A DNA stretch of 6,256 nt, taken from positions 1-6,256 of the forward strand of contig CAMJHJ010000144.1 in assembly GCA_946405485.1 (NCBI GenBank), read 5' to 3'. Source of the DNA: an uncultured Bacteroidales bacterium (GTDB taxonomy: Bacteria; Bacteroidota; Bacteroidia; Bacteroidales; UBA932). Position numbers and translations under genes: made by a program. Position 1 is the stretch's first letter. Each line of letters opens with the position of its first letter. Of the stretch, positions 1-6,256 are shown in pieces. Under the pieces are notes generated by a model, which worked only from the letters and a program-made list of their open reading frames with translations, was not told where the DNA came from and did not search any database.

Positions 1-1
1 C

Positions 2-142
2 GGCACCAGCGCGCAGGCGTCGATGGAGGCCTTCCGGGACCGTCTGTCCCGGGGCGGAATCACCGCCACCATCCGCGCCTCCCGGGGCGAGGACATCCTT
101 GCGGCCTGCGGCCTGCTCGCCGGCCTGCACAACCATGAATGA
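2..142 (+). CDS. rlmN: RlmN-type 23S rRNA/tRNA adenine-C2 methyltransferase, 3' end only
   Basis: The window opens inside a gene whose last 46 codons are readable in the frame starting at base 2 and end at TGA 140-142. The peptide contains GTSAQASMEAFRDRL and then SRGEDILAACGLLAG. This matches the C-terminus of the radical-SAM methyltransferase RlmN, where a conserved D-I-x-A-A-C-G segment carries the cysteine that receives and passes on the methyl group (Cys355 in E. coli). That cysteine is visible here at codon 36 of the fragment. RlmN methylates C2 of A2503 in 23S rRNA and A37 in some tRNAs in the cytoplasm. The radical-SAM CxxxCxxC core lies upstream of the window and cannot be checked. 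The resistance enzyme Cfr shares this ending, but a housekeeping RlmN is far more likely. The next gene starts at or before this stop codon, so the two are probably co-transcribed. Confidence 0.8.
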   Translation, partial: GTSAQASMEAFRDRLSRGGITATIRASRGEDILAACGLLAGLHNHE

Positions 143-146
143 TGTT

Positions 147-2543
147 ATGAGAAAATATCTGTTCCTGTTCCTTCTGATCCTTTTCCCCGCAGCCCTCTTC
201 GGTCAGGACTCTTCCTCGTCCGGCTTCGGCCTGGACGCGTCCGACGCGAAGGCGGTCCGGGAGATGAGGCGTCGCATGGATGAAATCCGAAAACGCCGGC
301 CCACGGTGGCCCTCGTCCTGAGCGGGGGCGGAGCCAAGGGCGCGGCGACGGTCGGCGCCCTCAATTATCTGGAACAGTACAAGTTCCCGGTCGACATGGT
401 CGTTGGAACGAGCATCGGCGGCCTCATCGGCGGCGTGTATGCGATGGGCTACAGCCCCGCTTTCCTGGATTCCCTGATGCGGAATATGGACTGGAACCGC
501 ACGATGAGCGACAAGGTGGACTGGGAGTACATCCCGTACAACCGGCGCAAGTATAAGGAACGCTTCGTCCTGTCGTTCCCGTTCTTCTACAGCATGGAAG
601 ACTACCAGGCGCAGCGCAAGGAGGACGTCCAGTATGCCGATGCCAGCGACGGACGTCTCCATCTGTCCGCGGATGAGGACGAGCCCCGCGACCTGGTGAG
701 CAAGTCCCTCCTGAGCAGCCTCCCGTCCGGTTATATCTTCGGCCAGAACGTCCAGTACCTGATCTCCAGCATCACACCGGGACATGCGGATTCCACTGAT
801 TTCCTGCGTCTTCCGGTTCCGTTCGCCTGCGTGGCGACGGATGTCGTCTCCGGCAAGGCGAAGGTGTGGCACAGCGGCAGTCTCGGGACGGCGATGCGCT
901 CCACAATGTCCATCCCGGGCTTTTTCGCTCCCGTCCGCACGAAGGGCATGGTCCTTGTCGACGGCGGCATGCGCAACAACTTCCCGGTGGACCTCGCCCG
1001 GCAGATGGGCGCGGACGTGGTCATCGGCATCGACCTGTCCGACTCCAAGTCGGGGTATGAGGACATCCACAACATCGCCGACATCCTCTGGCGGGGCATC
1101 GACATGTTCGCGGAGGACGCTTTTGAGCGCAATGTCAAGAGTGTCGATATCCGCATCAAGCCGGATCTCAAGGGCTACGGCATGATGAGCTTCAGCGCCG
1201 GCGCGGTGGACACGATGCTGGTGCGGGGATACAAGGCCGCGGAGGAGAAGGCGGAGGAACTCGCCGCCGTGCGCCGATGGCTGGGTGACGATACCCTGCG
1301 GCTGGCGGGGAAGCCGGCCATCGACCTCAGCCACAACAAGGTTTTGATCGACAGCGTCGAGGTAACGGGCGTCACGGGCAAGGACGCGGAGTACATCCGC
1401 GCCAAGTTCAAGGTCCATGCGGGGGACGTCGTCTCCAGGACCGAGATTGAAGATGCCGTGAACACCATCTACGGCAAGGGCGCCTACGAATACATCAGTT
1501 ATGAAATGCTGGGGGAGGAAGAACCTTTCCGGCTGAGAATCAACTGTAAACGCGGTCCCAAGCACCTCCTGGGCGTGGGCTTCCGGATGGATACGGAGGA
1601 GCTGGTGTCGCTGCTGCTGAACGTGGGCCTGAACACCACGGCGATGCAGGGGCCGTCCCTGGACCTGACCGCCCGCATCGGTGCGAACCCCTATATTGAC
1701 GCGCACTACGCTTACGAGACGCCCCGCTGGCCTACCTTCAATGTGCGGGCGGACCTCCGCTGGATCGACCACAACAACTTCCTGATGGGCACGAACCACT
1801 TCAATGTCGGCTACCTTTCCTCCACGCAGGAGATCTATGCCTCCAACATGGAGTGGTCGGGTCTGGACATCAAGGGCGGCTTCCAGAACATGTATTTCAA
1901 CATCGCGCACCTGCTGGCCAGCGACGTGATCGGCGATTACGACCGCAGCCTGTGGAAAGCGGACTATCCGGGCGTCTTTATCGATGCTACCGCCTATACC
2001 CTGGATCACGGATACTTCCCGCGCCAGGGCTTCTCGGCCAACCTCCGGTACGACCTCATCTCCCGTGTCTTCGACGGCCCGAGCTATCCGGGCTTCTTCG
2101 GTATCCTGAGCGCCCAGGGTAAGATGCCTGTTCCCATCGGCCCGCGCGTCACCCTCATCCCGCAGGGCGGTCTCCGCTTCATTTTCGGTGACGACATCCC
2201 GATTCCGTACGCCAACGTGCTGGGCGGCGAGATGGCCGGCCGGTATGTGGACCATCAGCTGCCGTTCATCGGCATCAGCAACGCGGCGTTCCGGCGCAAC
2301 AATCTGGTCGTCCTGCGGATGGACCTGCGCTTCCAACTGGCTCGTAACAACTACCTTACGGGCACGTTCAACTACGGCCGCGACTTCTTCTCGTTCCGTC
2401 AGTTCGAGACGGGCGAAGACCTCTGGGGCGCTGGTGTCGGCTATGCCTACAACACCATCGTCGGCCCTCTCAAGGCGATTTTCCACTGGTCTTCGGTGAC
2501 CCGGTCCCTGGGTTTCTACGCATCTCTCGGTTTTGATTTCTGA
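147..2543 (+). CDS. Patatin-like phospholipase with POTRA and outer-membrane beta-barrel (PlpD/type Vd-like)
   Basis: This predicted surface or periplasmic lipid acyl hydrolase has 798 residues from ATG 147. Residues 1-19 form a signal peptide (MRKYLFLFLLILFPAALFG). The patatin domain spans about 52-300. It has the glycine-rich oxyanion loop SGGGAKG (59-65), the nucleophile elbow GTSIGG with Ser89, and the catalytic Asp in DGG at Asp272, so the Ser-Asp dyad is intact. A POTRA-like segment begins near 399 (VLIDSVEVTGV) and runs to about 470. The rest is rich in alternating aromatic and glycine strands typical of an Omp85-type barrel and ends in phenylalanine (ASLGFDF), as expected for a BAM substrate. 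Patatin-POTRA-barrel proteins are type Vd autotransporters (PlpD). Whether the hydrolase is released or faces the periplasm cannot be told. ATG 135 gives four extra residues and overlaps the rlmN stop. ATG 147 gives the cleaner signal peptide and is preferred. recX follows after 2 nt. Confidence 0.9.
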   Translation: MRKYLFLFLLILFPAALFGQDSSSSGFGLDASDAKAVREMRRRMDEIRKRRPTVALVLSGGGAKGAATVGALNYLEQYKFPVDMVVGTSIGGLIGGVYAMGYSPAFLDSLMRNMDWNRTMSDKVDWEYIPYNRRKYKERFVLSFPFFYSMEDYQAQRKEDVQYADASDGRLHLSADEDEPRDLVSKSLLSSLPSGYIFGQNVQYLISSITPGHADSTDFLRLPVPFACVATDVVSGKAKVWHSGSLGTAMRSTMSIPGFFAPVRTKGMVLVDGGMRNNFPVDLARQMGADVVIGIDLSDSKSGYEDIHNIADILWRGIDMFAEDAFERNVKSVDIRIKPDLKGYGMMSFSAGAVDTMLVRGYKAAEEKAEELAAVRRWLGDDTLRLAGKPAIDLSHNKVLIDSVEVTGVTGKDAEYIRAKFKVHAGDVVSRTEIEDAVNTIYGKGAYEYISYEMLGEEEPFRLRINCKRGPKHLLGVGFRMDTEELVSLLLNVGLNTTAMQGPSLDLTARIGANPYIDAHYAYETPRWPTFNVRADLRWIDHNNFLMGTNHFNVGYLSSTQEIYASNMEWSGLDIKGGFQNMYFNIAHLLASDVIGDYDRSLWKADYPGVFIDATAYTLDHGYFPRQGFSANLRYDLISRVFDGPSYPGFFGILSAQGKMPVPIGPRVTLIPQGGLRFIFGDDIPIPYANVLGGEMAGRYVDHQLPFIGISNAAFRRNNLVVLRMDLRFQLARNNYLTGTFNYGRDFFSFRQFETGEDLWGAGVGYAYNTIVGPLKAIFHWSSVTRSLGFYASLGFDF

Positions 2544-2545
2544 CG

Positions 2546-3010
2546 ATGGAAGAGAAGAAAGTCCTGGAACGGCTGCAACGCCAGTGCGCGCGGATGGAGT
2601 CCTGCGCCTTCGATGTCCGGCGGAAAGCCCTGAAGGCGATGGAGGGCGATGCCGATGCAGCCGACCGGATCGTCTCCTCGCTGGTGGCCGACCGCTTTGT
2701 CGATGACCGCCGCTACGCCGCCGCCTTCGCCCGCGAGAAGTCCTCGCTGCAAGGATGGGGTCCTGTAAAAATCCGCTTCCAGCTGCGTGGAAAGGGTATT
2801 TCCGATGAAATCATCTCGGAGGCCCTGCAGGAAATCGATCCCGAGAAAGCGACTTCGAAACTGGATAAACTCGCCGCCGAAAAATACCGTCTCCTGAAGG
2901 ACGACCCCCAGTGCAAGCTGAAACTCCTCAAGGCTCTTCTGTCCAGGGGTTATAACTATGATGAAGTGGATGCGGCCGTCTCCCGCGTAATGAAATCTTC
3001 CGACCGATGA
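2546..3010 (+). CDS. recX: RecX family regulator of RecA
   Basis: The gene encodes 154 residues, the usual size for a RecX protein. RecX binds RecA filaments in the cytoplasm and limits or modulates recombination and SOS induction. The evidence is the family pattern of tandem three-helix modules. The first is at about 12-50 (CARMESCAFDVRRKAL, then a VxDRFVDDxRYA junction at 47-58). The second runs through FAREKSSLQGWGPVKIRFQL and the RGKGIS segment (61-86). The third is at about 103-149 and includes a K-L-L-K-A-L-L-S-R-G-Y element. The D-D-x-R-Y-A motif and the W-G-x-x-K-I segment are the most diagnostic. ATG 2546 begins 2 nt after the patatin stop, and the TGA overlaps the next ATG by 4 nt (ATGA, 3007-3010), indicating translational coupling. 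recA is not in the window, so the link to RecA rests on family knowledge. Confidence 0.9.
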   Translation: MEEKKVLERLQRQCARMESCAFDVRRKALKAMEGDADAADRIVSSLVADRFVDDRRYAAAFAREKSSLQGWGPVKIRFQLRGKGISDEIISEALQEIDPEKATSKLDKLAAEKYRLLKDDPQCKLKLLKALLSRGYNYDEVDAAVSRVMKSSDR

Positions 3011-4365
3011 AACATTTCTTCTTGGCGTTCACCGCCCTTTTCCTGGCTGTCATTCCGAGCGAAGCCTCTGTCATTCCGAGCGAAGCGAAGGAATCTGATT
3101 TCGACGCATTCTTCGAAAACTCCACCCTCCGCCTCGACTACGTCTTCTGCGGCGACAACGCCCACCAGGCCATTTATTTCCAGCAGGCCCTCCGGACCTC
3201 CGAATGGGCGGGCCGACGGGAGAATCTCTCCGAGCCGCTGCTCGAGGGAAACGGCCAGATCCGCGTCCTGAATCCGGAGACGGGGGAGTGCCTGTATGCC
3301 AATTCCTTCTCCACCCTGTTCCAGGAATGGCAGGTGGAAGAGGAGGCGACCCGGGTGCAGAAGGCTTTCGAGAACTGCTTCCAGGTGCCTTTCCCCAAGC
3401 AGCCGGTGGATATCGAGGTCTTCCTCATGGACACGCACCGTCAGCGGTCCTCCTATCTGAAACACCGTATTGACCCGACGGACATCCTGATCCGAAAAGT
3501 GGCGGACAACGGCTATTCTTCCACCGTGGTCTGGCAGGGCGGTCCGCTGGACGAAACCATCGACATTGTCGTGGTCTCCGAGGGTTATGGCGCGTCGGAG
3601 AAGGCGAAGTTCTACCGTGACGCGGAGCACGTCGCGACGGCGCTCTTCCGCCATGAGCCGTTTGCCGCGAACCGGAACAAGTTCACCATCCGGGCCGTCT
3701 TCGTGCCCTCCCTGGATTCCGGCGTGAGCGTTCCCCGCATGGGGGGATGGAAGCGCACCCCGCTGGACAGTCACTTCGACACTTTTTATATCGACCGCTA
3801 CTTGACTACCTCCGCGCAGCAGAAGGTCTATGACGCCATCGGCACCGTCCCCTTCGAGCACATCGTCGTGATGGTCAATACCGGCATCTACGGTGGCGGC
3901 GGCATCTACAACTCCCTGACAATCATGAACTCCGACCATCCGACCTTCAACGCCGTGATGGTCCATGAGTTCGGCCACGCCTTCGGCGGCCTCGCTGACG
4001 AGTACGCCTACGGCGACCAGGTGGAAACCTCGTATCCGGCCGATACGGAACCCTGGGAACCGAACATCACGACGCTCCATGACTTCGGTGCCAAGTGGCA
4101 GGATATGCTCCCCGCCGGCACCGCGATTCCCACGCCGCTCGACGACCTGGACAAGCAGGATGTCCGTCGAATCTGGCAGACCTTCACCCCGGAGCAGAAA
4201 GCCCTGCTGAACTTGAAGATCGGCGTCTATGAAGGCGCCGGCTACCAGTCCAAAGGTGTCTACCGCCCCGTCCAGGAATGTCGCATGCGCATCAACGAAT
4301 GCGAAGAATTCTGCCCCGTCTGCACCCGCGCCATCGTCCGGATGATTGAGTACTATACCCGGTAG
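3007..4365 (+). CDS. Secreted M64-family (IgA peptidase-like) zinc metallopeptidase
   Basis: The predicted exported zinc peptidase has 452 residues. The signal peptide is about residues 1-20 (MKHFFLAFTALFLAVIPSEA), with a plausible signal peptidase I site after Ser18-Glu19-Ala20. An N-terminal M64_N-like beta domain covers about 33-150. The catalytic domain starts near 180 with D-I-V-V-V-S-E-G-Y-G. It carries the zinc site H320-E-F-G-H324, followed by F-G-G-L-A-D331-E-Y. The two histidines are the expected ligands, Glu321 is the catalytic base, and Asp331 is the likely further ligand. Four cysteines at 425, 432, 436 and 439 near the C-terminus fit the family's cysteine-rich tail. M64 was founded on a Clostridium ramosum IgA protease; many Bacteroidetes members are uncharacterised, so the substrate is unknown and IgA cleavage should not be assumed. 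The start overlaps the recX stop by 4 nt. Residues 15-30 derive from a repeat found again in the next gene. Confidence 0.88.
   Translation: MKHFFLAFTALFLAVIPSEASVIPSEAKESDFDAFFENSTLRLDYVFCGDNAHQAIYFQQALRTSEWAGRRENLSEPLLEGNGQIRVLNPETGECLYANSFSTLFQEWQVEEEATRVQKAFENCFQVPFPKQPVDIEVFLMDTHRQRSSYLKHRIDPTDILIRKVADNGYSSTVVWQGGPLDETIDIVVVSEGYGASEKAKFYRDAEHVATALFRHEPFAANRNKFTIRAVFVPSLDSGVSVPRMGGWKRTPLDSHFDTFYIDRYLTTSAQQKVYDAIGTVPFEHIVVMVNTGIYGGGGIYNSLTIMNSDHPTFNAVMVHEFGHAFGGLADEYAYGDQVETSYPADTEPWEPNITTLHDFGAKWQDMLPAGTAIPTPLDDLDKQDVRRIWQTFTPEQKALLNLKIGVYEGAGYQSKGVYRPVQECRMRINECEEFCPVCTRAIVRMIEYYTR
3049..3096 (+). repeat. REP-like short palindromic repeat, partial plus full copy, in the M64 gene
   Basis: A partial copy starting gtcattccgagcgaag (3049-3064) is followed exactly 21 nt later by a full 27-nt copy (3070-3096). 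The full copy has attcc (3073-3077) and ggaat (3090-3094) as short inverted arms around a 12-nt centre containing two gcgaa units. The copies are read in one frame as V-I-P-S-E-A-S and V-I-P-S-E-A-K-E-S, at residues 15-30 of the M64 peptidase. Bases 3067-3097 are identical to 5344-5374 in the sigma-barrel gene. Similar palindromic motifs are dispersed in many bacterial genomes, often between genes. Genome-wide copy number cannot be seen here. Confidence 0.8.
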
Positions 4366-4380
4366 CTTTTTTCACTTTTG

Positions 4381-4412
4381 ACGCAGTATTCCTGTAATGC
4401 CGGAGTTATATA
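4381..4412 (+). promoter_or_regulatory. Bipartite element upstream of the sigma-barrel gene (candidate promoter/operator)
   Basis: The 10-mer acgcagtatt (4381-4390) and the 8-mer gttatata (4405-4412) are separated by 14 nt. The same two words with the same 14-nt spacing recur at 6155-6186 in front of the next gene, while the 14 bases between them differ. Two conserved blocks with fixed spacing and a free middle are what a sigma-factor promoter or a dyad-binding regulator would leave. The second block ends 4 nt before ATG 4417. If it were a -10 box, the message would be almost leaderless, so an operator role is also possible. The spacer also holds a run of six T (4367-4372) without a convincing hairpin. 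Confidence 0.55.
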
Positions 4413-4416
4413 ACTG

Positions 4417-6153
4417 ATGGAAGAGCAGGAACTGGCCCTCCGTTGCGCCCGGGGAGACAATGCCGCGCGCAGGGAACTGTACATTCAGTACGGCTCCCGG
4501 ATTCTTGCGCTTTGCCGTCGCTATGTCTCCGACCCTGCCGATGCGGAAGACCTGAAGCAGGATGCTTTCGTCAAGATATTCCGTGTCATCGGCCGTTTCC
4601 GGTGGACGCGTCCCGGTTCGCTGTATGCCTGGATGTCGCGGGTCACGATCAATATGGCCTTCGATTCGTACGGAAAGCGTCGTCGCCTGGCCAAGCAGCT
4701 GGTGGATGTGAACGAAATGGAGAATACCATTCCGGACGAATCGACCTATGAAGAGGCCGCTTCGGTGCCGCCGGAAGTGCTTGCAGCGATGATTGACGCA
4801 TTGCCGGAGGGCTATCGGACCGTTTTCAAGCTATATTGCATCGATGGGCTTTCCCACAAGGATATCTCCGCCCTGCTCGGCATCAAGGAGAAGAGTTCAT
4901 CGGCCAGCCTTGCGCGGGCTCGGGCGCTCCTTTCTGATGCCATCCGGGAGTATTGGCGGAACGAGGAAGAAGGAACATCCCCCGACAGCTGGTCCCGCAT
5001 CCTCCGCAAAATGCATCGTGCCGCCGCGTTGCGTGCCTCCGCCATTGCCGTGGCAGTGTTACTGCCCGTTTCCTCCCTTCTTCTCTGGCACTCTTCCCGC
5101 CAGCCCTCCGCTCCAGCTATTGCGGAAGTCCCCCCGACCGTTCCGGAAGAACCTGCACCTATCCTTGAAGAACCGACTGCTGTTCCGGAAGATACATTCC
5201 TTCCCTTCAGCAGGCCCTCGGTCTCGTTGAACATCCCTTCTGTCGTCCAGGGCGATTCTTCTTCCATTCCGAGCGATTCCTCTGTCGGCCCGAATGATTC
5301 CTCTGTCGTTCCGAACGACCCTTCTGTCATTCCGAGCGATTCTTCTGTCATTCCGAGCGAAGCGAAGGAATCTGTCTCCAGCCCTGACTCGACCTCCTCC
5401 GCCACTCCTCGCTCGCCCCGGAATCTCCCGCCCGATCCCATCGACCCCTTCCTCACCCTTACCGAGCAGATCCAGCGGCAGCGCCCCCGCGTCTCCCTCA
5501 GCTTCCGGGCAGGCTCCGGAACCAACCGCCGGAGAACGGATGTCAGTTTGAATTCGACGCCCTATATCGCCGCCTTGACCTATATGAACCAGGTCGATCC
5601 TCGATTCCGACCGGATGTCCGTTCCAATTACGGCAACGCGATCGAATGGCTGGCGAATAATGCGGCTCCCGGTTCCTTCACATCGGGTGTCAACCGTTAT
5701 CGACACGACCTTCCTGTGTCGTTGGGCATTACGGCCCGTATGGAGCTCACACCGCGGACGGGCGTCGAAAGCGGGCTTGAATATACCTATCTGCATTCCA
5801 CCGTCGATTCGGATGGCGGTCAGATGAGCCAGCGGCTGCATTTCGTGGGCATTCCCGTGCGGATGGACACCCGGTTATGGACCGGGAACGGACTTGACCT
5901 GTATGCCGGCCTTGGCGTCAAGGCGGAGAAATGCATTGCCGCTTCCATGGGCTATGTCAAATGTGAAGAGCCCCGCCTCCAGTGGTCCACTGGGGCGTTT
6001 GCCGGTGTTCAATACCGGATCGGCACCCGGTCCCACCTCTATTTCCAGCCGGAATTCTCCTACAGTTTCACGAAAACGGACCTAGTCACTTACCGCACCG
6101 AAACCCCGATCGTGTTCACGCTCAACGCCGGATTGCGTTTTGACTTGAAATAA
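4417..6153 (+). CDS. ECF sigma factor fused to a transmembrane helix, periplasmic linker and outer-membrane beta-barrel
   Basis: This is one open 578-codon frame. Sigma2 is at about 15-92, with the region 2.2 core D-A-E-D-L-K-Q-D-A-F (42-51) and region 2.3/2.4 R-F-R-W to K-R-R-R (60-90). Sigma4 is at about 119-180, with A-L-P-E-G-Y-R-T-V-F (128-137) and the helix-turn-helix LSHKDISALLGIKEKS (145-160). Only about 23 residues separate sigma4 from a single hydrophobic helix at 204-224, flanked on the cytoplasmic side by R194, R197, K198, R201 and R206, so the N-terminus should be inside. A Pro/Glu/Ser-rich linker follows (225-356), including a heptad repeat (276-319). The segment 357-578 has about eight amphipathic strands, like a small OmpA/PorT-type barrel, with Cys506 and Cys516 in one loop. 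Bacteroidetes often carry ECF sigma and TM-plus-barrel proteins as separate neighbouring genes; here they are continuous. Family role: promoter-specific transcription. Inferred: membrane-tethered control from the envelope. A sequencing error joining two genes is possible but would have to be frame-neutral. Confidence 0.85.
   Translation: MEEQELALRCARGDNAARRELYIQYGSRILALCRRYVSDPADAEDLKQDAFVKIFRVIGRFRWTRPGSLYAWMSRVTINMAFDSYGKRRRLAKQLVDVNEMENTIPDESTYEEAASVPPEVLAAMIDALPEGYRTVFKLYCIDGLSHKDISALLGIKEKSSSASLARARALLSDAIREYWRNEEEGTSPDSWSRILRKMHRAAALRASAIAVAVLLPVSSLLLWHSSRQPSAPAIAEVPPTVPEEPAPILEEPTAVPEDTFLPFSRPSVSLNIPSVVQGDSSSIPSDSSVGPNDSSVVPNDPSVIPSDSSVIPSEAKESVSSPDSTSSATPRSPRNLPPDPIDPFLTLTEQIQRQRPRVSLSFRAGSGTNRRRTDVSLNSTPYIAALTYMNQVDPRFRPDVRSNYGNAIEWLANNAAPGSFTSGVNRYRHDLPVSLGITARMELTPRTGVESGLEYTYLHSTVDSDGGQMSQRLHFVGIPVRMDTRLWTGNGLDLYAGLGVKAEKCIAASMGYVKCEEPRLQWSTGAFAGVQYRIGTRSHLYFQPEFSYSFTKTDLVTYRTETPIVFTLNAGLRFDLK
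5242..5373 (+). repeat. 21-nt tandem repeat ending in a REP-like motif, in the sigma-barrel linker
   Basis: Five 21-nt units (5242-5262, 5263-5283, 5284-5304, 5305-5325, 5326-5346) are followed by a 27-nt terminal unit (5347-5373). They encode VVQGDSS, SIPSDSS, VGPNDSS, VVPNDPS, VIPSDSS and VIPSEAKES, residues 276-319. Units 2, 5 and 6 share attccgagcga. The last unit is identical to the full copy in the M64 gene, with identity extending over 5344-5374. The divergence between units shows the array is not a very recent duplication, although the terminal motif itself is perfectly conserved. All units keep the reading frame, giving a flexible acidic/serine/proline spacer in the predicted periplasmic part. 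Confidence 0.85.
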
Positions 6154-6154
6154 T

Positions 6155-6186
6155 ACGCAGTATTTTGACGGAAAGGGCGTTATATA
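6155..6186 (+). promoter_or_regulatory. Second copy of the bipartite element, upstream of the last gene
   Basis: The 10-mer acgcagtatt (6155-6164) and the 8-mer gttatata (6179-6186) are again exactly 14 nt apart, matching 4381-4412. It starts 2 nt after the sigma-barrel stop codon and ends 24 nt before ATG 6211, a distance compatible with a -10 box and a short leader. This copy therefore favours a promoter reading more than the first copy does. There is no obvious terminator hairpin between the sigma-barrel stop and this element. Confidence 0.55.
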
Positions 6187-6210
6187 GATAAAAAAACTAT
6201 ATTTGCGCTT

Positions 6211-6256
6211 ATGAAACGAATCATTGCCATGGCTGTCGCCTTGATGGCCCTGTCCT
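6211..6256 (+). CDS. Start of an exported protein, cut by the window end
   Basis: Only 15 codons are present, reading MKRIIAMAVALMALS. Two basic residues after the initiator methionine followed by an uninterrupted hydrophobic stretch are the n- and h-regions of a signal peptide. Whether it ends in a signal peptidase I site or a lipobox cysteine lies beyond the window. It follows the sigma-barrel gene by 57 nt and shares its upstream bipartite element, so it may be part of the same regulon or operon. The function cannot be stated. Confidence 0.6.
   Translation, partial: MKRIIAMAVALMALS

Follow-up and report, generated by a model that had tools for sequence, protein, structure and literature searches.

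Dual-membrane-spanning anti-sigma systems are new and little understood. As described in the available part of PMC13088901, Dma1 and Dma2 of B. thetaiotaomicron are composed of a cytoplasmic head, a transmembrane (TM) helix, a long disordered tether and a C-terminal beta-barrel, with Das1 and Das2 as the cognate ECF sigma factors, and Dma1/Das1 act through nigD1. The same text describes Dma3 (bt_2778-2779 locus), which carries an N-terminal cognate sigma domain and has no separate ECF21 gene. Fused sigma/anti-sigma proteins are listed in the available part of PMC8999054, namely IutY and, as predicted cases, ECF48, ECF52 and ECF53; IutY of Pseudomonas putida (ECF243) is released by Prc and RseP (PMC5411451, available part). 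Proteins of the kind studied here are already in print, as the sigma-bearing Dma3 and the fused sigma/anti-sigma proteins. An earlier note on this DNA, which knew of no characterised protein with such a layout, is corrected by Dma3. In the literature covered, a sigma-bearing Dma was found in the available part of PMC13088901 only; the ECF reclassification lies outside that scope and may list the layout earlier.

The window, that is, the whole stretch of 6,256 nucleotides that was analyzed, holds a gene (P0001) in which a sigma factor is followed, in one frame, by a TM helix, a tether and a barrel (Table 1). The Pfam models PF04542 and PF08281 both match P0001 above cut-off, giving the region 2 and region 4 of an ECF sigma factor within about 180 residues, and the bacteroidete sigma subfamily model TIGR02985 matches below its own cut-off. 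Sequence matches in the PDB were AlgU, SigE, CnrH and SigW, and the predicted folds of the sigma regions agree with solved structures, region by region. Hydropathy and the structure model both gave one TM helix, and in the model the helix runs unbroken over residues 191-226. The tether has 128 residues with pLDDT mostly below 50. The C-terminal part was modelled as an 8-strand barrel, which fold comparison identified as OmpA-like. In the first AlphaFold model sigma region 2 was poor; a deeper alignment raised pLDDT to 94-98 over residues 1-80. The pTM of the model is 0.47 and alignments of the whole sigma part to solved structures have rmsd values of 13-21 Å, with only single regions fitting, and the placing of sigma relative to the helix in the model is untrustworthy. 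The sigma domain should be cytoplasmic, because it precedes a positive-inside helix, and since the tether and barrel come after that helix, the predicted chain should start in the cytoplasm, cross the inner membrane and the periplasm, and end as a barrel in the outer membrane. The single positive-inside helix and the C-terminal barrel proposed in the earlier note were thus borne out, as was its suggestion that the linker can span the periplasm (88-133 residues across 83 aligned fused proteins).

Table 1. Features of the fused gene and its surroundings, in window coordinates.
Feature	Position	Strand	Remarks
Promoter-like motif	4383..4410	+	GCAGTA-N16-GTTATA (= GCAGTATT-N14-GTTATA), 28 nt; 6 nt before fusion gene start codon
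Fused sigma-TM-tether-barrel gene P0001	4417..6153	+	578 aa
Sigma region 2	4477..4686	+	Residues 21-90
Sigma region 4	4780..4932	+	Residues 122-172
Fusion junction	4951..5025	+	Residues 179-203; second half of Dma-type cytoplasmic head (SPDSWSRILRKM), by alignment to split relatives
Inner-membrane helix	5026..5094	+	Residues about 204-226; positive inside, by hydropathy
Periplasmic tether	5095..5478	+	Residues 227-354; Ser/Pro-rich, predicted disordered
21-nt tandem array within tether	5237..5360	+	5.9 copies; related to dispersed genomic repeat
8-strand outer-membrane barrel (predicted)	5479..6150	+	Residues 355-578; C-terminus GLRFDLK
Promoter-like motif, second copy	6157..6184	+	26 nt before next gene
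Next gene, first 15 codons	6211..6256	+	Window end cuts the rest

Of 7996 candidates scored in the protein search, 136 were relatives at E<=1e-3, and 120 of these are among the matches listed. Together with the window protein the 120 form the set P0001-P0121, in which sigma and barrel occur together in 85 proteins (with both parts near full length in 81), the barrel alone in 35 and sigma alone in one (P0085). The continuous architecture therefore recurs in 85 of 121 proteins, from many contigs, which confirms the one-frame fusion of sigma to barrel among the matches listed. A 95-row alignment was made from 83 of the 85 fused and 12 of the 35 barrel-only proteins; P0043, P0085 and P0109 were omitted from it, from the trees and from the second modelling alignment. 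The earlier note had pointed to a stop codon or frameshift in the junction as evidence that would speak against the fusion; segment 179-203 holds exactly 25 residues in 82 of the 83 aligned fused proteins and 34 in P0083. One fused relative, L001, comes from a water-buffalo cecum genome and shares the neighbours patatin-recX-M64 with the window. At window 147-2543 a single protein combines a patatin-like phospholipase, a weak match to POTRA and a barrel of the Omp85 type; recX and an M64 peptidase gene come next, and this order also lies upstream of the fusion in L001.

The scan of species genomes gave 14 loci, of which L001 is fused, 11 are split and two (L012 and L014) are cut off by a contig end within the barrel gene, so that the sigma gene could not be judged. 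The 11 split loci (with two copies in L010) and L034 supply 13 two-gene copies. The sigma gene lies directly upstream of the barrel gene in all 13, in agreement with the earlier note, which had given a separate next gene as the usual layout. The two genes overlap in L002, L003 and L034 and are otherwise at most 45 nt apart. In the genus of L001, 10 of 400 sampled genomes matched at E<=1e-85, three with fused and seven with split genes. In the order-wide sample 65 of 295 genomes had a profile match at E<=1e-40, with at most four candidates scored per genome; among the matches listed, a long frame was seen in G001 only and the others had at most 248 residues. Thirty loci were fetched from this search: one is fused, in 21 the barrel model matched a frame that is separate and adjacent, and eight have no barrel match. 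Nine more distant sigma and barrel pairs in genomes with the fused or split system (L035-L041 and L044, with two in L039) were all split. Separately, L080 305-1570 (G546, another Bacteroidales genome) holds a 421-residue frame that joins sigma to a segment which by eye is TM-like, followed by a separate frame that looks barrel-like; this is perhaps a different sigma-membrane fusion.

Comparison with the barrel-only proteins shows what lies at the junction. Their head reads NKDWxDAVREx...SPxxWxxIxRKMRR and is followed by the helix. The fused proteins retain the second half of this head alone: the DWxDAVRE-type motif, which was derived from the present alignments and not from the Dma paper, occurs in 30 of the 35 barrel-only proteins versus none of the 85 fused proteins among the matches listed. 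Of the five barrel-only proteins lacking it, two read GW, two begin just past the Trp and one is a fragment. The earlier note had held that too few residues separate sigma from the helix for a normal anti-sigma domain. This stands for the first half of the head, which is missing from the fused proteins; it does not stand for the stretch itself, which is SPxxWxxIxRKM, the second half of the short cytoplasmic head of the two-gene relatives. In the 95 aligned fused and split proteins W192 is invariant and I195, K198 and M199 are conserved at 90% or more. This conservation suggests that a contact has been kept, because the second half is conserved in fused and split proteins alike; the retained half-head may nevertheless fail to inhibit sigma, because the first-half motif is missing from all 85 fused proteins.

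The absence of the first-half motif and the constant junction would also suit a sigma factor that has no anti-sigma domain and is limited by membrane confinement alone, perhaps acting while attached. This we consider unlikely, as fused and split proteins both retain the second half of the head and an active membrane-bound sigma factor would be unusual. The probable reading, from sequence, model and analogy together, is a one-piece Das-Dma, in which an ECF sigma factor shares a frame with its own anti-sigma-type partner that spans both membranes, and for which we infer a resting hold, a release and a firing of targets. At rest, sigma would be held at the inner membrane, with the short retained helix probably capping it. 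A change sensed by the barrel or tether would let a site-1 protease reach the periplasmic part, and cleavage by the inner-membrane protease RseP would follow; it is from the analogy to IutY that we infer proteolytic release. An RseP-type M50 protease was present in all three fused genomes but also in all 14 control genomes, so that its presence does not discriminate. The freed sigma would then act at the predicted GCAGTATT-N14-GTTATA promoters to transcribe its own gene and the lipoprotein gene next to it. Fusion would make the ratio of sigma to sensor strictly 1:1 and would entail the loss of the promoter-like site that most two-gene relatives have ahead of the barrel gene. It is very unlikely that the protein is instead cut constitutively soon after synthesis, the fusion merely co-expressing free sigma and barrel. 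The linker is of low complexity and predicted to be disordered, and such sequence is often protease-prone, but the junction keeps its length while the linker varies, and the two-gene relatives already have overlapping or closely spaced genes.

The fusion is a maintained gene and no artefact, judged by its frame, its conserved junction length and its low dN/dS values. Between the window and L001, dN/dS was 0.11 for sigma, 0.15 for the junction, 0.16 for the TM helix, 0.37 for the linker and 0.30 for the barrel. In two distant pairs the TM value was 0.61 and 0.42, so conservation of the helix is weaker there, and many more distant comparisons had saturated dS and gave no ratio. By these ratios the fused gene is under purifying selection on both sides of the junction. 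An assembly or frameshift error that joined two genes can be dismissed, since the frame and junction are conserved in fused proteins from many contigs and dN/dS is low on either side, even though the two-gene layout is commoner in the order (one fused locus against 21 with a separate barrel frame in the 30 fetched) and P0043, P0085 and P0109 appear, in our judgement of the alignment, to be frame-broken in the barrel part. Within the linker, the tether has grown, to judge from its sequence, by a 21-nt tandem array (window 5237-5376) related to the dispersed repeat CATTCCGAGCGAAGCGAAGGAATC. This repeat also occurs at window 3047-3098, in the part of the M64 peptidase gene that encodes the N-terminus. 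When at most two mismatches were allowed, there were 15 copies in G001 (backward control 0), four in G002 and none in G341 or G030.

Across 25 sources totalling 245,598 bases the promoter-like motif had 24 matches, where mononucleotide shuffles gave an expectation of 0.45; these sources were selected for carrying the systems, and L002/L003, L004/L006 and L008/L009 are near-copies. The gap was 16 in 23 of the 24 matches, with 14-24 allowed. All 17 sigma copies have the motif no more than 60 nt upstream of the start of sigma (nine strict, five with one and three with two mismatches). Before the barrel gene it was found in 11 of 13 split copies (four strict, the rest with at most three mismatches), sometimes inside the end of the sigma gene, and at up to three mismatches it was not found in L002 and L003. 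Among 5100 random 60-mers drawn from these loci without removal of the real sites, there were 24 strict matches and 44 with at most three mismatches. Within 150 nt after the barrel stop, the motif was present in four of four fused loci versus four of 13 split copies. The strict motif in the four fused loci occurs at the two ends only, and in L001 at the downstream end only, the site upstream of its fused gene having two mismatches. In three whole fusion genomes there are two exact sites in G001, one in G341 and two in G030 (backward control 0). Four of these five sit at the fusion locus, which suggests an autoregulated, near-private circuit; the fifth (L049 1501-1528, minus strand, in G001) precedes by 5 nt a lipoprotein gene whose product we take to be a phosphate-binding PstS. 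By eye, the more distant paralogues have different upstream sequences. Because its spacing and self-location fit, the pattern points to a putative autoregulated ECF promoter.

The next gene, in seven relatives, encodes a putative lipoprotein of 170-185 residues with a lipobox-like start. Pfam scans of five of the seven gave no match above cut-off and no NigD, and a NigD identity was therefore set aside for the five scanned. With NCBIfam, the L001 protein had no match and the L002 protein had two matches far below cut-off. Elsewhere in the genome of L001 (G001:C58:23674-24532), a NigD_C match adjoins the sigma gene of another, split sigma and barrel pair, which recalls the published Dma1-nigD1 link.

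The number of fusions was judged from a barrel tree (143 rows), a sigma tree (33 chosen fused proteins and the loci) and AU tests on 45 and 31 chosen rows. The barrel tree needs three changes of the fused/split label, and the starred branches of the sigma tree force one change only. One of the three changes concerns P0051, P0055 and P0061, whose barrels nest with the split relatives of P0086 and whose sigma domains sit inside the main fused clade; it is thus more likely that these proteins swapped a barrel with a split lineage and kept their sigma. On either tree P0083 falls among split proteins, next to P0091 by its barrel (99/92) and to L002/L003 by its sigma (91/84), and its junction, nine residues longer, keeps a sigma tail resembling that of split L002. 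A second independent fusion is favoured for P0083, because of these placements and the longer junction, and it is not proven: one clade of P0083 and the main fused group was not rejected by the AU test (barrel p 0.217, sigma p 0.101). A single clade of all fused proteins was rejected on barrels (p 0.014), and this rejection vanishes without the three swap rows. On the sigma tree split rows fall within fused rows, so split genes may have arisen by fission of an ancestral fusion; the similar Trp-containing head seen by eye in split paralogues argues for split as the ancestral state. We are doubtful of a bolder reading, in which one molecule would carry the full path from cell surface to RNA polymerase and have no functional anti-sigma domain. 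On this reading the fusion would have deleted the half of the Dma head that binds sigma and have arisen at least two times with different junctions, sigma would be controlled by tethering between two membranes alone, and the circuit would be essentially the gene of the fusion and one lipoprotein.

The search for other long proteins sharing words with P0001 residues 1-182 gave 87 matches at E<=1e-10, of which 84 belong to the same family. The other three have kinase domains (P0122), a cation-efflux domain (P0123) and NigD domains (P0124). The last is a 425-residue metagenomic protein with the NigD domains before sigma, possibly a read-through or an assembly join of neighbours. In 11 genomes of one genus, which is Bacteroides-like by size and NigD content and maybe not that of Dma3, no sigma frame above 320 residues was found at E<=1e-12; in four of them the PF08281 frames had at most 307 residues among the matches listed.

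The layout is real and conserved in uncultured Bacteroidales, and unites in one piece a sensing system that was recently described as two genes. What is new here is the conserved fused clade in uncultured Bacteroidales, the loss of half of the head, a probable second fusion and a predicted promoter-target circuit. The relatives form a graded series, from separate genes with a promoter-like site each, through overlapping genes without one (L002, L003), to one protein. The family has close sisters with two genes, and a promoter and one neighbouring target are predicted for it; it offers a compact setting in which to ask how a barrel in the outer membrane signals to sigma by way of a tether.

Among known systems, ECF48, ECF52 and ECF53 of Actinobacteria resemble P0001 in having sigma with a C-terminal, TM-containing regulatory extension, but these are zinc-finger/TM extensions and the available part of PMC8999054 mentions no outer-membrane barrel. 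IutY likewise combines sigma, TM helix and periplasmic part in one polypeptide and is activated by proteolysis; however, as far as described in the available part of PMC5411451, its anti-sigma domain lies in the periplasm and IutA, its outer-membrane receptor, is a separate protein, whereas the barrel of P0001 is within the chain. A FecR-type periplasmic domain gave no Pfam match in P0001 up to E 1. Dma1 and Dma2 have sigma and anti-sigma as two genes in the available account, whereas P0001 is one polypeptide without the first half of the head, and Dma1/Das1 use nigD1, whereas the next gene here encodes a putative lipoprotein with no NigD match in the five scanned. The layout otherwise matches the Dma/Das family of Bacteroidota: like the Dma systems (PMC13088901, available part), P0001 has a TM helix, a long disordered tether, a C-terminal beta-barrel and a cognate sigma, with sigma N-terminal in its frame and encoded by the adjacent gene in the split relatives. 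Dma3, compared by its description alone in that text, has the sigma domain at the N-terminus of a Dma-type protein, as does P0001.
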